Positions 1-64,000 of a stretch of 64,000 nt of DNA are shown one piece after another; within the stretch, counting starts at the first letter, position 1, and each line of letters opens with the position of its first letter. Under the pieces are notes generated by a model, which saw only the letters and a program-made list of their open reading frames with translations, made no database searches and had not been told where the DNA came from. The stretch covers positions 1 to 64,000 of the forward strand of contig JAIYAP010000031.1 in assembly GCA_027488935.1 (NCBI GenBank), written 5' to 3'. The position numbers and the translations under genes are program-made. The stretch comes from Saprospiraceae bacterium (GTDB taxonomy: Bacteria > Bacteroidota > Bacteroidia > Chitinophagales > Saprospiraceae).

Positions 1-245
1 CGTCATCGAAATGTGCAAGGGTAGCCCACAATTGCTTGATAGTCTGATAGTTAAAAGGTTTTAGACAGCAATGGGCTCTGCCCGAATGATTGACACACGC
101 GGTAGAACCGCGCGCGAGCAAGGGTAATAAGCCGCATGATGCTGAATTTATAGAGACACATTTGGCGGTAGTGGATTTATGAGTAGGAGGGGATTATTGA
201 TCCGTTCCGTAATACTTAAATGCCTTTAAGATAATCTTTTTGATC
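1..245. other. Left edge, no recognisable gene
   Basis: No convincing gene is visible on either strand. A plus-strand frame is open from base 2 to a TAG at 62-64 (about 20 codons) and could be the tail of a gene entering from the left, but the residues match nothing I know. A small GC hairpin (CGCGGT/ACCGCG, near 99-113) is present. Confidence 0.3.
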
Positions 246-286
246 AAGAAAAATCCCGAATTTTAGTAAAAACCAAAATTCGGGAT
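246..286 (-). terminator. Rho-independent terminator of the DUF4249/TonB operon
   Basis: A perfect 12-bp inverted repeat (253-264 with 275-286, ATCCCGAATTTT) surrounds a 10-nt loop. Read on the minus strand it is followed by a T-rich stretch (TTTTTC). It lies about 30 nt beyond the stop of the DUF4249 gene, so it should end the minus-strand transcript. The plus-strand side has no T-run. Confidence 0.8.
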
Positions 287-317
287 GACGCAAATTAGGA
301 TTTACACAGTCCCTACC

Positions 318-1157
318 CTATTTCTTCAAAATCGTAGTATCTCGGTCGTACACCAGTGTCGTAAAAATACCCAACGGATTCGCACTGCCCGTCACATTAC
401 TTTTAATAGCCGCTGGTTGGGCAAATGGGTTAAAATTGGCCAAAATAGCCAACTGCACGCTTTCCAAATAATCGTAATAAGGCTTTTCAATATGGTAAAT
501 CGTATTGAAAATGGTGTCCCCCTCTTTCAGTTCATACGCTGTACCAAACGCAATTTGCGAGGTCGTCGAAAAGCGATCAGGCGTCACAATATCCTGCTCA
601 GGAACACTATCTAATGAACTGTAATTCAGCATCCTGCGGTAATAATCGCTGGTATTCAGGTCGTCGGTCAGGTACATGAGCGCGCGCGCAAGGGTATCCC
701 GCTCGGGCAGCCATTGTATTACGATGCTATCAATTGGTACAAAAGGGAGCATGCTGGCTTGTGCCGTGATGTTCCCCCCTCCATCTGCCAGGTTGATGTT
801 CAGCACGTAATTTGTACCCACGGTTGCAGGCACAATTTCGGAGGCTGTATAATTAAACAGTTTGATCGGGTTGGTTTCAACAGATGGGATATTGGGCAAA
901 TTAATGGTTTTGCCATCATACGTGATGGTCACCGTAGCCCCTTGAATGACTGTTTTTTCAATAAAGGTGGAGTCTAACCCGAATGGATCAAAAAAGGAAT
1001 AACTCCGGGTTAGGAGCAATCGGAAAGGCTTTCCTGGCTCCAAATAGCATTCTACCACCGGTTGTGGGGTATATTCTGGCAAGTCGATTTCTACATCCTG
1101 GGTGAGGTTGCAGGAAATGGCAGTACATACCAGCACGAGGAATAGTATATTTTTCAT
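318..1157 (-). CDS. DUF4249 family lipoprotein
   Basis: This 279-aa protein starts with a lipoprotein signal whose lipobox cysteine is at residue 16 (TAISC), so it should be anchored in an envelope membrane. The body (VEIDLPEYTPQPVVECYL near the start, repeated beta-strand patterns, an RRM-like YYRRMLNY stretch in the middle) fits the Bacteroidota DUF4249 family. Members of that family usually sit directly after a TonB-dependent receptor gene. Here the receptor ends 27 nt upstream on the same strand, so the two are probably one operon ending at the terminator at 246-286. By analogy with SusD-type partners it may be the surface-exposed helper of the receptor, but that role is inferred. The ligand is unknown. 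Confidence 0.85.
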   Translation of the reverse strand: MKNILFLVLVCTAISCNLTQDVEIDLPEYTPQPVVECYLEPGKPFRLLLTRSYSFFDPFGLDSTFIEKTVIQGATVTITYDGKTINLPNIPSVETNPIKLFNYTASEIVPATVGTNYVLNINLADGGGNITAQASMLPFVPIDSIVIQWLPERDTLARALMYLTDDLNTSDYYRRMLNYSSLDSVPEQDIVTPDRFSTTSQIAFGTAYELKEGDTIFNTIYHIEKPYYDYLESVQLAILANFNPFAQPAAIKSNVTGSANPLGIFTTLVYDRDTTILKK

Positions 1158-1184
1158 GGTATGATTATTTAAGGTGTGTCAGGG

Positions 1185-3503
1185 TTAAAATTTAAAATTC
1201 CAGGTGATAGAAGGCAGCACTGGAAACAGCGATACCTGCTTGGCCTTGATGCCGGTCACAAAATCAACCGGATCACCTTTTTCGGTTTCAACGTCCAAAA
1301 AGATGAAGTACGGGTTTCGGCGGTCGGTTGCGTTGTACACGCTCAGGGTCAGGTCGTTTTCGAGGCGTTTGGTTTTAAATTTCCATACGATCCCCAAATC
1401 GGCCCGGGTGTAGGCGGGCACGCGAAAGGTATTGCGCGCACCGTACACGGGTACCACCAATTGAATGGGCGAACCTGCAACATCCTGAAAACTTAAGCGA
1501 CCGGAAGGAAGCCAACTCGTATAACCCGATGTGTACACCCAGGTGGCGGTAAGTTGCCAGCGTTTGCTCAGGCTGTACAAGGCCACAACATTTACATTGT
1601 GTCGGGTATCAAAACGGGTCGGAAAATAAGCGCCATTGTTAATATCCGGATAGCGGCCACGGCGCACCCAGGAAAGGGTGTATCCGATCCAGCCGGTCAA
1701 GCGGCCGTCTTTCTTTTCAATTTCTAATTCCATGGGGCTGTACGCGTACCCTTTGCCGATGGTGAGTTCGCCTTCAATGTTGTTGTTGCCAAATATTTCA
1801 GCGCCGTCAACAAAGTCCACACTGTTTTGCAGCCACTTGTACCAGGCTTCCCAGGTCACTAATACTTGGGTACCGAGCAGAATACTGGTACCAACGGCGA
1901 TTTGATCGCTCACTTCCGGCTTAATGCCTTTGGTGCTTGGATACCAGATGTCGGTTGGGAGCGACAAGCCACTGCTCGCCAGCAGGTGTACATACTGGTT
2001 CATGCGCGCATACGAGCCTTTTACCGACCAGTTGTTGTTAAACGTATAATTGGCCGAAAAACGCGGTTCAATATTCGCGTAAAAAGCAGGATTGTTGGCC
2101 CAGGCTGATAAACGGAGGCCATAATTGAGTTTGAGGTTGTTATTTACTGCCCATTCATCGGCAAAATAGGCACCGAAATCAGCGCCATTAAAATCCTGAC
2201 CAGATTCAAAATTTACACTTCCATCGTCACTGCCCGCCTTCAAACGGCCCACCACAAATTCATGATAGGTAGCATTGGCCCCAAAACGAATGGTGTGTGC
2301 ATTGTTGGGCTGGTAATAAAAATCGACTTTCGTATTCGCGTCTTTTACGTTCGAGCCGAGTTTGAATGAAAAGCCCTGAAGGATATTCTGAATGCGGTAT
2401 CGGTAATCGGAATAAGTAAAGGTTGTGTTGGCAAACAGGCGCGGTCCGAAAACATGGTTCCAGCGGGCGGTACCCGTTGTATTTCCCCAATCGAAGAGAA
2501 AATTAAAACTTTCATTTTTAAAGGTAAATACGTCCCGCCCAAAGTACCCGCTCAAAAACAGGCGGTCTTTTGGTCCAAGGGTAAAATTAATTTTGGTATT
2601 CAGGTCGTAAAAATAGTAATCGGGAATCGGGTTGTAATCGGGCGTATTTTCATTGGCGCGGTTAATGGCCCGGGTGATAATATCGGCGTACGTACGGCGC
2701 CCACTCACGATAAACGACGATTTCCCTTTTTGAATAGGCCCTTCCAGCGTCAAACGGCTGGAAATGAGGCCCAAACCACCCGATCCGCTGAATTTTTGGT
2801 TGTTGCCTTCTTTCATACGCACATCGATCACCGAAGACAAACGGCCGCCATATTGTGCAGGAAAACCGCCCTTGTATACTTTTACGTCTTTCACAGCATC
2901 CGAATTGAAGGTGCTGAAAAAGCCGAATAAGTGGTTGGCGTTGTACACGATGGCTTCATCGAGCACGATTAGGTTTTGATCGCTGTTGCCGCCCCGCACA
3001 AACAAACCCGTGGTACCTTCCGAACCTGCGGTAATACCGGGCTTTAGTTGCAAAATTTTAATAATATCTACTTCACCAAACAAGGCGGGCAAGGCTTTTG
3101 CCTCCCGGGTGGTAATGGTGCTGACCGACATTTCGGTGCTCCTTATTTTTTCAGCATACCCATTGGCCTTGATTTCCACTTCATTGAGCATGGAACCGGT
3201 TGGTTGCAGGGTTATGTTGAGTTTCGTAGGACCAGTCGGCAAAATTTTATGGATTTGCGGGGCAAACCCAATGTAACTGAAACGCAATGCAATGGAGTCT
3301 TTCCCTACCGGCACGGATAAAGAGTAAAAACCGTATTCGTTGCTGGAATTGCCTTTTTGAAGACCAAGGGCTTCCACGGTTGCCCCGATGAGTGTTTCAC
3401 CATTTTGAGCGTCTTTGATACTGCCGCTAATGGTCGTGGAGGTTTGCGCATACAGCGCGGCGCATTGCCAAAGCAGCAATACGGGAAAGAGGATTTGTTT
3501 CAT
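1185..3503 (-). CDS. TonB-dependent receptor with carboxypeptidase-like regulatory domain
   Basis: This 772-aa protein has a signal peptide ending near residue 20 (ALYAQ) and an N-terminal CarboxypepD_reg-like beta-sandwich at about residues 22-105 (SGSIKDAQNGETLIGATV). A plug domain follows at about 110-230 (LNEVEIKAN, LFVRGGNSDQNLIVLDEA) and then a long outer-membrane barrel that ends in an aromatic residue (WNFKF). The order is typical of Bacteroidota receptors that import a ligand in a TonB-dependent way. It is the first gene of a two-gene operon with the DUF4249 lipoprotein. No regulator, sigma factor or enzyme beside it points to a substrate. Family assignment is secure; substrate is not known. 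Confidence 0.93.
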   Translation of the reverse strand: MKQILFPVLLLWQCAALYAQTSTTISGSIKDAQNGETLIGATVEALGLQKGNSSNEYGFYSLSVPVGKDSIALRFSYIGFAPQIHKILPTGPTKLNITLQPTGSMLNEVEIKANGYAEKIRSTEMSVSTITTREAKALPALFGEVDIIKILQLKPGITAGSEGTTGLFVRGGNSDQNLIVLDEAIVYNANHLFGFFSTFNSDAVKDVKVYKGGFPAQYGGRLSSVIDVRMKEGNNQKFSGSGGLGLISSRLTLEGPIQKGKSSFIVSGRRTYADIITRAINRANENTPDYNPIPDYYFYDLNTKINFTLGPKDRLFLSGYFGRDVFTFKNESFNFLFDWGNTTGTARWNHVFGPRLFANTTFTYSDYRYRIQNILQGFSFKLGSNVKDANTKVDFYYQPNNAHTIRFGANATYHEFVVGRLKAGSDDGSVNFESGQDFNGADFGAYFADEWAVNNNLKLNYGLRLSAWANNPAFYANIEPRFSANYTFNNNWSVKGSYARMNQYVHLLASSGLSLPTDIWYPSTKGIKPEVSDQIAVGTSILLGTQVLVTWEAWYKWLQNSVDFVDGAEIFGNNNIEGELTIGKGYAYSPMELEIEKKDGRLTGWIGYTLSWVRRGRYPDINNGAYFPTRFDTRHNVNVVALYSLSKRWQLTATWVYTSGYTSWLPSGRLSFQDVAGSPIQLVVPVYGARNTFRVPAYTRADLGIVWKFKTKRLENDLTLSVYNATDRRNPYFIFLDVETEKGDPVDFVTGIKAKQVSLFPVLPSITWNFKF

Positions 3504-3762
3504 AACTTAAGGCATCAATGCGGGAGCAAAACAGTCTCCGAAAAATAATGTTTTGCAAACATGGTAGTTTAACGGGTATAAAAAAATAAGATTCGACCAA
3601 AACGTCCAACGGCTCGATTTTTTAGGCCCAATTCAGGGGACTGCAAAAACCAAACCATACTTTTATTTGGATTAAAGGTAAACGATAAAGGGGTTTCCAA
3701 ATTTTAAAGGGTTTCGCAATTTCAATGTGCAGTTGATTTTCTTCAATGAATCGCAGAAAGTG

Positions 3763-3770
3763 TACCTTTG
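3763..3770 (+). promoter_or_regulatory. Bacteroidota -7 element (TACCTTTG) before prmA
   Basis: TACCTTTG matches the TAnnTTTG consensus exactly and ends 4 nt before the ATG at 3775. The predicted transcript would start at or next to the start codon. It supports the 3775 start and argues against the in-frame upstream ATG at 3727. Confidence 0.6.
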
Positions 3771-3774
3771 TGCA

Positions 3775-4596
3775 ATGGATTACTGGAAATTTAGTTTTGC
3801 TACAGACGAAGAAACCGCCGAAATGTTATTGGCTTACTTTTCGGACACTGCATTTGACACTTTTGAAGAGGTTGAAGGTGGTTTAAATGCTTACTTGCCC
3901 GCGAATGCATCGGTGGAGGATGTTGAAACGCGCATTCAGGCGCTGGACACGCAGTTTGAGTTTACCTGGACAAAATCGCTGATTCAGGGACAAAACTGGA
4001 ATGCGTTGTGGGAAAGTAATTTCCAGCCCATTACGGTGGGGAACTTTTGTTCGGTGCGCGCCGATTTTCATCCTGCTAATTCCACGGTACGTTATGATCT
4101 GATCATCAATCCGCGGATGGCCTTTGGAACCGGGCACCATGAAACCACCTATCAATGTTTGGCAGCCATCGAACGATTGCCTGTTTCCAACGCGCATTTA
4201 TTAGATTACGGCTGTGGCACCGGAATTTTAGCCATTCTTGCAGCCAAAAACGGGGCACAAACCGTGGAAGCGGTGGATATTGAATTGGAATCGTATGAAA
4301 ATACGTTAGACAATTGCCGCATCAATGCCGTAGAAAACGTCGTAGCGCGTTGCGGGACCCTCGAAGCAGTGGAAGGCAGCAATTTTGATGGCATCTTGGC
4401 CAATATCAACCGAAATGTGATCCTGGACTCCTTCCCGCGCTTGTACGAGTTGCTAAAGCCCGGCGCCTGGTTGTTGTGCTCGGGCATTTTGGCGCAAGAC
4501 GAAGCCATTATTTGTGAATCGGCTGCGGCCTTAGGACTGCAAAAGAAGTTTCAGGGTCAACGCGGCAACTGGCTTTGCATCGAGTTTCAAAAATGA
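3775..4596 (+). CDS. prmA: Ribosomal protein L11 methyltransferase
   Basis: This SAM-dependent enzyme trimethylates ribosomal protein L11 in the cytoplasm. The 273-aa product carries the PrmA signature (AFGTGHHETT), SAM motif I (DYGCGTGILAI) and the downstream ILANINRNVIL segment, in that order. An upstream in-frame ATG at 3727 would add 16 residues, but a -7 promoter element lies between it and the chosen start, so 3775 is preferred. The gene converges with the MATE transporter gene, and the last 10 nt of the two coding regions overlap antisense (4587-4596), leaving no room for a separate terminator. Confidence 0.93.
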   Translation: MDYWKFSFATDEETAEMLLAYFSDTAFDTFEEVEGGLNAYLPANASVEDVETRIQALDTQFEFTWTKSLIQGQNWNALWESNFQPITVGNFCSVRADFHPANSTVRYDLIINPRMAFGTGHHETTYQCLAAIERLPVSNAHLLDYGCGTGILAILAAKNGAQTVEAVDIELESYENTLDNCRINAVENVVARCGTLEAVEGSNFDGILANINRNVILDSFPRLYELLKPGAWLLCSGILAQDEAIICESAAALGLQKKFQGQRGNWLCIEFQK

Positions 4597-6080
4597 ACCT
4601 GATGCCAGCGTTCCGAGCGCAAATACCAGATTACCAATAAGATCGTAACCAGCCAATACAAGATTTCCGCTGCCCATACCCAACTCAAGGGCCAGGTGGT
4701 AAAGGTGGTGACACTATATATATAACCTAAGTAGACCGAAATGGTCACTAATTGCAATTGTAGGCCAAACCAGGTAGCGCCCGTGCCCGCCAGGGTATTG
4801 TTGAGCACCGAACCAAAAGAAGCCAGGCCCAGGATGACCAATAACACGTAAAAAATGGGCTGGGTTTGACCAATCAGGCTCATATCCGACTTGCCCAACA
4901 AGGGATACAGGAAAAATTCGGGAAAAAACAGGATGGGCACGGAAAGAATCATCGAGACAAAAAAGCACAGTTTGCCCGTTTTCCAAGCGGCCAACAGCAC
5001 TTCATGGTGCCGCCCTTGACCAATCAGGTTGCTCACCAAGGTATTTACCCCGGCCGAAAACCCCCACAAGGGAATCGACAACAGTAAATACACGGTCCGC
5101 GCCAGGTTTGAAACCGCCAAAGCGTGTTGCCCCAAATTCTCCACCATGCCAAAGAAAAACACCCAACTGCCCTGCGAAACAGCCGCCTGCGCCACGACCG
5201 GCAAAGAAATACGCAATTGATGGCGCATTACCTGCCAGATCGTTTCATTGGGGTGGTACACCAAATCAGGTTCCAGGGTATCCAACACGTCGGGGTTGAG
5301 TGGCGCTACCCGGGGCTGTACCAACACCTGCTCCGTGGAGCGTTGCAGGCGAAACAAACCCAAAGGCCGGTTTTTCTTGTCTAACAAGATATAAATGGCA
5401 AAAAATACAAAAGCGATCCCTTCCGCAATGGTACTGGCCAAGCCTGAGCCGCCAATGCCCATTTGTGGAAACCCAAATTTACCAAAAATCAGCAGGTAAT
5501 TTAACGTCAGGTTCACCAAGGCCAAAATCACTGTATCCAACAAAATGATGGCTGGCCGTGCAATGCCTGCATACAAAGAAATCAGGGCCACCCCGGCATA
5601 ACTAAAAAACACCCCGTAACTGCGGTAATGGATATAATCGAGGCTTTTTTGATAAATATCGGGTGAATGCGTCAAAAATAAATGAAAAAACCAGGGCGTG
5701 GCAAAGCGCATAAACAACCACATGATGACCGCCAAAGCCAGTTCGAACAGCAACATGGCGTGAAATGTGTACCCCACGGCAGCGGGCCGACGCTCGCCCA
5801 TGCGGCGCGCGATCATAATCTGTCCTCCCCTCGAAAATCCGTAACCGATGGCTGCCACCGTGATGTAAAATACCCCTACAAAGCCAATGGCAGCAAATTC
5901 TACTTCGCCCAGGTGGTACAACAAAACAGCATCACTTAACGCAATTACATTTTGCGCTGCAGAACCCAGCATGATCGGCGCAGAGATGCGCCATATTTGG
6001 CGGTAAGTCAGATCAAGTTGCACTATATTTCTCTTTAAAAAACTTTCCAGGGTTTCCACCACTGTGGTACTACCTTCCAA
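4587..6080 (-). CDS. MATE family efflux transporter
   Basis: This 497-aa polytopic membrane protein has about twelve hydrophobic segments in two similar halves (IWRISAPIMLGSAAQN near the start, LRISLPVVAQAAVSQG in the second half), as expected for multidrug and toxic compound extrusion antiporters. These exchange cationic compounds for Na+ or H+ across the inner membrane. A charged loop of about 70 residues separates the halves. The chosen ATG overlaps the end of the upstream methyltransferase gene by 46 nt, so translation is probably coupled, or a later start is used. The substrate cannot be predicted from sequence. Confidence 0.9.
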   Translation of the reverse strand: MEGSTTVVETLESFLKRNIVQLDLTYRQIWRISAPIMLGSAAQNVIALSDAVLLYHLGEVEFAAIGFVGVFYITVAAIGYGFSRGGQIMIARRMGERRPAAVGYTFHAMLLFELALAVIMWLFMRFATPWFFHLFLTHSPDIYQKSLDYIHYRSYGVFFSYAGVALISLYAGIARPAIILLDTVILALVNLTLNYLLIFGKFGFPQMGIGGSGLASTIAEGIAFVFFAIYILLDKKNRPLGLFRLQRSTEQVLVQPRVAPLNPDVLDTLEPDLVYHPNETIWQVMRHQLRISLPVVAQAAVSQGSWVFFFGMVENLGQHALAVSNLARTVYLLLSIPLWGFSAGVNTLVSNLIGQGRHHEVLLAAWKTGKLCFFVSMILSVPILFFPEFFLYPLLGKSDMSLIGQTQPIFYVLLVILGLASFGSVLNNTLAGTGATWFGLQLQLVTISVYLGYIYSVTTFTTWPLSWVWAAEILYWLVTILLVIWYLRSERWHQVHF

Positions 6081-6835
6081 TGTTGTTGCACCTTGATACC
6101 CGGATTGATAAAAACAAGGCTTAAATCATAAAAATCGACGGTCAAACGCACCCGCGGATGGGCTTTAATCTGTTTCCAGGCTTCCATCATTTCGCGCGAC
6201 CAGTACATATCATCAAAAACAAACACGGTTTGATCGTTGCTATGCGCCAAACATGCCTCAAAGTACGACAATGTAGGTGCTAAACGATGGTTGCCATCCA
6301 AATAAACCAGGCCCAACGGAGCAAGTGCTTCTAATGCCGCCGACAATTGCGACTCAAAAGGCCCTACCCTAACCTGAACTTGCTTTAAATCAAGGAGTTG
6401 CAGGTTGGTTTGAGCAACCGCAGCCGTGTTGGGGCAGCCTTCCAGGGAAATAAAAGGCGCATTCCGGGCCGCTGTAGCCAGGTACATGGTGCCCATGCCG
6501 GTAGACCCACCCAATTCCAGTAAGTTATTCGGTTTAAAATGATGCGCCAGCCTGAACAAACGGCGCCCTTGTCGGGCTGAACTCGCCGAACGCTGCACCA
6601 ATTTGCGCAGCGGCACCAACTGTTCCTTTTTTTGCGCCCCAGCGCCGTAATCCGTCCGCTCAATCATGACGGTACTGTGCAGCATTTTTTGGCGGATTTC
6701 CTCAATGTCGCGAAAAGCGTAATATCTTCGCCGGTCTTCTAATACCGCCTGCGCCAATTCGTACACAAAAGGCGTGTGCAACTGATATTTGGTACGCGCT
6801 TGAAAATAAAATTCAAAAAAAGGCCAAAGCAGCAC
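6035..6835 (-). CDS. Class I SAM-dependent methyltransferase
   Basis: This 266-aa protein has a SAM-binding motif I (LLELGGSTGMGTMYLA, about residues 112-127), an acidic residue after strand 2 (ISLEGCPNT) and a metal-dependent O-methyltransferase-like segment (VYLDGNHRLAPT, then FVFDDMYWSREM). The pattern resembles catechol O-methyltransferase-like enzymes, but the acceptor is unknown. The gene overlaps the following MATE gene by 46 nt on the same strand, so the two are co-transcribed. A TATTTTTG sequence on the minus strand (6931-6924) about 90 nt upstream could be its -7 element. Confidence 0.8.
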   Translation of the reverse strand: MLLWPFFEFYFQARTKYQLHTPFVYELAQAVLEDRRRYYAFRDIEEIRQKMLHSTVMIERTDYGAGAQKKEQLVPLRKLVQRSASSARQGRRLFRLAHHFKPNNLLELGGSTGMGTMYLATAARNAPFISLEGCPNTAAVAQTNLQLLDLKQVQVRVGPFESQLSAALEALAPLGLVYLDGNHRLAPTLSYFEACLAHSNDQTVFVFDDMYWSREMMEAWKQIKAHPRVRLTVDFYDLSLVFINPGIKVQQHWKVVPQWWKPWKVF

Positions 6836-6986
6836 AGCGGATAAATTAGCAGATGAAGCAGATAAGGAAATATTAGCAAACGGGGCAATATTTGGTTAAA
6901 AAACATTTAAAACCAAGTCGCTGCAAAAATAGCTACAAATCGGCTCCGTTTTTGCTTTAATTCGATACAAAAACGAAGTCAATTTT

Positions 6987-7532
6987 ATGAAGAACATCCG
7001 CTTTCCATTCGCTGCCCTTCTCCTGTTTGCAAGCACGTTTGCGTTCAGTCAATCTTATAAAACGGCGGGTGGTATCCGCATCAACAAAGGCATCGACCTT
7101 ACCGTACAACAATTTATTGCCGATGGTTGGACCGTAGAGGGTATTTTGCACTCTTCCATTGGTTCTTCCAACCTGGGCCTTACCTTATTGGCCGAAAAAC
7201 ACCATAAAGTGATTTTCCGCAATGCCAATTTTTATACGGGTGCTGGTTTGCACTATTACAGCCAAAACGAGCCCATCAACAGTGAAGTCGTTTCCAAAAA
7301 CGTGATGGGTATTTCGGTGATTGGTGGTTTGGAAGTATCTATTGGCCGCATCAATATTGGTTTCGACTGGAAGCCGGAATTACACCTGACGGGCGATGGC
7401 AAGGCGTTTGATTATTACGGCGCGGCACTTTCCGCCCGTTACATCTTCTACAAGCGCGAGCGCAAAAAGGTGAGCGACTGGAAGGTTTGGGATAAATTTG
7501 ATAAAAAAGATAAAAAGAAAAAGCGCTCTTAG
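6987..7532 (+). CDS. Secreted small beta-barrel-like protein
   Basis: This 181-aa protein has a clear signal peptide ending near residue 22 (STFAFSQ) and an alternating hydrophobic pattern rich in Gly and aromatic residues (GIRINKGIDLTVQQF, GAGLHYYSQ, VSIGRINIGFDWKPELHL). This suggests an eight-stranded outer-membrane barrel. The C-terminus is a very basic tail (KKDKKKKRS) rather than the usual aromatic end, which is odd for an outer-membrane barrel. I do not recognise a named family. Its stop codon touches the stop of the convergent cupin gene with no base between them. Confidence 0.7.
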   Translation: MKNIRFPFAALLLFASTFAFSQSYKTAGGIRINKGIDLTVQQFIADGWTVEGILHSSIGSSNLGLTLLAEKHHKVIFRNANFYTGAGLHYYSQNEPINSEVVSKNVMGISVIGGLEVSIGRINIGFDWKPELHLTGDGKAFDYYGAALSARYIFYKRERKKVSDWKVWDKFDKKDKKKKRS

Positions 7533-8129
7533 TTAAGCTGCTTTTTTCAACCATTGCAAAATGGCTTTCGCGGGGTGCACGGTGCTGAGAATTTGCACAT
7601 CGTGCACCTCGCCGTATTTGAAGGAAATATAATCGCCTTCGCTGTAGTATTCCCGCCGGGTATGCCCTGTTTCATCGGTAACGGTACACACACAGGCACC
7701 TTCCAGCAAGAGAAAACTCTCCAATACATCATGGTGTACTTCTTCCGGTACAAATTCCTGGACAAAAACGACAAACATATCGGCGGTATCATCACTGCGC
7801 AACGGGTGCATGTGGATATTATCAATGTCTTCCGGCGCCTGAATGTGTTGGGTGGCCGCTTGCCAATCCAACCAGTTTGAATCCGGATGAATCAAAGGCG
7901 GATGCTCGATATCAATGGAAGCAAAAGTTTTTGTTTGTTCCTTTAAGCGTTCTATTTTTTCCAAAATACGGGAACGCAACGACAACGGTGGTTCAATGGC
8001 ATTGGCCTGCGCGATAAGCAACAATGCCTGTTCCGCTTGCTTTACCGCTTCGTCGGTTGGTTCAGCATGGCCTTCCTGCTTTAACCATGACCGAATAGAC
8101 TCAATCGTTATGTCTGTTTTGCGTTCCAA
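7533..8129 (-). CDS. Cupin protein resembling ChrR-type anti-sigma factors
   Basis: This 198-aa protein has a helical N-terminal half (about residues 1-75) and a cupin domain from about 110 to 190. The cupin part has the HMHPLR start, the EVHHDVLESFLLLEG segment with metal-ligand-like His and Glu residues, and a late EVHD histidine. This layout recalls the cupin half of ChrR-type zinc anti-sigma factors. No sigma factor gene is adjacent, and the N-terminal half lacks an obvious HxxxCxxC zinc motif, so an anti-sigma role is only a possibility. It could instead be a stand-alone sensor or enzyme. It converges with the barrel gene with zero spacing. Confidence 0.7.
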   Translation of the reverse strand: MERKTDITIESIRSWLKQEGHAEPTDEAVKQAEQALLLIAQANAIEPPLSLRSRILEKIERLKEQTKTFASIDIEHPPLIHPDSNWLDWQAATQHIQAPEDIDNIHMHPLRSDDTADMFVVFVQEFVPEEVHHDVLESFLLLEGACVCTVTDETGHTRREYYSEGDYISFKYGEVHDVQILSTVHPAKAILQWLKKAA

Positions 8130-8369
8130 AATAGGGTTTTATTAAAAAAATGATTCCAAAAACGTGGCAAAGTACCTGCTTTACCTGATGAATGCGTGTT
8201 ATTATGGTTTACTGCATTGGGGTTGACTACAAAATTAGGCTTTTTCCGGTAAATCAAGCCCAGGCGATTTAACCTATTGGTTTATCCAGTACAGCACTAC
8301 AAGTTAATTATACGATATTTACCCTCCGTTGGATCCATGATCCAAGCAACATTCTTAAAAAGAAATTTT

Positions 8370-8377
8370 TAATTTTG
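8370..8377 (+). promoter_or_regulatory. -7 promoter element (TAATTTTG)
   Basis: This exact TAnnTTTG match lies 39 nt before the ATG of the gene at 8417. No clear -33 TTTG was found at the usual distance, so support is partial. Confidence 0.4.
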
Positions 8378-8416
8378 CCTTAAACTTCCATTTCCGTATC
8401 GCTGAAATATTAAAAC

Positions 8417-8983
8417 ATGGCTAAAATAGAAGATGCCCTGAAAGCAGCCATTGTCCGAATGCCGGTAAAAGAAAAAGACAAACTGTTGCTTCGACTGGTT
8501 GCAAAAGACGAAAAACTCATCAATCGACTCATTTTTGAACTCCTGGAGGACGGTGCTACCCTGGATGAGCGGGCTACCGCCTTGCGTAAAAAAATCTTGA
8601 AAGAGTTGCCTGCAGCCGAATCCAAATACCTGACGCCGGGCTTATTGATGATGGAGTTGCGGTATTTGAGCGGTCGCATTACAGAACATGTTGGCGCTAC
8701 CAAAGATAAAGTGGGTGATGTTTCGCTGACCATCCTGCTTTTTGCGGAGGCTTTCCGGCGGCATTTACCGATGCTGAACATGCATCCGCCGAAACGCAGC
8801 GAAAAGTTAGCCTTTTACATGTTGCGCCGGATGGCCACGATTTTGAAAAAGGTCGAAAAATTGGACGAAGACTATCACCTGGAGTTTCGCAAAGACCTGA
8901 ATGATCTCCTGGCTTTCCTCTGGAGTTTTAAACCAACCGCCGATTATGCCTCGAAATTCGAGATACCAACAAAGTTCACATAA
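8417..8983 (+). CDS. Conserved hypothetical helical protein
   Basis: This 188-aa protein has no signal peptide or membrane segment. It is predicted almost entirely alpha-helical and rich in Lys, Leu and Glu (MPVKEKDKLLLRLVAKDEKL near the start), with an RRMATILKKVEKLDEDYH segment late in the chain. It is probably cytoplasmic. I do not recognise a characterised family. It stands alone, with a -7 promoter element 39 nt upstream and the phosphonate pair 70 nt downstream, which seems to have its own promoter region. Codon usage matches its neighbours, so it is likely a normal core gene of the lineage. Confidence 0.75.
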   Translation: MAKIEDALKAAIVRMPVKEKDKLLLRLVAKDEKLINRLIFELLEDGATLDERATALRKKILKELPAAESKYLTPGLLMMELRYLSGRITEHVGATKDKVGDVSLTILLFAEAFRRHLPMLNMHPPKRSEKLAFYMLRRMATILKKVEKLDEDYHLEFRKDLNDLLAFLWSFKPTADYASKFEIPTKFT

Positions 8984-9052
8984 AATTTACCTGTTTATAC
9001 CTGCATTCTTGCCCATAATCTGCCACCTTCGCGGTCTGAAAAATTTCCTATC

Positions 9053-10201
9053 ATGAAACATTACGACCTTATTATTGTAGGCGGCGGGGTGTTGGGCACC
9101 TTTCATGCCATGCATGCACTCGAACTGGGCTTGCGCGTTGCGGTATTGGAACGCAGCAAAACGCCCCGCGGTTCTTCAGTACAAAATTTCGGACAGGTTG
9201 TCCCTTCCGGCATGGACGCCAAATGGCAACAATACGGCCGTAAAAGTCTGGAGATTTATAAAGGGATGCAGGCACAATTTGATATTTCCGCCCGTCAAAA
9301 CGGCTCGGTTTATATCGCATCGAATGCCGAAGAAATGACCCTGCTGGAAGAATTGGCGGCCATCAACCAGGCCAATGATTACCCCTCGGAACTGCTGAGC
9401 GCGGAACAAACGCTGGCCCGTTACGCGGGTTTGCGCGCTGATTACTGCGTTGGGGCCTTGTTTTTCCCTGAAGAAATTACCCTGGAACCGCGTATCGCAT
9501 TGGCCCGCATTCAACAATACCTGGTAGAACAACGCGGTTTGGACTTATTTACCCAAACCTTAGCCATCGGAATTGAAAGCAACAGCGCAGGCTGCCAGGT
9601 ACATACCAGCGACCAACGCCGCTTTGAAGCAGACCAGGTATTGGTGTGCAGCGGTTATGAATTTCAAACGCTTTATCCTGAAATATACGCCCAAAGCGAC
9701 TTGCAAGCGGTAAAACTGCAAATGATTTTGCTTGAACAGCAGTCAACGCAAGTTATTCCGGGCTCTATCCTCACTGGCTTGAGTATTCGCCGGTACGAGA
9801 GTTTCCGCGAATGTCCGTCGTATGCCGCCATTAAAGCGCGGGAGGACGCCGATAGTTTAGACCGCAAATGGGGCATTCATATCCTGTTCAAACAAACAGC
9901 AGACGGTTCTATTATCCTCGGTGATTCGCATGAATACGCCGACGCCGCTGTTTCAGAGGAGTTGCGCATCGAATTAAAGGAGGAAATCAATCAGTATATG
10001 ATCGAATCGGGCAAACGCATTTTTGACTTACAAAACTGGAACGTGCGTGAAACCTGGGCAGGCGTGTATGCTCAGTGTAAAACAAGCGATATTTTCCGCC
10101 ATACCATCGACGGCCGGATCCATTTGCTTACCGGTATCGGGGGTAAGGGTATGACGGGCAGCGCAGGATTTGCATCAGAAAACATTCAAAACTATCTATG
10201 A
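9053..10201 (+). CDS. FAD-dependent oxidoreductase of the phosphonate-associated TIGR03364 type
   Basis: This 382-aa DAO-like flavoenzyme has an N-terminal Rossmann dinucleotide motif (LIIVGGGVLGTFHAMHALE) with the GxGxxG pattern at residues 8-13, and a C-terminal second FAD segment (GIGGKGMTGSAGFASEN). Members of this clade are found next to phosphonatase-like HAD enzymes and are proposed to oxidatively deaminate aminophosphonates such as 2-aminoethylphosphonate or derivatives. Here the HAD gene follows with a 4-nt ATGA overlap, which is the expected arrangement. The product would be a phosphono-aldehyde passed to the next enzyme. A CACCTTCG sequence at 9024-9031 may be its -7 element. The exact amine substrate is not deducible. 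Confidence 0.87.
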   Translation: MKHYDLIIVGGGVLGTFHAMHALELGLRVAVLERSKTPRGSSVQNFGQVVPSGMDAKWQQYGRKSLEIYKGMQAQFDISARQNGSVYIASNAEEMTLLEELAAINQANDYPSELLSAEQTLARYAGLRADYCVGALFFPEEITLEPRIALARIQQYLVEQRGLDLFTQTLAIGIESNSAGCQVHTSDQRRFEADQVLVCSGYEFQTLYPEIYAQSDLQAVKLQMILLEQQSTQVIPGSILTGLSIRRYESFRECPSYAAIKAREDADSLDRKWGIHILFKQTADGSIILGDSHEYADAAVSEELRIELKEEINQYMIESGKRIFDLQNWNVRETWAGVYAQCKTSDIFRHTIDGRIHLLTGIGGKGMTGSAGFASENIQNYL

Positions 10202-10869
10202 TCCAATTAGTTGTATTCGATATGGCCGGCACTACGGTCGACGAACAAAATGTGGTGTACAAAACCGTTCACCAAGCCTTGTTGCGCGGTGGATTTGACG
10301 TAAGTCTCGATACCGTGTTGTGGCATGGCGCTGGAAAAGAGAAATTTCAGGCCATCAAAGATGTGCTTGCACACTTACAAAACGGGGTGATAGACGAAAA
10401 GATCGCCAAAGCGATCCACAAAGACTTTGAGCAATTGCTGGATGCAGCGTATGCGGTGTTACAGCCTATTCCGATGCCAGGCGCAGAGCAGGTTTTTGCC
10501 GAATTGCGCGCACGCGGTATTAAAGTGGTGCTCAATACGGGGTACAAACGCACCGTAGCCGAATTTTTGCTGCACCGCCTGAAATGGACGGTCGGTACAA
10601 CGGTTGATATGCTTTACACGGCCGACGACACGACCATGGGTCGTCCGCACCCGGATATGATTCAGGCTGCGATGGCTGCTTTAGGTGTTACCGATGCCAA
10701 AAATGTGGCAAAAATCGGGGATTCCATGATTGATATTGAAGAAGGTAAAAATGCGGGCTGCGGTATTGCGGCGGGGATTACGACGGGCGCTCAAAGCGAG
10801 GAGCAATTGCGGTTGGCGGAGCCTACGCATATTTTGCATGGATTGGGGGAGGTTTTGGAGTTGGTGTAG
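10198..10869 (+). CDS. Phosphonatase-like HAD hydrolase (TIGR03351 type)
   Basis: This 223-aa HAD enzyme has the phosphonatase form of motif I (FDMAGTTVDE; D8 the nucleophile, with A in place of the second Asp), a cap region containing a Lys (GAGKEKFQAI) that could form the Schiff base with an aldehyde, motif II (LNTGYKR), Arg in place of the usual HAD Lys (GRPHPDMI), and the acidic motif IGDSMIDIEEG. These are the distinguishing features of phosphonoacetaldehyde hydrolase-like enzymes, which cleave a C-P bond. It is translationally coupled to the FAD oxidase (ATGA overlap). No PhnW transaminase or phosphonate transporter is in the window. Confidence 0.88.
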   Translation: MIQLVVFDMAGTTVDEQNVVYKTVHQALLRGGFDVSLDTVLWHGAGKEKFQAIKDVLAHLQNGVIDEKIAKAIHKDFEQLLDAAYAVLQPIPMPGAEQVFAELRARGIKVVLNTGYKRTVAEFLLHRLKWTVGTTVDMLYTADDTTMGRPHPDMIQAAMAALGVTDAKNVAKIGDSMIDIEEGKNAGCGIAAGITTGAQSEEQLRLAEPTHILHGLGEVLELV

Positions 10870-10875
10870 AGAGCA

Positions 10876-11071
10876 CGTAGAGTGAGGTTCCACGGAGGAG
10901 CTCGGAGGTATGGAGTTTCACGGAGAAAAGGGGTTCCACGGAGGAGCTCGAAGGCATGGAGTTTCACAGAGTTAACATTCTGAGGGAATTGTGCATTGTG
11001 TTATTTACCATAAAACCATTTCTCCGTGTAACTCCTTACCTCCGAGCTCCTCCGTGGCACCCTACTCTACA
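10876..11071. repeat. Palindromic intergenic repeat, copy 1
   Basis: Two arms of about 53 bp (10876-10928 and 11019-11071) are inverted copies of each other; the inner 43 bp differ at 3 positions. They share the GGAGGAGCTCGGAGG block. A second, partial left arm (about 10932-10970) and an AT-rich centre (CTGAGGGAATTGTGCATTGT) lie between. Copy 2 at 12710-12850 has the same order and orientation. The element could fold into a very long hairpin and may end transcripts from both sides. Confidence 0.85.
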
Positions 11072-11098
11072 TGGAACCCTACTCTACGCCCTCCCCCC

Positions 11099-12631
11099 CT
11101 ACAACACCAGGACCTTCCCGCGCAACAACACCTCCCCCGCTTTACCGGCCACGCTCCAAAAATAAGCACCTGCCGGCAAACCCGCTAAAGAAATTTCAAT
11201 ACCCGCTTGGGCTGCATCCAGCGGCACCGAACGGACCAAACGCCCATGCAGGTCGAACAGATGCCAGTTAGCGCCTTGCTCAAGTGCATGATTGACCACC
11301 AGTTTTACATAAGTAGTAGCAGGGTTGGGGAACACCGACACTGCAGGCAATGGACTCACCGGGCCACCGATCGTACCAACGGTGCTGGTGCAAGGCAGGC
11401 CCGGGTTTTCGGGCGGCCCCAGGCGGAAATTGGGAAATGAGGGCATGGAGGCGCCACAAGGCGTGGGCAACACCAAGCCATGCTGCTCCACATTGCAAGC
11501 CAGACCAGGTGCATCCGGGTTGTGGATTACATGAAAATACCGGGTGTCTCCGCCTGCCAGGCCGTATATTTTACAGTCGGGTGCGAGTTGAAGTTGCTGA
11601 AACAGCGTGGCGACCGGGGCTGCAAATCCATCCCATTCGGCTACCAGGGTTTGAGAGGCGCTGATATCGGGTGCTTGCAGGTCTAACTGAAAGAGTTTAA
11701 ACCTTGCCCCGAGGTACAAAAATCGTCCATTGGGTGAAATCGCACAACCTACTTCACCGATGGATAGTTGGTTGCCATAATCGTAGTGGATCGTATCAAA
11801 TTTTGTAAAAACACCTGTTTCCCGGTCAAAATCATATACCATAATTGGATTAAAAGGATTTGTTCGGTATAGTTTTGTACCATCCTGCGAAAACACCACC
11901 TGCCCATAACCTTCCCCGGGAATACTTGCTGTTATGCCGATTTTTTGTGTGAACGTATCGACAATGCCATCTTTGGTAAATTTCAGGATATAAAAGGCAT
12001 TGTTCTTGCGTCGGGGGGTGATGATCCACCAGTCTTTTCCATTAGCATTTTTAATAGGTAATAACTCACCAAATGCCAAGGTATCCTTAATTAATTCAAC
12101 ATTTTTAAAAGTTACCCTACCTTTACCGGCATTAAATCGCCTGTCCACCGTCGAGTATAAAAGTTTATCTGTGTATACATTTTTATTAGGCGTATTGTCC
12201 ACCGTAATGTGCTTATGAAACATGGTATAAACACTATCTTGTTCAGGGACAGGTAAAAATACCGCGCTTTGAATACCCGAACCATAGCCGTCATCATACT
12301 GCACACAACGCAACTGGTGCAAATAGCCCGGATTTATTTCTTCCCCATTTTCAATAATTTGATCATCCGCTCCGCCGATATCACATCCATTGGAGTAGGC
12401 AATTAAATTTCCGGCAGTATCGCAGATGCTTGCGTTGCATACAAACATGTTGATTTTCCTAAAATTGTAATATACAGATACCGGTTTTTGGCTAAAATTT
12501 AACACCATTCCGCCATGGGTAGTTGTAGTCGTATTATTGTTATCACCGGAAATCCAGATGTAGTCATGTTTTTGTGCCAAAATATAAAATGGCGCAATAC
12601 CAATAAGTAGTGTTAGTAGTAGTTTTTTCAT
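11099..12631 (-). CDS. Secreted protein with T9SS type A sorting domain
   Basis: This 510-aa protein has a signal peptide (MKKLLLTLLIGIAPFYILAQ), a large body with beta-propeller-like strands and the ASICDTAGNLIAYSNG pattern also seen in the CHU_C proteins at 49-53 kb. Its C-terminal sorting domain of about 75 residues (VSVFPNPATTYVKL, then LFDLHGRLV and a terminal GKVLVL) is typical of type IX secretion type A cargo. It should be exported and attached to the cell surface. The frame stays open 41 codons further upstream, but that stretch reaches towards repeat copy 2 and has no signal peptide, so 12631 is the chosen start. The gene is bracketed by the two repeat copies. Confidence 0.88.
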   Translation of the reverse strand: MKKLLLTLLIGIAPFYILAQKHDYIWISGDNNNTTTTTHGGMVLNFSQKPVSVYYNFRKINMFVCNASICDTAGNLIAYSNGCDIGGADDQIIENGEEINPGYLHQLRCVQYDDGYGSGIQSAVFLPVPEQDSVYTMFHKHITVDNTPNKNVYTDKLLYSTVDRRFNAGKGRVTFKNVELIKDTLAFGELLPIKNANGKDWWIITPRRKNNAFYILKFTKDGIVDTFTQKIGITASIPGEGYGQVVFSQDGTKLYRTNPFNPIMVYDFDRETGVFTKFDTIHYDYGNQLSIGEVGCAISPNGRFLYLGARFKLFQLDLQAPDISASQTLVAEWDGFAAPVATLFQQLQLAPDCKIYGLAGGDTRYFHVIHNPDAPGLACNVEQHGLVLPTPCGASMPSFPNFRLGPPENPGLPCTSTVGTIGGPVSPLPAVSVFPNPATTYVKLVVNHALEQGANWHLFDLHGRLVRSVPLDAAQAGIEISLAGLPAGAYFWSVAGKAGEVLLRGKVLVL

Positions 12632-12709
12632 TGGAAAACAAATATGGCTGCTTTGAAGTGTTATACTTGGGTATGGTTTGGATATAATTTTAGCGATATG
12701 CGGGGGCGC

Positions 12710-12850
12710 GTAGAGTGAGGTTCCACGGAGGAGCTCGGAGGTGCGGAGTTTCACAGAGATTACATCCTGAGGGAATTGTGCATTGTATTATTTACTATAA
12801 AATCATTTCTCCGTGTAACTCCGTTCCTCTGAGCTACTCCGTGGAACCCC
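12710..12850. repeat. Palindromic intergenic repeat, copy 2
   Basis: This is the second copy of the element at 10876-11071, in the same orientation, without the extra left arm. The left arm (12710-12760) and right arm (about 12806-12850) are imperfect inverted copies. The centre keeps the CTGAGGGAATTGTGCATTGT block. It sits between the T9SS gene start and xseB. Confidence 0.85.
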
Positions 12851-12856
12851 TTTATT

Positions 12857-13057
12857 TTAAGAAACCTCTCCACCCATCAACCCAGCCACCGCTTCCTCCG
12901 TCTGCCGCAACTGGTTTTTACAAAACTGCACCAGCTCAGTAGCCCGGGCAATTTTAGCAGGCAGTTCATCTATACTTACTTGTTCGTTTTGCAGGGCCGC
13001 AACGATTTGTTGTAATTCTTCATAAGCACTGCTGTAGGTCAGCTCTGTTTTTTTCAT
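12857..13057 (-). CDS. xseB: Exodeoxyribonuclease VII small subunit
   Basis: This 66-aa, all-helical protein fits XseB in length and pattern (LTYSSAYEELQQIVAAL, then a Leu-rich second helix with LVQFCKNQL). Several XseB subunits bind the large subunit XseA to form exonuclease VII, which degrades single-stranded DNA in repair and recombination. XseA is not in the window. The ATG overlaps the stop of the upstream SET-domain gene by 4 nt (ATGA), so the two are co-translated. Repeat copy 2 begins 7 nt past the stop and may act as terminator. Confidence 0.88.
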   Translation of the reverse strand: MKKTELTYSSAYEELQQIVAALQNEQVSIDELPAKIARATELVQFCKNQLRQTEEAVAGLMGGEVS

Positions 13058-13479
13058 TGCGGCCTTGTTTTATGTACCGGGTGTTCCGGATCTTCAAACC
13101 ATACTTTGGTCTGGTTGTCCGCTTCGCCGTTGTAATTAATCAGGATTTCGGCGCCTGCTTCTATATTTTTAATACAATAAAAATCGATGGTATTGGCCTC
13201 AAAATCCATGCCGTACTCCGCATTGGGTGCGTAGGAATGGTTGTAAAGGGAGCCATAACCAAGGCATACCGCGTACCAGTCGCCTTCATCGCCCCAGTCG
13301 AAATAATAATCGTCGAGCATGGTTTTTCGGATGGCATCCAGTTCGGCGCGTGGGAAAAGCAGGATCGGACAAATTTCTATAATTTCCCCTGCTTCAATAT
13401 TGCGTGCAGCAAAAACACCTTGACCGTGTAATTCGGAAGGTGCAACATAAATCATTGCGTGTTGAACACTCATAGTCAA
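13054..13479 (-). CDS. SET domain protein-lysine methyltransferase-like protein
   Basis: This 141-aa protein is essentially a bare SET domain: an N-terminal GQGVFAARNIEAGEII strand pair, the pseudoknot segment YGSLYNHSYAPNAEYG (with the NHS motif that contacts SAM) and the closing GAEILINYNG with the catalytic-type Tyr. SET enzymes methylate protein lysines using SAM; the bacterial targets are mostly unknown. It is the upstream partner of xseB with a 4-nt overlap. A second ATG two codons in (13473) is an equally good start. Family membership is well supported, substrate is not. Confidence 0.87.
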   Translation of the reverse strand: MTMSVQHAMIYVAPSELHGQGVFAARNIEAGEIIEICPILLFPRAELDAIRKTMLDDYYFDWGDEGDWYAVCLGYGSLYNHSYAPNAEYGMDFEANTIDFYCIKNIEAGAEILINYNGEADNQTKVWFEDPEHPVHKTRPQ

Positions 13480-13485
13480 TCAATT

Positions 13486-14307
13486 TTACCAGTCGCCGCC
13501 AGCCCCGCCACCGCCGAAACTGCCGCCACCAAAGCTACCACCATCGGAACCGCCGCCCCAGGAACTACCGCCGGAACTGCCGCCGCCACCCCAACCACTG
13601 CCTGCGCCCCAGCCTGCACCCCACATGCTGCCGCCAGCGCCGGAATGCGTGATCATGCGGGCACCGCGTTTGGCAGCACGGAATACAAAAAAGAGAATTA
13701 AGAAAAATACAATCAGAAAAATAACCAAAACCACCATGCCGGCCTTTGCATCGCCCGGTTCGCCGTCGTTTTTGAACTCGCCGGAAAGGGCCTTGATGAT
13801 TTCATTGGTACCGGCGTCTATCCCTTCGTAATATTTCTTTTCCCGAAAAAACGGGCCCATCGTATTGCGAATGATTTGTCCGGCCAAAATATCGGGCAAC
13901 GCGCCCTCGGTGCCATACCCCGTGGCGATAAAAATACCGCGATCGGGCTGCTCGCTTTTGATGAGCATTACCACCCCGTTGTTTTTACTTTTTTTGCCAA
14001 TGCCCCAGCGGTTACCAAGTTCAATGGCATAGGAAGATTTGTCGTAATCGCCCAAATTGGGGCGAATCATCACGACAAGCTGGGTAGAGGTAGAGTCGTG
14101 GTAGCGGCGCAACTTTTCCTCCAGCATGGCGACCTGATTGCGATCGAGCCAATTGGAAAAGTCGTGCACATACACCGCAGGTTCTGGTTTGGGTGGAAAT
14201 ACATCTGTTTGTGCCCCTAAAAAGGATGGCAGAAAAGCCAGTGCGACCCAAAATACGCGTAAACAAGCTTTGCTGATGGTATGCATGTCGGAAAGTTGCT
14301 TAACCAT
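13486..14307 (-). CDS. TPM domain protein with glycine-rich tail (YgcG-like)
   Basis: The protein has a signal peptide (ACLRVFWVALAFLPSFLGAQ), a TPM domain of about 130 residues (VHDFSNWLDRNQVAMLEEKL, GNRWGIGKKSKNNGVVML), a transmembrane helix (VVLVIFLIVFFLILFFVF) and a C-terminal Gly/Ser/Trp-rich tail. This is the usual layout of YgcG-type proteins, which are membrane anchored with the TPM domain in the periplasm. TPM domains have been linked to photosystem repair and membrane protein quality control elsewhere; the role here is unknown. The ATG at 14307 overlaps the upstream stop by 8 nt; 14286 is an alternative start with a cleaner signal peptide. It is the last gene of the lemA-TPM-TPM operon. 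Confidence 0.85.
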   Translation of the reverse strand: MVKQLSDMHTISKACLRVFWVALAFLPSFLGAQTDVFPPKPEPAVYVHDFSNWLDRNQVAMLEEKLRRYHDSTSTQLVVMIRPNLGDYDKSSYAIELGNRWGIGKKSKNNGVVMLIKSEQPDRGIFIATGYGTEGALPDILAGQIIRNTMGPFFREKKYYEGIDAGTNEIIKALSGEFKNDGEPGDAKAGMVVLVIFLIVFFLILFFVFRAAKRGARMITHSGAGGSMWGAGWGAGSGWGGGGSSGGSSWGGGSDGGSFGGGSFGGGGAGGDW

Positions 14308-14728
14308 ATATGATTTCATCGGGCAGTTCATTTTCGTTGTTATTTGGATCGGCTGGAAAAAAGGCCTGAAGCCGTTCGCCAATTTGCTGAATTACAGCAC
14401 ATAAGCCATCGGCGGCTAAATCGCGTTGCAGGTGTTCTTTGAACAGTTGTTTTTCAGCCGTCCAAAAATGAAACCCGACGGCGTCATTGATCCCTGTATC
14501 GCCCCAGAAAGCGAAATGCCGGGATTTATCGGCCAGATAAATCAACACGGCATTGCGCTGCTGGGTATTAAACATACCAAAAAGATGAAACAACTCCGCG
14601 GCCCGTTCGACCGGGTGATCGCGCAAGCAAAAATCTTCCACATACACCCGGATTTCGCCGCTGGTGCTTTGTTCTGCTGCGCGAATGGCATCGGTGATGC
14701 GCGCTTCTTCTTCTTTTGTAAATAGCAT
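14300..14728 (-). CDS. TPM domain protein
   Basis: This 142-aa protein consists of one TPM domain (FTKEEEARITDAIRAAE at the start, SGEIRVYVEDFC, then NAVLIYLADKSRHFAFWGD) with no signal peptide and no clear membrane segment. It is probably cytoplasmic or peripherally bound. It lies between lemA (2 nt upstream) and the membrane-bound TPM gene (8-nt overlap). That order of LemA, soluble TPM and Gly-rich TPM recurs in many Bacteroidota and suggests a membrane-associated complex. Its biochemical activity is not established. Confidence 0.87.
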   Translation of the reverse strand: MLFTKEEEARITDAIRAAEQSTSGEIRVYVEDFCLRDHPVERAAELFHLFGMFNTQQRNAVLIYLADKSRHFAFWGDTGINDAVGFHFWTAEKQLFKEHLQRDLAADGLCAVIQQIGERLQAFFPADPNNNENELPDEIIYG

Positions 14729-14730
14729 GG

Positions 14731-15324
14731 TTAGAATTTTACTTCCGGTGCGCGATCAGAACCGGCTGTTGCCTGAAAATAACCTTTTGGCGTAAAGCCG
14801 AACATGCCTACCAGCAAATTGGTTGGGAAACGGCGGATACTTGAATTGTAGTCATTTACCGCTTCATTGAAGTTTTTACGCTCTACCGAAATGCGGTTTT
14901 CCGTGCCTTCCAATTGTTGTTGCAAACCGAGGAAGCTCTGGTTGGCTTTCAGATCCGGGTAATTTTCGGTGATCATCAACAATTTACCCAATGCGCCCGA
15001 CAAACCTTGTTGCGCTTGTTCGAAACGTTGAATGTTTTCAGGGGTCAATTCATTCGGATCCACTTTTACCTGAGTCGCGGATGCACGCGCCTGTACGACT
15101 GCAGTAAGAGTTTGTTGCTCAAAATTGGCATAGCCTTTTACCGTGTTTACCAGGTTCGGAATCAAATCGGCGCGGCGTTGGTATTGATTTTCTACCTGTG
15201 ACCATGCTTTTTTTACATTTTCTTCTTTGCTCACGGCGCCGTTGTAGGAACCGCACATGCTGAATACCAATACGACCACGAGGCCGATCATGATCAAAGG
15301 AAGGTATTTACGAAAGTCCATCAT
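14731..15324 (-). CDS. lemA: LemA family protein
   Basis: This 197-aa protein has an N-terminal membrane anchor (LPLIMIGLVVVLVFSMC) and the LemA core: YNGAVSKEENVKKAWSQVE, then QYQRRADLIPNLVNTVKGYA and a long helical bundle ending RRFPTNLLVGMFGF. LemA proteins are anchored in the inner membrane with a helical domain outside; their function is unclear. It is the first gene of the lemA-TPM-TPM operon. A TATCTTCG sequence on the minus strand (15375-15368) about 45 nt upstream may be the -7 element. Confidence 0.92.
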   Translation of the reverse strand: MMDFRKYLPLIMIGLVVVLVFSMCGSYNGAVSKEENVKKAWSQVENQYQRRADLIPNLVNTVKGYANFEQQTLTAVVQARASATQVKVDPNELTPENIQRFEQAQQGLSGALGKLLMITENYPDLKANQSFLGLQQQLEGTENRISVERKNFNEAVNDYNSSIRRFPTNLLVGMFGFTPKGYFQATAGSDRAPEVKF

Positions 15325-15367
15325 GTTGTTTAAATTGTGAGTATCGTTTTGATTTAGAATGCGAGGG

Positions 15368-15375
15368 CGAAGATA
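15368..15375 (-). promoter_or_regulatory. Possible -7 element (TATCTTCG) for lemA operon
   Basis: Read on the minus strand this is TATCTTCG, one base from the TAnnTTTG consensus, about 45 nt before the lemA ATG. Support rests on the sequence match and position only. Confidence 0.35.
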
Positions 15376-15415
15376 ACCGCTGTTGCGGAGGTTTTTAGAG
15401 ATTTATCGTCCAGAT

Positions 15416-16183
15416 TTATCCAATCATCTGCCGATCTCGGATGACAGCCGCCAAAATGCCTGCTGCGATGCCTGCATTGAGCGATTCGGCGCCGCCCTGC
15501 GGATGCTTGGGGATGGTCAGCCGGTGGTGCAGCAAAGCTTCCGCTTCCGGGCTTAATCCGCGGCCTTCCCGCCCCACCACCAAGATGCCAAATTGGGGCA
15601 AATCTATTTTAAACACCGACTCTCCACCCAATACAGCGCCTAAAACCGGCCATTCGGGCAAAGCTGCGCACAAATCGGCCAATTCCAGCTCAGCGGTAGC
15701 AACCCGTAAAAATGCGCCCATACTGGCCTGGATTACTTTTGGGCTATAAACGTCCACGGTATCGGGCGCGCAAAACAGGGCCGGGAAACCAAACCAGTCG
15801 GCAATGCGGAGGATGGCCCCCAGGTTGCCAGGATCCTGAATACCATCGGCGAAAAAGCAAAAATCGGGGCGTATTTCCCGGGGATCCAGCTGTTTTTCGG
15901 GCATATTGGCAACAATCAATACCTGGTTTGGGGTTGTTAGGTTGGATATTTTTTTTAGTTCAATTTCGTGAACAACGTTAAAGTTATCCAAATGTGGCCG
16001 GAGGAGGTCGGGATTTTGTGCGGCCCAACGTTCCGTAGCAAAGATCGAATCGACAACTATTTGCGGTTGTTGCAAGAGTTCGATGGCGATTTTATCACCT
16101 TCCACCACGAACTTTCGGTACTTTTGCCGGTATTTCTTGACGGAGAGGCTGGCGATAAATTTTTGTTGGTTGGCAGAGAGCAT
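15416..16183 (-). CDS. TrmH/SpoU-family RNA methyltransferase
   Basis: This 255-aa enzyme has an N-terminal substrate-binding part (KKYRQKYRKFVVEGDKI) and a C-terminal SPOUT domain with the three typical motifs: DGIQDPGNLGAILRIADWFG, ILVVGREGRGLSPEA, and LTIPKHPQGGAESLNAGIA. These form the knotted SAM site used for 2'-O-methylation of rRNA or tRNA. The start at 16183 gives a normal SpoU N-terminus; the frame continues upstream for 49 codons, but that part is antisense to the TamL gene start. The gene is divergent from the Omp85 gene with 60 nt between start codons. The modified nucleotide cannot be assigned. Confidence 0.9.
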   Translation of the reverse strand: MLSANQQKFIASLSVKKYRQKYRKFVVEGDKIAIELLQQPQIVVDSIFATERWAAQNPDLLRPHLDNFNVVHEIELKKISNLTTPNQVLIVANMPEKQLDPREIRPDFCFFADGIQDPGNLGAILRIADWFGFPALFCAPDTVDVYSPKVIQASMGAFLRVATAELELADLCAALPEWPVLGAVLGGESVFKIDLPQFGILVVGREGRGLSPEAEALLHHRLTIPKHPQGGAESLNAGIAAGILAAVIRDRQMIG

Positions 16184-16215
16184 ATTGTGCGTGGTGCAGC
16201 CTTGTTGCAAAGGCC

Positions 16216-16223
16216 TACTTTTG
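16216..16223 (+). promoter_or_regulatory. -7 promoter element (TACTTTTG) for the TamL-like gene
   Basis: An exact TAnnTTTG match lies 20 nt before the ATG at 16244, within the 60-nt divergent region. It supports 16244 as the real start, since the longer open frame starts upstream of this promoter. Confidence 0.55.
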
Positions 16224-16243
16224 ATTTTGATGATTTGAATGTT

Positions 16244-18607
16244 ATGTCCAAACTTGTAAATATTCGGATGCTGTGGTGCTTTGTGGCAATACTTGCCAGT
16301 TTGCTTAGCAGCTGCAATGTTACGAAGCATCTTGATGAAGCCAAAGGAGAGCGGCTATTGGTACAAAATACCTTGGAAATTAAAGCGGAAAAGCGGCTTG
16401 GATTGGGCGAACGTACGCCTATACAATATGAGTTGGCCCCTTTTTTCAAACAGCAGCCGAATAAACGTTCGTTTTACTTTTTTGATACCCGCCTTTGGCT
16501 CTATTACCGCTATAAAGACCGCAAATCGCGGAATGCGCGGTGGATCATGAAAAAAATTGCCGAACCACCCGCCATTTATAGTGCGTTGCTCACTTCCCGT
16601 ACGGCCCTCAATTTTGAAAATCAAATGCGGCAGCGGGGTTATTTGCAGGCAGCCTGCACTTACCAGGTTGATACGGTCAGTGTGCATAAAATGGCCGTCA
16701 AATACGTATTGGCGCTCAACCGCCTTTACCAAATTGATACGGTAAAATACGAAAGCCGCGACAGTCTGGTGCTACAGATTTTAGAGATGACCTCCGGCTT
16801 GTCGCCCCTTAAACGCAATGCAGCCCTGGATGGAAATTTGTTTGAAGCAGAAAAACTGCGCATCACCACCGAACTTAAAAACCGGGGTTACGCCTATTTT
16901 ACCCCAAATTTTGTAGAATTTAGTGGCGATACGACCAATTATCGGACCAACGTAACCGTCACGGTACTCACCCCGAGCGACAGCGTAATGCATAAAGTGT
17001 ACACCATTAATAACATCGGTGTGTACTATAGTTTGGTGCCCGAATTGATGTCAATTCGCAATGACACCTTATACAACGGTATTTATTTTGCTTCCTCGGA
17101 GCCAAAATTCAGCATACGGCCAGAGCGGTTGGTCAAATATATCTCCTTACAACAGCGCTGGCCTTACCGACAAATCGATTTTGATAAAACCGCCCGCAAT
17201 TTGAATGCGCTTGGGGTGTTTAAGTTTGTTTCAATTAAGCCTTTGCAGGATTCTATCCAGTCGGACAAGATCAATGTAGCCATTTCTTTTTCGCCGGTAA
17301 AAAAACTGGTGCCCAGCATGGGGCTTGATTTCAATTACCGCAATTCCATCACGGGCGGTTTGGTGGGGGTTTCCTCCTCGGCTTCCTTGCTCAACCGCAA
17401 CGCCTTTCGGGGTGCAGAACAGTTGCAGAGCAGTTTGCAGTACAATGTGGAGTTTGACGTTACGACGCCCAGTCGATTGATTTTCTCGCAGGAGTTTAAA
17501 TTTCAGAACGACCTGGTTTTACCGCGTTTTTTTGATTATTTCGGGTTTTGGCGCACGGTTAGCAGGCGACCCAGTGGGTATCGGCAGGTAGTGACGGCCT
17601 CCTTGTACGACCGTTTGCGCAATGAGGGAAAATCGCGTATTGCCTTGCATTACAACTATTTATCCCAAACGGCTTTTTACCGATATAACTTGTTCAACGC
17701 TTCATTTGGGTATGATATCCAAACCGACCCGGAGCATCAGTACAGTTTTAATCATATCGGGATTGATATTTTGCGGCCGCAATTTGACCCGGCATTTCAA
17801 TCGCGTGTGAGTGAATTTTTGCGGCGCAGCTTTGATAATCAGTTGTTTACCGGTTTTATTTTGCGTTCATTTTCGTATGCTTATGCCAGCAATGTGAACC
17901 GTTTTGGGGAGCGTTGGCAGTTGCGGATCGGCTCCGACGTATCAGGTTTGGAGGAATATGTGGTGAACCAGTTGTGGGAAATTCCGTTTGGGAAGCAAAC
18001 CTGGACAATCGGCGACCTGGATTTTGCCAAGTACCTGCGTTTGGACCTGGACGGGATATATTCAAGAGAGTTTAGAAAAGATCTGGTTGGGGCGATTCGG
18101 ATTGGTGCGGGCGTTGTGGTGCCGTATGGCGATTCGAAAGTAGCGCCTTACGTAAAACAGTTTTTTGTAGGTGGCCCGTCGAGTCTGCGTGCCTGGCGTA
18201 TCCGCGAATTGGGACCGGGTGCGTATGTAGATGCCTCCACCGATGCCCGGAACCAACGTCCATTTTACCAGGCGGGCGATTTTCGGTTTGAATTTAATGG
18301 TGAATTGCGTTTTCCGATGTTTTTATGGATCAAGGGCGCGGTATTTTTGGATGGGGGCAATGTGTGGACGATCAAAAAAGAAGCCAGCAGGCCCAATGCG
18401 GAGTTGCGGCTGGATTCGTATAAAAATATTGCCTTGGGAACCGGATTTGGGGTGCGGGCAGATTTTGGCTTTTTTATCCTGCGTTTTGACGTGGGGATCA
18501 AGTTGAAAAAGCCCACCCAAACGGCAGGATCGTATTGGGTAACCGAGCCTTGGCGCTTGCGGAAAGAAAACTTAGCTTACAACTTGGCAGTAGGTTATCC
18601 ATTTTAA
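16244..18607 (+). CDS. TamL-like lipidated Omp85 (BamA/TamA family) protein
   Basis: This 787-aa protein begins with a lipoprotein signal (ILASLLSSC, cysteine near residue 24), has POTRA-like repeats in the first half (including a late INNIGVYYSL strand pattern and YRQIDFDKTARNLNALGVF), and ends in a 16-strand Omp85 barrel with the motif region FFVGGPSSLRAWR and a terminal GYPF. Bacteroidota have a lipidated TamA homologue, TamL, with just this layout; it works with TamB in outer-membrane assembly or lipid transport. TamB is not in the window. The start is set by the promoter at 16216 and the lipobox; a longer frame from 15968 is antisense to the methyltransferase gene. Confidence 0.88.
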   Translation: MSKLVNIRMLWCFVAILASLLSSCNVTKHLDEAKGERLLVQNTLEIKAEKRLGLGERTPIQYELAPFFKQQPNKRSFYFFDTRLWLYYRYKDRKSRNARWIMKKIAEPPAIYSALLTSRTALNFENQMRQRGYLQAACTYQVDTVSVHKMAVKYVLALNRLYQIDTVKYESRDSLVLQILEMTSGLSPLKRNAALDGNLFEAEKLRITTELKNRGYAYFTPNFVEFSGDTTNYRTNVTVTVLTPSDSVMHKVYTINNIGVYYSLVPELMSIRNDTLYNGIYFASSEPKFSIRPERLVKYISLQQRWPYRQIDFDKTARNLNALGVFKFVSIKPLQDSIQSDKINVAISFSPVKKLVPSMGLDFNYRNSITGGLVGVSSSASLLNRNAFRGAEQLQSSLQYNVEFDVTTPSRLIFSQEFKFQNDLVLPRFFDYFGFWRTVSRRPSGYRQVVTASLYDRLRNEGKSRIALHYNYLSQTAFYRYNLFNASFGYDIQTDPEHQYSFNHIGIDILRPQFDPAFQSRVSEFLRRSFDNQLFTGFILRSFSYAYASNVNRFGERWQLRIGSDVSGLEEYVVNQLWEIPFGKQTWTIGDLDFAKYLRLDLDGIYSREFRKDLVGAIRIGAGVVVPYGDSKVAPYVKQFFVGGPSSLRAWRIRELGPGAYVDASTDARNQRPFYQAGDFRFEFNGELRFPMFLWIKGAVFLDGGNVWTIKKEASRPNAELRLDSYKNIALGTGFGVRADFGFFILRFDVGIKLKKPTQTAGSYWVTEPWRLRKENLAYNLAVGYPF

Positions 18608-18640
18608 GTCGACTTAATACAAGCGTTATACTGGAAAATG

Positions 18641-18648
18641 TAATTTTG
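18641..18648 (+). promoter_or_regulatory. -7 promoter element (TAATTTTG)
   Basis: Exact TAnnTTTG match 28 nt before the ATG at 18677. It implies separate transcription from the TamL-like gene, which ends 69 nt upstream of the ATG. No clear -33 partner is visible. Confidence 0.5.
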
Positions 18649-18676
18649 CCAGATCAAACATAAAATCAACACACCT

Positions 18677-19807
18677 ATGTCAAATTTACTTGATACGCTT
18701 AAATCCTACATCACCCCCGAATTGGTTGCAAAAGCATCTGCAACTTTGGGAGAAGAAGAAACCGGCATTCTAAAAGCCATTGTAGGCTGGGGGCCGTCGA
18801 TCCTTGCCGGATTTTTGAGTAAAACCGACGATAAAGACGCCATGAATGGCATTTTTAACAGCATTTCCGATTTTAATCCGGCGATACTGGATAACCTGGG
18901 CAGTTTGTTGGATGGTGGCAATCTGGCGCACAATGACCCAAAAGATGCTTCTGGACACTTGTTGGGCAGTATCCTGGGCGCAAAAATTCCGGCGATCAGC
19001 AACGTTGTTTCGGCGTTTTCTGGCATCAAATCCGATTCTACTTCAGCATTATTGGGCTTGGTTGGTCCTTTGTTGATGGGCATTTTGAATAAAGAAATCA
19101 AAACCGGTGATTTAAATGTGACGGGTTTTACAAATTTATTGACCGGACAAAAAGAAAATATCCTGGGTGCATTACCGGGTGGTTTGACGGGTTTGTTGGG
19201 TCTTGGCAAGTTGACCAGCAGCGATTCAGACGTGCCTACGGGCGGTTTGAACTGGTTTTGGCCTTTGCTGGTTTTGCTTGTATTGGGCGGCGGCATCATG
19301 TTTTACCTCAAAAATTGCAATAATCAGGTAGCGGTTGCACCACCTGTTGTAGCACAAGCCCCTACTGCACCGGCTCCTGCGCCTGCCTTATCCTTTCCTG
19401 CAGGTACCGAAGAAGCGGCGATGTTGGCTTTTGTGCAGGCCCCAAATGCGGTAATTGACAAGAACAAATGGTTTAATTTTCCTGAAATCATGTTTGATGT
19501 GAACCAGGCTACCATGAAAGTTGAGTCAGAACCAAAAATGTTGGCTGTGATGGCCATTTTGCGCGTCTACCCAGCTTTGAAATTAAAAATTGGTGGCTAT
19601 ACCGACACCGATGGCAACGACAAACTGAACATGACCCTCAGCGATGCGCGTGCAAAAGCTTGCATGGCCTGGTTGATTGGCAATGGTATTCCAGCCGATC
19701 GCTTGGAGGCAGAGGGCTATGGCGAAAGCAACCCAGTCGTTGCCAATGATACCCCGGAACACAAGGCGATGAACCGCCGTATATCTTTCAGTGTTCGAGG
19801 AAAATAG
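18677..19807 (+). CDS. DUF937-OmpA domain membrane protein
   Basis: This 376-aa protein joins a DUF937-like N-terminal half (about residues 1-170, with GWGPSILAGFLSK and LLGLVGPLLMGILNKEI), a single transmembrane helix at about 194-212 (FWPLLVLLVLGGGIMFYL), a Pro/Ala-rich linker, and a C-terminal OmpA domain (about 265-376) with LKIGGYTDTDGND and the LEAEGYGESNPV peptidoglycan-binding pattern. The N-terminal half has no signal peptide, so it should be cytoplasmic, with the OmpA domain in the periplasm contacting the cell wall. The combination is common in Bacteroidota; its function is not established. Confidence 0.88.
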   Translation: MSNLLDTLKSYITPELVAKASATLGEEETGILKAIVGWGPSILAGFLSKTDDKDAMNGIFNSISDFNPAILDNLGSLLDGGNLAHNDPKDASGHLLGSILGAKIPAISNVVSAFSGIKSDSTSALLGLVGPLLMGILNKEIKTGDLNVTGFTNLLTGQKENILGALPGGLTGLLGLGKLTSSDSDVPTGGLNWFWPLLVLLVLGGGIMFYLKNCNNQVAVAPPVVAQAPTAPAPAPALSFPAGTEEAAMLAFVQAPNAVIDKNKWFNFPEIMFDVNQATMKVESEPKMLAVMAILRVYPALKLKIGGYTDTDGNDKLNMTLSDARAKACMAWLIGNGIPADRLEAEGYGESNPVVANDTPEHKAMNRRISFSVRGK

Positions 19808-19870
19808 TTTCTACCCCATTTACCCTGTGCATAATACAACGCTCAACCGAATATTTAAACCAGTACGCAT

Positions 19871-21064
19871 ATGTTTTCTAACATTCAGTCTTCCTTACAA
19901 CAGGAACTAAACGGCATCCGGGAAGCCGGTTTATACAAAGAAGAACGTATTATCACCTCGCCACAAGGTCCGGTGATTGATACGACGGCCCAGCAGCAGG
20001 TGCTGAATTTTTGCGCCAACAATTATCTTGGTTTATCGAGTGATCCGGCCGTGGTGGAAGCGTCGATTGAGACCATTCGCAGCCATGGGTATGGACTTTC
20101 ATCGGTGCGGTTTATTTGCGGCACCCAGGACATTCACAAGCAGCTGGAAAAAGCGCTTTCGGAGTTTTTGGGCATGGAAGATTGCATTTTGTACGCTGCG
20201 GCTTTCGATGCCAATGGCGGATTATTTGAGCCTTTGTTGGGCGAACATGATGCGATTATCAGCGACGAACTCAACCATGCTTCCATTATTGATGGTATTC
20301 GGTTGTGCAAAGCCAAGCGTTTTCGCTACAAGCACAACAACATGGAATCCTTGGAGGACTGCTTGAAAGAGGCTACGGCTGCTAAGGCTGGCCGCATTTT
20401 AATTTTCACCGATGGTGCTTTTTCGATGGATGGAACCATTGCGCAATTGGATAAAATATGTGACCTGGCTGACCAATACGGCGCCATGGTGGGCATCGAC
20501 GAATGTCATGCGTCCGGCTTTTTAGGCAAAACAGGACGTGGCACCCATGAGTACCGCCAGGTGATAGACCGGGTGGATATTGTGACCGGCACCCTGGGCA
20601 AAGCATTGGGTGGCGCATCGGGTGGTTTTACGGCTGCCCGCAAGGAAATTGTGGATCTGTTGCGCCAACGTTCACGGCCTTATTTGTTTTCGAATACCGT
20701 TGCCCCGAGCATTGTGGGCGCTTCCATTAAAGTATTGGAATTGCTCAGCGGCTCCACGACCCTGCGTGACAAACTGGAACACAACACCCGTTGGTTTCGC
20801 CAGGCGATGACGGAAGCCGGTTTTGATATTCTACCGGGCGAGCATCCGATTGTTCCGATCATGTTGTACGACGCCCAATTGGCCCAGGATTTTGCCAAAG
20901 CCTTGCTTGCAGAAGGTATTTATGTGGTTGGATTCTTTTATCCGGTGGTGCCACAAGGCAAAGCGCGGATTCGGGTACAACTGAGCGCGGCCCACGAGCA
21001 GGAACATTTGGAAGCGGCCGTTGCGGCGTTTGTGAAAGTGGGAAAGGCGTTAGGGGTGGTTTAG
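19871..21064 (+). CDS. kbl: Glycine C-acetyltransferase (2-amino-3-ketobutyrate CoA ligase)
   Basis: This 397-aa PLP enzyme converts 2-amino-3-ketobutyrate and CoA to glycine and acetyl-CoA, the second step of threonine breakdown. Key segments are [13 protein letters not shown], the substrate region [18 protein letters not shown], the cofactor-contacting [10 protein letters not shown] and the PLP lysine motif [13 protein letters not shown]. Length and motifs match Kbl rather than the related AONS or ALAS enzymes. Threonine dehydrogenase is not in the window. A 7-bp tandem repeat begins immediately after the stop. Confidence 0.93.
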
Positions 21065-21151
21065 TGAGGAGTGATGAGTGAGGAGCGAGGAGCGAGGAGC
21101 GAGGAGTGATGAGTGATGAGTGATGAGTGATGAGTGATGAGTGATGAGTGA
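21065..21151 (+). repeat. Purine-rich 7-bp tandem repeat
   Basis: About twelve heptamers, of the forms GAGTGAT and GAGCGAG, run directly from the kbl stop codon. The last six are near-perfect GAGTGAT. The tract is noncoding and almost all purine on the plus strand. It is a likely site of replication slippage. Confidence 0.85.
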
Positions 21152-21215
21152 AATACTAATGCAATTCGATGCTAATCAGCACAATACGAAATATTTAATA
21201 TTTCAAAATCATCTT

Positions 21216-21283
21216 GACCTCGGAGAGGTCACGCATTTGTAGCTGCAAAACGACATCCCATTCCTTACGACTTCGGAGAAGTC
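21216..21283. repeat. Pair of related hairpins with matched base changes
   Basis: GACCTC-GGA-GAGGTC (21216-21230) and GACTTC-GGA-GAAGTC (21269-21283) have the same stem length and GGA loop. Each is followed by a GCATTTG block. The one stem difference is paired on both sides (C-G versus T-A), so pairing is kept. Confidence 0.75.
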
Positions 21284-21367
21284 GGGCATTTGTTTTGTTC
21301 ATACGAAGAGGATATACATAAATACAATCGCCTTTTGACAATACAACTACTTGATAATCAATTATTA

Positions 21368-21409
21368 CAAACGTTAGGTCTCTGTGGAGGTTTAACGTTT
21401 GTTTTTTTT
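21368..21409 (+). terminator. Rho-independent terminator
   Basis: A perfect 9-bp stem (CAAACGTTA 21368-21376 with TAACGTTTG 21393-21401) with a 16-nt loop is followed by eight T residues. It lies about 300 nt beyond kbl and would end either that transcript or a small RNA from the intergenic region. Confidence 0.8.
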
Positions 21410-21571
21410 ATTTTTTGGGGAGAGGCAACTTTTACCTATATTATACTGTCTATATCCTTACGCCCGGGCGAGATTTACTAAGCGCCGCCTGAAAGGCAAC
21501 ATTTATTGTCATGCTGAGCGCTGATTGTCAATGATTTAGGCCGTGCACAAAACTGTGCAGCGCGAAGTATA

Positions 21572-21579
21572 TAATTTTG
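21572..21579 (+). promoter_or_regulatory. -7 promoter element (TAATTTTG) for the LytTR gene
   Basis: Exact TAnnTTTG match 23 nt before the ATG at 21603. The hairpin-forming TGCACA-AAAC-TGTGCA lies 12 nt upstream of it and could be an operator. It supports 21603 over the ATG at 21543. Confidence 0.5.
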
Positions 21580-21602
21580 TGGTAATCAAAAAAAGAACGG
21601 AC

Positions 21603-22367
21603 ATGCAAACGCCAGTTATAAATCCAGTCAAACAAAGTAGTGAAATCCCGCTTGCGCAAGCGTTGCGTTGCATTATTGTGGAAGATGAGCCTTTGGCCGC
21701 CGAAATACTTACAGAATATATAGAACAGACCTCTTTTTTGGAACTTACGCATGTTTGCAATGATGCCATTCGCGCTTTGGATGTCGTGCGCATGTACCCT
21801 GTGGATGTGATTTTTTTGGATATTAACTTGCCCAAACTCAATGGGTTGGAGTTTTTAAAAACACTGTTGCACCAGCCACGGGTGATTATCACGTCGGCGC
21901 ACCACGAATATGCGGTGCAGGGGTTTGATTTGCAGGTGGTGGATTATTTGTTGAAACCGATTGAGTTTAGTCGGTTTACCAAAGCGGTTCAAAAATTGTT
22001 GGTGCCCCAGCGCTTGGCCGATGTACAGCCGCCTATGCGTGAAAAAAACAATGCACCTGCCCGTCCGTTCTATTTTTTTACGGTTCAAAAGCGCTCGGTG
22101 AAGATTTTTTTAGATGAAATTTTATATGTAGAAAGTTTGAAAGATTCGGTGACGATTCACACCAAAACCAAGTCGTACAATACCCATTATCAATTGGGCG
22201 AGTTGGTAGATTTGATGCAATCGGACAATTTTCTGCGCATACATCGCTCCTTTTTAGTGGCGGTAGACAAAATTGAGTCTTTTTCGGCAGCGGAAGTAGA
22301 AATAGCGGGGCGGACCTTGCCGATTGGTCGGAGCCATAAATTAATGGTGATGGAACGTTTGAAATAA
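21603..22367 (+). CDS. LytTR family response regulator
   Basis: This 254-aa regulator has a receiver domain (about residues 20-135) with the acidic pair in IIVEDEPLAAE, the phospho-acceptor Asp in VIFLDINLPKLNG, and the conserved Lys in VDYLLKPIEF. A LytTR DNA-binding domain follows (about 155-250; VKIFLDEILYVESLKD, LRIHRSFLVAVDKIE, LPIGRSHK). It should bind direct repeats upstream of target genes when phosphorylated. No LytS-type histidine kinase is next to it, so the partner is elsewhere. The start at 21603 is preferred because a -7 element lies just upstream, although the frame is open from 21543. Confidence 0.9.
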   Translation: MQTPVINPVKQSSEIPLAQALRCIIVEDEPLAAEILTEYIEQTSFLELTHVCNDAIRALDVVRMYPVDVIFLDINLPKLNGLEFLKTLLHQPRVIITSAHHEYAVQGFDLQVVDYLLKPIEFSRFTKAVQKLLVPQRLADVQPPMREKNNAPARPFYFFTVQKRSVKIFLDEILYVESLKDSVTIHTKTKSYNTHYQLGELVDLMQSDNFLRIHRSFLVAVDKIESFSAAEVEIAGRTLPIGRSHKLMVMERLK

Positions 22368-22397
22368 AAAAATTAGGTTTACATATTAAGCGAAAGA

Positions 22398-22430
22398 TTT
22401 GTAATTTAAAGGAACAAGCCCTTACCTTTG
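22398..22430 (+). promoter_or_regulatory. Promoter of the tRNA pair
   Basis: A -33 TTTG (22398-22401) and -7 TACCTTTG (22423-22430) are separated by 21 bp, which is good Bacteroidota spacing. The tRNA-Val gene begins 21 nt after the -7 element. Confidence 0.75.
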
Positions 22431-22451
22431 TCGCCCGTTTGGAAAGTAGCA

Positions 22452-22525
<74 letters not shown>

Positions 22526-22556
22526 CGATCATAAACAAACAATAATCCGTGCATTG

Positions 22557-22630
22557 CGGGATGTAGCTCAGCCCGGTAGAGTACACGCCTGGGGGGCGTG
22601 TGGTCGCAGGTTCGAATCCTGTCATCCCGA
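22557..22630 (+). tRNA. tRNA-Pro (anticodon GGG)
   Basis: The cloverleaf is complete: acceptor CGGGATG/CATCCCG (7 perfect pairs), anticodon stem CACGC/GCGTG with loop CTGGGGG (anticodon GGG), and TTCGAAT T-loop with one G-U pair in the T stem. It reads proline CCC/CCU codons. It lies 31 nt after tRNA-Val and shares its promoter and terminator. Confidence 0.96.
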
Positions 22631-22642
22631 CTTATTATGTAG

Positions 22643-22680
22643 GAGTTATGAACTTAGGTTTGTAACTCTTTTTTTATTTT
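22643..22680 (+). terminator. Terminator of the tRNA operon
   Basis: GAGTTA (22643-22648) pairs with TAACTC (22663-22668) around a 14-nt loop, followed by seven T residues, A, and four more T residues. It starts 12 nt after tRNA-Pro. Confidence 0.75.
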
Positions 22681-22883
22681 AAATCCCTCCTCTTAGGGTA
22701 AGTTATTCTAAGACATTATCTAGAGATGGAATGGTATATTTTACATTATCAGTGCTATCCATTTCATATTAGCAACTTTATTATTTACCCCTATTGTTTT
22801 TAGCATTTTAAATTTACAATAAAGTCCAATTAAAAAATTTACGTATTTTTATCCGAAATTTTAAATACTACTCCTCCCACCAA

Positions 22884-24278
22884 ATGAAACATTTACATGT
22901 TAAGGTTTATTGTTTGTTTTTAACAAGCAGTCTAGTTTTACCTTGCTTTTTAATTGGCCAATCGGTAAACCCGGCCCAAATCCCTGGCTTAGAACAACAA
23001 CTTGCCGCAACAACTGATGCGGCATCTCAGGCAGCTATTTGCAACGACCTGAGTGTTGCTTGGAGTAAAAAAGACCCAGGCCGTTCTTTGGAATATGCTG
23101 ATAAGGCCTTCGATTTAGCCAAAACGGCGAGATCTGGCAAGGAAATGGTGAAAGCCCTCAACCTCCGCGGCGATGCATATGTGCGCAAAAACGACGATGC
23201 TTCGGCCGAACGCGCCTATAATGATGCGTTAGAACGCTTAAAATCCCTTGACGATCCTGAATTAAAGGGCCGAACCTTGCATAACTTTGGAAAATTAGCC
23301 CAACGCGCACACAATTTAGAGCGCGCCAAATCCTATTACGAGCAAGCAGTTGCTATTCGGGAACGAATCGGCGATAAATCAGGACTGTCTTCTACATTGC
23401 AAAATCTGGGTGTATTGTATTCCGATTTAAGCGATCTGAACAAATCCAATGAATATTATAATAAGGCGTTGGCGCTTAGACAGGAACTCGGCGACAAAGG
23501 TGGCGTGGCAACTGTAGCCGGAAATATGGCGACCAATTTTTTGAGGTTAGGAAATTTCAAGGAAGCTGAAAATCTAGCCCGCATTGCAATTCCGGTTCAG
23601 GAAGAAATGAGCAATATGGCAGGACTCGGAACAGCTTATGGAACTCTTGCTACCGCGGTAATGAGGCAGGCAAATCCGAAAGACGCGTTGCCTTATTTTC
23701 AAAAAGCAATCGACAGTTTTCGAGCTGCAGGAAACCAGGGATTAGCTGATGAAACCACTTTAACCATGTGTAAACCACTTGCCGATCTTGGTCGGTATGA
23801 AGAGGCGAACAAGACGATTTTGTCCTTGTTAGAGGCACATCCAGAGGGTGCATCGCCGAATTTTTACCTCAATGCTTACTTCGGAATGGCTCAATTAAAG
23901 GCATATCAAAAACTTCATGCAGAAGAACTGGAATGGGAACAAAAAGCAATGAAGTATGCCACCGATGATGTGAAGCGCTCCGAGATTATGACAGATATGG
24001 CGGGCGCTTATGTTGGCCTGAAACAATATGACCTAGCTTTAAAAACTACGACAGAGGCCCTCAATCTTGCGCAAAAAGCAGGCGCCAAAGGCGCAGAAGA
24101 AATGGCGCTTTTTCAACAGGCTGAAGCCTTGTATTATTTAGATCGCTTTGATGAAGCCCTTCAGGTTTTGGAAAAAGAAATTGAGATCAATAAAAAATAC
24201 AATATTCAGTCAAATGTCGTAAGGTATCAAACCCTTAAAAGTAAAATTCTAACGGCGCAACTCAAAAAAAAAAGATGA
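22884..24278 (+). CDS. TPR sensor part of a split histidine kinase (5' portion)
   Basis: The 464-aa product has a signal peptide (LVLPCFLIGQ) and then about ten tetratricopeptide repeats (LHNFGKLAQRAHNLERAKSY, LQNLGVLYSDLSDLNKSNEY), with no membrane helix of its own. The coding frame ends just after a run of ten A residues at 24264-24273. Removing one A joins this frame to the downstream kinase frame without a stop, giving a normal periplasmic-TPR histidine kinase of about 805 aa. It is therefore best read as the sensor half of one protein, interrupted by a real or apparent frameshift. Alternatives are transcript slippage on the A-run or a sequencing error. Confidence 0.8.
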   Translation: MKHLHVKVYCLFLTSSLVLPCFLIGQSVNPAQIPGLEQQLAATTDAASQAAICNDLSVAWSKKDPGRSLEYADKAFDLAKTARSGKEMVKALNLRGDAYVRKNDDASAERAYNDALERLKSLDDPELKGRTLHNFGKLAQRAHNLERAKSYYEQAVAIRERIGDKSGLSSTLQNLGVLYSDLSDLNKSNEYYNKALALRQELGDKGGVATVAGNMATNFLRLGNFKEAENLARIAIPVQEEMSNMAGLGTAYGTLATAVMRQANPKDALPYFQKAIDSFRAAGNQGLADETTLTMCKPLADLGRYEEANKTILSLLEAHPEGASPNFYLNAYFGMAQLKAYQKLHAEELEWEQKAMKYATDDVKRSEIMTDMAGAYVGLKQYDLALKTTTEALNLAQKAGAKGAEEMALFQQAEALYYLDRFDEALQVLEKEIEINKKYNIQSNVVRYQTLKSKILTAQLKKKR

Positions 24279-24360
24279 CGCCGTTTTAGCAGCTCAGGAA
24301 GCCCTTCGAAGTGCAATTGAACGGGATGTTCCGGCCGACATCATCCATGCGCGCAAACAA

Positions 24361-25302
24361 TTGGCGGAAGCTTACCAAATTTCCGACCAACCTGAGGAAG
24401 CCGTCCAGGAACTTAAATTGGCCTATGAGCAAGAAGACAGCATAGTCAACCCGGGTACGGTGCGCTCTATGACCATACAGGAAAAAGATTTTCAGTTTGG
24501 TCAGGAGCGCCAGCAAACATTGTTAGAGCAACAGCAAAAAGACGCCTTAACTGCCGCAGAATTGGCGTACCAGCGTACCACCCGCAACCTGCTGTTGTTG
24601 TTGTTGATCGGCTTTTTGTTGGGCAGCGTCCTTTTGTTTTATTTATGGCGAAACCGTCAGCAATTACGCGCTTTACAAAAAGAGCTTGAGACCCGCCAGC
24701 GCATCGCCCGCGACCTGCACGATGAGGTAGGTTCCACGCTGTCATCCATTTCCATTATGTCAGCCTCGGCACCTTTGTGCGGAGAAACCGATCTGGGAAA
24801 TACGCGGTTGGCAGGGATCGGAAAACAAGCCCGCGATGCGCTGGATTCGATGTCGGACATTGTGTGGGCCATTAATCCGGAAAACGATTCGATGGAGCAG
24901 GTGGTGGCCCGAATGGCTGCATTTTCGGCAGGCATTGTTGAAAATGCCGGCATGGACCTTCATTTTGACACCGGAAAAGGCATTGGATCCATTCGTTTGC
25001 CAATGGAAAAACGCCGTGATTTTTACCTGTTTTTTAAAGAAGTAGTAGCCAATGCAGCCCGCCACAGCGCTGCCACCTCTGTATTTGTTGAGATAAAAAA
25101 AGAACACGGCAATTTGATTTTGGAAGTGCGCGACGACGGCTGCGGGTTTGATCCGGCCCTAGTTTCAAAGAAAAGTAGTTTAGGCGGAAACGGTTTAGTG
25201 AATTTACAAAGCCGAGCGGATGCATTAGGCGCTGTTTTTTTAATAGAAAGTAAGCCGGAAAATGGTTGCTACATCAGCCTTCGTATGCCCCTCATCCCAT
25301 AA
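24361..25302 (+). CDS. Histidine kinase part of a split TPR sensor kinase (3' portion)
   Basis: This frame is open from about 24265 and has a TTG at 24361, but no convincing independent start. It encodes the last TPR helices, a transmembrane segment (LLLLLLIGFLLGSVLLFYLW), a HisKA_3-type dimerisation region with the phospho-acceptor His (RIARDLHDEVGSTLSSI) and an ATPase domain (NAARHS, DDGCGFDPA, GGNGLVNL). This matches NarX/LiaS-type kinases. Its natural N-terminal half is the TPR frame just upstream. The cognate regulator is almost certainly the LuxR-type gene that starts 54 nt after the stop. Confidence 0.82.
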   Translation: MAEAYQISDQPEEAVQELKLAYEQEDSIVNPGTVRSMTIQEKDFQFGQERQQTLLEQQQKDALTAAELAYQRTTRNLLLLLLIGFLLGSVLLFYLWRNRQQLRALQKELETRQRIARDLHDEVGSTLSSISIMSASAPLCGETDLGNTRLAGIGKQARDALDSMSDIVWAINPENDSMEQVVARMAAFSAGIVENAGMDLHFDTGKGIGSIRLPMEKRRDFYLFFKEVVANAARHSAATSVFVEIKKEHGNLILEVRDDGCGFDPALVSKKSSLGGNGLVNLQSRADALGAVFLIESKPENGCYISLRMPLIP

Positions 25303-25356
25303 TTATGGGATTGCTGGTTGTTGAAAACTGTCGGATTTTTGCCTAAAAATGAATAG

Positions 25357-25995
25357 ATGCCAATAAGAACGATTATTTATGAAGACAACGCCGGTTTGCG
25401 TGGCGCCCTGGCTGCCCTGATCGGCGGTACAGAGGGGTTTGAACTTTGCGGTGCCTTTGAAAGCTGCGATCGTGTGGTAGCGGATGCTGGTGCCCTTAAA
25501 CCCGATGTGGTGCTGATGGACATAGAACTGCTCGGATCCATGAATGGGATAGAAGGTGTGTCCCGGCTAAAAAGGGCATTTCCCCATGTTGAAGCGTTGA
25601 TGCTCACCATTTTTGATGATGATGAACGGATCATGAATGCACTATTAGCAGGTGCTAATGGATATTTATTGAAAAAAACGTCGCCTGCCAAAATTATCGA
25701 AGCGATTAAAGAAACCCTGGATGGTGGCGCTCCCATGTCCCCCCCCATTGCCCGGCGTACTTTACAATTGTTTTCTACTACCCAAAAAAATCCAAATCAA
25801 TCGGAACTTGATACGCTTACCGAACGAGAAATGGCCGTTTTGGGCACCTTAGCCAAAGGATTCAGTTACAAAATGGTGGCTGCTGAACTACAAATCAGCA
25901 TCGAAACCGTACGCACGCATGTGAAGCGCGTGTACGAGAAACTACACGTCCACTCTGTCAGTGAGGCCATCGCAAAGGCTTTTCTGAAAAAATAG
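25357..25995 (+). CDS. NarL/LuxR-family response regulator
   Basis: This 212-aa regulator has a receiver with acidic residues in IIYEDNAGL, the phospho-acceptor Asp at residue 55 (VVLMDIELLG), and the conserved Lys in GYLLKKTSP. A LuxR-type helix-turn-helix follows at about residues 145-210 (LTEREMAVLGTLAKGFSYKM, then ISIETVRTHVKRVYEKLHVH). It lies 54 nt after the histidine kinase part, so kinase and regulator form a two-component system. A run of eight C residues (near 25739-25746) keeps the frame intact here. Likely targets include the lipoprotein and secreted genes that follow, which is inferred from position only. Confidence 0.93.
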   Translation: MPIRTIIYEDNAGLRGALAALIGGTEGFELCGAFESCDRVVADAGALKPDVVLMDIELLGSMNGIEGVSRLKRAFPHVEALMLTIFDDDERIMNALLAGANGYLLKKTSPAKIIEAIKETLDGGAPMSPPIARRTLQLFSTTQKNPNQSELDTLTEREMAVLGTLAKGFSYKMVAAELQISIETVRTHVKRVYEKLHVHSVSEAIAKAFLKK

Positions 25996-26033
25996 GGGTA
26001 CAGTAGTTATCACCGCATCCCCTTTTTATGGGA

Positions 26034-26064
26034 TTGTAGGGGCATAAACGCCCCCATACTTTTG
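26034..26064 (+). promoter_or_regulatory. Promoter of the lipoprotein gene at 26083
   Basis: TTG (26034-26036) and TACTTTTG (26057-26064) are 20 bp apart, matching the -33/-7 layout. The ATG at 26083 is 18 nt downstream, and the in-frame TTG at 26062 falls inside the -7 element, so 26083 is the start. Confidence 0.65.
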
Positions 26065-26082
26065 TTTCAAAAACAAATTCAA

Positions 26083-26895
26083 ATGAAAAATCAATTAAAA
26101 ATTCGAATGCCCAATCTGGTTTTGTTCATAGCCTTTTTATTATCGACTATTTTGTCACTAGGTTGTAAAGACCAATCGACTATTGACGAACCGACAAAAC
26201 TGAGCGGGAAATCAATTCTTGGCGTGCTGGTTTTGAATGCCGACGCGAATTTCCCGCCGGTTATTCAGATTGATTCTGCTAATAACATCGTCAATATTTA
26301 TCTTGGCGAAAATCCCGCTATTAGCAATTTGTCTCTTGCATTTAAATTATCAAGTGGTGCGTATTTGAATTCCAGCCCCACCGATTTCAGAACACCTAAA
26401 ACCTTAGTTGTTACCGCTGAGGACGGTTCGACCCGCAGTTACACCGTAATAGTTACACAAATCGGGCTTGGCTGGCAGCTTGAAAATATCTTGCCCGCTG
26501 ATTTGATAAGTGCTTATCAAGATTTTTGTTTCGACCAAAACAACAACAGGCTGACCATCAAATTAGGATGCGGACCAGACCCTTTAACGGGCGCATTCAG
26601 GACGGTTGTTTACCTGATTCTTCCGGGTAAAACGCTGAATGACAACCTTATAGGTTCCTATCAAGTTGGTGCTTTGCCTGGAAGCGCGGCTAGTGTTGAA
26701 ATGAACCTTGCTTCTGGCAATTCCTCTCAATATTATTATGGTCCTGATCAAGGCACCCTTACTATTTCAAGTTATAATTCGGTGAATAAACTTATTACCG
26801 GGTCATTGAGTAATGTTCGGTTCAATACGCTATTACAGCCTAGCACTGAGCACTACTATATGTATGGCGATTTTTATAATGTGCCTGTAAAATAA
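26083..26895 (+). CDS. DUF5018-like surface lipoprotein
   Basis: This 270-aa lipoprotein has a signal peptide with lipobox LSLGC (cysteine near residue 29). The first half holds a domain like DUF5018 (about residues 45-135): ILGVLVLNADANFPPVIQ, then the common ending FRTPKTLVVTAEDGSTRSYTV, also seen in cadherin-like and Bacteroides surface glycan-binding proteins. The second half is unassigned, with beta-strand patterning. It is probably on the outer membrane surface. It follows the two-component system gene pair but has its own promoter. The ligand is unknown. Confidence 0.75.
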   Translation: MKNQLKIRMPNLVLFIAFLLSTILSLGCKDQSTIDEPTKLSGKSILGVLVLNADANFPPVIQIDSANNIVNIYLGENPAISNLSLAFKLSSGAYLNSSPTDFRTPKTLVVTAEDGSTRSYTVIVTQIGLGWQLENILPADLISAYQDFCFDQNNNRLTIKLGCGPDPLTGAFRTVVYLILPGKTLNDNLIGSYQVGALPGSAASVEMNLASGNSSQYYYGPDQGTLTISSYNSVNKLITGSLSNVRFNTLLQPSTEHYYMYGDFYNVPVK

Positions 26896-27058
26896 GTAGA
26901 AGTCAGGACTTTGAGTTTGGGAAATGCCGACGTGTTTATGCATATAATCACATAAACAGAGAGGTATCTATACTAAACATCATCGCATCTCAGAACGCAA
27001 CTGTGGAAGTATCTTCCTATGGCGGCTGCCTGGATCAATAACCGTTCCCGTTCCCCTC

Positions 27059-27120
27059 AACCATTTTCCTGCCCAAAAGGGCGGTCAGGCTAATTATGCC
27101 CGTTTGGCAGAAAAATGGTT
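27059..27120. repeat. Inverted repeat upstream of the second LytTR gene
   Basis: AACCATTTTCCTGCC (27059-27073) and GGCAGAAAAATGGTT (27106-27120) pair with one mismatch, enclosing a loop that itself contains GGGC/GCCC. It ends 36 nt before the ATG at 27157. It may be an operator, an mRNA leader hairpin or an attenuator. No T-run follows, so it is a poor terminator. Confidence 0.6.
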
Positions 27121-27156
27121 CAAAATCAAATAAAAACGCCCTGAAATACATCCCTC

Positions 27157-27930
27157 ATGCTCAAAACAATCCTGCTCGATCCCGACCCGCAACGCCTAAA
27201 TGAAAACGGCGCCTTTTTGGAATCCTTGCGCTACGACCTGCATATTACACTGATGTGCCTCGACAACCGCTACACTCAGGCTGAATTACAAGTGCTTGCG
27301 CCACAAGTCGTATTCGTGTTCGTAGACCGCATCGGCCACGCCCTAACATTATCTTTACTGGATCGCCTCAAACCGTATTCCTTCGATTTGATTTTGCTTT
27401 CCGATACAGAACACATGGCCGCCAAGGCATTTGAATACGGCGCTACCGATTTTGTGTCGGTGCCTTTTTCTAAGGAGCGCCTGGCTGAATCCATAGAAAA
27501 AGTGCGACGCAATCAACAGCGTCGTTTTGCAGCCCTCGACCTCGAAATGTTGTTGAACAGCATTAAAATATCCATCCAAAAATTGCCCAATATTCCTATT
27601 CCGACCATGCAGGGTTATGAGTTTTTGCCGGTATCTGACATCGTGTACGCTGAAGCCGACGGTAGCTATACCTACATATACCTCAAGGACGGCAAAAAAA
27701 TTACGGTTTCCCGAACTCTGAAAGATTTCGAACAAATGCTGGCAGGCCATGCCGTCGTGCGTACACATCAGTCTTTTCTGGTGCATATTCCATATATCCA
27801 GCAGTTGGTAAAAGGCCATGCGCCACATTTAATCATGCGCACAGGACATAAAATCGACATCTCGCGGGCTATGAAAAACAAGGTATTACAAGTGTTACTC
27901 GGACTGGATATGAAAGAGGGAAACGGATGA
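27157..27930 (+). CDS. LytTR DNA-binding protein with atypical receiver domain
   Basis: This 257-aa protein has a receiver-like N-terminal half and a LytTR domain (about residues 145-250; GYEFLPVSDIVYAEADGSY, VRTHQSFLVHIPYIQQL). The receiver keeps acidic residues near the start (ILLDPDP) and an Asp at position 57 (VFVFVDRIG), but the conserved Lys of the switch region (normally KPF) is Val (VSVPF). It may signal without normal phosphorylation. No kinase is adjacent. It lies just before the secreted-protein genes starting at 28064 and 28850 and is a candidate regulator of them, on position alone. Confidence 0.85.
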   Translation: MLKTILLDPDPQRLNENGAFLESLRYDLHITLMCLDNRYTQAELQVLAPQVVFVFVDRIGHALTLSLLDRLKPYSFDLILLSDTEHMAAKAFEYGATDFVSVPFSKERLAESIEKVRRNQQRRFAALDLEMLLNSIKISIQKLPNIPIPTMQGYEFLPVSDIVYAEADGSYTYIYLKDGKKITVSRTLKDFEQMLAGHAVVRTHQSFLVHIPYIQQLVKGHAPHLIMRTGHKIDISRAMKNKVLQVLLGLDMKEGNG

Positions 27931-28005
27931 TTTTCTGCGACTTAACCGAATAACAGCCAAAACAAACAGCATACAAACCGGATAGAACGGCATACCAATT
28001 GCGCC

Positions 28006-28037
28006 TTGCTACTGTGCCAAAGGGTGTCTTACATTTG
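28006..28037 (+). promoter_or_regulatory. Promoter of the gene at 28064
   Basis: TTG (28006-28008) and TACATTTG (28030-28037) are 21 bp apart, a good -33/-7 pair, 26 nt before the ATG. Confidence 0.65.
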
Positions 28038-28063
28038 ACTTAAACAACAAATCAAAATCTAAT

Positions 28064-28717
28064 ATGAAACAATTGCTCTTTTGCTTAGCCTTCCTTTTTA
28101 CCCTAAATCATATCACGGCACAAATGAAAGGCGATCAATTCATTTCCAATGCTCAAACGGCTAAGATCGCCCTTGAATCCAATCCGCCAATTGAACTCCA
28201 AATCATGTTAAATGGTATTTTCATGGGCGAATGTGGAAATCCTAATGATTGCCACCACGAACCTGTCGCCGGGGTTGTAATGGGGACCTTGCAGGATGTC
28301 CGGCAAAATCAGATTCCTAATACAGCAGGGAATGCCACATTCTGGAATAGTGAAGGCTACAGTTTGGTTTGTAATAACTACCCGTACGAACCCGCAACAT
28401 ATAGTAATGGCGACCAAGTTGACCTTAGCAGAATTGCCCAAAATATACAAAAATCACTTTTTTATTCCATTGACGCTCAGTCGTTAATAAACAGGCAGTA
28501 TGAATTTGTTGTTTCGTTCAACCTTGGGAATCGGCATCAGGACAATCCCTTTGCGGGTATTGGCGATCACTGGTTACGCCGAGGAGATGATTTAATAACA
28601 ATGCGTGTAAACCTCAAAGATTATTACAATTCCAAGTCGTTACTCATCGGGCCATACGAGACGAGTAGTGACCGTTGTCACGAATACTTTTTGCAATTTA
28701 CCATGGTTGGCCAATAG
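28064..28717 (+). CDS. Secreted hypothetical protein
   Basis: This 217-aa protein has a signal peptide ending at about residue 20 (LNHITAQ). The mature part contains a Cys/His-rich loop (GECGNPNDCHHEP) that could bind metal or form disulfides, plus Asn-rich beta-strand regions (YNSKSLLIGPYETSSDRC). I do not recognise a family. It has its own promoter and lies 132 nt before the ten-gene cluster, on the same strand, so it may belong to that system. Confidence 0.65.
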   Translation: MKQLLFCLAFLFTLNHITAQMKGDQFISNAQTAKIALESNPPIELQIMLNGIFMGECGNPNDCHHEPVAGVVMGTLQDVRQNQIPNTAGNATFWNSEGYSLVCNNYPYEPATYSNGDQVDLSRIAQNIQKSLFYSIDAQSLINRQYEFVVSFNLGNRHQDNPFAGIGDHWLRRGDDLITMRVNLKDYYNSKSLLIGPYETSSDRCHEYFLQFTMVGQ

Positions 28718-28849
28718 GTATAATATGCATACGACAAACCTCGGAACCATCTGCACCTTGAATTTTTCTACAGGCTGGAGCCACATTATTGAGGCTACTT
28801 ACATTCCGTAATCTTTTCTTTTTCAAACCATTAACCCAATTTGGAAAGC

Positions 28850-30703
28850 ATGAAAACCTTGCTTACCCTGTCCGCACTATACCTATTGGTCAACCCTGCA
28901 TTCAGCATTCCCATGTACGACGAGGGTGCCATGGTAATAGCCGGCGTACAATTGCTGCGCGACAAGGACAACGAAAACGAATATTATTATTTGCCACAAT
29001 ACCCCCATTTGGCGGCCAAACCCGATGGTAGTTTCGAACTCGTTTGTTTGAAATACGTGGGCAGCAACAGCCAAACCAGCGGCGGCTTGTTCCATGCGCT
29101 GGTAGAATTTACGCTGCCGGAAGCCTTGCAGGCTAAAGTAGAAAAAGAACTGAAACGACTTAAACCTAAAGCCCGCCTCGTGGGTGCTGTGCGCCTGCTG
29201 GAGCCGCAAACTAAGGAAGGCGACGAACGGCTGCCCAGTTTCGAAATCGTGTCGGCTACGCTTAACAACCGCAATGGCGACAATCCCTTCACGCGCGAAG
29301 TCGTGAGTTCGGGATACGCGCCTTTCACGCCTGGCTCCCGCGCAGCCGTAGCCGCCATGCTCAACCAACGTGGCGCCACCCTGCTCTGGAATTCCCTAAA
29401 CGGCCCTACCTCCGATGTTTCCGTCACGGTACACGGATATTACGAAGCCGCTGTGAAGGGATACAACGCAATTGTTACAGCCGATATGAGTATTATTTAC
29501 AAGCATTTCAGTGAAATAAGCAATAAACAGGAGGGCTATACCAAACGGCAAATCCGAAATGTGGTCGATTCGTTGCAACGGCTCGGCGGGATCAAAGTAA
29601 CGGTGGATGACCGCTCGCAATCCCTAGGAATCAAGGCAGGTGAAATGGAAAGCATCCTCAATTTGGTGACGAATAAATTAGTGGAAATCATGTTCAATGC
29701 CGAAACGGGCTGGGCTAAAACGCCGGACAAAGTGGACGCTACCCTGGGTTTTGACCAACGCGGCCGCCAGGGCGATAAATCGGAAGGCGCGCAAATTGTG
29801 TCGGATATAGGCGATGCGCTGTACAATGCCAGTCCGTTCGGCTGGATGAATCCGCGCAAAAAAAATGAAAACCCTGCTTATGTAACAGACGATCAATACT
29901 TATTGAAAAACATAAAAGACGTCCGGATTAGCAAATTTTACCTGAATCTGAGCAAGGCTACGACCATTAAAGTGCCGCTGCACGCTTCGGGCAATTTGGG
30001 TGGATTGTACGACCAGTTTTCCAACGATAAGCGTTATTTCCGGATTGTGGACATGAATGACCCGGATTTTGAAAAGCGTGAAGTCAATTTTCACCTCGAC
30101 GGCGCTTTTACCGGCGGTTTCGATGAATTGGTCAATTTCGTATCGGTCAATTTCCGGAAAAAATACTTAAGCGACGCCGCACAGGAAGATGCTGTCGGGC
30201 AAATCAGCCTATCCGCCAAGGAAATTAAAGCCGGTACGCTCTTTAAAAGTGTGGCATACCCACGCTTTGGTTTGGCGGAAAAAGATTTTACCGGTTATGA
30301 TTACCAGGTTGTTTGGAGCCTAAAAGGCAGCGATAAAGTGATTCGATTCCCTGCTTCACCCGATCAATGGCTCACGGCGCATGATCCCGACATTGTATTG
30401 TCCCTGCCTTTTGAGCAAATGGAGATTGTGATTGATGCCGACCGCAGCCAGTTCGACAAAGCCGGATACGCATCTGCCAGCCTGAGTTTTGCCACCACAC
30501 GGGCCGGACAAAAACAGATTATCCGCAATGTGATTTTGCGCGCCAACGACACCGAATCGACCAACCGTATTTTCTTATACCGCGATTCCGATCAACCCGT
30601 CGTGTGCCAAACAACCTGGTACAACAACGAAGGCGAACGCAAAATCCCGCTTCAACAACTCAATGGCACCTACCTGCGGCTAATACCACCCAAAAACGAC
30701 TAA
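28850..30703 (+). CDS. Cluster gene 1: large secreted YYYLP-family protein
   Basis: This 617-aa protein has a signal peptide (LVNPAFS) and no known domain. It carries the family landmarks: YYYLP at residues 45-49, then PDGSFELVCLKYVG; a GGLFHALVEF strand; SGYAPFTPGS; a helix-strand-helix region (VVDSLQRLGGIKVTV); and the C-terminal module starting NDPDFEKREVNFHLDG (about residue 404), then YDYQVVWSLKG. It ends in an Ig-like beta region without a T9SS sorting domain, so it is likely periplasmic or outer-membrane associated. It starts at the ATG at 28850; a TTG three codons earlier is less likely. It is the first of ten closely spaced genes. Confidence 0.8.
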   Translation: MKTLLTLSALYLLVNPAFSIPMYDEGAMVIAGVQLLRDKDNENEYYYLPQYPHLAAKPDGSFELVCLKYVGSNSQTSGGLFHALVEFTLPEALQAKVEKELKRLKPKARLVGAVRLLEPQTKEGDERLPSFEIVSATLNNRNGDNPFTREVVSSGYAPFTPGSRAAVAAMLNQRGATLLWNSLNGPTSDVSVTVHGYYEAAVKGYNAIVTADMSIIYKHFSEISNKQEGYTKRQIRNVVDSLQRLGGIKVTVDDRSQSLGIKAGEMESILNLVTNKLVEIMFNAETGWAKTPDKVDATLGFDQRGRQGDKSEGAQIVSDIGDALYNASPFGWMNPRKKNENPAYVTDDQYLLKNIKDVRISKFYLNLSKATTIKVPLHASGNLGGLYDQFSNDKRYFRIVDMNDPDFEKREVNFHLDGAFTGGFDELVNFVSVNFRKKYLSDAAQEDAVGQISLSAKEIKAGTLFKSVAYPRFGLAEKDFTGYDYQVVWSLKGSDKVIRFPASPDQWLTAHDPDIVLSLPFEQMEIVIDADRSQFDKAGYASASLSFATTRAGQKQIIRNVILRANDTESTNRIFLYRDSDQPVVCQTTWYNNEGERKIPLQQLNGTYLRLIPPKND

Positions 30704-30706
30704 ACC

Positions 30707-32431
30707 ATGCGTTTTATACTACTTTTATTATTGGTTGCCTGGTCGGGCGGCAATGCATTGACTGCCCAAATGCTAAGCATCGACCGAGGTGTGCGCGTAG
30801 CTGGCCTTTGGTGCTTTCCTTTGGCCGACGATCCGCTGAAGTTCCGCTACCTGCCCGACGAGGCCCGTTTGGGTCAAAATGCACAGCATGAACCGCAGTT
30901 TTCCTTCATTCGATATGTCAATCCGATGGAAAAAACGGGGCGGCAGGAAAACACCATGGTGGAATTAGGCGGCGGCGGCGTCTTACATTTTTTGGTGGAA
31001 TATAGCGCCGACTCGAAGCGCATCAAACAAGCCAATGCCGCGCTGCGCGAACAACTGCAAAATGACACCGTACAATTACTTGGCCCGGTCGTTTTCAAAG
31101 AAGGGCGCTTTGCCTTGGTTTCGACGATACTACAACCCGATGGCCAAAACCAAGAGCGCGTGCTCATGCGGGCGGGCGCAGCGCCCGTGCTCGAAGGTTC
31201 CAAAATTGCACTTTCGTTCGAACTCGATCCTACCCGTTCGCGGCTGCTGCTCGAAAGTTTCAAGATGCCCACGCCCGATGTGTCGCTCATGTTTGAATTG
31301 GGTTTTGACGGTCTGAGCGATGCATTTAAAGCCAGTTTGAATGTGGATTGGGAGGCAGTAAATAAATATGAAAAAATGCAGGCGGCTGCCACGGTGTATT
31401 TTGTAAGCGCCGATGTGGAGCGCACGGTGCAGGAAATGGTCAAAAACAACAGCATAAAATTGGAAACCAGCGGCTCCGATGAAAAAAGTGAAGCCATGCT
31501 GAGTGCCGTGTACAGCAAAATCACGGACTTGATTTTTGAACGTGAACAGGAACCTGTACCGGATCAAACTTCAGGCAACATGATGGAAAACATGATGCGG
31601 CAATTCGGCGGCGGCGGACAAGGCAGCGGCTCCAATCCTTTCCGTTTTTTGTCGGTCAGCGCCGGTTACAAATACCGCAATATTAAAAAAGGCGGCAAAA
31701 GCACGATTTCGTTCAACAGCCGCAACAACGTTGATCGCAAACATTTGATCGCGTTCAACATTGGCAACCTGTACCGCCGCTTCGGTACCGACGAGCGCTT
31801 TTTCAAAACCGTGCGCCTCGATGATCCGGATTTCCAAACCCGCGAAATCCACATCGGCATCGACGGCGAACTGGTCCCCGAATTCGATCGGCTTATCAAC
31901 AGCGTAACCGTGCAATTGCGCAAACGCCATCAAAACGGGCAGGAAACCCTGCGCGAAGCCCGTATACTCAAATCTTCCTTGCAGGCGACCGGGCCGAGCG
32001 TCATTCAATATGGTTGGCAGGGCGACACCGACCGACAGGCCTGGTACGCTTATGATTACAAGGCGATTTACCAGTTTCAGGGCGGCAAACGCTATGAAAC
32101 CGATTGGGCGGCCCAAAGCGGCGCCATGATTAACCTGTTTGTGCCGTATGAGCGCCGGTCTATCCGCCTCGAAGGCGACGCTGTACTGCTGCATAACCTG
32201 CAAGTGCGTGCCATGCAAGTAAAGATTGACTATCCGTTTTTCGGCGAAACCCGACGCTTGCAACAAACCTTGAAACCCGATGAATTGCTGGCAGCCAAAC
32301 CCTTTGAAATCACCCTGCCACGTGGAGCGGGCAGTTTTAACTACCAAATCACCTGGTTTTTGCAAGACGGCAGCAGTCGCAACGCAAGTGGAACATGGGA
32401 AAGCGATATTCTTTTTGTGGACAACCTTTAA
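30707..32431 (+). CDS. Cluster gene 2: large secreted YYYLP-family protein
   Basis: This 574-aa paralogue of gene 1 begins 3 nt after its stop. It has a signal peptide (GGNALTAQ) and the landmarks FRYLP at 46-50 followed by PQFSFIRYVN; GGVLHFLVEY; AGAAPVLEGSKIAL; a helical part; a Gly-rich linker (FGGGGQGSGSN) at about residue 300; and the C-terminal module DDPDFQTREIHIGIDG (about 370), then YDYKAIYQFQGG and a second FNYQITWFLQDG near the end. No catalytic motif is visible. The order of shared blocks matches genes 1, 3 and 4, although pairwise identity is low by eye. Confidence 0.8.
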   Translation: MRFILLLLLVAWSGGNALTAQMLSIDRGVRVAGLWCFPLADDPLKFRYLPDEARLGQNAQHEPQFSFIRYVNPMEKTGRQENTMVELGGGGVLHFLVEYSADSKRIKQANAALREQLQNDTVQLLGPVVFKEGRFALVSTILQPDGQNQERVLMRAGAAPVLEGSKIALSFELDPTRSRLLLESFKMPTPDVSLMFELGFDGLSDAFKASLNVDWEAVNKYEKMQAAATVYFVSADVERTVQEMVKNNSIKLETSGSDEKSEAMLSAVYSKITDLIFEREQEPVPDQTSGNMMENMMRQFGGGGQGSGSNPFRFLSVSAGYKYRNIKKGGKSTISFNSRNNVDRKHLIAFNIGNLYRRFGTDERFFKTVRLDDPDFQTREIHIGIDGELVPEFDRLINSVTVQLRKRHQNGQETLREARILKSSLQATGPSVIQYGWQGDTDRQAWYAYDYKAIYQFQGGKRYETDWAAQSGAMINLFVPYERRSIRLEGDAVLLHNLQVRAMQVKIDYPFFGETRRLQQTLKPDELLAAKPFEITLPRGAGSFNYQITWFLQDGSSRNASGTWESDILFVDNL

Positions 32432-32446
32432 ATCACGTATAAAACA

Positions 32447-34495
32447 ATGAAAACCAGACTTTTATTTCTTTCATTTTTACTACTGCTCGGCCGCGTACAG
32501 GCACAGGTGGTGGATGATTTTAACAAACTAAGCGTCACACTTAAGGACGGCACGACGGTTACGCTGTACGGAAAGGCTTGGGATATTGGCGACAGAACGC
32601 CGGAGCAAGCCCAACAGCAGGGCGTTTTGAAAGACAAATCAATTGCTAAGGACGGGCACTATTATTACTTACCTGCCAACCTGAGGCTATCCAGAAACAA
32701 AAACGGCATCCCTCAGTTTTTGCTGCTAAAGTATGTGACGGACGAAAAAACGCCCGACCGTGACATGAGCGGCGCGCTTATGCACTTTCTATTAGAGTGG
32801 GGATTGAACGAGGCTCAGAAAAAAGAATGCGAGGAATTGTTGCGGAAAGCAAAACCGCTAGAACCAGATGCAAAAATTATGGGGCCAGTCATGTTATTTA
32901 CCCCCGACGGCGATTCCTTTACCATTACATCTGCCGTCGCATCAGATAAAGGTTTGTCCAATTCAACCGTTTTGACTTCGGGGCGCGCGCCTCAGTCGGA
33001 AGGGGGGAAAATCGCCATCGCCGCTAATATGAACAAATATGGCGCGCAGCTTATGGCCGCTACCTTAGATAAACCCAAGGGCAAAACCTCCGTAGGCGAC
33101 CTTTCCGTCTCCTTGAACTTTAAATATCAAACCCGCTTACCGGCTATCAAAGGCCGGGTAATATTCGACTGGGAAAAGTTAGCAAAAAACGTGTTGGCTG
33201 ACACAACACAACAAACGGTTCAGAAGAATTTAGGCGGCCTAGTAGGCGCTGTATTTATCGCATTTACCGGAAATACAGCTACATGGGATGAAAACAAACT
33301 GGTTAACAAACAAACATTGTACGAAGAACTTTCTCAAAAAGGAATCATCACGGTTGAACTGCAAGAGACTTTTACAGATGACCGCACCAAAGCGATTCGG
33401 GAAAGCATTTTTGATATGTTTACCCAAACAATTAGCAAGGTTTTCGAAAGCTATCAGGATAAAAGCTCTGAGGATCCAAACTCGCGTTTAGATAACGAAG
33501 CGCAACTTAACCGCCAATCAGCAACCGAATACCAACAAAAATTCAAGGAAAAACGTGTTGACTCGGATTTTAAAACCTACCTCCAATCAATACGGGAGGT
33601 TCAGCGCAAAGGTCGTCAGGTGATAGAACTGAATTATGCCTTAGCCGTCGAACACCCTTTTACGATGACCGAAAATATCCTTAGCTGGTACGAAGATGCT
33701 AAAAAATACAATGATGCTTGTGTTAGTCGGGTCATCCTGAATGATCCGTTTTTCCAGCGTTTGCGCATTCAATTTGTACTCGACAAAGACATGGTTGACA
33801 TCTTCGACCAAGAAGTCAACTATGCCACCGTCAATATCCGCAAAAAACGCAACGAAGGCGGCGATTTTACCTCGCGCGTTACCCTCGACAAAACTTTTGT
33901 AAAGGAAAACGGCGTACAAGCGGCCGTTACCTACGCGGGCGGCGGCGACAAAAACCCTGACATGTACGAATATCAGGTACAGTACAGTTTCCGGGGCGGT
34001 AATGTGTTCCCAAGCAGCCCTAACTGGCAGCGCGGCACGATGGAAGCTGTAACGCTTTACCCACCCATCAAAATGCACAACGTGGAGTTTGAGTCGGACC
34101 TGGACCAGATGAAGGAGTATAAAATTGCGCGCGCCACCATGCAGATTCGCTACCGCCGTTTGGGCGAGGAATACCAGGCAAGCATACCCGTTTCGCCCAC
34201 CAAAGGCCAGGCCCTTGCGAGCAAAGCCATTTTTATGGACAAAGACTTGAAGGGTTTTGCCTACCGCATCATTTATGACCACAAAGAGGAAGGCAAATTA
34301 GCCACCGAATGGGAAGCCAAACTCGGCGCCATCGACTACCTGTATGCACCTGTTCCAGAGGCTTTTCGGGATAAAGAATCGGAAGCCTTCAAAAAAGCCA
34401 AACAGTTAGGACAAATCATTACGCCGAGCAGCAGCACGGAAGGCAAAGTGGTGGATAAGGTTTTGGACGCTTTTAAAGTATTGTTTGACAAATAA
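32447..34495 (+). CDS. Cluster gene 3: large secreted YYYLP-family protein
   Basis: This 682-aa paralogue starts 15 nt after gene 2. The signal peptide ends near residue 20 (GRVQAQ). The landmarks are YYYLP at 72-76 followed by IPQFLLLKYVT; GALMHFLLEWGL; SGRAPQSEGGKIAI; a helical region (YEELSQKGIITVELQETF); a central charged coiled stretch (about 330-390); and the C-terminal module NDPFFQRLRIQFVLDKD (about 430), then YEYQVQYSFRGG. Here the RE of the DPxFxxRE motif is LR, a variation. A helical tail of about 50 residues follows the last beta region. Function unknown. Confidence 0.8.
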   Translation: MKTRLLFLSFLLLLGRVQAQVVDDFNKLSVTLKDGTTVTLYGKAWDIGDRTPEQAQQQGVLKDKSIAKDGHYYYLPANLRLSRNKNGIPQFLLLKYVTDEKTPDRDMSGALMHFLLEWGLNEAQKKECEELLRKAKPLEPDAKIMGPVMLFTPDGDSFTITSAVASDKGLSNSTVLTSGRAPQSEGGKIAIAANMNKYGAQLMAATLDKPKGKTSVGDLSVSLNFKYQTRLPAIKGRVIFDWEKLAKNVLADTTQQTVQKNLGGLVGAVFIAFTGNTATWDENKLVNKQTLYEELSQKGIITVELQETFTDDRTKAIRESIFDMFTQTISKVFESYQDKSSEDPNSRLDNEAQLNRQSATEYQQKFKEKRVDSDFKTYLQSIREVQRKGRQVIELNYALAVEHPFTMTENILSWYEDAKKYNDACVSRVILNDPFFQRLRIQFVLDKDMVDIFDQEVNYATVNIRKKRNEGGDFTSRVTLDKTFVKENGVQAAVTYAGGGDKNPDMYEYQVQYSFRGGNVFPSSPNWQRGTMEAVTLYPPIKMHNVEFESDLDQMKEYKIARATMQIRYRRLGEEYQASIPVSPTKGQALASKAIFMDKDLKGFAYRIIYDHKEEGKLATEWEAKLGAIDYLYAPVPEAFRDKESEAFKKAKQLGQIITPSSSTEGKVVDKVLDAFKVLFDK

Positions 34496-34510
34496 ATCCG
34501 CTGAAACACC

Positions 34511-36628
34511 ATGAAAAAGATCATTTATAGTTTTTCCCTCGCATGCCTGTGCGCCTGCGCTGCGCAAGCGCAACCAGCGGCCAACAATGAAGCCGTGAAC
34601 TACCCGGTTTTTCTCAATATTTCTGAAAACTTAGGGTTGGCTACCGCTTTTCAGTCAAAAGACGACCCAAATAGCTGGTACCTGCTTCCAAATCAGGTAC
34701 GCCTCAAAACAAACCCCGACGGACGACCTATGTTCGGATTCCAGCGTTTTGTCAAAAATGTGCGTTCCGGTCCGGAAGACAAGGAAAAAGAAGAAGGCCT
34801 TGGAGGTGGCGTTGTCTGGTTTACCGTCGGGTTTGAACTGACCCAGGAAGAACGCCAGGACATGGAACAGGAATTGCGCCGCCGCAAAAACGGTAGCCCC
34901 AAAATTGTTGGTTCCATCGCCTACGAAAGTGGCTCCGTGGAACTCATCACATTTGGTCGTGAAAAAACAGGCGAAGATCGCACCCAGGTGCTCGGCATCG
35001 GCAGCGCCCCGCTAATGGACGGCGATGCCATCTCCGTGAATATTATTCTGGATGCTGAAAACGCCACTAAACTGTGGCAAACCTTCAAATTGCCGCACCC
35101 CAACATCGGTTTGAACTTCAACATGCAGGTCCGAGGCTATCACACACCCGTGAGCGCGACAATCAAGATGAATACGGATAAAATTTACAACAATGAGCGC
35201 ATGGCGGGCGGTATGAACGCCAGTGTCCGTGAAGGCAACAACAATGTGTTAGTCGGCGCGGAAATTGAGAGCATCACGCAGGAACTCATGGACAAAGGCG
35301 CAATCGTGGTTGAACAAACCGGCGATATCGGTGAGGATTTCGAAGAAATCAAAAAGACGGCGACAGAGGAATTTATTCGCGCCTTTATGCAGCCCGTTTC
35401 TATGCAGGACATGATGCAATACGCCCAGTCAATGCGCGGCAGCCAAAGTCCGCTCGAACGCGCGACGGGTTTGCGCAGTCAACAAATAACGGAAAATACC
35501 GCAACGCAGGATTTAACCTCCCTGCCACCTGCTGATTTTGAGGATCCCGATGACGCGTCTTTCGAAACGAGCGGCAATACAGGAAATGACCTGCCCACCG
35601 CAAGCACAGAACGCATCCCACCGCGTAGCACGCCACCCCCTGCACCCGGTGCTGATCCGGAAACGGGCGAAGGAGAAAACGGAAGTACGACACCGGCTGC
35701 CGATAGTTCACAATCAACCCCTACAAATGGACGTACCAACGGACAAACAAGCACGGCCCCTTCAAGCGGCGGCACCACCCGACAAACCACAACGCGTGGT
35801 AACTCCCCCAGAGGGCAACGTAGGAATAACGGCAACTCACGTAGCGCAGTTGGCATCGGCATGTACGCAGGATTTCAATTTAACAAGATCAAACAGCAGC
35901 GTAATTTCAGCATCAGCTTGTCCAAAATCCGGGCAGTGCAGCGCGGACGTACCATTACCAGTATGTTCCCGCGTATCCCGGCAAATTGTATGCAGGAAAT
36001 CAACCTTTGGGATCCGCTTTATCAGCAACGCGAGTTAGTCGTGATGGTCGACGGTTTCAACGCCCGCGATTTTGGCGCTTTTGTAAACTACGCAACCGTC
36101 AACTTGCGCAAGCGTTCGCCGGGCGGAGAAGTCCGCACCGATGAAGTCCGCATTGACCGGAACAATTTTAGCCGCGAGGGCAACCATTTTAAACTCATGT
36201 ACGGATGGCGCCCAGGCGACAATGACCGCAGAACCTGGCTCGACTATGAATACCAGGTAAACTGGAGTTTTTTCGGCGGCGCAACCGTTGCAAGCCCCTG
36301 GACTGCCGCTAACCAGCCTGCGCTCAACGTATCGCCGCCATTTCAAAAATACACCGTCCGGGTTTCGGGCGATCGTGAAACGCTGCGTACCCGGGAAGTG
36401 CGGGTAGTGACCGTAAAAATTTACTACACCATCAACGGTACGCGCAACGCCCGCATGCGCACGATCAACGTAGCCCGCGACGAAGCATCGGCGGACATTG
36501 ATGTCATACTTCCGAACACGTTGACCTACGACTATGAAATCATTTGGCAACTAAGCGGTAATCGGACCCGCACGACGGGTGTACAACAAGCGCAAACGCT
36601 GGAATTACTGATTGATGAAATGCCTTGA
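34511..36628 (+). CDS. Cluster gene 4: large secreted YYYLP-family protein with disordered linker
   Basis: This 705-aa paralogue starts 15 nt after gene 3. It has a signal peptide (CACAAQAQ), WYLLP at 56-60 followed by RPMFGFQRFVK, GGVVWFTVGFEL, GSAPLMDGDAIS, and a helical part (ITQELMDKGAIVVEQTG). A Pro/Thr/Ser/Gly-rich linker of about 85 residues (near 365-450) separates it from the C-terminal module: WDPLYQQRELVVMVDG (about 499), YEYQVNWSFFGG and YDYEIIWQLSG at the end. The linker suggests two folded bodies that move independently or span a gap in the envelope. The family's role is not known. Confidence 0.8.
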   Translation: MKKIIYSFSLACLCACAAQAQPAANNEAVNYPVFLNISENLGLATAFQSKDDPNSWYLLPNQVRLKTNPDGRPMFGFQRFVKNVRSGPEDKEKEEGLGGGVVWFTVGFELTQEERQDMEQELRRRKNGSPKIVGSIAYESGSVELITFGREKTGEDRTQVLGIGSAPLMDGDAISVNIILDAENATKLWQTFKLPHPNIGLNFNMQVRGYHTPVSATIKMNTDKIYNNERMAGGMNASVREGNNNVLVGAEIESITQELMDKGAIVVEQTGDIGEDFEEIKKTATEEFIRAFMQPVSMQDMMQYAQSMRGSQSPLERATGLRSQQITENTATQDLTSLPPADFEDPDDASFETSGNTGNDLPTASTERIPPRSTPPPAPGADPETGEGENGSTTPAADSSQSTPTNGRTNGQTSTAPSSGGTTRQTTTRGNSPRGQRRNNGNSRSAVGIGMYAGFQFNKIKQQRNFSISLSKIRAVQRGRTITSMFPRIPANCMQEINLWDPLYQQRELVVMVDGFNARDFGAFVNYATVNLRKRSPGGEVRTDEVRIDRNNFSREGNHFKLMYGWRPGDNDRRTWLDYEYQVNWSFFGGATVASPWTAANQPALNVSPPFQKYTVRVSGDRETLRTREVRVVTVKIYYTINGTRNARMRTINVARDEASADIDVILPNTLTYDYEIIWQLSGNRTRTTGVQQAQTLELLIDEMP

Positions 36629-36665
36629 TTCTAAAATCTATTTGTCTCACAATCAATTTTTTATC

Positions 36666-37268
36666 ATGAAAAATTCAAAAATCATACGTTGTTTATATCT
36701 TCTTTTTTTGGGTATTCTTTTTTCACTTTATGCCGACGGCCAAACCAGGGCGCTGTCGTATCTTGAAGCGCCTGATGCAATCATAATGACTTTCCACGAC
36801 GGTGAGGTCGAAGCAGGCATCGTATTGAGTTATGATCGTGCTGACGAAACCTATGAGGTGCTGATCACTCCTGGAACCGGGATACTAAAAATTTCTCGGT
36901 CTGGTAAAATTGATTTTGTAGAAAGCCCCAGAGGCATAGACCAGCTCCGCCGAGGCACACAATTACGAAGTTGGAATTATTTTCGACATAATATAAGGAT
37001 TTTTCGGGTTGGTTGCATATCCCGCGTGGTGTTATCTTTTGTCGGGAACACGCAGGACACCTATTTCGGTGTTGTCCTAAACTACAGACAAAGACTCGGA
37101 TACAGAATTGTCTTTTTTGGACCCTTGGATAGAGAGACCCAGTATTTTGTAGAAATCGGTACCAATTTACGCGTGCGCCGAACCAATGTTCCCTCCCTGC
37201 AAGGCAAAACTTTGAGTCGAATGAATGTTATGACGCAAGTCGGCCCTGACAATACTTTCCCGTATTGA
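36666..37268 (+). CDS. Cluster gene 5: small secreted protein, paralogue of gene 6
   Basis: This 200-aa protein has a signal peptide (LFSLYADGQ) and two similar small-barrel-like halves: GEVEAGIVLSYDRADETYEV in the first and YFGVVLNYRQRLGYRIVFFG in the second. This repeating pattern recalls Tudor/SH3-like folds, but that is inferred. The C-terminal tail (RVRRTNVPSLQGKTL, then GPDNTFPY) is nearly the same as in gene 6. An upstream in-frame ATG at 36612 is inside the end of gene 4; 36666 gives a proper signal peptide. Confidence 0.75.
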   Translation: MKNSKIIRCLYLLFLGILFSLYADGQTRALSYLEAPDAIIMTFHDGEVEAGIVLSYDRADETYEVLITPGTGILKISRSGKIDFVESPRGIDQLRRGTQLRSWNYFRHNIRIFRVGCISRVVLSFVGNTQDTYFGVVLNYRQRLGYRIVFFGPLDRETQYFVEIGTNLRVRRTNVPSLQGKTLSRMNVMTQVGPDNTFPY

Positions 37269-37311
37269 TTTGCCCATGTTCACTCAATTCATCCAACAAA
37301 AACAAAAGAAT

Positions 37312-37869
37312 ATGCATTCAATATTTTCATCTATAGTCCTGTTATGCTGCACTCAATTGCTTTTGGGACAAAATGTTTCAAAAGCTCCGGACGCGGTTGT
37401 TATGCGCTTGGCGAATGGTTCTTTACGCGCAGGAATCGTACATCGCTTTGACCCCCAAATGCACACCTATGAAATCCTGTTATCGCCCGGCAGTACCCGT
37501 TATTTAATCAAAGATTCGGGTTACATCAAACGCGTATCCGATGGTGCTGGCGCAGATCAAGACGTTGCAAATACACAATTAAGTCGCTGGAGATATCTGC
37601 AACATAACACAAGACTGTTGCGCATAAGTCGAGGCACCAATGTCGTTTTGTGTTTCTTATCATCAGATGACGCATATATTGGCCAGATACGCTCCTACCA
37701 TCCTACACGCGGTTATCGAGTATTGTTCTATGGCCCAGGCAATTATTTTGTTGAAATCACCCCTGATTTAAGGGTCCGCCGGACCAATGTGCCAAATCTT
37801 CAAGGGCAAACGCTTTTCCGAATGAACATCATGACAGAAGTCGGCGCCGACAATACCTTTCCATACTAA
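37312..37869 (+). CDS. Cluster gene 6: small secreted protein, paralogue of gene 5
   Basis: This 185-aa protein has a signal peptide (CTQLLLGQ) and the same two-part pattern as gene 5: GSLRAGIVHRFDPQMHTYEI and YIGQIRSYHPTRGYRVLFYG. The tail RVRRTNVPNLQGQTL with GADNTFPY is almost the same as its neighbour's. The tail is more conserved than the rest, as would be expected for a docking or sorting element. The TTG at 37270 would give a longer product without a good signal peptide, so 37312 is chosen. Confidence 0.75.
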   Translation: MHSIFSSIVLLCCTQLLLGQNVSKAPDAVVMRLANGSLRAGIVHRFDPQMHTYEILLSPGSTRYLIKDSGYIKRVSDGAGADQDVANTQLSRWRYLQHNTRLLRISRGTNVVLCFLSSDDAYIGQIRSYHPTRGYRVLFYGPGNYFVEITPDLRVRRTNVPNLQGQTLFRMNIMTEVGADNTFPY

Positions 37870-37896
37870 CTTCCTCATTTTCAATTTTTTATTACC

Positions 37897-38736
37897 ATGA
37901 AACTTTTTTTTACCTTTAAATCACTCCACAAAATTGCCCTTTGCCTGCTGCTCTGCGCAGCAAGCTGGTATTCCTTGTCGGCTCAAACCGGTAAGCCCGA
38001 AACAACCGATACCAGTTCGATTTCCAGCTCGGAATTCCTCGACCTCTTCTCCCTTGGCTACAACGGCGCTTCGCCAAAAATCAACCTCAAAACCTACAAT
38101 TTCAAAGCCTATATCGGTAAAACCGACTTCGATTTTTACCTGTTCAACAGCGTGCCTGCCGTGATTCCCGACACCGCCGTGCAAAAACGCTATATATCAA
38201 ACGACATCCTGCAACAGGTAGGCGGATTGTTCAATATTGCCCTCGGCAAAGTGGCTTATTTCGGCCATGGCGACTCCGAACTGAAATATGTAAAAGGTGC
38301 CCAAATGGATGTGCGCATCGGCGGAAAGCTCATGGAGGCACCCTATACAACCCAAAAAGAAGGTAATCGGTTTTTCCCGGCCTTTCAAACCTCGGCCGAT
38401 TTGCGGTATTTGATTCCGTTGGTGGCGCCATCAAAAGGTAAAAAAGACATCAAGAAGAGTATCAAGGATAACATGGTTGGCAACTTGTCTTTTCGTTTTC
38501 AAGGCAGTTTGGTTCAGTTTTTCCCCAGCAGTCAGCGCGATGATCCTTATTCCCGCTATTTCCTTGTATATGAAGGAAACAAACCGGTTTATCCCAAAAG
38601 CACCCTGTTTGCAGCCAATATTGAGATGTTTTTCTACATCACCAACAAGGTATACATCAGTGCGGGGTACTTTTTCTCCAATGACCCTTTGATCGACAAG
38701 TACCCATTCTTTTCAGTGAGTTACGGGCATCGGTAA
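37897..38736 (+). CDS. Cluster gene 7: putative outer-membrane barrel protein
   Basis: This 279-aa protein has a signal peptide (SWYSLSAQ) and alternating beta-strand segments (FKAYIGKTDFDFYLFNS, NLSFRFQGSLVQFFPS, KVYISAGYFFSNDP). It ends FFSVSYGHR, close to a terminal strand of an outer-membrane barrel, though the last residue is basic rather than aromatic. It could be the outer-membrane anchor or channel of the cluster. No known family was recognised. Confidence 0.65.
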   Translation: MKLFFTFKSLHKIALCLLLCAASWYSLSAQTGKPETTDTSSISSSEFLDLFSLGYNGASPKINLKTYNFKAYIGKTDFDFYLFNSVPAVIPDTAVQKRYISNDILQQVGGLFNIALGKVAYFGHGDSELKYVKGAQMDVRIGGKLMEAPYTTQKEGNRFFPAFQTSADLRYLIPLVAPSKGKKDIKKSIKDNMVGNLSFRFQGSLVQFFPSSQRDDPYSRYFLVYEGNKPVYPKSTLFAANIEMFFYITNKVYISAGYFFSNDPLIDKYPFFSVSYGHR

Positions 38737-38793
38737 GAGCGAGGTTTGCCTAAGGCTTTTTTGTTTAAAAACACTTCGAATTTTTATAAAACC

Positions 38794-40257
38794 ATGAAAA
38801 AACAACTTCTTTTCTGCGCAGTCGTGGCTGCAGTCTTGCTGATTTCCTTTAGCATCGGCTGTAAAAAAGACGATTCGACCACAGGTTGCCCTGATTGCCC
38901 TGTCATTACCGTTATAACACCTACAAGCGGCTTACCGGGCACCGAAATCACCATAACCGGCAAAAATTTTACCGGCCTGGAATCCGTCCTGTTTGACGGC
39001 GCCAATGCGGTAGCCATTATGCCCTCCAAAACGACGGCCACCCAAACGGTGGTTACTGTTCCTGATATTCCCAATAAAAACGGGCCGGTAAAAGTGAGTG
39101 TATTACGAAATTTCACCTCCGGTAATGTCACTAGTAAGCTTTATTCTACGGAAAATATAACCTTTACGTACACAAGAGCGCCTGAAATTGCCAGTATTGC
39201 CCCTTTATCGGCTAAAAAAAATGAAACGCTCACCATTACCGGTAAATATTTGGGTACATCACCGATGGTGACATTTCCAAACGGCACAAAGGTTTCCGCC
39301 TCCGTCATCAACGACTCGGAAATTCGGGTAGCGGTGCCATCCAAAGCGGGGAACGGCAAAATTCAGGTAGTGACTAGCGGGCAGACGGTGACTTCGGCAC
39401 AGGATTTTACTTATGTGTTTTCATATAGGGTTTCTACGCCGTACCAATTGGATGGCTATGTTGATGATTTGAATTTTTCAAACGGGCGATTTATTACTGA
39501 GTTCTCTGGAAATACCTGGGCTGGGCTTTTATTTGTTCCAGTAACAGGCCCATTTGCACAATTAAACTTAAGTTCACCCAATCTTGGCCCTAGAGGCGGC
39601 GGATTCAGGCCGGATGGGAAATTTGTATTTAGGGATGCAGATAGTGGACTTTTGGTTTCTGTCTCACCCGGGAGTAATGTTGTTTCCAGCAGTTTGGGAT
39701 ATCCAGGTGTGAGCGGTTGGTCTGTCGACATCGCGTGGCTTACAAATGAGCAGATGGCACTAATTACTTATGAGGTTTTCGCAACATCACTAAATATCGT
39801 TCAAATTACCGGGACCACGTTACCAATCGTCACTCCTGTAAACATGTATCTTCCTCAAAGTGTGTGTGTATTTAATGGCAAAATTTATGCAACAGGTCGC
39901 TATGATGTAAGTGAAATTATTTCAAATGCAGCTTCTAAAATAGCAGGCACTAATTTGATTTCTGGCTATATAGACGGGCCTTTATCTATGGCTCGTTTTG
40001 GTTATTTAGACGGGATTGCGATGAATGTGCCGACTAAAATATATGTAGTAGACTACGGAAACCATTGTGTTCGGTTAATTGACCTTGATACAAATCAAGT
40101 TAGCACTATTGCAGGAACTGGTAATGCCGGATTTGCCGATGGGCCAGGGGCCTCAGCTCAATTCAACTTTCCACATGGTATTTGCTTCGATAATGAGGGA
40201 AATTTATTCATATCAGATTATGAGAACAAAGCCATCCGTAAAATAACCATCGAATAA
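38794..40257 (+). CDS. Cluster gene 8: IPT/TIG and NHL-repeat lipoprotein
   Basis: This 487-aa lipoprotein (lipobox SFSIGC, cysteine near residue 23) has two IPT/TIG Ig-like domains (ITPTSGLPGTEITITGKNF and IAPLSAKKNETLTITGKYL) and then a beta-propeller with NHL repeats near the end (MNVPTKIYVVDYGNHCVRLI, GICFDNEGNLFISDYENKAI). Such proteins bind other proteins or glycans on the cell surface. The N-terminal part has GC-rich codons like its neighbours, and the propeller part from about 39.43 kb is clearly more AT-rich, suggesting separate origins of the two halves. The start at 38794 matches the lipoprotein signal. Confidence 0.85.
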   Translation: MKKQLLFCAVVAAVLLISFSIGCKKDDSTTGCPDCPVITVITPTSGLPGTEITITGKNFTGLESVLFDGANAVAIMPSKTTATQTVVTVPDIPNKNGPVKVSVLRNFTSGNVTSKLYSTENITFTYTRAPEIASIAPLSAKKNETLTITGKYLGTSPMVTFPNGTKVSASVINDSEIRVAVPSKAGNGKIQVVTSGQTVTSAQDFTYVFSYRVSTPYQLDGYVDDLNFSNGRFITEFSGNTWAGLLFVPVTGPFAQLNLSSPNLGPRGGGFRPDGKFVFRDADSGLLVSVSPGSNVVSSSLGYPGVSGWSVDIAWLTNEQMALITYEVFATSLNIVQITGTTLPIVTPVNMYLPQSVCVFNGKIYATGRYDVSEIISNAASKIAGTNLISGYIDGPLSMARFGYLDGIAMNVPTKIYVVDYGNHCVRLIDLDTNQVSTIAGTGNAGFADGPGASAQFNFPHGICFDNEGNLFISDYENKAIRKITIE

Positions 40258-40267
40258 ATCAACCGCT

Positions 40268-42223
40268 ATGAAACCAACATTTTTGCACCTGCTCCTTCTC
40301 CTCTTCCCAACCATTCTCGTCGCCCAAACCCGCAACTGCAATTACTCCGGCCTCGAGGATGCCCAATTGGTCAAAAAATCGGTCTCCGCCGAAGAATACT
40401 TGGATAAACTCAACCAGTCGATGCCGGGCGGTCCTTCCAAATTGCCTGCTTACCCGGGCGAGGTGTTTCGCAAGGAGCAGGCGCAAAAAATGCCACAGCC
40501 TTCCGTGAATGGCGTTTCGATATTATGCGACGAAGCCACCAGCATGCGCGGCGACATCTATTACCAAAACATTGATCGCGGCTTTTTCAGACTGGAACTG
40601 ATGAATGCAAAGTACGAGATCATGCCGCAAATGCCGCCTCTTACCATACCCGTATCGGAAGGCGTCATGGAATTTACCCTGAAACTTGATGAAAAATTAC
40701 CAGCCGGAGCGTCCTTCCGAACGGCTTATTTGAAAATCACGTACTTGAAAAAAGAGGACAGCCGCGACGGCCGATCCACCTGGTTTGGCTTGTACAAAAA
40801 GTGGAAAGCGCCGGAACAAAACCAGGCTGCCCTGCGCCTGCGCCTGACGCCCGTGCTGTCGGCTGCGCAACTAACTGCAACAAATCTACCTGTTCCCGGC
40901 AAAACCGCCGTATCGGAGTCTCCTGCTACGCCCAACAGCACTGTACAGCGAACCACCCCGAACAACTCGAATACCCCCGGCGGTGTCAATATGAACGACC
41001 ATATTTCGCTGTTCAGCAATATTCGCTCAGATGTCGCTTTCCAGAACCCCGGCGCCATTTCGCCCATTCAAACCGGCTATTTGTTCAAGGATAAAAACCC
41101 TGCCTCCGACGTGTATTATTACGCCCCAGCCGCCTATAACCTGCGCTGGGATGCCGATTCTGGTTTTGATTTTGGGCTCTTGTACGGTAGCGCAAGCAGT
41201 CCTAACCAGGAGGGCAAAGTGGATATGCACGCCGGCCTGGGAACCGGGATTACCAATGAAGAACAACAGTTTTTGCAACGCTTGCTGCAAGCCCAGGTTG
41301 GCGCGGACAAATCGCCGGAGCTGCGGCCCTTACTGCCTGAAAATCCGCTCGTTACCCTGCAAGGCGAAGGTTTTGTGCTCGATAAAGTGACGGCCATCGC
41401 GGCTTCATCCATTTATGATCCGGTGAAGGCCAATTGGCAAACCGACGTGCCAGGCTCCAACGACATCATTGCGGCCCTTAAAAACGACATCGGGATCAAC
41501 GGCACGGTGACTTATCGCCAAACTGACTTTTCGTTTAGTGCGCCCGCCAATGCACGCTTAGGCCATCCTGCTAATTTCGGCGCGATTACACCCGATTGGA
41601 CCGAATGGCGCAGCAAGGGCTGGAAAAACAAACTGCCTTTTCCGGTTCAATTTCAGCACTTGCACGTGTTGCTGTTAAACGGCAAAGTCCCCTGCATTTA
41701 TTCCTGGAAAATTGCGGGCGCTGATATTCCGCCCGGCGGACAAGCCCAATTCGATGCCGCCGCTTTCCCTACATGGCTTGAAACGGATAAACGTGTGCTG
41801 AAAGTCTGGTTTGAGTACCAAATTCCACCCTGTACGCCTTGTGCCGAGGAAGTATTGGATGCATTAACCGGCGGCACTTCCTCCAGCCGGGAAAAATGGA
41901 TTCAGGTACAATCGCTGGGTATTCTCGGAAAATACAAGGCAAGGCTTCTGAAAGTCACCCTGCGTTCCACGATGGCCGACCCTCGTGGGAAATCAGCCAG
42001 GGAGGTGACGGCAACGATAAACCAGGATTATCAGGATGTTAGCGTAGGCCCTTTATACGCCTGGATGGACAAAGATGTAAGATATGAAGTCCGAATCACC
42101 TTGGTAACCGACGATAAATCCGTTGAGAGCGCCTGGGTTCCTAAACGGAATGAACAGCAGTTTATCGACGTTGAATTCATGAAAACGGCTTTTAGAAATT
42201 CCTTAAAACACCCTTCAGAATGA
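40268..42223 (+). CDS. Cluster gene 9: large secreted protein
   Basis: This 651-aa protein starts 10 nt after gene 8. It has a signal peptide (LFPTILVAQ) and mostly beta structure. It lacks a clear YYYLP motif, but its C-terminal strand VRYEVRITLVTDD resembles the closing strands of genes 1-4. The middle contains a Thr/Asn/Pro-rich linker (about residues 215-245). A CxxC (PPCTPCAEE, about residue 523) may form a disulfide. It overlaps gene 10 by 4 nt (ATGA), so the two are translationally coupled. Function unknown; probably a component of the same assembly. Confidence 0.7.
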   Translation: MKPTFLHLLLLLFPTILVAQTRNCNYSGLEDAQLVKKSVSAEEYLDKLNQSMPGGPSKLPAYPGEVFRKEQAQKMPQPSVNGVSILCDEATSMRGDIYYQNIDRGFFRLELMNAKYEIMPQMPPLTIPVSEGVMEFTLKLDEKLPAGASFRTAYLKITYLKKEDSRDGRSTWFGLYKKWKAPEQNQAALRLRLTPVLSAAQLTATNLPVPGKTAVSESPATPNSTVQRTTPNNSNTPGGVNMNDHISLFSNIRSDVAFQNPGAISPIQTGYLFKDKNPASDVYYYAPAAYNLRWDADSGFDFGLLYGSASSPNQEGKVDMHAGLGTGITNEEQQFLQRLLQAQVGADKSPELRPLLPENPLVTLQGEGFVLDKVTAIAASSIYDPVKANWQTDVPGSNDIIAALKNDIGINGTVTYRQTDFSFSAPANARLGHPANFGAITPDWTEWRSKGWKNKLPFPVQFQHLHVLLLNGKVPCIYSWKIAGADIPPGGQAQFDAAAFPTWLETDKRVLKVWFEYQIPPCTPCAEEVLDALTGGTSSSREKWIQVQSLGILGKYKARLLKVTLRSTMADPRGKSAREVTATINQDYQDVSVGPLYAWMDKDVRYEVRITLVTDDKSVESAWVPKRNEQQFIDVEFMKTAFRNSLKHPSE

Positions 42224-43329
42224 TGCGTGGAAAATTCCTGCCGGCATTTTTTTACCTTTTTTGCGCGTTTGGACCGCCCGCCTCCGGGCAACCGGATTTG
42301 AACCGGGCGGCCCAAATGGAGCAATGGCTGGTGATTCCCGATTATGCCCAACCCAACCGATATTATTTCGCACCGGGTAAATTGCAACTCGCGGTTGATG
42401 CGGCGGGCAAACCTGACGCCATGTTCCTGATGATGCGCTATACCGGCACGGAGCTCGACGCACGGGCCAACCGCATTTTTTACAATAGTTTGTTTCAGTG
42501 CCGCGTCGTGATGGAGCAAATCGGCGGCAAACGTTTGCAGGAAATTCGCCAAAAACTGGAAGCCCAAACCGGCCGGCCTATTTCGCTCGATCCTTTGCCA
42601 ATCTGGAATGTTGAAACCCAACTCGTGGTGCCATCCGTAAACGGTTCAGAAAAAAAACTGAGCGCGGTGGTAGAAGAAGAAACACAGGCCCCAAGCGGTA
42701 ATTTTTGGACGGAGCGGCTTTTTACCGTAAAACTCGGCAATGAAGATGCACAATTGCTTCAAAAAGCGCTGTCGCTTAAGCAAACAACCTTGCACATACA
42801 GTACACGTACCACACGCGCGTGGTTTTGAGCAAACGCAACGAACAAGAAACCGCCCTGCGCACACAATCAAACGATACGCTTTCGTTTTCCCGAAAAGTT
42901 GAAGTGACCAAAGATTCATCTTCGACGCTGGCACCCGTTTTTTCCGATGCATTTGCCCTCGCTATCGACCTTGAAAAATACCCGGACCTGATGCGCAAGG
43001 TGGATATTAATAGCCAAGCGCCGCCCGGTTATGCCTTGCTGGAAATACGCTGTTACGATTTCAACAATGCCTTGCGAAAGGATTTGTTCGCCAAACGCAT
43101 CGAAATAGAAGCCGAATCGGTAGGCGGGCAAAAAGTGGTGATTCGCAAAACGTTTATGGCTGTACAGCCGGATATTTTTGTACAGTTTGCCCGATTTCAA
43201 TACGCCGTCAAATTAGATCGGCCGTTTCGCTACCGAATTGTGGAATTATCGACCGGGAAACAAAATCAGCCTGGGCCTTGGGTGACACAGAAAAACTGGA
43301 ACGCGTTGATTGACATTAGTTTGAAATAG
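42220..43329 (+). CDS. Cluster gene 10: shorter YYYLP-family secreted protein
   Basis: This 369-aa protein has a signal peptide (FGPPASGQ) and a divergent N-terminal landmark (YYFAP at 48-52, followed by GKPDAMFLMMRYTG) in the same position as in genes 1-4. It is too short to hold the full C-terminal module but ends with a similar strand (FRYRIVELSTG). It may be an ancestral or reduced family member. It is coupled to gene 9 by a 4-nt overlap. A GTTTGA/TCAAAC hairpin (43319-43337) covers the stop codons of this gene and the convergent FMN gene, which are separated by 2 nt. Confidence 0.72.
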   Translation: MMRGKFLPAFFYLFCAFGPPASGQPDLNRAAQMEQWLVIPDYAQPNRYYFAPGKLQLAVDAAGKPDAMFLMMRYTGTELDARANRIFYNSLFQCRVVMEQIGGKRLQEIRQKLEAQTGRPISLDPLPIWNVETQLVVPSVNGSEKKLSAVVEEETQAPSGNFWTERLFTVKLGNEDAQLLQKALSLKQTTLHIQYTYHTRVVLSKRNEQETALRTQSNDTLSFSRKVEVTKDSSSTLAPVFSDAFALAIDLEKYPDLMRKVDINSQAPPGYALLEIRCYDFNNALRKDLFAKRIEIEAESVGGQKVVIRKTFMAVQPDIFVQFARFQYAVKLDRPFRYRIVELSTGKQNQPGPWVTQKNWNALIDISLK

Positions 43330-43331
43330 GC

Positions 43332-43892
43332 TCAAACCCCATATTCCACCCCCACATCACTCTTCAACCCATCGATACTCACTGCGTTTTTCTCTTTCAC
43401 ATACTCCAGCAAACCATCTGCGCCCTTTTTTTCCGCCCATTCGGCGTGAATAGAGCGTTCGCCGCTGTATTCAAAAAACGGCACCCCGAACCCGCAGGAA
43501 GTTTGCACCAAGTCAATATCGGCTAGGATAATCTGACGGGCGCCGGGTAATACGTTGAAATGGGACGCCCAGTGCTCCCATTCGGGGCTGTTGACCAATA
43601 CCGTGCGGCCCTTACCGTACAAACGCAGGATGTTTGGCGCCCCTTCAAAAGCGCAAAACATAAAAGTAATACGCCCGTTTTCGAGTATATGCGCCGAGGT
43701 TTCGTTGCCGCTGCCAGCCAGATCCAGATAGCCGACCTGAGTGTCGGAAAACACCCGGAAACTATCAAGCCCTTTGGGTGACAGGTTTACGTGCCCATCC
43801 GCGCTTAGGGGCGCAGTGGCGACAAAAAACAAATGTTGATTTTCAATAAACTCCCGGTGTGCCGGTTTGATTGAATCGTGGAATTTTCCCAT
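43332..43892 (-). CDS. Pyridoxamine 5'-phosphate oxidase-related FMN-binding protein
   Basis: This 186-aa protein has the split-barrel flavin fold seen in general-stress and PPOx-related proteins: FVATAPLSADGHVNLSPKG near the start, GNETSAHILENGRITFMFC in the middle, then ILRLYGKGRTVL. It probably binds FMN and catalyses a redox step, but no substrate can be assigned. It is a single gene, convergent with cluster gene 10 with 2 nt between stops. No signal peptide, so cytoplasmic. Confidence 0.88.
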   Translation of the reverse strand: MGKFHDSIKPAHREFIENQHLFFVATAPLSADGHVNLSPKGLDSFRVFSDTQVGYLDLAGSGNETSAHILENGRITFMFCAFEGAPNILRLYGKGRTVLVNSPEWEHWASHFNVLPGARQIILADIDLVQTSCGFGVPFFEYSGERSIHAEWAEKKGADGLLEYVKEKNAVSIDGLKSDVGVEYGV

Positions 43893-44009
43893 TATTTGAT
43901 ATACTAGGACTTGCCAAGTTAACGACCAAATTGTGGCAGGTTGTAAACAAAAACACCGCCATTAATGTGAAGTCTATGCCAAAAAGTAAAATAAAACAGC
44001 TTAATACGT

Positions 44010-45098
44010 TTACTGTTTTGCCAATGCTTTGCGTACTTGCTGAACATACTCGGCAGTAACACCCACAAATTCAGCAATTTCCGCATCACTCCAATCTGGA
44101 AATTTTTGAATTGATTTGATAGTGATGGCATGATTCGTCTCTTCCATACCTTCTTTCCTACCTTCTATTTTACCTTCTATTTTGCCTTCTATCTTACCTT
44201 CTATCTTACCTTCTATCTTACCTTCTATCTTACCTTCTATCTTACCTTCTATCTTACCTTCTATCTTACCTAACTCTTTTCCTTCTCTTCTACCTTCTTT
44301 CAGCCCCTTTTCTTTCCATTTTCTTCCAAAAATTTCAGGGATCGAGTCGATCCAATCTCGCTCTGCGGGCGGTAATTGCTGGTTGAGATCTTTCACTTGA
44401 GACTCTGTCATATCGTAAAAGTTTAAAATGTACAACGTTAGCGTTTGAAGCAGTATGCCTTCGCGGGTATTCCGATAGAAAGGCCTCCCAAAAGTAAGGA
44501 TATTAGGCCAGTTTTCAAGGGTAAATCTTTTATTACGGGCAAATTTTAACGCCAAAAACAGGTTTTTCACATATTCTGACTCCACTTTTTCTTCAATTTC
44601 CTTTGATGGAATTTTATGCAAGTCTGTCAGCCAGTAATAAAAGTTAGGAATAAACGCCTCCCAGTCTTTCGGTAAGCCTACGAAATAATCGGAAAATGTT
44701 CTTGTTTGCCATTTCCGCGCCCCATGATAAACCACAATCGGAACGATAAATGAAAGTGGGCGGTTGTTTTTGAGATCGTCTTCCCAGATTTGTAAAAAGT
44801 AATCCAGTAATTGTAAGTGAATCGGCCATTTAGGCACATAACTTTTATGCTCAAACAGAAAGAGCAGCCTGGCTGGCGCACCACTTAATAACCGGGACTC
44901 ATACAACACGTCGCTGAAGGAAATCCCGAAACGACCACTGACGAACGCGGTATCAATTTTCTGGAAAACACTAAAATCAATATGCCCATATATATCTTCG
45001 GCGGTATAATGCAAAAGGTAGTTCCGAGCAATAATCGCATCGCTGAAAAACGCTTTAAATACCGCGTCGTGCGGTTCGTGATCTTTCTTTCTTGGCAT
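44010..45098 (-). CDS. Rpn family nuclease (PD-(D/E)XK, transposase-like) with KIEG repeat
   Basis: This 362-aa protein has an N-terminal Rpn/PDDEXK_2 domain (PHDAVFKAFFSDAIIARNYL, then ARLLFLFEHKSYVPK with the E-x-K catalytic pair). Rpn proteins cut DNA and promote RecA-independent recombination. A C-terminal linker contains nine consecutive KIEG units from a 12-bp DNA repeat, followed by a short helical end (WSDAEIAEFVGVTAEYV). The gene has its own promoter (45120-45150). The KIEG linker is likely variable in length between strains. Confidence 0.9.
   Translation of the reverse strand: MPRKKDHEPHDAVFKAFFSDAIIARNYLLHYTAEDIYGHIDFSVFQKIDTAFVSGRFGISFSDVLYESRLLSGAPARLLFLFEHKSYVPKWPIHLQLLDYFLQIWEDDLKNNRPLSFIVPIVVYHGARKWQTRTFSDYFVGLPKDWEAFIPNFYYWLTDLHKIPSKEIEEKVESEYVKNLFLALKFARNKRFTLENWPNILTFGRPFYRNTREGILLQTLTLYILNFYDMTESQVKDLNQQLPPAERDWIDSIPEIFGRKWKEKGLKEGRREGKELGKIEGKIEGKIEGKIEGKIEGKIEGKIEGKIEGKIEGRKEGMEETNHAITIKSIQKFPDWSDAEIAEFVGVTAEYVQQVRKALAKQ
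44150..44270 (-). repeat. 12-bp in-frame tandem repeat in the Rpn gene
   Basis: About nine tandem copies of a 12-bp unit (CCTTCTATCTTA on the plus strand) plus one diverged unit encode repeated KIEG in the minus-strand protein. The last seven units are identical, the first two differ by one or two bases. Unit length is a multiple of three, so gains or losses keep the frame. Confidence 0.93.
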
Positions 45099-45119
45099 GG
45101 ATACAATTTGTTAGGCTTG

Positions 45120-45150
45120 CAAAGATAATATTCGCCAAAATAACAACAAA
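45120..45150 (-). promoter_or_regulatory. Promoter of the Rpn gene
   Basis: On the minus strand a TTTG (45150-45147) and TATCTTTG (45127-45120) are 19 bp apart, followed by the ATG at 45098 after about 20 nt. Both match the Bacteroidota -33/-7 consensus. Confidence 0.65.
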
Positions 45151-45290
45151 ATGTTTTGCATATTTTTATAACAAATAATTATACGGTGATTGCAAAAGCA
45201 AACCAATATGGATACACAAGCAGCCCAAAAATGCTGACCTTTACACTTAGCAACACACATCCACTCCAATCTCCTACCAACTGCAGCGCT

Positions 45291-46484
45291 ATGGTAAATC
45301 AATCAAAAAACACCATCATTACCCGAAATGTCTGGATTTTATCCTTAGTTAGTCTCTTTACGGATGTTGCCAGCGAAATGCTGTATCCGATCATGCCTGT
45401 TTACCTGAAAAGCATTGGGTTTTCTATTGTATTAATTGGCGTTTTAGAAGGTTTGGCGGAAGCGACTGCCGGATTGAGCAAGGGCTACTTTGGGCAGTTG
45501 AGCGACCGTATCGGACGGCGGCTACCTTTTGTGCAGGTGGGATATAGTTTAAGTGCAATATCCAAGCCTTTAATGGCCGTTTTTATTTACCCGATTTGGA
45601 TGTTCTTTGCGCGCACATTGGACAGACTGGGCAAAGGAATTCGCACAGGTGCGCGCGATGCCCTGCTATCGGATGAGGCTACTCCTGCCACCAAAGGACA
45701 GGTATTTGGATTTCATCGCGCGCTGGATACAACGGGTGCGGTTATTGGGCCACTGCTCGCATTGGCTTATCTGCAATGGCATCCAGGTGAATACAAAATG
45801 CTTTTTCTGATTGCTTTTCTGCCGGGTGTTCTGGCAATTGGGGTAACCCTGTTGATTCGGGAAAAATCCAAACCTCGCTCAGAAGGTGCTGCGAAACCCG
45901 GCTTTTTAGATTTTCTGCAGTATTGGAAGCGCAGTCCGGCGCAATATCGGCAGTTGGCCGCCGCTTTGCTTGTATTTACCCTGTTTAATAGCTCGGATGT
46001 ATTTTTACTTTTAAAAATTAAAGACGCGGGATTAAGTGACAGCGTCGTGATTGGCGTCTATATATTTTACAACCTGATTTATGCGGGGGCATCGTATCCA
46101 TTGGGAATTTTGGCCGATCGGCTGGGTATGCGACGCGTTTTGGTGAGCGGCTTGTTTTTGTTTGCACTGGTATATGCCGGAATGGTTTTTGCGACTACTT
46201 TACCCGTTTTTTTATCTTTATTTTGCTTGTACGGCCTTTATGCCGCCGCGACGGAAGGAATAGCAAAAGCGTGGATTTCCAATATTTGTGATAAAAAAGA
46301 CACTGCAACTGCCATTGGCACCTACACTGCGTTTCAAAGTATTGGTAGTTTGGGCGCCAGCAGTATGGCCGGTTTTATTTGGTACGCTGCTGGGTCAGGA
46401 ACAACGTTTGCCATGAGCGCCGGGGTGGCTGCGTTAGTGGCTGTTTATTTGGGTTGGTTTTTTAGGTCGACAGCCAACGCGTAG
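45291..46484 (+). CDS. MFS transporter
   Basis: This 397-aa inner-membrane protein has twelve hydrophobic segments and MFS motif A-like sequences: GYFGQLSDRIGRRLPF between segments 2 and 3, RLGKGIRTGARDALLSDEA before segment 5, and GILADRLGMRR in the second half. The RxGARDAL motif is seen in a group of uncharacterised MFS proteins in Bacteroidota and others. The frame extends 45 codons further upstream, but that part lacks transport-like sequence, so the ATG at 45291 is preferred. Substrate unknown. It converges with the aldo/keto reductase gene across the terminator at 46502. Confidence 0.88.
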   Translation: MVNQSKNTIITRNVWILSLVSLFTDVASEMLYPIMPVYLKSIGFSIVLIGVLEGLAEATAGLSKGYFGQLSDRIGRRLPFVQVGYSLSAISKPLMAVFIYPIWMFFARTLDRLGKGIRTGARDALLSDEATPATKGQVFGFHRALDTTGAVIGPLLALAYLQWHPGEYKMLFLIAFLPGVLAIGVTLLIREKSKPRSEGAAKPGFLDFLQYWKRSPAQYRQLAAALLVFTLFNSSDVFLLLKIKDAGLSDSVVIGVYIFYNLIYAGASYPLGILADRLGMRRVLVSGLFLFALVYAGMVFATTLPVFLSLFCLYGLYAAATEGIAKAWISNICDKKDTATAIGTYTAFQSIGSLGASSMAGFIWYAAGSGTTFAMSAGVAALVAVYLGWFFRSTANA

Positions 46485-46501
46485 CCCAACAAATACGAAA
46501 A

Positions 46502-46559
46502 GTATTTTAACCGAGCCAAATCTACTATTTTTTACCCACTTTTGGCTCGGTTAAAATAC
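46502..46559. terminator. Bidirectional terminator between MFS and aldo/keto reductase genes
   Basis: A perfect 19-bp inverted repeat (46502-46520 with 46541-46559) surrounds a 20-nt loop. Each arm ends in an A/T-rich stretch suitable for termination in either direction. It lies between the two convergent stop codons. Confidence 0.85.
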
Positions 46560-46565
46560 ATGTGA

Positions 46566-47581
<1,016 letters not shown>

Positions 47582-47600
47582 TTATTTGGTGTTTTTAAAA

Positions 47601-47723
47601 CTACTTTTTGGCTGGAGCCGGATACCGTGCACCAACAATTTTAATCTCCCCAATCGCTGTTGTAATCTGGTTCAATTCATCCGGGGTAAATGTAATATCA
47701 GTAGACCAAAGATTTTCCTGCAT
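47601..47723 (-). pseudogene. Truncated aldo/keto reductase (3' end only)
   Basis: About 40 codons remain. They read ENLWSTDITFTPDELNQI and then VGARYP, lining up with the end of the intact reductase next to it (same E-N, S/T-x-x-E-L-x-x-I and GARYP positions). The catalytic half is missing. The frame breaks at about 47725, where the AraC remnant begins on the other strand. Confidence 0.8.
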
Positions 47724-47846
47724 GTTAAAGATCAATCGATCAGCGAAATCGCGTATGCATTAGGCTTTAAATATCCGCAGCATTTTACACGCTTGTTTAA
47801 GCAACGGGTTGGGGTATCGCCGAATGTGTATCGGAATTTAAACTAA
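47724..47846 (+). pseudogene. Truncated AraC-family regulator (3' end only)
   Basis: About 40 codons are left, encoding the second helix-turn-helix of an AraC-type regulator: SISEIAYALGFKYPQHFTRL, then FKQRVGVSPNVYR, ending with a stop at 47844-47846. No ligand domain or first HTH is present upstream in frame. It is joined head to head with the reductase remnant. Confidence 0.82.
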
Positions 47847-47864
47847 TATTCAATTAATCACTTA

Positions 47865-48827
47865 TCAAGCAGCACGTTTAAGCGCCACATTCAAGGCCTT
47901 TTTGAACTCCGATGGAGCATCAATCCAAATGTTATGTCCTGCCTGTTTGATTAATACGACTTTTACCTTTGGGTATGGCTTTAATAATTCAATATGCTTT
48001 GCGGCATTGAAATCAATAAAATCAAAATCCCCTTGAATAAGCGTGGTGATACATTTGTCATTTAAAGTAGCGCGGTAATCGTACTGCCAATTTACCGTAT
48101 TAAACATGCCAGAAGCTTTTTCCATAAAATATGAAAATCCGCCGCGCATCTTTTTGTACCGTTCAATTTTGTAAATATTGACTGCAGCAAAACGCAAACG
48201 GTCGAGGTCGGAATAGTCCAGGTCGCTTTCAAACTTACCATTTAACTGTTTGTACTTTTGGTAAATGGGCAATGCTTTGATTTCATCCCTGGTTGAAAGG
48301 AATTTTATATTTTCTTCGTAAGTTTTCGAGAATACACTGCCCAAACTGTCCGCTTGTGCTGGAATTGCTCCAATTAATACCAAATTACTTACTTTTTGGG
48401 GATATTTGTGTACATATTCCATCGCAACCAGGGTTCCCATAGAATGGGCCATAATTTTTACTTTTTGTAGTTTTAATTGCCCAATCAATAAATCCAGGTC
48501 ATGTACATTTTTTTCAAAAGTCAGCTGCGCTTCCGGCCCGGGCGACAACAAAGAGCCCCTTTGATCGTATAATACAAAATGATATTGACGCTCCAAACCC
48601 CTGATCGCATCCAACATATAGTCATGATTGGCGCCAAAGCCCCCATGAATTACAATCACCGTATCCTTCCCGGTTCCCATTTCACGCACATAAATATCAT
48701 GGTGGTAATGATTAAGCGTATCGGGTGTTCTAAGGTACCATTCTGTGTAATCGCTTCCTTGACCAAACAACTGAACCCCAAAACAACAAAGTACCAACCA
48801 ACAAAAAACAACTTTTATCATGCTCAT
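47865..48827 (-). CDS. Secreted alpha/beta hydrolase
   Basis: This 320-aa protein has a signal peptide (GVQLFGQ) and an alpha/beta-hydrolase fold: oxyanion region IVIHGGFGANHDYM, nucleophile elbow KIMAHSMGTLVA (Ser), acid in TLIQGDFDFIDF and catalytic His in KQAGHNIWID. It resembles proline iminopeptidase-like and ester hydrolases acting in the periplasm or outside. Substrate is unknown. It stands alone between the reductase scar and the terminator at 48943. Confidence 0.87.
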   Translation of the reverse strand: MSMIKVVFCWLVLCCFGVQLFGQGSDYTEWYLRTPDTLNHYHHDIYVREMGTGKDTVIVIHGGFGANHDYMLDAIRGLERQYHFVLYDQRGSLLSPGPEAQLTFEKNVHDLDLLIGQLKLQKVKIMAHSMGTLVAMEYVHKYPQKVSNLVLIGAIPAQADSLGSVFSKTYEENIKFLSTRDEIKALPIYQKYKQLNGKFESDLDYSDLDRLRFAAVNIYKIERYKKMRGGFSYFMEKASGMFNTVNWQYDYRATLNDKCITTLIQGDFDFIDFNAAKHIELLKPYPKVKVVLIKQAGHNIWIDAPSEFKKALNVALKRAA

Positions 48828-48942
48828 TTCTTTTAAATCGTCAAATAATTGCGCCTAAAAGACCTGTCCTTCCCCAAAATGTTGCATGTATAGAAATAAT
48901 AATTACGCCGGTTTACACGCATCCGCTTGCTTTTATTTTAAA

Positions 48943-48983
48943 TAAAAAAACGACCCCAAGATTTCCTTCTTGACGTCGTTTTT
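48943..48983 (-). terminator. Terminator of the CHU_C gene run
   Basis: On the minus strand AAAACGAC pairs with GTCGTTTT (48982-48975 and 48954-48947), with an inner CAAGA/TCTTG stem, and is followed by seven T residues in all. It lies about 20 nt past the stop of the gene ending at 49005. Confidence 0.85.
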
Positions 48984-49004
48984 CAAATGCCTTAATACGA
49001 CACA

Positions 49005-51089
49005 TCATCGCACCAAACTAATCCCGCCCGATACCGCACGCTCGGCCCCACACACCTGGGCGCGCACCCGGTACACATACACATCGCTCGGCGCGTCCTG
49101 GTTGTCCTGTTTTCCGTTCCAGGCCTGGTTCCCCTTATATACTTCTACGCCCCAACGGTTGTACACCCGCAATTCAAAAGATGTAATGGATGCGCCAAGC
49201 GGTTTAAAATCGTCGTTTACGGTATCGCCGTTCGGGGTAAATACATTGGGAATGCTCAAACTGCAATCGGGCGGCGTAACCGTAATCGTAACGGTTTCGG
49301 TGGCCGAACAACTGTCGGCGTTATAAATCGTTAAAGTATAGGTCGTTGTTTCTGTGGGCGTTGCAATAGGATCCAAACAATCCGTACAACTCAAACCGGT
49401 GGCGGGCAACCAACTAGCCACACCTATGCCCATCCCTGTTAGTTGTACCGATGCGCCCGACTGTATGGTGGTATCCATCGTTACAATATTCGTCATCGGA
49501 ACAGAAAACACTGTTACCTCCACCGTATCTGATGCCGTGCAACCGCTTTTAGTTGCGGTCAACACCAAGGTGGCACTTTGCGTGCCTGTAAATTGTGGAT
49601 TGGCAATATTGGCATTGGAAACCAAGGCTGCGGGCGACCACAACAAGGGACCATCCCCCGATCCGCTTAAGGAAATAGGCGTGCCCGCGCAAACACTTTG
49701 ATCAAGCCCTGCATTTATATTCAGTTGAATCTCGTCAACGCGAATACTATCCACCCCAATGCCACAACCAGGGGAAGTTACGGTAACCGTATAAGTCCCT
49801 GACTGACTGACACTTAAAGTCTGGGTCGGCACACCATTCGACCAGGCATAAGTAGCGTTGTTGATGCTGCCTGCGTCTAATATCGTACTCTGCCCATTGC
49901 ACAAAGTTTTGTCCGTACCCAAATCGATGGGCAGCGGAGGATCCACATCCCGGCGGAAAATCGCGTTGTCGAAATTGGGCAAGCCAAAAAAGCCATTGCC
50001 GCCGATGGTAGAGAACGAAAGTTTGTTCAATTCCACAAAAGGCGATGTATTTGGGCAAACAATGGTTGATAGATTCACTAAATTGTCGACAAAAGAGATC
50101 TGAAGAAAGTAAATTTTACCATCTGGGGCCACTTGCATTTGCCCATTAATTACGCCAAAAACGGGCAAATCGGCAACCTTCACCTCGCTCGCATTGATAT
50201 CGGCACTGGTTAAATCTACATAATTAACCGTTTCGTTCTGGGTAATATAAAACAGGCGTTTGCTGTTGGGCGAAAACTCTACCAAATTGATCTCCGTACT
50301 CAAACTATACGGCAGACTAATGTTGCCATTCGACGCATCAAAACGATACAAAACCTGTCCTGCGGTTTCAACCGGACAAGTGAGCCATTTCCCATCGGGT
50401 GATGCTTTAATGATACTACCAGTGGCATTGGGGGTGTTGTAAAACAAAGGATTACCCACGCCGGTAACGTTCACTGGAAAAACCGCCAACCCTTTCGAAC
50501 CATCGTGCACAACAATCCAGTAATCGCCACCATTGGTATGCCGAATTGCACACACGCCTTCGTAGGATGGCACTAAAATGGAAGGTACATAATCTATTAC
50601 GCCGCCCAATCCACCATTGAGCGTCATATCTATCTCAAAATAAGACAAACCACGGCCTAGCGGTTGACCAGGCACACTGCCGCCGATGTCAAATTCAATT
50701 TCTTCCATGGTAAACAAATAGTAGTGGTTGGGGACACCCGGACGCGGGATAATTACCGCTGATTGCGCCGAACTGAAGCCGCCGCCCTCGGTAAAGCTCA
50801 TATCGTACATCACCTCATGGTTGCGGTTCCAGATGAAACCGGCAGATTCCCCAATAATGGGATCGCGGCCGCCGCCATTGCTGTAAAACAACAACTGGCC
50901 ATTGGCATCAGCAATGCTGGCACTGCCCTCAAAGGTATACATCGAACTGGGCGTGCTAACCTGAGCAGTACCCGAATTAAAATCGACCGCCGCGCCTTGC
51001 CCGAAATGCCAAACATTTCCTTCCTTTTGGGCCTGAACAAATAGGCCACAAAAACAGAAAAGCGCAGTAAAGAGTTTATTTTGATGCAT
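49005..51089 (-). CDS. T9SS surface protein with gliding-associated C-terminal domain (copy A)
   Basis: This 694-aa protein has a signal peptide (MHQNKLFTALFCFCGLFVQA), a beta-propeller N-terminal half (KEGNVWHFGQGAAVDFNSG, IIKASPDGKWLT), two Ig/PKD-like domains, and a CHU_C/gliding-associated C-terminal domain (IPNVFTPNGDTVNDDF, FELRVYNRWGVEVY, AWNGK). CHU_C domains direct type IX secretion. The frame stays open for 91 codons upstream of 51089, overlapping the end of copy B, but the signal peptide fixes the start. It is a close duplicate of the gene at 51169-53268. Role likely adhesion or gliding; binding partner unknown. Confidence 0.9.
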   Translation of the reverse strand: MHQNKLFTALFCFCGLFVQAQKEGNVWHFGQGAAVDFNSGTAQVSTPSSMYTFEGSASIADANGQLLFYSNGGGRDPIIGESAGFIWNRNHEVMYDMSFTEGGGFSSAQSAVIIPRPGVPNHYYLFTMEEIEFDIGGSVPGQPLGRGLSYFEIDMTLNGGLGGVIDYVPSILVPSYEGVCAIRHTNGGDYWIVVHDGSKGLAVFPVNVTGVGNPLFYNTPNATGSIIKASPDGKWLTCPVETAGQVLYRFDASNGNISLPYSLSTEINLVEFSPNSKRLFYITQNETVNYVDLTSADINASEVKVADLPVFGVINGQMQVAPDGKIYFLQISFVDNLVNLSTIVCPNTSPFVELNKLSFSTIGGNGFFGLPNFDNAIFRRDVDPPLPIDLGTDKTLCNGQSTILDAGSINNATYAWSNGVPTQTLSVSQSGTYTVTVTSPGCGIGVDSIRVDEIQLNINAGLDQSVCAGTPISLSGSGDGPLLWSPAALVSNANIANPQFTGTQSATLVLTATKSGCTASDTVEVTVFSVPMTNIVTMDTTIQSGASVQLTGMGIGVASWLPATGLSCTDCLDPIATPTETTTYTLTIYNADSCSATETVTITVTPPDCSLSIPNVFTPNGDTVNDDFKPLGASITSFELRVYNRWGVEVYKGNQAWNGKQDNQDAPSDVYVYRVRAQVCGAERAVSGGISLVR

Positions 51090-51168
51090 GCGTAGACTCA
51101 GATTTAAATGGATTTGAAGGAATGATGGAAGGATATAAAAATTTATCTTATTATTGGCGCTTAACATA

Positions 51169-53268
51169 TCATCGCAACAAACTAACCCCGCCCGATACCA
51201 CGCGCAACGCCCCGCATACCTGTGCGCGCACCTGATAGACATAAACATCACTCGGCGCTTCCTGGTTGTCGAACTTACCATTCCAGGCCTGATTGCCATT
51301 GTACACTTCCTGGCCCCAACGGTTGAACACGCGCAATTCATACGATTGAATGGATGGACCAATCGGCTTAAAATCGTCGTTCACGGTATCTTCATTGGGT
51401 GTAAACACATTGGGTAGTTGCAGCCTGCAATCGGGCGGCACCACCGTAATCGTGACGGTCTCGGTGGCGCTGCAATTGTTGGCATTAGAAATTGTCAAGG
51501 TATAGGTCGTTGTTTCTGTGGGCGTTGCAATGGGATCCAGACAGTCCGTACAACTCAAACCCGTGGCAGGCGACCAGTTGGCCATACCCATGCCCATATT
51601 CATTGCTGTTATTTGCACCGAACTACCCGCCTGTATAGTGGTATCCATCGTCATAATATTCACCATGGGAGTAGGCAGAACCGTTACCTGCACAGCGTCC
51701 GTCACCGTACAACCACTCTGGGTTGATGTCAATACCAACGTAGCACTTTGCGTGCCCGTAAATTGTGGATTGGCAATATTGGCATTGGAAACCAGGCCGG
51801 CGGGCGACCACGACAAGGTGCCATCTCCCGATCCGTTTAAACTAAAAGGAGTGCCCGCACAACCACTTTGATCCATCCCTGCATCAATATTCACTTGAAT
51901 CTGGTCAATGCGAATACTATCCACCCCAACGCCACAACCAGGTGCGGTTACCGTAACGGTATAAGTACCCGGCTGGGTCACATTTAGGCTTTGGGTAGCC
52001 GAACCATTCGACCAGGCGTAGGTAGCATCGTTGATCGTACCCGCATCCAATACGATACTTTGTGCATTACACAGGGTTTTGTCCGCACCCAAATCCACCG
52101 GAAGCGGGGGATCTACATCCCGGCGGAAAATAGCGTTGTCAAAATTGGGCAAACCCAAAAAGCCGCTGGTGCCTACAATATTGTAGGAAAGTTTTTCCAA
52201 CTCCACAAAAGGTGCCGTATTTGGGCAAACAACGGTCGATAAATAAGCCAGATTGTCGAGAAAATCTACCTGCACAAAGTAAATTTTACCATCCGGCGCC
52301 ATCTGCATTTGTCCATAATTTACCCCGAATTCCGGCAAGGAAGCAACCACCGTTTCACTTGCATTTATATCGGCGCTGGTCAAATCCACATAACGCAATG
52401 ATCTATCCAAAGTAATGTAAAAAAGGCGTTTACTGTTTGGGGAGAATTCCACCGAATTAATAACATCTGCACTCAAACTATAGGGCTGGCTAATTTGTCC
52501 ATTTGAGGCATCAAACCGGAACAACGAACGCCCTGTATTTCCTACCGTGCACGTGAGCCATTTCCCATCGGGCGTCGCTTTTATAATGGTGCTTGTAGCG
52601 GTAGGTGTATTGTAAAATATGGGACTGCCCACGCCCGACGCAGTTACCGGAAAAACGGCCAACCCACTGGTACCATTGTGTACGATTATCCAGTAATCGC
52701 TGCCATTGCTGTTCCGCACCACACACAAACCTTCATACGAGGGCACTAAAATAGTTGGCGTATATGACATGACCCCGCCTAAACCACCATTGAGCGTCAT
52801 GTCTATTTCAAAATAAGACAAACCCCGTCCCAGCGGCTGGCCAGGTACATTGCCACCGACCGAAAATTCAAATTCCTCCATGGTAAAAAGATAGTATTTG
52901 TTCGGCACGCCCGGGCGTGGGATAATCACGGATGATTGTGCCGAACTGAAGCCACCACCCTCCGTATTGCCCATGTCGTACATCACCGCATGGTTGCGGT
53001 TCCATATTTTACCCGTAGACTGCCCTCCGGTTATAACTGGGTCGCGACCACCACCATTGGTATAAAACAGCAGCTGGCCATTGGCATCGGCAATACTGGC
53101 ACTACCTTCAAAGGTCGACATCGAACTAGGGGTGGTAACCTGCGCGGTACCTGAATTAAAATCGACTGCCGAGCCAAGCCCGAAATGCCAAACATTTCCT
53201 TCCTTTTGGGCTTGCGCAATCAAGCAATATAGACAATATAATGCGGTAAGAAAAATATTTTTTTTCAT
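51169..53268 (-). CDS. T9SS surface protein with gliding-associated C-terminal domain (copy B)
   Basis: This 699-aa protein has the same layout as copy A: signal peptide (LYCLIAQAQ), propeller starting KEGNVWHFGLGSAVDFNSG, two Ig/PKD-like domains and a CHU_C domain (LPNVFTPNEDTVNDDF, RWGQEVY, GVSLLR end). Long stretches are the same or nearly the same at both DNA and protein level, so this is a recent tandem duplication. It starts 12 nt before the end of the preceding CHU_C gene region and is likely in the same minus-strand operon. Confidence 0.9.
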   Translation of the reverse strand: MKKNIFLTALYCLYCLIAQAQKEGNVWHFGLGSAVDFNSGTAQVTTPSSMSTFEGSASIADANGQLLFYTNGGGRDPVITGGQSTGKIWNRNHAVMYDMGNTEGGGFSSAQSSVIIPRPGVPNKYYLFTMEEFEFSVGGNVPGQPLGRGLSYFEIDMTLNGGLGGVMSYTPTILVPSYEGLCVVRNSNGSDYWIIVHNGTSGLAVFPVTASGVGSPIFYNTPTATSTIIKATPDGKWLTCTVGNTGRSLFRFDASNGQISQPYSLSADVINSVEFSPNSKRLFYITLDRSLRYVDLTSADINASETVVASLPEFGVNYGQMQMAPDGKIYFVQVDFLDNLAYLSTVVCPNTAPFVELEKLSYNIVGTSGFLGLPNFDNAIFRRDVDPPLPVDLGADKTLCNAQSIVLDAGTINDATYAWSNGSATQSLNVTQPGTYTVTVTAPGCGVGVDSIRIDQIQVNIDAGMDQSGCAGTPFSLNGSGDGTLSWSPAGLVSNANIANPQFTGTQSATLVLTSTQSGCTVTDAVQVTVLPTPMVNIMTMDTTIQAGSSVQITAMNMGMGMANWSPATGLSCTDCLDPIATPTETTTYTLTISNANNCSATETVTITVVPPDCRLQLPNVFTPNEDTVNDDFKPIGPSIQSYELRVFNRWGQEVYNGNQAWNGKFDNQEAPSDVYVYQVRAQVCGALRVVSGGVSLLR

Positions 53269-53279
53269 GGGTATTTGCT

Positions 53280-55550
53280 TTATCGAATCAAGGTGAGGTT
53301 GCCGGTTGTTTTTAAGGGGCCATCGCAGGTAGTCATTTCTAATTGGTACAAATACACCCCGGCAGGCGCATTTTGGCCATTAAAAATGCCATTCCATTGG
53401 GTTTCCGGATTTTCAGATTGGAATACGAGTTCGCCCCAGCGCGAATAAATACGCAGCAAGAATGACTCAAATGCAACGATTTGTCCCAGCACCCCGAAAG
53501 TACCATTGCCCAGGGCATCGGTCGTTTCGGGCTTAAACACATTCGGAATGTAAAATGGACAAGGTTGTCGCACAGTGATATTAATCGTGTCCGTTTCGGA
53601 GCAGCCGTTGATGTCTGTGCCATACACCACATACGTTTGGTCTGTTTCGGGATTGGCAATCGGATTCGGACAATCGGCACAACTGAGTCCAATATCTGGC
53701 AACCAAATATAAGCCGCGGCGCCTGAAGCGTTGAGGCGCACCTGATTGCCCAATTTTATCGTGGCATCTGGTCCGGCAATAACCTTGGGTGCTGGCAACA
53801 CGCTGACCTGAACCGTAGCCGAATCCCTGCACTGCCCATCCGCAACTACAACCCTATAAAGTGTTGATTGAGCAGGTGTTACCTTTGGATTTTCAACATC
53901 GGCTATTAGATCGCCTTGGGCATCATACCAGAAATAATCAATGCCCCCGCTGGCGGAAAGCTGGATCATCGTACCCGCACAACCACTTGCCGTAGGGACC
54001 ACTTGTGCATCTACACGGTTGCCGATGGAAACTACTTCAATGGTATCCTTCGCCGTCCCACATGCACCCTCCAGGCTTATGATATAAGCACCCGGATTGC
54101 TAACTTTTATTTCGGCACTCATTTGTCCAGTACTCCACAAAATATTGCCCGGCACCTTTGTTTTCAGGCCGATTTGAATTGTATCCCCTACACAAATCGT
54201 AGTATCCGCCGTAAGCAGTTGGACGCCCGCAATGCCCTCGCAGGAAACCCTGCTTATTAAAGGGAAATCGCTCAACGTTTCTAGGAAATTTTGCCGGGAA
54301 GGCACCTGACTGGAAGTTAAGGGAATATCCAAAATGACCGGCAAAGGCGGTGCGGCTATATCGATGACATTGGTGGGTTTTTCACAACAGGAAATGTCTA
54401 CGGCTGATTTTGCAATAAAAGGCCTCCGCATTGATCCATCGGCAGTCGTATCCGTAAAACCACAGATAAACACCTTATCGCCCATAAAATAGGCATCTCC
54501 AATGTAGTCTTGTCCATCGGTGCCAAACCCGATTTGGCCCTGCAAATCCCCTTGCGGCGAAACCTCTAAAATTATCTGATCAAGGTCGACCGCCGGAAAA
54601 GTTGCGCCACTGGAAACCCCAGCAATATATAAGGTATTGTTATTGCCTTTGCCTACCTTAATCGGCGCAAGATCATAGACACTGTCAAAGGCTTTTTGGC
54701 TGTTGATGGCCCCGGTTGAACTAAAGTTTAAAAGCAACAGTTTGGGATCTCCAACACCTTGCGATGTCTGATAGCAGGCCACAAATAAATCGCCATTGGA
54801 TAACACTTGTCCGCTCTGAAAATAACTCCCATCGGTGCCGTATTGATACGATTTCATCCATTGAAAGCTGCCATCTGCGCTAAATTTCCCCAACAAACCG
54901 ACTGCCTGACCCGATCCCAAATCCAAAGATCGCCCCATTACATAAAATTCGCCCGAAGGCAGGGGTAATATTTCTGAAAACCCACCAAACAGGCCAGTAT
55001 TGAAGACTTTCTCCCAAAGCACCTGTCCGTTCGCATCAAATTTTACTACGAGTAACCGTCCCAAGAAAGCAGTACTTAGCCGACTCACTCCAATCGCCAG
55101 AACTTCACCATTGTCCAACTTTTTAGCATCATACCAATCGTCCTGATCCGCTGTTCCCCCCCAAATCATTTCCTCGATAAAACTGCCATCACTACCCAAA
55201 TGCAATACCGAAGCATCAAAATATTCCTGAAAACCGATGTTGTTGTTAAAAAACAGCAAACTTCCATCGTTGAGTGTGACAATTGCACGCGAATCGCGTG
55301 CCTTCGCTGGCCATTTTGACCATAGCGCTGTTCCATCCTGATCAAACCGCGTTATAAAACCAGTAATCTTATTATCTTCACGCGTATATCCCCCCGCATA
55401 AATTCCGCCGGCTGGCGCAGGGGTCAGGTTTTTAAATTCAATAATTTCGAATTGCGCCAGGCTATTGTCGGGTGCATAAACTTTCGTAAATGTTTGTGCG
55501 GAACATGCGTATCCCATTAGGAGTGTTCCCATCAGAAAAATCCTGTACAT
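53280..55550 (-). CDS. T9SS surface protein with beta-propeller and gliding-associated domain
   Basis: This 756-aa protein has a signal peptide (LLMGYACSAQ) and an N-terminal propeller of repeated blades (ITRFDQDGTALWSKW, LLVVKFDANGQVLWEKVF, LLGKFSADGSFQWMKSY), two Ig-like domains and a CHU_C domain (IPNVFKPETTDALGNG, RIYSRWGELVFQ, WNGIFNG). It should be secreted by the type IX system and be surface exposed. The propeller resembles WG/delta-60-type repeats with an aromatic-W motif. It is 18 nt from the barrel/anti-sigma-like gene upstream. Confidence 0.9.
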   Translation of the reverse strand: MYRIFLMGTLLMGYACSAQTFTKVYAPDNSLAQFEIIEFKNLTPAPAGGIYAGGYTREDNKITGFITRFDQDGTALWSKWPAKARDSRAIVTLNDGSLLFFNNNIGFQEYFDASVLHLGSDGSFIEEMIWGGTADQDDWYDAKKLDNGEVLAIGVSRLSTAFLGRLLVVKFDANGQVLWEKVFNTGLFGGFSEILPLPSGEFYVMGRSLDLGSGQAVGLLGKFSADGSFQWMKSYQYGTDGSYFQSGQVLSNGDLFVACYQTSQGVGDPKLLLLNFSSTGAINSQKAFDSVYDLAPIKVGKGNNNTLYIAGVSSGATFPAVDLDQIILEVSPQGDLQGQIGFGTDGQDYIGDAYFMGDKVFICGFTDTTADGSMRRPFIAKSAVDISCCEKPTNVIDIAAPPLPVILDIPLTSSQVPSRQNFLETLSDFPLISRVSCEGIAGVQLLTADTTICVGDTIQIGLKTKVPGNILWSTGQMSAEIKVSNPGAYIISLEGACGTAKDTIEVVSIGNRVDAQVVPTASGCAGTMIQLSASGGIDYFWYDAQGDLIADVENPKVTPAQSTLYRVVVADGQCRDSATVQVSVLPAPKVIAGPDATIKLGNQVRLNASGAAAYIWLPDIGLSCADCPNPIANPETDQTYVVYGTDINGCSETDTINITVRQPCPFYIPNVFKPETTDALGNGTFGVLGQIVAFESFLLRIYSRWGELVFQSENPETQWNGIFNGQNAPAGVYLYQLEMTTCDGPLKTTGNLTLIR

Positions 55551-55568
55551 AAAAAAGATATTTTAGTA

Positions 55569-56849
55569 TTAAAACCTGGTTTTCAGGCCCAACCCAAGTG
55601 TGTAAAACCGGGCTTTGAGCAAATGGTCCGACAAATCCAATGTCGTAAGTTGATATTGAACATTCGGTGTCAGCAAGAAGCGGCTACTGCCAATGGGTAC
55701 CTCCAGTCCAGCCACCGCCCAGGCTTGCGCTTGCCGGTTATTGGTCAGCAGCGTGCCCTGTCCACCCGCATAAAACCGAATCGGGCGTTGCAGCAAGCGG
55801 AAAGAATAGCCATATTCCAATTGCAGTCCGATAAAATTCAAACGGCTGGTCTGATTTACCTTGCGCATAAACGTAGATTCCATCTTGTACTGGTTGTCCG
55901 ATTGTACCGTTACCTGCACCTGATTGAGATTTTGCAACGTATATTGTTCGCGGTACGGAAGATTCGTCCAATTAAGCGCAACACCCAGGTCGGCATGTTT
56001 CCACCTGGCCACCCGATAACCAACCGACAATGCGGTACCCAAGCGCTGCGGATCCAAAGCCGCCACCGTTTGAAAATCCCGGGCAGCCACTTTTGGATGC
56101 GGTTGCGTTTCCAGGTTTTGATACGTCGATAACACCTGAAATGCTACGGTAAAAGTGTGGGTCTTGCGCGCACGTTGCACCACGGGGACTGGCAAAGGCC
56201 CATTTGTGGCTGGTTGCAGCATGATCGCTTGCACAGAGTCAACGGGTAAAAAGGAAACCGGGTTTTCGAATGAAGCATTGTTGTAATACGGCACCTTTTC
56301 AAGGGATTGCAACATCAATTCGAGTGGATCAATGGCTTTTACCAAGGATTCAGGGACCGAAATGATAAATGGAGCGTCGGATTTTTTTATTGTTTCAGTG
56401 GAAACAGGGGCCAAACGGGTATTTTTATTGAATACAGGGGCGTACATCCCTTGCAGCGTTGTCGAGGCGTTCAAAGCCCCTGCCGCCTCCGCTGTATTTG
56501 CAGCAGACGGTGTTGTATCAGGCAGGCGACGCAGCACAGGCACCGCTGAAAATGCAGATTTACGCAACCGCGTTACAAGGGTTAAGGCTTTGCCCTGCAT
56601 TGCAGGTTGGGCGCTTACGTTCATCTCTAGCGATTGTTCCAGCGATTGGCCACCTAGGCGCAGCAATCCGGCGCCAATTGGCAAACTCAGCAAAGCCAAC
56701 CAAAACCCAAGGGCTAAGCGCCGTTTTTTGCGTTTGGGTTGAATGGCCACGCGGATATGCTCCCAGGTCTCTGCTCGAGGTTCGAGTTCGAAGTCTTCAA
56801 AAGTTTGCGCCAGTTTTTGGCGGAGGTTATCATCCTTTTTCATGGGCAT
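55569..56849 (-). CDS. Anti-sigma-like protein with C-terminal beta-barrel-like domain
   Basis: This 426-aa protein has a cytoplasmic-type N-terminal stretch (about residues 1-45; DDNLRQKLAQTFEDFELEP, with WEHIRVAI), a basic KRKKRR, a transmembrane helix (ALGFWLALLSLPIGAGLL), a long Pro/Thr-rich region (about 70-250), and a C-terminal half with barrel-like strands (VGYRVARWKHADLGVALNW, RFYTLGLGLKTRF end). The N-terminal part resembles anti-sigma factors that hold ECF sigmas; the adjacent sigma gene overlaps it by 20 nt (start at 56843 gives 14 nt). Together the two may carry a signal from the outer membrane to the cytoplasm, but that is inference. Confidence 0.75.
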   Translation of the reverse strand: MPMKKDDNLRQKLAQTFEDFELEPRAETWEHIRVAIQPKRKKRRLALGFWLALLSLPIGAGLLRLGGQSLEQSLEMNVSAQPAMQGKALTLVTRLRKSAFSAVPVLRRLPDTTPSAANTAEAAGALNASTTLQGMYAPVFNKNTRLAPVSTETIKKSDAPFIISVPESLVKAIDPLELMLQSLEKVPYYNNASFENPVSFLPVDSVQAIMLQPATNGPLPVPVVQRARKTHTFTVAFQVLSTYQNLETQPHPKVAARDFQTVAALDPQRLGTALSVGYRVARWKHADLGVALNWTNLPYREQYTLQNLNQVQVTVQSDNQYKMESTFMRKVNQTSRLNFIGLQLEYGYSFRLLQRPIRFYAGGQGTLLTNNRQAQAWAVAGLEVPIGSSRFLLTPNVQYQLTTLDLSDHLLKARFYTLGLGLKTRF

Positions 56850-57405
56850 TTTCAGTGGTTAATCCTGATTCTTGGAGTATTTTGCGTAAGTGGGCTTTGG
56901 CCCTGCTTAATTGTGATTTGGAAGTACCAGCCGAAATGCCGAGCAACTCAGCAATTTCGTGGTGTTCATATCCGTCGATTAAATACAGGTTGACCACCAT
57001 GCGATAGCCATCTGGCAGCGCCGAAATCACCTGAATAATTTCCTGTTGTTCCAAAAAGCCCAGTACATCAAACGGATCCGATTCATCAGGTAAAACGCCT
57101 GGTTTGTCAGCATCCTCCACAAGCCAATAGGGGCTGTTTTTTCGGTAATGATCAATGGCAGTACGCGTCATCAGCGATTTTACCCAAAAATCAATTGCGC
57201 CCGGATCCTGCACCGTTCCAATTTTGAGAAACACCTTAATAAATGCTTCCTGAAAAATGTCTTCCGCTTCAAACGTAGTGCGGGCATACCGGCGACAAAT
57301 ACCCATCATGCGCCTTTTATAGTGCTCATAAAAAGCGGCCTGGGCCTTTTCTTCGCCGCGCTGGCAAGCCTTCACCAATTGAATCAAAGTGTCTTTTGCA
57401 ATCAT
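56830..57405 (-). CDS. ECF-type RNA polymerase sigma factor
   Basis: This 191-aa protein has sigma region 2 (about residues 22-90; YARTTFEAEDIFQEAFIKVF, FWVKSLMTRTAIDHYRK) and region 4 (about 130-180; LPDGYRMVVNLYLIDGYEHH, then EIAELLGISAGTSKSQLSRA), the usual ECF composition. It should direct RNA polymerase to a set of envelope or surface genes, possibly including its own operon. The upstream lipoprotein gene ends right before its start codon with no gap, and the anti-sigma-like gene overlaps its end. Confidence 0.93.
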   Translation of the reverse strand: MIAKDTLIQLVKACQRGEEKAQAAFYEHYKRRMMGICRRYARTTFEAEDIFQEAFIKVFLKIGTVQDPGAIDFWVKSLMTRTAIDHYRKNSPYWLVEDADKPGVLPDESDPFDVLGFLEQQEIIQVISALPDGYRMVVNLYLIDGYEHHEIAELLGISAGTSKSQLSRAKAHLRKILQESGLTTENAHEKG

Positions 57406-58344
57406 TTATCCGCGCGTTGCCCCTGTGAAGTTGCCAGGCTGACCAAACCGGATATAATATACGGTTTGATTTACAGTAATAATCATTGAATACTTTGATT
57501 CCATAGTAATAGTATTCACAACAAATATTGCCCGTTGAAATTGCCACCCGTTGAAGTTGCTATTGAGATAATCCGTGCAAACCATAGGTAGTTCACTTAA
57601 AGGTTTCTCTAAAACAACAGCTATTCCAGGCACGTCCAACCCTAACAAATTCTCCTGTTTGTCGGGATTAATCCGGTTGGCCGAACCATCAAACAGAAAA
57701 GTGTACAAATTTTCATTCTCAAGTACACTTACGTTCCAGCGCGTTTGCCCATTGGCGCTTATGGTTTTTGAAGCAGCATGAAATTGCCCAAGGGGCTGGG
57801 CAGCGTTGATCTCAGTCCGAATGTTTTGCTGAAGATAATCCACATTACGCACCGGATAACGCCACCAAACCGTATCTGGTTCTTCCTCTACCCCAATACG
57901 GGCCCCTAATGTATCAAATGAAAGCAGGTACCCTTTGCCTGCCTCTGTTATTTTTGTAAAGTATCCGATGTTTGCATTGCTAACTGGGTCCAATTCAGCA
58001 AACAAAAAAACCATGTTAGAATTAGGAAACTGATAGGTAATAAAATGCACGCCATTGAGGGGCAATGCCGCCAGGGGCAGTTCCTTTTCCAGGGAAAGCA
58101 GGGTACCATCTTCGGAAATAATTGCCTGATAATGGTTGTTTTGTGCTTGGAAGTCCGCCGCATACAGTCCCTCCGTTTGCAAGTTGGTAATGGTAAAGTC
58201 GGTCGGTTGGTTGAACTTTCCGGCAATCGACTGCACCACCGCATCCGGAATTGATGGCACGATGGGTGTTTCGCTGGTTTTATCGCAGCTACTCCATATC
58301 AAAGCGGCAAAAAGAAAAAGGTAGTATGGTTTCATCCCGTTCAT
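57406..58344 (-). CDS. Hypothetical lipoprotein, first gene of the sigma operon
   Basis: This 312-aa protein begins with a lipoprotein signal (FAALIWSSC, cysteine at about residue 20). The body is mainly beta-strand (GLYAADFQAQNNHYQAII, FLFAELDPVSNANIGYFTKI). An N-terminal IAGKFNQPTDFTITN segment recalls PepSY-like folds, but I cannot assign a family. Because it is co-transcribed with the sigma and anti-sigma-like genes (0 nt spacing), it may sense or modulate the same signal. Position and lipobox are certain; role is not. Confidence 0.75.
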   Translation of the reverse strand: MNGMKPYYLFLFAALIWSSCDKTSETPIVPSIPDAVVQSIAGKFNQPTDFTITNLQTEGLYAADFQAQNNHYQAIISEDGTLLSLEKELPLAALPLNGVHFITYQFPNSNMVFLFAELDPVSNANIGYFTKITEAGKGYLLSFDTLGARIGVEEEPDTVWWRYPVRNVDYLQQNIRTEINAAQPLGQFHAASKTISANGQTRWNVSVLENENLYTFLFDGSANRINPDKQENLLGLDVPGIAVVLEKPLSELPMVCTDYLNSNFNGWQFQRAIFVVNTITMESKYSMIITVNQTVYYIRFGQPGNFTGATRG

Positions 58345-58445
58345 TTTTTTGGAAATAACAGCGAAACGTGGATTTGTGTTGCTGTTTTATGGAGGGACGG
58401 AGGGATGGTGGGAAGGGTTGCATGATATCCGGGAAATTGAACATC

Positions 58446-58575
58446 GGGAAAATGAACACCGAATATCGAACACCGAACACCGAATTTTGAAGTGTGGCGT
58501 TGCGTTGCGAATTTCGTGGTATTTACTGGCGGAACGCCTCACTTTGGTGTTTGGTGTTCAATATTCAGTTTTCCA
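58446..58575. repeat. Long imperfect inverted repeat with short tandem units
   Basis: The left arm (about 58446-58503) contains GAACACCGAATATC-type repeats and ends AAGTGTGGCGTT; the right arm (about 58531-58575) is its inverted copy (AACGCCTCACTT, then GGTGTTTGGTGTTCAATATT). The inner 12 bp differ at one position. It could fold into a long hairpin and may be a dispersed repeat. Confidence 0.75.
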
Positions 58576-58712
58576 TCACCTGGCATCTTTGCAGAAGCGA
58601 GCAATAGTGCTTTGACTTAGAGTTGGGGGAAGGCTTGGGGGGGAAGGTTCAACTTATTGGAAATTGATTTTCGTCTTAAAATTTAATAATATGATTAAAA
58701 TAAAAAATGCTT

Positions 58713-58720
58713 TAAATTTG
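58713..58720 (+). promoter_or_regulatory. -7 element (TAAATTTG) for the protease operon
   Basis: Exact TAnnTTTG match 20 nt before the ATG at 58740. A three-codon mini-frame (ATG AAA AAA TGA) at 58732-58743 overlaps the start codon, a layout that might couple or dampen initiation. Confidence 0.5.
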
Positions 58721-58739
58721 CAAACCTAAAAATGAAAAA

Positions 58740-60368
58740 ATGAAAAAAGACCTACTATTTGTATTTATATTGATTCTCATCATCTCAACGGATACAAAAT
58801 CACAAGAAAGACTGCATCTTGACGGAGGCTGTCAGTTTACTTCAGGAACAGAAGAACAAGAAGAGTACAGTTTCCCACCTTCGATTGAAGCGCAAGTCAT
58901 TGTTAGCAAAATAACATCGGCTATGCAAATCCAACAAAGCTTTATTTTAAAAGCAGCAAACGTGGCGAACGCAAAAGCATCATCAAGCGGCGGATTAAGG
59001 TACATTCTCTACAATACAACCTTTTTAGAACAATTTAAAACCAAACCCAAGAATTCCTGGGGCTCCTATTGCGTACTTGCGCATGAAATAGGGCATCACT
59101 ATAATAATGATAATTTCACCGAAACAGATTTATCTCGAAGAAAAATAGCCGAGTTATCAGCAGATCGTTTTGCCGGATATGCACTTCAAAAGATGGGTGC
59201 TACCTTAGAGCAAGCCCAGGCAGGGATTAAAAACTTTGCCTTGGATGAAGAAACCAGCACCCACCCTCCTAAATCGGCACGTATGGAAGCTGTGGCCACA
59301 GGCTTTACACAGGCGAAAGAGAATACACCTTACAGAACCGATCTTGAACCGCCAAGTAACAAGGAAAAAGCAGCAAAAGACTGGTTTGATAAAGGGTTCG
59401 AACTTTACAAAAAAGACGAATATTATGAAGCGATTAAGGCATTTGATAAAGCAATAGAATACAAGCCAGACTTCTCTGTTGCTTACCTGCGTAGAGGGTC
59501 ATCAAAAGCTGAACTATCGCAACACAAAAAAGCCATACTAGATTATAATGAATCGATTCGACTAAAACCGAATAATTCAGTTGCGTATTTTTCCAGAGGG
59601 ATTAGTTATACCAGTCTAACCAAGTATAACGAAGCAGTTATTGATTTTGATAAAGCCATTAAGTTAGAAGCAAATTTTCCTGAAGCATTTAACAATCGAG
59701 GAATCGCAAAATTAAACTTAAAAAAATATGAAGAAGCATTAAAAGATTTCAATGATTGCTTAGCCTTGAATCCTGAAAATTATCAGGCATATAACAACCG
59801 TGGAAATGCATATAACAAACTCAATCAAATACTAAAGGCGCTAGAAAATTATGCCCAAGGTATTAAAATTAAAGAGGATTATCCAGAGGCTTACTACAAC
59901 ATGGGTAACACGTACTTAGGTTTAGGCAAATACCAAGAAGCAATTGATGCCTTCGAGCGCGCCATTAAGTACAAAAGTGATTTCCATGAAGCATATAATA
60001 ACGCTGGGATAGCAAAACAAAAGCTCGAATTATACAACGAGTCAATCGATTATTATAATCGGGCAATCAGTATTAAACCTCGAGATCCATCCTATTTTTT
60101 TAATCGAGGAAATGCTTATTACAGGCTCGAAAATTACGAAAAAGCAATTCGGGATTATGATTATGCCATTGAATGCAATCCAAATTATGTGGAGGCATAC
60201 GGTAACCAGGGATGTGCCTACTTACGTTGGTTTGGAATTGACAAGGCAGAAGATGTCATTAAACTTATTGATACAGCATTGGATATAAAAAAATCCTTGA
60301 ATTTGGATGTATCATTGACTGAAGCTGAAAATTGCAGACATGAAGCTTTAAAACTGCTTGGCAACTAA
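58740..60368 (+). CDS. Secreted zinc metalloprotease-like protein with TPR repeats
   Basis: This 542-aa protein has a signal peptide (IISTDTKSQ), a gluzincin-like HEIGHH motif near residue 115 and a third-ligand candidate in AELSADRFAG about 25 residues later, as in M48-type peptidases. The C-terminal two thirds are about ten TPR repeats (AYLRRGSSKAELSQHKKAIL, AFNNRGIAKLNLKKYEEALK). It would act in the periplasm or at the surface, with the TPRs binding partners. The region is more AT-rich than the neighbouring T9SS genes, hinting at a different origin. A three-nt gap separates it from the inactive paralogue. Confidence 0.85.
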   Translation: MKKDLLFVFILILIISTDTKSQERLHLDGGCQFTSGTEEQEEYSFPPSIEAQVIVSKITSAMQIQQSFILKAANVANAKASSSGGLRYILYNTTFLEQFKTKPKNSWGSYCVLAHEIGHHYNNDNFTETDLSRRKIAELSADRFAGYALQKMGATLEQAQAGIKNFALDEETSTHPPKSARMEAVATGFTQAKENTPYRTDLEPPSNKEKAAKDWFDKGFELYKKDEYYEAIKAFDKAIEYKPDFSVAYLRRGSSKAELSQHKKAILDYNESIRLKPNNSVAYFSRGISYTSLTKYNEAVIDFDKAIKLEANFPEAFNNRGIAKLNLKKYEEALKDFNDCLALNPENYQAYNNRGNAYNKLNQILKALENYAQGIKIKEDYPEAYYNMGNTYLGLGKYQEAIDAFERAIKYKSDFHEAYNNAGIAKQKLELYNESIDYYNRAISIKPRDPSYFFNRGNAYYRLENYEKAIRDYDYAIECNPNYVEAYGNQGCAYLRWFGIDKAEDVIKLIDTALDIKKSLNLDVSLTEAENCRHEALKLLGN

Positions 60369-60371
60369 CCC

Positions 60372-61664
60372 ATGGAGAATCCAGGAAAATTTAAGCATCT
60401 TATTTTGTTTATTCGAAACGCCATGGGAGCATTTAGTAAAAGAAATGTTTTCATATTACTGACAATACAATTTTCGCATTTTACCCTAAGTAGTCAAGAG
60501 ATAACCCCTTTGGCAATCTCCACAAATAACCATTGCTTATTTTCGGGAACGAACTGGGAATATGAACTGTATAATTATCCAGTAGGGCTTGGCATCAAAA
60601 GTGATGTAGAAAAATTATTAAATCTCGTTGAAACCAAACAAAACTTCGAGATTATTCAATCTAATGTAGAGAACATTGCTGCCGTTCTAGATTCAAACAC
60701 CCATAAACGATATTTATTATATAGTAAAAACTTTATAGAAAAAACACCAAATAAAGTTGATGTATTAGTAGGTATCGCGCATGCAATTAGCCACCACCTT
60801 AATGAACATTTGCTTGATACAATAAAAAATAGAAAGGCCGAGGAACTTGAGGCGGATGAATTAATGGGGTATCTTCTTGCCCAAATGCCCGGTGTAGAGC
60901 AATTCGACATATTCGAGGCGATTAAAAAATTGCCAAGCTCCAGACCGGATCTCGTCACGCTAACCGAGCGCATGATGGCCATAAATGCGGGATGGAAACG
61001 CGCAGAAATGTACCTCACCATCAATAGTTCATCGTTTAATTATGATCCAAACTTAGAAGCTTTTTTAACAGCAAAGTTCCCATTTCCTCCACCCCCATGT
61101 TGTTCTCCGTTTAAGATCAATAATGAAGTGTTTTTTAATAATAAAACACTTGGGCAGGTTTCGAATACACTGTGTGCAGCATTAAGTTCAAAAGGCTATT
61201 ATTACCATCGCTTTATGGCGGTTCCAAATGGATTTGCACTGATAACACAAATGGAGCAATATCTTGACGATTACTCCTGTCGACAAGATGATCATCGATG
61301 GTCCTCGGTACCAATTTGTGATTCTTTTAAAGGTTTTTTTGATTATTTCTTACGCCTAATTCAATCAGAAAAAGCGAACTTCCGAACCTTTGTCTTCATT
61401 GTAACCAAAAACGCATACAGCATCAGTGGTGGCAATATTACTAAAGATGAAGCAATTGAATGGTCTAAAAAAGGTATCAATAAATTACCGGAAAGCATAG
61501 CAAAGACACCATTTACGCCAGATTATTCCATCGAGTCTCTTGTCTACGAATTTGAGGTTCCTAAGTCAAATCGGTTACCCAAACAGCATTGTCCCAATAT
61601 TGACACGTTTAAACATCTGAAATATTCTGGCATATGGGACGCTATTTTAAAGTCGAAAAAATAA
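60372..61664 (+). CDS. Catalytically defective metalloprotease-like paralogue
   Basis: This 430-aa protein aligns with the N-terminal domain of its neighbour at the motif region: HAISHH (about residue 137) in place of HEIGHH, and KAEELEADELMGYLLAQM in place of AELSADRFAGYALQKM. The catalytic Glu is replaced by Ala, while both His are kept, so it may bind metal but should not hydrolyse peptides. The C-terminal half lacks TPRs and has Cys-rich (PPPPCCSP) and unassigned regions. A signal peptide is plausible from a second ATG at 60423 (FSHFTLSSQ). It may regulate or scaffold the active enzyme. Confidence 0.78.
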   Translation: MENPGKFKHLILFIRNAMGAFSKRNVFILLTIQFSHFTLSSQEITPLAISTNNHCLFSGTNWEYELYNYPVGLGIKSDVEKLLNLVETKQNFEIIQSNVENIAAVLDSNTHKRYLLYSKNFIEKTPNKVDVLVGIAHAISHHLNEHLLDTIKNRKAEELEADELMGYLLAQMPGVEQFDIFEAIKKLPSSRPDLVTLTERMMAINAGWKRAEMYLTINSSSFNYDPNLEAFLTAKFPFPPPPCCSPFKINNEVFFNNKTLGQVSNTLCAALSSKGYYYHRFMAVPNGFALITQMEQYLDDYSCRQDDHRWSSVPICDSFKGFFDYFLRLIQSEKANFRTFVFIVTKNAYSISGGNITKDEAIEWSKKGINKLPESIAKTPFTPDYSIESLVYEFEVPKSNRLPKQHCPNIDTFKHLKYSGIWDAILKSKK

Positions 61665-61673
61665 ACTAAGCCA

Positions 61674-62444
61674 ATGTTCTTCAGGTCAAAAAACAAAATT
61701 GTTCCGTATGTTTTATTACATGATGCCACAATCGTACTTTTAAAAATTTGGCTCCCAGCAACCATATTGATCATACTTCTATTTGCATTGATGGTGGTTG
61801 GGCAAGTATTTGATAACATCTTACCACTGGCCAATATATGGCTGTTATCGAATCTGTTTCCAACATGTATTTTATTGTTTTCCATGCTAAATAATAAAGG
61901 TAGTCAAGATAAATTAGTTTTAAGAACCAGGCTCAACCTGATCAGCATAATTTATAGCATCTATCTAGTGGCAATCTTCATGACATTATTTACCTCTGAG
62001 TATTGGATTTACCAAAACCCTTTATACAGTATTAATTCTATTTTAATATTATCTTATTGGTATTTAGGCCCCTGGCAAGCACTTATACTATTTTTATTTT
62101 GGTCCCTTTCAGCAAATGAATCAAAAATGGAACATAACCCAAAATTATCTACCATACATCAATACATCAATCAAAAAATTGAATATTTCAACAAAACCGG
62201 AAATACCAATTGCGAACATGCTTACAACCTGCTTGCCCATAATGAAATTGAAAAAGTTTTTGATCTATTACAAACCGAAATAAGTGCATCTGATGATCGG
62301 CATCAATTAATCGTGCTGAAAAGTGAATATAATCGTTGGAATGAATCCCTTCAGTTTGGTACCGAGGAAAAGTCAGTCGTTGTGCGACATTTTAACAAAA
62401 TAACGCTGGCGCTCTGTGAACAAATTGAAAGACTACTTAAATAA
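61674..62444 (+). CDS. Hypothetical membrane protein
   Basis: This 256-aa protein has four transmembrane helices (LPATILIILLFALMVVGQVF, LLSNLFPTCILLFSML, IIYSIYLVAIFMTLF, LGPWQALILFLFWSL) followed by a helical, polar C-terminal region of about 90 residues. It begins 9 nt after the inactive protease gene and is probably in the same operon. No known family was recognised; it may anchor the protease pair to the inner membrane, which is speculative. Confidence 0.7.
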   Translation: MFFRSKNKIVPYVLLHDATIVLLKIWLPATILIILLFALMVVGQVFDNILPLANIWLLSNLFPTCILLFSMLNNKGSQDKLVLRTRLNLISIIYSIYLVAIFMTLFTSEYWIYQNPLYSINSILILSYWYLGPWQALILFLFWSLSANESKMEHNPKLSTIHQYINQKIEYFNKTGNTNCEHAYNLLAHNEIEKVFDLLQTEISASDDRHQLIVLKSEYNRWNESLQFGTEEKSVVVRHFNKITLALCEQIERLLK

Positions 62445-62455
62445 AGTGTTAATAA

Positions 62456-62492
62456 CCATGACGTGGTGGCAAAACTTACCACCACGCCATGG
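62456..62492. terminator. Hairpin between convergent genes
   Basis: CCATGACGTGGTGG (62456-62469) pairs with CCACCACGCCATGG (62479-62492) with one mismatch and a 9-nt loop. It lies between the convergent stops at 62444 and 62512 and could end both transcripts, though the T-runs are short. Confidence 0.65.
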
Positions 62493-62511
62493 GGAAAAGG
62501 TAGTTTTTACT

Positions 62512-63609
62512 TTATCGTTGTAACGGAATGATACTCAATGGAACGGTAGAAAGCGGTTGCTGAAGTGAATAGATATTCAAATTCCCCTGAATTGATACAA
62601 ATGCTGTTAAATTTTCATTAATCAAAACATCGTAGGTTTGAATATTATCAATCTTACCAATAGGTTTTGGAAACTTTGGATCTCTAACATCAAAAACCTG
62701 TAAGCCGTTAAACCCATCACATACTGCCAAAGTATTCCCCTGGATGGCCAATCCAAAGGGATTAACCAGGTCTACGTGGCTGACTTTCACAGGTTGTTCA
62801 GGATTTGAGACATCAATTACAACCAATTCGCTCTTGGCTCTACGCGTACATTCATTTCCACTCCGTAATGTTGAATAAGCATAATTCCCAGAAACCACAA
62901 CCGGATCGCAAGCAAATTTGTGTTTGTATATTGAAATTAGTTTAGGGGCCTGTCTATTGGCATTATCAAAAATAAAAATCCCGGTCTTACTACCAACATA
63001 CAGTTTTGTGCCACCTGGCGTCCAGGTAGTTTCCAGTACATATTCAGGAAATTCCTGCGTATCTGTTTCCTTTAAAACCTCCGGGTCCGTTGGTTTAGCA
63101 ATGAACGTTTTAACCGTACAACTATCTACAACATACAGACAGTCTCCACCCAAGGCCAAGGCAGACATTGATCCATTAACAGACACCAAAGGCATTCCGC
63201 CTCCCATTCGATCTCCTCCCCAAAACTCCTTATATGCCTCAAAACTGGAGAAAAACTGGACTTTTGCTCGCTCTGGGTTGCTCTGGGTTCTAGATGGGAA
63301 AACATTCTGTTTCCATTTAACCACCTTATCAGGCATGTTTCGGTCCTTTGGCACCTTCAAAAGATACAAATCCTGATAGCGATTTGCATATATAAATTCG
63401 TCCCGCACCGCGATATCCTGAATGCCAGGACATTCAACAAATCTGATTTCTGATGGACTGGCTGGTTGGCTCACATCATAAATTGAAAACCCTTCGTTTG
63501 GAATGACAATAAAAAGCCGATTTCCTTCCAAACAAATTTTACCAGCGCCCGCTTGTCCAAACAGGCAATGCGTTGAGAGTACTAGAAAAGCAAAAAGAAG
63601 ATTTTTCAT
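62512..63609 (-). CDS. LVIVD-repeat secreted protein
   Basis: This 365-aa protein has a signal peptide (HCLFGQ) and several LVIVD-type beta-propeller repeats (FSIYDVSQPASPSEIRFVE, LVVIDVSNPEQPVKVSHVDL, LQVFDVRDPKFPKPIGKI). Such propellers are surface or periplasmic and bind other proteins. It is on the minus strand, downstream of the partial VWA gene (46 nt), so the two are probably one operon. Function unknown. Confidence 0.88.
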   Translation of the reverse strand: MKNLLFAFLVLSTHCLFGQAGAGKICLEGNRLFIVIPNEGFSIYDVSQPASPSEIRFVECPGIQDIAVRDEFIYANRYQDLYLLKVPKDRNMPDKVVKWKQNVFPSRTQSNPERAKVQFFSSFEAYKEFWGGDRMGGGMPLVSVNGSMSALALGGDCLYVVDSCTVKTFIAKPTDPEVLKETDTQEFPEYVLETTWTPGGTKLYVGSKTGIFIFDNANRQAPKLISIYKHKFACDPVVVSGNYAYSTLRSGNECTRRAKSELVVIDVSNPEQPVKVSHVDLVNPFGLAIQGNTLAVCDGFNGLQVFDVRDPKFPKPIGKIDNIQTYDVLINENLTAFVSIQGNLNIYSLQQPLSTVPLSIIPLQR

Positions 63610-63655
63610 ATAATAAATTTTATGTTAGGTTGAATTGGAAAATCATGCTTCAAAA

Positions 63656-64000
63656 TCACCTGTCTCGCACTTGAAGTTTTAAAATTTCTTCAAGCGTATG
63701 ATCAACATTATCAGCGTTAATCCATTTATACTCACCTCCTGAAATTTTAATCATATCCTTTGCTTTCCGCTCAACCCGATCATTGGGTGCTCCGTAGATC
63801 AGCAGGATTAACTTGACCTTCTTTCTTTCAATTTCTTTGGCAATTGGTCTTATTTGCGTGAACGAAAGCCGATCATCCGTTATCCATAACATGATGTTTT
63901 GCCCATTTGGGTTGTGATAAGTTTCTACGCACCGAAGTCCTTCATCCAGTAATGGCTTACCCGCCGGAAATTTATTGGTCGTCAATCCAGTTATCGCCAT
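63656..64000 (-). CDS. VWA domain protein (partial, cut by the window end)
   Basis: Only the last 114 codons are in the window. They fit the end of a von Willebrand factor A domain (MAITGLTTNKFPAGKPLLDE, IMLWITDDRLSF, VKLILLIYGAPNDRVE). The gene continues to the right and the Met at 64000 may be internal. The part with the metal-binding DxSxS motif lies outside. It probably shares an operon with the LVIVD-repeat gene. Confidence 0.7.
   Translation of the reverse strand: MAITGLTTNKFPAGKPLLDEGLRCVETYHNPNGQNIMLWITDDRLSFTQIRPIAKEIERKKVKLILLIYGAPNDRVERKAKDMIKISGGEYKWINADNVDHTLEEILKLQVRDR

What the first reader, a model, noticed from the sequence alone, without database searches (positions are those of the whole stretch)
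28850..43329. Ten-gene exported-protein cluster built on a divergent paralogue family (YYYLP family)
Ten same-strand genes are spaced by -4 to 57 nt and all start with export signals. Genes 1-4 share the order YYYLP-like motif, P-x-F-x-x-x-K/R-Y/F, G-x-A-P-x-x-x-G, a helix-strand-helix block, then DPxFxxRE and Y-D/E-Y-x-V. Gene 10 is a short relative, genes 5 and 6 are a second paralogue pair, gene 7 may be a barrel and gene 8 is a TIG/NHL lipoprotein. I know of no described system with this make-up; a heteromeric envelope complex is the simplest reading.
Basis: partly seen in the sequence, partly recalled or inferred. Interest (0 to 1): 0.88.

Follow-up and report, generated by a model that had tools for sequence, protein, structure and literature searches.

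The report
Secreted protein-complex operon, exchangeable protease slot
Ten exported genes in a Bacteroidota genome contain the unnamed core of a multi-subunit system that recurs in other bacteria, usually with one interchangeable protein-cutting enzyme in a fixed position; here that position holds four other genes, which hints at a new kind of protease-linked bacterial weapon, defence or surface machine.

Summary
Genes 1-4 are paralogues (phmmer E 1e-16 to 1e-53), gene 10 is a divergent member (hhalign 99.7%), gene 9 a probable one. None of these six has a convincing Pfam or NCBIfam hit. Relatives occur in 25 further genomes or contigs, mostly Bacteroidota; in 22 of them g1, g2 and g3 types are all visible, in the order g1-g2-(gS-gN)-g3-g4 except in L095. 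Genes 1-4 fall into four orthologous groups, as expected of a heteromer.

New: in 19 of 23 clusters where it is visible, the slot beside g4 holds an export-signal-bearing peptidase of one of three unrelated kinds: M43, C70, or an HExxH family without a Pfam model. Signal-less relatives sit beside caspases, EAD1-trypsin or papain. gN resembles the T6SS effector TseH (Z 12.9); its domain also ends an Rhs protein.

The window lacks gS, gN and the peptidase; g5-g8 fill the slot, with no full relative of g5 or g7 in 148 other genomes.

Best reading: a protease-coupled assembly used in biological conflict. Composition is shown; function is inferred.

The parts
28850..30703 (+). g1, 617 aa exported family member; orthologous group 1
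   Evidence: 19 of 19 g1 rows form one branch side, SH-aLRT 100; paralogy; hydropathy
30707..32431 (+). g2, 574 aa exported family member; folded: N-terminal beta-rich half with helices, then FN3/Ig-like domains
   Evidence: 20 rows, SH-aLRT 100; AF2 model pLDDT 86, pTM 0.65; fold searches
32447..34495 (+). g3, 682 aa exported family member; orthologous group 3
   Evidence: 20 of 20 rows, SH-aLRT 100
34511..36628 (+). g4, 705 aa exported family member; long P/S/T/G-rich linker (read) between its two halves
   Evidence: 21-row group, SH-aLRT 99; linker median 123 residues (47-200) in the g4 group against medians of 41-56 in the others
36666..37268 (+). g5, small exported protein; first gene of the cassette in the peptidase slot
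   Evidence: 48% identical to g6; of 149 genomes only its own holds a full relative; GC 0.438
37312..37869 (+). g6, paralogue of g5
   Evidence: GC 0.450
37897..38736 (+). g7, exported protein without relatives found (barrel not tested)
   Evidence: matched only in its own genome among 149 searched
38794..40257 (+). g8, TIG + NHL putative lipoprotein, last gene of the cassette
   Evidence: Pfam; GC 0.438, GC3 0.400
40268..42223 (+). g9, 651 aa; conserved core gene with a YYYLP-like block in mid-protein (about residues 270-360) and a C-terminal Ig-like match; probable family member
   Evidence: 16 further rows, two of them one genome; alignment; local hhalign to g10 80%, to the family C-terminus 48%
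42220..43329 (+). g10, 369 aa short family member
   Evidence: local hhalign 99.7%; HMM 1.7e-6; next to g9 in the 16 clusters where both are visible
28064..28717 (+). exported protein of unknown family, 132 nt before g1; possible first gene of the unit
   Evidence: ORF; no Pfam or NCBIfam hit; membership not shown

Best explanation
The cluster encodes the core of an undescribed secreted (periplasmic or released) hetero-oligomer: four long subunits (g1-g4), one large subunit carrying the same N-terminal block in mid-protein (g9) and one short subunit (g10), built from a YYYLP-type N-terminal half and Ig/FN3-like modules. Elsewhere this core is wired to an interchangeable enzyme, usually a peptidase encoded directly beside a g4-type gene, often with a permuted NlpC/P60 effector-like enzyme (gN) behind a short N-domain-only subunit (gS). 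Proposed mechanism: the assembly docks the enzyme and is switched by it. A trigger leads the peptidase to cut the exposed inter-domain linker, longest in g4-type subunits, which rearranges or releases subunits or effector, as protease-gated bacterial conflict systems do. In the window the enzyme slot carries a different four-gene cassette, so this copy either deploys a new effector, takes its peptidase in trans, or is a protease-less variant. Shown: family, synteny, four-fold paralogy, exchangeable enzyme slot, gN fold, unrelated cassette. Inferred: complex formation, cleavage, conflict role.
For: Same order in 22 of the 23 clusters in which g1, g2 and g3 types are all visible (L095 departs, G030 is pieced from three contigs), and four orthologous groups with SH-aLRT 99-100 in a tree of 80 of 90 collected rows. 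A peptidase gene beside g4 in 19 of 23 clusters where the slot is visible: M43 in 4, C70 in 4, HExxH family in 11 (Pfam; homology and motif); all 19 have a hydrophobic N-terminus (1.91-3.12). L095 adds a caspase three genes on (PF00656, 2e-39). HExxH occurs in 3 of 217 other mechanical ORFs and 0 of 165 core ORFs of 23 loci. Of 10 signal-less loci read, 6 have a peptidase in or beside the cluster: caspase in L080, L081, L116 and L123, EAD1-trypsin in L127, C1 papain in L119. gN: second-look alignment to TseH Z 12.9 and YiiX Z 10.4, then CLN5 6.7 and nothing above 3.0. The gN domain ends an Rhs protein (TIGR03696 1.6e-14). In a same-genus relative SIR2-TIR, nSTAND1 and WG-repeat genes lie directly upstream of g1 (L090). 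Protease-gated conflict systems are established for gasdermins (PMC9612521, passages) and pro-nucleases (PMC12799240, abstract and passages).
Against: The window copy has no recognisable peptidase in the slot; gN and the HExxH peptidase were not found in its genome. L091 and L097 also show none (L097: one gene visible). No interaction, cleavage site or toxicity was tested. The linker is long only in the g4 group, and its measured make-up hardly differs from the others (P,S,T,G,Q,N,D,E,K,A 0.74 against 0.66-0.71). PADLOC matched none of the core-type proteins scanned. Secreted peptidases could equally serve nutrition, and SusC/SusD-like pairs (by eye) lie in the flanks of three loci (G064, L099, L100). 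One pattern scan of viral contigs with g1 and one tblastn of phages with an L116 member found nothing.
Confidence: 0.46

Rival explanations
1. A secreted digestive machine: the beta-sandwich subunits form a scaffold that binds polymers or prey debris and carries a hydrolase, exchanged with diet. The peptidase is the working part and needs no trigger.
For: Slot enzymes are mostly peptidases with export signals. SusC/SusD-like pairs (by eye) flank three loci: divergent from g1 in G064, and more than 6 kb upstream in L099 and L100. Ig/FN3-like modules are common in binding proteins.
Against: gN is an effector-type fold whose domain ends an Rhs protein. Signal-less relatives carry caspases or EAD1-trypsin, which make little sense in digestion. 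The SusC/D-like pairs lie outside the conserved block.
Confidence: 0.26
2. A housekeeping-type envelope complex (cell-wall or lipoprotein processing, surface layer) in which the enzyme remodels the cell's own envelope.
For: The subunits look exported. gN has the permuted NlpC/P60 fold, some members of which bind or act on lipids (PMC3142127 and PMC12994826, passages). Muramidase or PG-binding parts occur in some relatives.
Against: Patchy: 6 of 149 relatives, 10 of 396 in the order, 7 of 395 in the phylum, own genome included each time. The enzyme type is exchanged between genomes, and the window g1 is separated from a same-genus copy by starred branches.
Confidence: 0.15
3. The YYYLP proteins are substrate-traps or inhibitors that restrain the co-encoded peptidase (an alpha-2-macroglobulin-like role).
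For: Complement and A2M-type chains are among the top Foldseek rows, but with TM-scores under 0.3; a peptidase is usually beside the core.
Against: Four conserved paralogues for one peptidase is excessive, and unrelated peptidase folds share the same core. The window has the core without a peptidase.
Confidence: 0.07
4. An ordinary cluster of unrelated exported proteins; the recurrence only reflects inherited neighbourhood.
For: g5-g8 are unrelated to the rest and have no match in the other clusters.
Against: The core order recurs in contigs titled as different phyla with four deep orthologous groups.
Confidence: 0.04

Closest known systems
Bacterial gasdermin-protease operons (PMC9612521, passages seen)
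   Same: A non-enzymatic protein is encoded beside caspase-like or other proteases, with lysozyme or amidase genes sometimes nearby.
   Different: Gasdermins are single cytosolic pore formers (recalled); here up to six paralogues form a set, the main version looks exported and is multi-Ig, and no gasdermin row appeared in the fold lists.
Canu and Hachiman/AVAST protease-pro-nuclease pairs (PMC12799240, abstract and passages seen)
   Same: One kind of partner is coupled to different proteases (trypsin-like, caspase); Ig-like domains occur in canu.
   Different: The activated partner there is a nuclease; no nuclease family was hit in the ten genes, and the window cluster has no recognised protease.
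EAD/STAND and vWA-MoxR ternary conflict systems (PMC7159879, PMC8195603, passages seen)
   Same: EAD1-trypsin and an AAA ATPase (STAND match below cut-off) in L127, and caspases in L116 and L080, sit beside signal-less members.
   Different: The passages seen describe no exported paralogue core; no vWA-MoxR pair was among the proteins scanned.
Permuted NlpC/P60 enzymes TseH and YiiX (6v98, 2if6)
   Same: gN of the relatives: same fold in the second-look alignment, order His before Cys.
   Different: gN is absent from the window, and the gN proteins scanned have no convincing Pfam or NCBIfam hit.
Rhs polymorphic toxins
   Same: The gN domain occurs as the C-terminal domain of an Rhs protein in G525.
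   Different: No Rhs family was hit in the YYYLP core, which is a multi-gene set.

Membership tests
YYYLP cluster core as defined here | g1, g2, g3, g4 types in this order on one strand with g9-g10 adjacent | tested here: met
   Window order g1 g2 g3 g4 [g5-g8] g9 g10; each long gene inside its orthologous group
YYYLP cluster core as defined here | Peptidase gene in the slot beside g4 (usual, not universal) | tested here: not met
   No Pfam peptidase, no HExxH or C70-type motif in g5-g8; present in 19 of 23 clusters with the slot visible
YYYLP cluster core as defined here | gS-gN pair before g3 (optional) | tested here: not met
   g2-g3 gap is 15 nt; gN not found in the genome; of 23 clusters 14 have both, 3 gS alone, 6 neither
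Bacterial gasdermin | Gasdermin fold | tested here: inconclusive
   Model of g2 searched against PDB; no gasdermin among the rows shown; absence from a list excludes nothing
Bacterial gasdermin | Adjacent protease that cuts it | tested here: inconclusive
   Adjacent peptidase in relatives, none recognised in the window; cutting not testable
Canu / Hachiman-type protease-nuclease pairs | MBL-fold pro-nuclease partner | tested here: not met
   No nuclease family among the ten genes in Pfam or NCBIfam
Permuted NlpC/P60 (gN of relatives) | Permuted papain fold with His before Cys | tested here: met
   VIA Z 12.9 to TseH over 152 residues, rmsd 3.4; Z 10.4 to YiiX; Foldseek itself gave no significant row; invariant H34, H115, C158 in 12 rows
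Permuted NlpC/P60 (gN of relatives) | Lipase, acyltransferase or amidase activity | not testable with these tools
   Needs an assay
PADLOC defence systems | Match of core proteins to a defence model | tested here: inconclusive
   Ten proteins scanned, two from the window (g2, g9): only the caspase of L080 matched; the other eight window genes not scanned

The most novel reading that the evidence does not exclude
The first exported, multi-paralogue, protease-gated conflict machine: four beta-sandwich subunits form a surface or periplasmic assembly whose activity is set by whichever peptidase or effector enzyme occupies one slot. The window's g5-g8 would then be an unrecognised non-enzymatic effector or sensor cassette that has taken over that slot.
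Probability: 0.3. Interest if true: 0.92.

Novelty: categorically new. Interest (0 to 1): 0.76.

Why it matters
A core of six related proteins (one of them probable) without a Pfam or NCBIfam name recurs in Bacteroidota, in MAGs titled as three other phyla, and, without signal peptides, on plasmids of Pararhizobium, Paracoccus, Deinococcus and Calothrix. One position of the operon swaps between unrelated peptidase folds while the rest stays fixed, a pattern otherwise associated with protease-gated immunity and toxins. It gives a direct handle on what secreted C70, M43 and caspase-type peptidases of environmental bacteria do, and a rule (look at the slot beside g4) for finding new effectors.

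Tried and rejected
Family libraries gave nothing convincing for g1-g7, g9, g10: Pfam and NCBIfam, all ten scanned; PHROGs, g2, g5 and g7 of the window scanned; PADLOC, g2 and g9 scanned; PDB sequences, phmmer with g1 and a profile of 80 rows. The weak rows were chance level.

Fold of g2: Foldseek PDB rows are generic multi-Ig/FN3 chains with TM under 0.3; VIA best Z 7.0 on the C-terminal 83 residues (anthrolysin O), none at 8 or more; BFVD likewise. No gasdermin, T9SS or T6SS protein stood out, PorU being one low-TM row; that excludes nothing. I do not read a pore function from the cytolysin row: it covers one Ig-like domain.

The search for related loci with g4 alone found nothing; g1 orthologues worked. 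Viral contigs (one pattern scan) and phages (one tblastn): none. Literature: 7 of 10 searches used; no listing showed this system, so 'undescribed' means in these searches; subscription papers and preprints are not held.

Considered and dropped: gS as an immunity protein for gN (gS occurs without gN in 3 clusters); g5-g8 as core (no match in the other clusters); sigma-70 and terminator scan for transcript limits (no excess over shuffles).

Results against my reading: no slot peptidase in W, L091 or L097; in L126 and L124 the proteins scanned (2 and 1) have no Pfam peptidase (a C39-like look of L126:3221-4987 is by eye only); I saw none in L118; SusC/D-like flanks in three loci; g9's kinship rests on hhalign of 80% or less. 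Not followed: L125 (a short match on a Paraburkholderia plasmid) and G804 (weak hit). L096 and L103 show g1-type genes only. Rows dropped before the tree: 10 of 90 collected (extended starts, cut ends or near-duplicates); G-handle genomes were not in it.
Full report
OBSERVATION. The ten ORFs at 28850-43329 are as described: same strand, gaps -4 to 57 nt, hydrophobic N-termini in 10 of 10. Genes 1-4 are homologous (phmmer E 1.4e-16 to 8e-53). Searched with g4, the genome shows relatives only here. Genes 5 and 6 are a 48% pair; gene 8 has TIG and NHL repeats. Gene 10 joins the family by profile (HMM 1.7e-6; local hhalign 99.7%). Gene 9 carries a YYYLP-like block in mid-protein, conserved in its orthologues, and matches g10 (80%) and the family's C-terminal module (48%) at moderate probability. 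So probably six of ten genes belong to one superfamily.

DISTRIBUTION. With g2 as query, 6 of 149 related genomes match. A 22-row profile finds 10 of 396 genomes of the order, an 80-row profile 7 of 395 of the phylum; all three counts include the own genome. A scan of GTDB r220 contigs with g1 orthologues returns 22 loci, among them Neolewinella aurantiaca, Aureibaculum luteum, Lacihabitans, Emticicia, Parachryseolinea silvisoli and Dawidia soli, and MAGs titled Eisenbacteria, Armatimonadetes and Deltaproteobacteria. The last three are GC-rich (0.65-0.66), so misbinned Bacteroidota contigs look unlikely, though titles of MAGs are no proof. In 23 of them g1, g2 and g3 types are all visible; G024 shows g3 and g4 types, L096 and L103 g1 types only.

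ARCHITECTURE. The order is g1 g2 [gS gN] g3(1-2) g4(1-2), with g9 g10 in front or behind. L095 departs (g1 g3 g2 g2, no g4-type row), L084 has g9-g10 on the other strand, and G030 is pieced from three contigs. gS is a ~230-residue protein equal to the N-terminal half alone (hhalign 100%). Of the 23 clusters, 14 have gS directly before gN, 3 gS alone, 6 neither (the window, L089, L091, L093, L095, L101). The tree of 80 long members (80 of 90 collected, quick search, unrooted) has 19 of 19 g1 and 20 of 20 g3 rows as single branch sides (SH-aLRT 100), 20 g2 rows (100), and a g4-type group of 21 rows (99; 8 of them labelled g2 by BLAST). Distinct subunits therefore existed before these lineages split and were kept together, which argues for a heteromer. 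The window g1 groups with rows of L083, L085, L086, L089, L093 and L095 (7-row set, 99) and not with the same-genus cluster L090, which suggests horizontal exchange.

THE SLOT. Beside the g4-type genes stands an enzyme that differs between genomes. The slot is visible in 23 clusters (G024 counted, L088 not). In 19 it holds a peptidase gene: M43 in G015, G074, L101 (Pfam) and G024 (139-residue fragment without the motif, BLAST 2e-11); C70 papain-like in L083, L084 (Pfam 1e-17, 2e-20) and L085, L086 (69-73% identical to L083), and fused to M43 in L101; and an HExxH family in G030, G064, G260, G280, G301, L089, L092, L093, L098-L100, of which seven scanned proteins hit no Pfam model. All 19 start with a hydrophobic stretch. 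L095 has a caspase three genes further on (PF00656 2e-39). W, L091 and L097 (one gene seen) show none. As a control, HExxH occurs in 3 of 217 other mechanical ORFs and 0 of 165 core ORFs of 23 loci. The slot ORFs were picked after seeing the pattern, so this describes an enrichment and is not a blind test.

gN. The AF2 model of gN (12 rows, pLDDT 86, pTM 0.82) gives no significant Foldseek hit, but the second aligner finds TseH, the T6SS effector VCA0285 (6v98, Z 12.9, rmsd 3.4, 152 residues), and YiiX (Z 10.4), then CLN5 6.7 and nothing above 3.0. H34, H115 and C158 are invariant. gN is otherwise rare: 2 of 296 Bacteroidota genomes, one of them a 39-residue match. In G525 the domain ends an Rhs protein (TIGR03696 1.6e-14). 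Related permuted enzymes bind or act on lipids and include T6SS effectors (PMC3142127, PMC12994826; passages seen).

RELATIVES WITHOUT SIGNAL PEPTIDE. In G546 three long members, one short member and a g9-like protein (a group of three such proteins gives hhalign 84% to g9) stand beside two caspases. G344, G398 and a Deinococcus taeanensis plasmid carry one member, one large partner and a caspase (the Deinococcus caspase by annotation and 38% BLAST identity). A Paracoccus plasmid has five members beside an EAD1-trypsin, an EAD1 protein, an AAA ATPase (STAND match below cut-off) and a PLD protein. Three genomes of one unnamed family (L118-L120) have one member with a ~710-residue partner; one of them, L119, has a C1 papain 350 nt upstream and a muramidase. 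Pararhizobium and Calothrix plasmids carry members without a Pfam peptidase in the few neighbours scanned.

THE WINDOW COPY. It keeps the core subunits with intact ORFs but lacks gS, gN and a slot peptidase; the HExxH peptidase was not found in the genome either (empty answers from one genome are weak). M43, C70 or caspases elsewhere in the genome were not searched. The slot holds g5-g8, none of which has a BLAST match in the other clusters. g5 and g7 have no relative in the other 148 genomes searched, apart from one 57-residue match to g5 with a stop in it; g6 and g8 were not searched. The cassette's GC is 0.440 against 0.503 (g1-g4) and 0.511 (g9-g10), and g5, g6 and g8 have low GC3, g7 not; 0.44 lies within the spread of other window genes (0.460, sd 0.044). 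Its gaps (27-57 nt) are longer than in the core (-4 to 15).

MECHANISM. Shown: conserved multi-subunit set, export-type N-termini, exchangeable enzyme, effector-type gN fold. Inferred: a hetero-oligomer that docks and is switched by a peptidase. The g4 group has a long linker between halves (median 123 residues, range 47-200; medians 41-56 in the other groups), P/S/T/G-rich by reading in the window g4 and in one G546 member, a natural cutting site; the measured make-up hardly differs between groups. Exchange among unrelated proteases around a fixed partner is known from gasdermins and pro-nucleases. Against a conflict role stand the SusC/D-like flanks of three loci and the lack of a protease here. 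Digestion, envelope upkeep and protease inhibition remain as rivals.

NOVELTY. None of the family libraries, for the proteins scanned, and none of the seven literature searches shows this system. It works, I propose, like protease-gated conflict systems, but it is a member of none that I could test. Functional claims need the experiments listed.

Noticed in passing
L130:10424-12043 (+): Rhs protein of G525 whose C-terminal domain is a gN-type permuted NlpC/P60 domain, with a weak Lnb_N Pfam match (0.0019).
   Followed up: partly
L089, L093, L075, L078, L099, L044 (slot genes): HExxH metallopeptidase-like family (HTQ...NEGI by reading) in 11 clusters, without Pfam or NCBIfam match in the members scanned.
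   Followed up: partly
L090:3798-9661 (+): SIR2-TIR protein, nSTAND1 NTPase and a ten-repeat WG protein directly upstream of g1 in a same-genus relative.
   Followed up: partly
L095:18940-21009 (+): Caspase (PF00656, 2e-39) with an export-like N-terminal segment, three genes after the family genes in a MAG titled Deltaproteobacteria.
   Followed up: partly
L102:4313-8807 (-); L099:2-3697 (+); L100:2-3682 (+): SusC/SusD-like pairs (by eye) in the flanks of three clusters.
   Followed up: partly
L127:11013-15572 (-): Paracoccus plasmid cluster continues into a squalene-cyclase-like protein (weak Pfam), a tyrosinase (annotation) and a second trypsin-like protein.
   Followed up: no
window:44010-45098 (-): YhgA-like PF04754 protein with a run of EGKI repeats, just after the cluster; a possible mobile-element mark.
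   Followed up: no
window:58740-62444 (+): Low-GC stretch (0.33-0.37) with an M48-TPR protein, unlike the rest of the window.
   Followed up: no
window:24361-27930 (+): Histidine kinase-like and LuxR-like response regulator ORFs (by eye) and a LytTR regulator (PF04397) upstream of the cluster; possible regulators.
   Followed up: no
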